A stretch of DNA of 5,629 nt from Phycisphaerae bacterium (GTDB lineage: Bacteria; Planctomycetota; Phycisphaerae; Tepidisphaerales; Tepidisphaeraceae): positions 1-5,629 of the forward strand of contig JACMJD010000390.1 of the NCBI GenBank assembly GCA_014380825.1, written 5' to 3'. Every line of letters begins with the position of its first letter. Position 1 is the stretch's first letter. The position numbers and the translations under genes were made by a program. The notes beneath the pieces were generated by a model. The model made no database searches. It saw nothing but the letters and a program-made list of their open reading frames with translations, and was not told the DNA's origin. Of the stretch, positions 1 through 5,629 are shown piece by piece.

Positions 1-395
1 GATACGCTTGGAACTTCAGCAATTCGGCTTACGACTTGATCGTGGTTGAGCTGCGGGATTCGGTTGACCGAAGCATCAGCCGAACGTGGAGCGTGTCAGC
101 CAACGATCCGTTCCTGACCTATTCCGATCCGCCGATCGATGGGTCGCGCGGCGTGTTCGGTTCGAAGTCGTTCAGCTCCGCGGTATTCACGAGCGGCGTG
201 GCCGAGCTGCAGGTGTCGTTCGAATATGACGCCAGCGACACGGCGACCGTCCGCCCGTCGATCGCGGCGCAGATGGACAACATCTCGATCACGCCGGCGA
301 GCCAGTTCGTGGCCCCGCGTGCAGTTCCGGAACCGGCGAGCCTGTCGGTGCTGGCGCTGGCGGCGGTTGGCGCGATGCGCCGTCGTCGACGATAA
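1..395 (+). CDS. PEP-CTERM sorting-domain protein, 3' end (5' truncated)
   Basis: The reading frame is open from the window edge (first full codon at base 3) to TAA at 393-395, so about 130 C-terminal residues are visible and the start lies outside. A TTG at 36 is not a credible start because the frame continues upstream. The tail has the three-part PEP-CTERM layout: a VPEP motif, a short hydrophobic stretch (ASLSVLALAAVGAM) and a terminal run of five arginines. In this family the tail directs an exported protein to an exosortase-type transpeptidase, which cleaves it for surface anchoring or release. The part before the tail is rich in Ser, Thr, Asp and Val, with beta-type segments such as LQVSFEYDAS. 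This would suit an extracellular beta-sandwich, but no specific domain is recognisable. Function beyond surface sorting is unknown. A hairpin terminator follows directly, so this gene ends its transcription unit. Confidence 0.85.
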   Translation, partial: YAWNFSNSAYDLIVVELRDSVDRSISRTWSVSANDPFLTYSDPPIDGSRGVFGSKSFSSAVFTSGVAELQVSFEYDASDTATVRPSIAAQMDNISITPASQFVAPRAVPEPASLSVLALAAVGAMRRRRR

Positions 396-423
396 GTGCT
401 TGAGAATCGGATCGATTCAATCG

Positions 424-468
424 ACAATCACGCGGCTCGCCGAGGTTTCGGCGAGCCGCAATTGTTTT
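424..468 (+). terminator. Rho-independent-type terminator after the PEP-CTERM gene
   Basis: A perfect 12-bp GC-rich stem (432-443 pairing with 448-459) closes a 4-nt GGTT loop. After a small internal bulge the stem extends by five more pairs, ACAAT (424-428) with ATTGT (461-465). A short T-run (TTTT, 465-468) follows on the + strand. It begins 28 nt after the stop of the upstream gene and ends before the AraC start, which is where a terminator is expected. The T-tract is short, so some read-through is possible. Confidence 0.8.
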
Positions 469-502
469 CGCACGACCGCACGCTCGTTCGCGCCAATCCG
501 AC

Positions 503-1513
503 ATGCCCCGATCCAGCGCCGCCAGCAATTCGTCCCCCGATGCGCGCCGCAATTCCGACGCGACTCGCCAGCGATTCTTCGATCTGGATCGATTGCACCT
601 GTCCGTCCGGCTCGGCTCGTATCGTGCCGACATGATGTACTGGGGCGTGCTTGGAGAGCGCTGGTGGCGGAATTACCAACACGCCCATTCGTTCTTCGAA
701 GTCTGCTACGCCTTCAGCGGGCAGGGCACATTTCGCATGCTCGGCGATGAATATCCCGTGAAAGCCGGTGATGTATTCGTCGCCAAGCCAGAGGAAACGC
801 ACGAGATCGTCTCATCGCGCACCAAGCCGCTGGGAATTTATTTCTGGGCGTTCACGCTCGTCCGCAAGCCCGACCACGCGGCCACCGATATCGACCGCTC
901 GGTCGATCTTCTCCTCGACGCGCTGGCGACTTCGACACGACACGTCGCGCCGGCGGATGAAGGATCGCTCGAGCGCACACTTCATCTGCTGAACGATGAG
1001 ATCGCACGCAAGCCGCCGGGTTACACGCAGTCGATCCGCGGGATGACGATCAAACTGCTGCTCGACAGCGCGCGATCGGTGACCGAAGGCGTGCAGAGCG
1101 AAGAAGTCGAAGCGCCCGTCCGCAGCACCGCGCAGGCCGTCGTGCGAACCGCGGTTCGATATCTACGGGACAATCTTTCGCGCCCGCTCGAAGTTCGCGA
1201 TGTGGCCGCCCAGGTTCATCTGAGCGAACGACATCTCAGCCGACTGTTCCATAAGGAGACGGGCCAGTCGATCCTGGAATATCTGACGGCACTGCGCGTC
1301 GAGACGGCCTCACAGCTTCTGCTCGATCAGGAACTGTCGATCAAGCAAGTCGCCCGCGCGGTGGGCTATCCCGACCCGCATTACTTCACCACCTTGTTCG
1401 GACGCCGCGCCGGCATGACACCGGCGGTCTTCCGGCGCAAGGGCGGGACAAAGTTCAAGGATGAAGCCAAGCGCCCGCCGCCAAGGCAAGAGAGGGTAGA
1501 GGGTAGTGGGTAG
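503..1513 (+). CDS. AraC/XylS-family transcriptional regulator with N-terminal cupin-like sensor
   Basis: This 336-residue protein has the usual two-domain AraC build. Residues about 25-120 form a cupin-like ligand-binding domain: HAHSFFEVCYAFSG, then a turn ending in KAGDVFVAKPEETHEI. The C-terminal 100 residues hold two helix-turn-helix units, at about 231-254 (VRDVAAQVHLSERHLSRLF) and 280-311 (IKQVARAVGYPDPHYFTTLF, then GMTPAVFRR), the family signature. It should bind DNA and activate or repress in response to a small molecule that cannot be named from sequence. The ATG at 503 has no clear Shine-Dalgarno sequence, but conserved sequence begins near residue 25, so the true start cannot be much later. 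Residues 312-336 extend past the usual family end. The last seven (E330-G336) and the TAG stop are encoded by an inverted repeat. The adjacent downstream dioxygenase gene is the natural candidate target. Confidence 0.9.
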   Translation: MPRSSAASNSSPDARRNSDATRQRFFDLDRLHLSVRLGSYRADMMYWGVLGERWWRNYQHAHSFFEVCYAFSGQGTFRMLGDEYPVKAGDVFVAKPEETHEIVSSRTKPLGIYFWAFTLVRKPDHAATDIDRSVDLLLDALATSTRHVAPADEGSLERTLHLLNDEIARKPPGYTQSIRGMTIKLLLDSARSVTEGVQSEEVEAPVRSTAQAVVRTAVRYLRDNLSRPLEVRDVAAQVHLSERHLSRLFHKETGQSILEYLTALRVETASQLLLDQELSIKQVARAVGYPDPHYFTTLFGRRAGMTPAVFRRKGGTKFKDEAKRPPPRQERVEGSG

Positions 1514-1561
1514 GAAATACGAATTGACTTTCTTTCCTACCCTCTACCCTCTAACCTCTCC
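1489..1561 (+). repeat. Inverted repeat of GGGTAGA-like heptamers overlapping the 3' end of the AraC gene
   Basis: Two 29-nt arms, 1489-1517 and 1533-1561, are inverted copies matching at 26 of 29 positions, separated by a 15-nt loop. Each arm is made of near-tandem heptamers (AGAGGGT/GGGTAGA), so one strand is G-rich and the other C-rich. The left arm supplies the last seven codons and the TAG stop (1511-1513) of the AraC gene. The hairpin may act as a terminator or an mRNA-end stabiliser, but no proper T-tract follows it; the only T-run is 1570-1573. The modular palindromic form suggests a dispersed repeat family rather than a dedicated terminator. I see no convincing target-site duplication. 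Confidence 0.8.
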
Positions 1562-1646
1562 TTCGTCCGTTTTACAAACACGCGGGGCCGAAGATTGTCC
1601 TAGTGACGAATCGGGCATCCATTAGAATGGAACCATCTGATTCGGC

Positions 1647-1652
1647 GGAGGT
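1647..1652 (+). promoter_or_regulatory. Strong Shine-Dalgarno (GGAGGT) that fixes a TTG start
   Basis: GGAGGT lies 5 nt before TTG 1658 and 8 nt before a second in-frame TTG at 1661. There is no in-frame ATG or GTG nearby, so this site is the main argument that the dioxygenase starts at a TTG. It cannot decide between the two adjacent TTG codons, which differ by one residue. Confidence 0.75.
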
Positions 1653-1657
1653 TTCGT

Positions 1658-2551
1658 TTGTTGGATCTATCAAGCAGCTCGGCCGCGACTGCGACGAACG
1701 CCAGCGCTTCCGCTGACGAAGCGCGCGGCGCGTCCGTTCTCTCGGCAACGCTTACCCCAACACTCACCGCCGAGCAAATCGAGTTTTACCGCGAGCACGG
1801 ATATCTGCATCTGCCACAGGTGTTTTCTGGAGCGGAGGTAGACGAGCTCTTGGAAGATCTCGACTGGCTGATCGAAACCTGGGCGATCAAAGACGCGGGC
1901 TGGACGGGTCCGTGGCGCAAGAAGACGATGGACGCCGAGACCGAGCGCCGCAGCCAGCTCATCGCGTTGCACGATCTTCAGTATTACTCAGCCGCTTGGA
2001 CGCGCGCCGTGACCAAGCCGCGGCTCGCCGGGGCGATGGCGGATTTGATCGGCCCGGTCGTCGAATTGCATCACAGCACCCTGCACTGCAAGCCGCCGGA
2101 AACCGGCCATCCGTTCCCTATGCATCAGGATTGGGCGTTTTATAAACATTCCGATGACCGTTTTGTCGATGTCCTGGTGCATCTGGACGATACCTGCCAT
2201 GCCAATGGCGAGATTCGATTTCTCAGTGACTCGCATAAGCTCGGCGCGCTCGAGCACATTACGAAGGACGAGAACGGCAAAGGTTGTACACCTCACCTAA
2301 GCGGTGATGTGTACCGAATGGAAGACACCGTTCCCGTGCCCGCCAGGCGTGGCGATATCGTGTGCTTCAACATCCACACGATTCACGGCTCATACATCAA
2401 CACGACAAACCAGATGCGCCGCCTGGTTCGTTTGGGCTATCGAGCCCCGGACAACGTACAGTTAGAAGGTCAAAGTAAGACCCGCGCCAGCTGGATCGTC
2501 TACGGCCGACGCCCGCGCACGGATGGCCAGGCGCAGTTTCCGACTCAGTAG
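1658..2551 (+). CDS. Phytanoyl-CoA dioxygenase (PhyH) family Fe(II)/2-oxoglutarate oxygenase
   Basis: The 297-residue product has the PhyH core. It opens with LTAEQIEFYREHGYLHLPQVF (from about residue 36), a conserved family start. The iron facial triad is visible as H156-x-D158 (MHQDW) and a distal H243 (IHTIHGS), with R254 or R255 ten to twelve residues later as the expected 2-oxoglutarate-binding arginine. The segment HLDDTCHANGEIRFLSDSH (175-193) matches the part of the fold where PhyH proteins have a D-x(4-5)-NG pattern. The enzyme is therefore expected to hydroxylate an organic substrate using O2 and 2-oxoglutarate in the cytoplasm. The substrate is unknown, and the family name should not be read as phytanate activity. 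Residues 1-35 are a Ser/Ala/Thr-rich extension without family similarity. The gene lies 144 nt after the AraC regulator, which may control it, and 31 nt before the pilin-like gene. Confidence 0.9.
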   Translation: MLDLSSSSAATATNASASADEARGASVLSATLTPTLTAEQIEFYREHGYLHLPQVFSGAEVDELLEDLDWLIETWAIKDAGWTGPWRKKTMDAETERRSQLIALHDLQYYSAAWTRAVTKPRLAGAMADLIGPVVELHHSTLHCKPPETGHPFPMHQDWAFYKHSDDRFVDVLVHLDDTCHANGEIRFLSDSHKLGALEHITKDENGKGCTPHLSGDVYRMEDTVPVPARRGDIVCFNIHTIHGSYINTTNQMRRLVRLGYRAPDNVQLEGQSKTRASWIVYGRRPRTDGQAQFPTQ

Positions 2552-2571
2552 TTTTTCGCTCGCAGAAGAAT

Positions 2572-2576
2572 AGGAG
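2572..2576 (+). promoter_or_regulatory. Shine-Dalgarno AGGAG of the pilin-like gene
   Basis: AGGAG sits 6 nt before the ATG at 2583 in the short gap after the dioxygenase stop. It supports that ATG as the true start and independent translation of the gene within a possible shared transcript. Confidence 0.75.
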
Positions 2577-2582
2577 TCGATC

Positions 2583-3365
2583 ATGCATCGACAAAAGAAG
2601 AACGCGTTTACGCTCGTCGAGTTGCTGGTGGTGATCGGGATCATCGCCGTGCTGATTGGCATCTTGCTGCCCGCACTCAGCAAGGCGCGGGAAAGCGCGA
2701 ATCGCGCGGCGTGCATGAGCAACATGCGCCAACTGACAACCGCATGGATCATGTACACCAACGAATGGCGTGGCCACATGGTTTTCGCCGAGACCGGATC
2801 GGCGACTGACCCGAACAACGTAGATTTTCAGGATGGTTGGGTGGTTGAGAGCGGTACGGCGACGAACAAGCCTGAAGCGATTCGAGGTGGATTGCTCTGG
2901 AAATACACGCCGAACCCGGAAGTCTATCGCTGTCCGAGTTCGCTGGATAAGCGCTACTACCGCAGCTACTCGATCAATACCATGATGAATGGCACCCCTA
3001 CATTCGCCGGAATCCTGGGTATGACCCCGTGGAAAAAGATCACTCAAGTGAAGTCAGACAGGTTGGTGTTCGTCGAAGAGTACGACCCGCGCCCTGCACC
3101 GGTCGGTGCGCCAGAACAATTCAATCAAGGGTCGTATGCGATGTATTCTTACAAGCCAAACGCACTGAGGTATCTTTGGGGCGACACGCCAGCATTCTTC
3201 CACCCGAAAAGCACCAATATGAGTTTTGTCGATGGGCACGTTGAAAATAAGCTCTGGAGCGACCCGCGCACGTTCATTGCCACCAACGGCGGCAATCCGG
3301 CCGGGCAGACTGGCAACAAAGATCTCATTGAATTGAAGCGATTGATCTTCGGCCCGTTCGATTGA
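2583..3365 (+). CDS. Type II secretion/pilin-like protein with H-X9-DG tail
   Basis: The 260-residue product begins with a class III signal: basic MHRQKKNA, then FTLVELLVVIGIIAVLIGIL. Cleavage and N-methylation by prepilin peptidase are expected between A8 and F9, which leaves the diagnostic Glu at position 5 of the mature protein (E13). The hydrophobic helix (about 9-30) continues into SKARESANRAACMSNMRQL, typical of large planctomycete pseudopilin-like families. Near the C-terminus H207 and D217-G218 fit the H-X9-DG motif exactly (FFHPKSTNMSFVDGHVE). Cysteines at 44 and 117 (YRCPSS) match positions common in this group. Such proteins are numerous in planctomycete genomes and probably sit in the envelope or in pseudopilus-like assemblies, but their role is largely unknown. 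No pilus or secretion gene is adjacent. The gene lies 31 nt after the dioxygenase and 46 nt before lnt. Confidence 0.93.
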   Translation: MHRQKKNAFTLVELLVVIGIIAVLIGILLPALSKARESANRAACMSNMRQLTTAWIMYTNEWRGHMVFAETGSATDPNNVDFQDGWVVESGTATNKPEAIRGGLLWKYTPNPEVYRCPSSLDKRYYRSYSINTMMNGTPTFAGILGMTPWKKITQVKSDRLVFVEEYDPRPAPVGAPEQFNQGSYAMYSYKPNALRYLWGDTPAFFHPKSTNMSFVDGHVENKLWSDPRTFIATNGGNPAGQTGNKDLIELKRLIFGPFD

Positions 3366-3411
3366 CCTTGCAGGACGTGTCAAATTTAGACATCGTGTGC
3401 GTAAGTTCGCG

Positions 3412-5190
3412 ATGTCCGACCTCACTTTTGCAAAACCATCTCGCTGGCGTGACCTGCTCACGCGCGTATGCCTGCTCGCGATCTCGTCGATTCTCCTGAC
3501 GTTCTCCTTCGCCCCCTACTCCCAGTTCTATCTCGCCTGGATCGGCATGGTGCCGTGGCTGTTGGCGCTGCGCGGGACGCGAAACATCTACGCCGCCATC
3601 GGGTGGGGATTCATCGGCGGTGTGATCTTCAACGCGATTTCGATGACCTGGCTCATCCACGCGACATTGCTCGGCACGGCGGCACTCGTCGGATACACGT
3701 CGCTCTTCTGGGCATTGGCCGGGGCGATCGTTCACGCGACGAAAGCGCTCGAGCCTCGGCGATGGCATCCAGCGGTCGCGGTCCTGCTGATCGCGACGGT
3801 CTGGGCCGGCTGCGAATGGTTCCGCGGCTGGCTGTTCAACGGATTCCAATGGATGTTCCTCGGCCAAACGCAATCGCCGATTCTGGCGATGTGCCAGGTC
3901 GCGGATATCGGCGGCGTGTTTGCGGTGACGTTTTGGGTGATGTGCATCAATGCGCTGATCGTGATCACAGTGATGCATCGTGCTCCCTCGCCCCGTACGC
4001 GGGGAGAGGGTTGGGGTGAGGGGCCTCCGGTTGCCAGCGAAACACGAATAAGCCCAGACCCCTCACCCAACCTCTCCCCGAGTACGGGGCGAGGAGTAGG
4101 ATTGGCATCCCTCTTCGCCGCGCTGATTGTTATCTTCACTCTGCTCTACGGCCTCTTCCGCATCTCCCAAACCCAAACCACACCCGGCCCGCGCGTGATG
4201 GTCGTGCAACCGGACTTCGCCCACGAGCGCGGCGGCGCGCGAACCGTGACTTGGGAACACCAAGCCGAATATCACCTGGCTGAAACCGCGAAGGCACTCG
4301 CGAACGAAAAAGGCGTCGACCTGGTCGTCTGGTCCGAAACTGTTCTTCCGCCGATGAACGCCGAAGCGCGCCGCCGCGCGAAAGATCCGCGCCTCTCGAC
4401 TGGAATCCACGACGATGTTCTCGCACTCGTTCGCAAACATGCCACCTCGCTGGTGTTCGGCGCGTACGCGCTGGTCACCTTCGACAAGTCCGAAGCCGAC
4501 GCCGACATTCGCAACGCGACTTATCTCTACTCCGCCTTCCGCGACGATCAGCTGCGATACGACAAGATTCACCTCGTCCCCTATGGCGAATCCGTGCCGT
4601 TCAAAAAGTCGATCCCCTGGCTGCACAAGCTGATGTTCCAGATGGCCGCGTACTCGGTGAATTATCTGATCACCGCCGGCGCGCTGGATGACTTGCGGAT
4701 TTTCGATCTGCCGACCGCGGACTCGAATGCGAAATGGCGATTCGTCACGCCGATCTGTTTCGAAGACATCGACGGCCGCCTGTGCTCGCGCATGTTTCGG
4801 CCAACTCCGGATGCGCCGGGCGTGAAGCGCGCTGAACTGATCATCAACATCTCCAACGACGGCTGGTTCAAAGGCAACATGCGGCGGCAGCATTTTCAGA
4901 ACGCGATCTTCCGCAGCATCGAAAACCGCGCCCCCACCGCCCGCGCCGACAACACCGGCATCAGCGGCTTCATCGATTCGGTTGGCCGGGTCGATCAAGC
5001 GACGCTGATGCCCGAAGACACCAGCGGTATTCGCGTCGCGACGCTGGCGATCGACCCGCGACTCACGTTTTACACCCGTTTTGGCGATGTGTTCGGCGCG
5101 GCGTGTTTTGTCATCTCCATCGCGGCCTGCATCGTGATGTTCGTTCGCGATCGACGCCGCGCCGCGTTATCATTGCAGACACATTTATGA
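3412..5190 (+). CDS. lnt: Apolipoprotein N-acyltransferase (Lnt)
   Basis: Lnt moves an acyl chain from a phospholipid to the N-terminal cysteine of diacylated lipoproteins, the last step of lipoprotein maturation in the inner membrane. With the ATG at 3412 the protein has 592 residues; an in-frame GTG at 3397 would add five, and neither has a clear Shine-Dalgarno. Seven probable membrane helices lie at about 15-36, 39-53, 59-83, 88-110, 119-140, 166-188 and 231-249, and an eighth at 560-579. Between helices 7 and 8 is the nitrilase-like domain, with the expected catalytic triad E309 (VVWSET), K385 (DKIHLVPYGES) and C449 (TPICFED), then ISNDGWF and a conserved ADNTGISGFID block. E. coli Lnt has E267, K335 and C387 in 512 residues. 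Residues 192-228 are encoded by a palindromic repeat between helices 6 and 7; without them the protein is about 555 residues. The stop overlaps the next start. Confidence 0.93.
   Translation: MSDLTFAKPSRWRDLLTRVCLLAISSILLTFSFAPYSQFYLAWIGMVPWLLALRGTRNIYAAIGWGFIGGVIFNAISMTWLIHATLLGTAALVGYTSLFWALAGAIVHATKALEPRRWHPAVAVLLIATVWAGCEWFRGWLFNGFQWMFLGQTQSPILAMCQVADIGGVFAVTFWVMCINALIVITVMHRAPSPRTRGEGWGEGPPVASETRISPDPSPNLSPSTGRGVGLASLFAALIVIFTLLYGLFRISQTQTTPGPRVMVVQPDFAHERGGARTVTWEHQAEYHLAETAKALANEKGVDLVVWSETVLPPMNAEARRRAKDPRLSTGIHDDVLALVRKHATSLVFGAYALVTFDKSEADADIRNATYLYSAFRDDQLRYDKIHLVPYGESVPFKKSIPWLHKLMFQMAAYSVNYLITAGALDDLRIFDLPTADSNAKWRFVTPICFEDIDGRLCSRMFRPTPDAPGVKRAELIINISNDGWFKGNMRRQHFQNAIFRSIENRAPTARADNTGISGFIDSVGRVDQATLMPEDTSGIRVATLAIDPRLTFYTRFGDVFGAACFVISIAACIVMFVRDRRRAALSLQTHL
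3984..4097 (+). repeat. Nested palindromic repeat element inserted in frame in lnt
   Basis: Left arm 3986-4023 (38 nt) and right arm 4059-4094 (36 nt) are inverted copies. They agree at 35 of 36 aligned positions, with one mismatch and two single-base gaps, around a 35-nt loop. A further few bases pair outside with one bulge. Each arm carries its own small palindrome (CCCCGTACGCGGGG on the left, CCCCGAGTACGGGG on the right), so the element is nested. It reads through lnt without a stop and encodes an Arg/Gly/Pro/Ser/Glu-rich peptide beginning PSPRTRGEGWGEG. The opposite strand is also open and gives PSPQPSPRVRGEGA. From memory, peptides of this kind recur as translations of dispersed G/C-rich repeats in many unrelated bacterial genomes. 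No clear target-site duplication is seen. It is probably a non-autonomous palindromic or MITE-like element. Confidence 0.85.
4001..4023 (+). other. Canonical G-quadruplex motif on the lnt coding strand
   Basis: Four guanine runs, GGGG (4001-4004), GGG (4008-4010), GGGG (4013-4016) and GGGG (4020-4023), are separated by loops of 3, 2 and 3 nt. This fits the G3+N1-7 rule for a three-tetrad quadruplex. It lies in the left arm of the palindromic repeat and would be present in the lnt mRNA. The inverted right arm gives a weaker version on the other strand, because one run is only GG. Folding would compete with the long hairpin; whether it forms is unknown. Confidence 0.6.
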
Positions 5191-5629
5191 AACCATCTCA
5201 GTCCTTCGCGTTCCTCGCGCTGCTTTCGATCATTCCATTTGGCTGCACGCCCGCTGCGAACAACAAGATTGCGCCGCGCGAAGGGACGGCACTTGCTTCT
5301 CCGACGACCGTGCCTATCGCGGTTGGTGGGACGTCCTCGGCGTTCACGTCGGCCGCGCGTCTCGACGCGCCCACCTCGCAGCCGATGGATCCGACCATCG
5401 CGCGCATCCGCGAAGAGGGATTGAACCACTCGCAGGTGATGGACACGCTGAGCCAGCTTTGCGATGTGATCGGCCCGCGGCTCACCGGGTCGCCCGGCGC
5501 GAAGCGGGCCACGGAATGGTCGCGCGATCAACTGGCGAGCTGGGGTTTGCAGAACGCGCACCTCGAAAGCTGGGGCCCGTTCGGGCGCGGATGGTCAGTC
5601 AAACGATTTTCGATGCAGGTGGTTTCGCC
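5187..5629 (+). CDS. M28-family (aminopeptidase-like) peptidase, probable lipoprotein, 5' part (3' truncated)
   Basis: The first 147 codons are present and the frame is still open at the window edge. The ATG overlaps the lnt stop (ATGA), with no Shine-Dalgarno, which suggests translational coupling. Residues 1-19 look like a signal peptide (MKPSQSFAFLALLSIIPFG) followed by C20, a likely lipidation site. The lipobox PFGC is imperfect, since proline replaces the usual Leu at -3. A Ser/Thr/Ala/Pro-rich linker (about 21-68) leads to IREEGLNHSQVMDTLSQL, then DVIGPRLTGSPGAKRATEW and SWGLQNAHLESWGPFGRGW. I recognise this as the N-terminal region of M28 zinc peptidases common in planctomycetes and acidobacteria. 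The zinc ligands and catalytic residues lie downstream of the window, so activity cannot be judged. As an exported putative lipoprotein it is a plausible substrate of the Lnt encoded just before it. Confidence 0.85.
   Translation, partial: MKPSQSFAFLALLSIIPFGCTPAANNKIAPREGTALASPTTVPIAVGGTSSAFTSAARLDAPTSQPMDPTIARIREEGLNHSQVMDTLSQLCDVIGPRLTGSPGAKRATEWSRDQLASWGLQNAHLESWGPFGRGWSVKRFSMQVVS

Follow-up and report, generated by a model that had tools for sequence, protein, structure and literature searches.

The gene for apolipoprotein N-acyltransferase, lnt, in the 5629-base stretch of DNA analysed here (the window) carries within its coding sequence an inverted pair of BoxC/PIT (triplex-motif) units. 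Very probably, this pair was gained as a multiple of codons in the loop that joins transmembrane helices 6 and 7 (TM6 and TM7) of the enzyme and is translated as a flexible loop that the protein tolerates. It would be read as a charge-neutral, Pro/Gly/Ser/Arg-rich segment of ~38 residues, and Lnt would tolerate it because the helices that the loop connects are remote from the catalytic nitrilase domain.

The lnt repeat is an inverted pair of BoxC/PIT units

The plus strand of the window encodes an AraC-type regulator, a PhyH-like dioxygenase, a pseudopilin-like DUF1559 protein and lnt, which occupies the open reading frame (ORF) at 3397..5190 (plus strand) with a first ATG at 3412. Its 592-residue product matches the Pfam families LNT_N and CN_hydrolase and scores above the cut-off of TIGR00546. 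The lnt stop codon overlaps the ATG of the next gene as ATGA (5187-5190). That gene encodes a putative lipoprotein with a lipobox-like FGC.

The repeat consists of two 36-nt arms (3986-4021 and 4059-4094) that are 83% complementary and lie 37 nt apart. The RNA of 3970-4110 folds with an energy of -96.7 kcal/mol (z -9.48; equally stable shuffles, 0/200), and the ORF runs through it, in agreement with the initial annotation, which had placed an inverted repeat of about 110 bp wholly inside lnt with the frame kept. Each arm is itself a hairpin followed by a third, G-rich (purine-rich) strand. We scanned the window with a re-implementation of the class II intrastrand triplex rules as outlined in PMC4666352: a pyrimidine stem, a purine stem and a third purine-rich strand, with stems of 6-15, loops of 1-6 and at most one mismatch. 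The scan returned two units in the repeat, with stems of 10 and 9, loops of 6 and 3 and one mismatch in each. The first, at 3985..4023 on the plus strand, reads CCCTCGCCCC, GTACGC, GGGGAGAGGG, TTG and GGGTGAGGGG. The second, at 4059..4094, is inverted (minus strand), with stems of 9 and the same G mismatch, and a spacer at 4024..4058 lies between them. Across both strands of 60 first-order Markov surrogates (120 strands), no class II motif with stems of at least 8 occurred.

Full-text searching with the string GGGGTGAGGGG pointed to Holder et al. 2015 (PMC4666352), which treats the BoxC repeat of Escherichia coli. With loop 1 set aside, the left unit of the window and MG1655 unit no. 7, as printed in Table 1 of that paper, agree at 32 of 33 bases, the G mismatch included. 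By BLASTN (E values up to 10) the unit matches 5357 of 5426 E. coli genomes, with a median of 15 places per genome; the best places align over the full 41 bases, with 87.8% identity and an E value of 3e-4. None of the 25 E. coli places among the matches listed lies under an annotated feature. The repeat in lnt is thus an inverted pair of units of a known family, which the initial annotation missed. An Rfam scan of the window gave no match at gathering scores.

According to the account in PMC4666352, MG1655 carries 23 BoxC/PIT units, always intergenic, including five inverted pairs; the BoxC repeat was later named PIT and TM (TM_ECO). The lnt pair resembles these elements, as they are described there, in unit sequence, class II plan and inverted pairing, and in a G mismatch like that of the commonest MG1655 type. 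It differs in lying inside a gene, in frame, although an intergenic position, as reported for E. coli, is a tendency and not a structural criterion. Among the open-access titles listed for intrastrand triplexes or PIT, PMC4666352 was the only one devoted to the subject, and neither these nor the titles listed for REP or Rickettsia palindromes brought up a report of BoxC/PIT units inside genes.

Gain of the insert and its position in Lnt

The inserted codons comprise residues 191-228 (APSPRTRGEGWGEGPPVASETRISPDPSPNLSPSTGRG; 38 codons, 3982..4095, plus strand), close to the residues 192-228 proposed earlier. Their GC content at third codon positions (GC3) is 0.58, as against 0.81 upstream and 0.76 downstream. 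Among the relatives listed for the window Lnt, those with an organism name come from Fontivita, Tepidisphaeraceae and Phycisphaerales and are 38-45% identical to it, so that the host probably has its kin among these planctomycetes. The insert peptide is absent from all 16 relatives in our alignment A1, so that the orthologues do not all carry the loop, the point on which the initial annotation had wanted an alignment. Downstream of the insert, where the same annotation had located the catalytic residues, E309 and C449 are invariant and K385 is at least 90% conserved among 57 aligned Lnt proteins. When Lnt residues 188-232 of the window were used as a protein query, the only protein found among 4 candidates was the window Lnt itself. 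A genome scan with Lnt gave two loci, both from Akkermansiaceae, and neither of their genomes (0/2) matched the element.

It is unlikely that the repeat is kept for a function, its RNA hairpin slowing translation between helices 6 and 7 or tuning lnt together with the overlapping lipoprotein gene. The stability of the fold and the ATGA overlap would suit such a role, but the nearest orthologues lack the repeat and it bears no sign of conservation; moreover, work cited by PMC4666352 found PIT elements to have no promoter or terminator activity, and in vivo footprinting in E. coli, as reported in that paper, gave no support for a stable triplex. The insert would be translated and close to neutral in its effect.

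The segment from QVAD to GPRV, which spans the insert, is present in 118 of 120 Lnt proteins (the window's own counted) and is 61-70 residues long in 115 of the 118 (median 64); the window has 97, P0002 has 81 and P0022 has 103. The segments of P0002 and P0003 exceed the median by 17 and 6 residues, and some of the extra length may therefore predate the repeat. Such variation within the clade (97, 81 and 70 residues) is what an ordinary variable loop, palindromic by chance, would offer, but we regard that origin as refuted and scarcely conceivable: the loop contains two copies of a defined unit, one of them matching an E. coli element at all but one of the compared bases, the triplex scan and the E. 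coli BLASTN matches agree with this, and its GC3 is unlike that of its flanks. Scored as translated BoxC sequence, the window insert was equalled by none of 60 shuffles; for the loops of P0002 and P0003, 13 and 51 of 60 shuffles did as well.

On the two sides of the insert, the window Lnt is 79% and 79% identical to P0003, and 78% and 74% identical to P0002. Both flanks are thus about equally close to both proteins, which speaks against a chimera, and we rejected that candidate. An assembly artefact, in which two pieces were fused across a repeated sequence, is highly improbable: the protein (P0001) is known from a single 5629-base contig and repeats like this one are dispersed, as such an error would require, but besides the even flanks, the frame is unbroken and the modelled fold is complete.

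In an AlphaFold2 model built with 57 sequences (mean pLDDT 91.2), the insert forms a low-confidence coil (block pLDDT 54-62) between confident helices at residues 169-190 and 225-252. Lnt structures take all of the 24 top places among the PDB matches of the model, with TM-scores of 0.74-0.80 by target length. The position between two membrane helices that had been proposed is supported. The basic character proposed with it is not: with 4 R, no K and 4 D/E, the insert is charge-neutral. By the Lnt topology, the loop would be the one between TM6 and TM7, which would place it on the cytoplasmic side, away from the nitrilase domain in the periplasm. Conservation is poor over the 30 residues that follow the insert (40% to both P0002 and P0003), which leaves its exact ends uncertain, and the insert may have taken the place of some native residues.

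Similar inserts occur in other Lnt proteins. P0022 has LPSGDAWGEGLGRGAPPAPSPQPSPAGGGRK in the same loop as the window insert; since 2 of 60 composition-matched shuffles score equally, a BoxC-type insert in this distant Lnt is probable but not proven. In an Lnt tree of 117 of the 120 proteins, made by a quick method with two sequences cut to 620 residues, P0022 stands on the opposite side from the clade of the window. Because insert-free Lnts lie between them, we infer two separate gains; the tree program's group table, which holds labelled rows only, is compatible with a single origin. In P0116, a similar insert (0/60 shuffles as good) lies in a different loop, in the catalytic half. P0005 and P0047 terminate in BoxC-like peptides (0/60 shuffles each), as does P0004 less surely (1/60), and BoxC-like peptides in P0094 (4/60) and P0036 (7/60) are doubtful. 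As a separate observation, P0022 and P0100, the two relatives that we read for this, continue beyond the enzyme into lipobox-like sequence and HEAT repeats, apparently an Lnt enzyme fused to a substrate-like lipoprotein.

BoxC-like units in other genes and genomes

The G001 record is from Akkermansiaceae, and we take its phylum to be Verrucomicrobiota. The element matches 12 of 194 genomes of this phylum. A unit pattern allowing up to 3 mismatches, scanned against 7 of the matching genomes, gave 16, 45, 7, 29, 6, 3 and 6 matches, compared with 0, 0, 1, 0, 0, 0 and 0 for the reversed control. Gene context was examined in the three richest of the 12 matching genomes (G126, G141 and G120), in 58 of 62 planned regions, the other 4 being omitted as overlapping others. 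These regions held 62 BoxC-like clusters, 9 of them with a spanning ORF that extends at least 60 residues beyond both ends. Since 53 of the 62 have no such ORF, units within genes are a minority; "in frame" is moreover true by construction for the 9, as stop-free spanning ORFs alone were retained and genes broken by an insert fall outside the count. Five of the 62 clusters are read in frame within a gene that has a recognised domain. The four genes concerned are priA (two clusters), PBP1C, an FtsX-like permease gene and a BamB-like gene (L113) whose Pfam match covers just one side of the insert. The spanning ORFs at L109 and L074 match no Pfam family. This domain tally leaves out the short ORFs at L082 and L116 and, at L109, L113 and L119, the second ORF on the opposite strand. 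At one locus of G141 (L092, contig 25), BoxC-like units stand in tandem at 45-base steps, unlike the inverted pairs.

The initial annotation had suggested that openness on both strands helps the element to sit in coding DNA. We rejected this idea: 3 of the 6 frames of the lnt element are open, where 114-nt stretches taken from the window have a mean of 3.06, so that the element is no more open than random DNA. The BoxC-like pairs of Verrucomicrobiota (n=17) have 1.88 open frames on average, and random stretches from their loci have 2.65. The values are 4.45 against 4.39 for single units (n=40) and 2.0 against 1.66 for larger clusters (n=4); the script counted 61 clusters, not the 62 of the spanning-ORF count, under a different duplicate rule.

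The two clusters in priA of G141 mark two sites. A PriA-type match was found in 19 of 20 relatives; many PriA alignments break at about residue 265 and restart at 321, or also skip about 132-170, and that of G199 runs from 14 to 835. Relative to priA of a close relative, G197, the G141 gene has 165 extra nt, a multiple of three, which contain the BoxC pair, and the two proteins are 94% identical from residue 321. G197 priA retains part of the first insert. A protein search with G141 PriA residues 266-312 found one protein among 11 candidates, another PriA. At the second site, G199 priA (L151) has a different palindrome, open in frame, whose longest exact inverted repeat is 15 (0/100 shuffles; 150 nt examined). 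As this palindrome differs from the G141 BoxC pair, one PriA site took two unrelated repeats. As regards the marks of a MITE, which are terminal inverted repeats with a target-site duplication, the lnt element has its 36-nt arms, and by eye no duplication is evident in the priA pair. Filled and near-empty sites such as those in priA make the mode of BoxC spread testable.

Units also meet gene ends. With the third strand GGGTGAGGGG, one frame of a BoxC unit reads TGA, and BoxC-like units supply the TGA stops of two genes, xdhC in Azospirillum lipoferum and one for a DMT transporter in Rhizobium phaseoli (L147 1501-1537; L149 1501-1542). Among 60 plasmid records listed of 248 that match the unit, 7 are unannotated; in 50 the match falls on no feature, and in 3 it overlaps a coding sequence, two at the 3' end and one (cobA) at the 5' end, the gene table of the last being incomplete. 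The whole element matches 30 plasmid records, all from Rhizobiaceae (2 unannotated, 28 without a feature under the match), and a search of 50,697 phage records gave a single match.

We suggest that BoxC units may arrive throughout the genome and that harmful hits in genes would be lost by selection, so that the survivors would be those in intergenic DNA, those across a stop codon and those that keep the frame within a loop. More broadly, we give an even chance to the proposition that, across Planctomycetota and Verrucomicrobiota, BoxC/PIT repeats keep supplying protein loops, survive when in frame at loops and revisit sites (the lnt loop 6-7 probably twice, and one priA site with two palindromes); a repeat family regarded as intergenic would in this way become coding material. 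The in-frame BoxC loops of lnt, priA and pbpC mark loops that tolerate ~40 extra residues.

Relation to other palindromic repeats

Palindromic repeats within ORFs are described for the GTAG and CGTC REPs, and the lnt element resembles them in this respect. In the account of Di Nocera et al. 2013 (PMC3733652), genes can carry GTAG REPs in frame, with the verrucomicrobium O. terrae having the most such cases, and recB of two Xanthomonas species was struck by a REP at about one site. Such precedents, and a GTAG at 4096-4099 that adjoins the right arm, would accord with the lnt repeat being a member of the GTAG REP superfamily mobilised by a RAYT transposase. We consider this very unlikely and rejected such membership for BoxC-like units, because only 1 of 117 units (84 clusters) has the tag at the tested place, within ~14 nt outside the hairpin base at one unit end (background 59/1740 20-mers), and the left end in the window is GCAC. 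From their description in that paper, GTAG and CGTC REPs bear a GTAG or CGTC tag and have other unit sequences, unlike the BoxC-like units, which we retain as the identity of the lnt pair.

The resemblance to Rickettsia palindromic elements that had been proposed in principle is upheld in that a palindrome was gained in frame in an otherwise conserved Lnt; the repeat family is probably a different one. Ogata et al. (2000, 2002) reportedly found these elements in frame in unrelated genes. As portrayed in PMC10969869, they share with the lnt element an in-frame palindrome in unrelated genes, and their length (~150 bp) and ten families set them apart from it. RPE-4 and RPE-6 are CGTC repeats according to PMC3733652, and by eye no CGTC was seen beside either arm of the lnt repeat. 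Coding palindromes in Nematomorpha mitochondria are likewise inverted repeats in working protein genes; both of their arms, as presented in PMC6649704, encode conserved protein, whereas the lnt repeat is an added loop. The lnt element thus behaves like an intragenic REP or Rickettsia element and belongs to BoxC/PIT, and it adds BoxC/PIT to the families of in-frame coding repeats, among which the Rickettsia elements and GTAG/CGTC REPs were already known.

Two further features of the window lie outside lnt. Positions 3-459 hold the end of a protein with the PEP-CTERM-like tail VPEPASLSVLALAAVGAMRRRRR, followed by a perfect 12-bp hairpin at 432-459. A second palindrome at 1490-1560 (arms 1490-1517 and 1533-1560, 93% complementary) spans the end of the AraC-type gene and provides its TAG stop; its 16-base core occurs exactly in 19 viral-contig stretches, some with two or three copies at 21-base steps.
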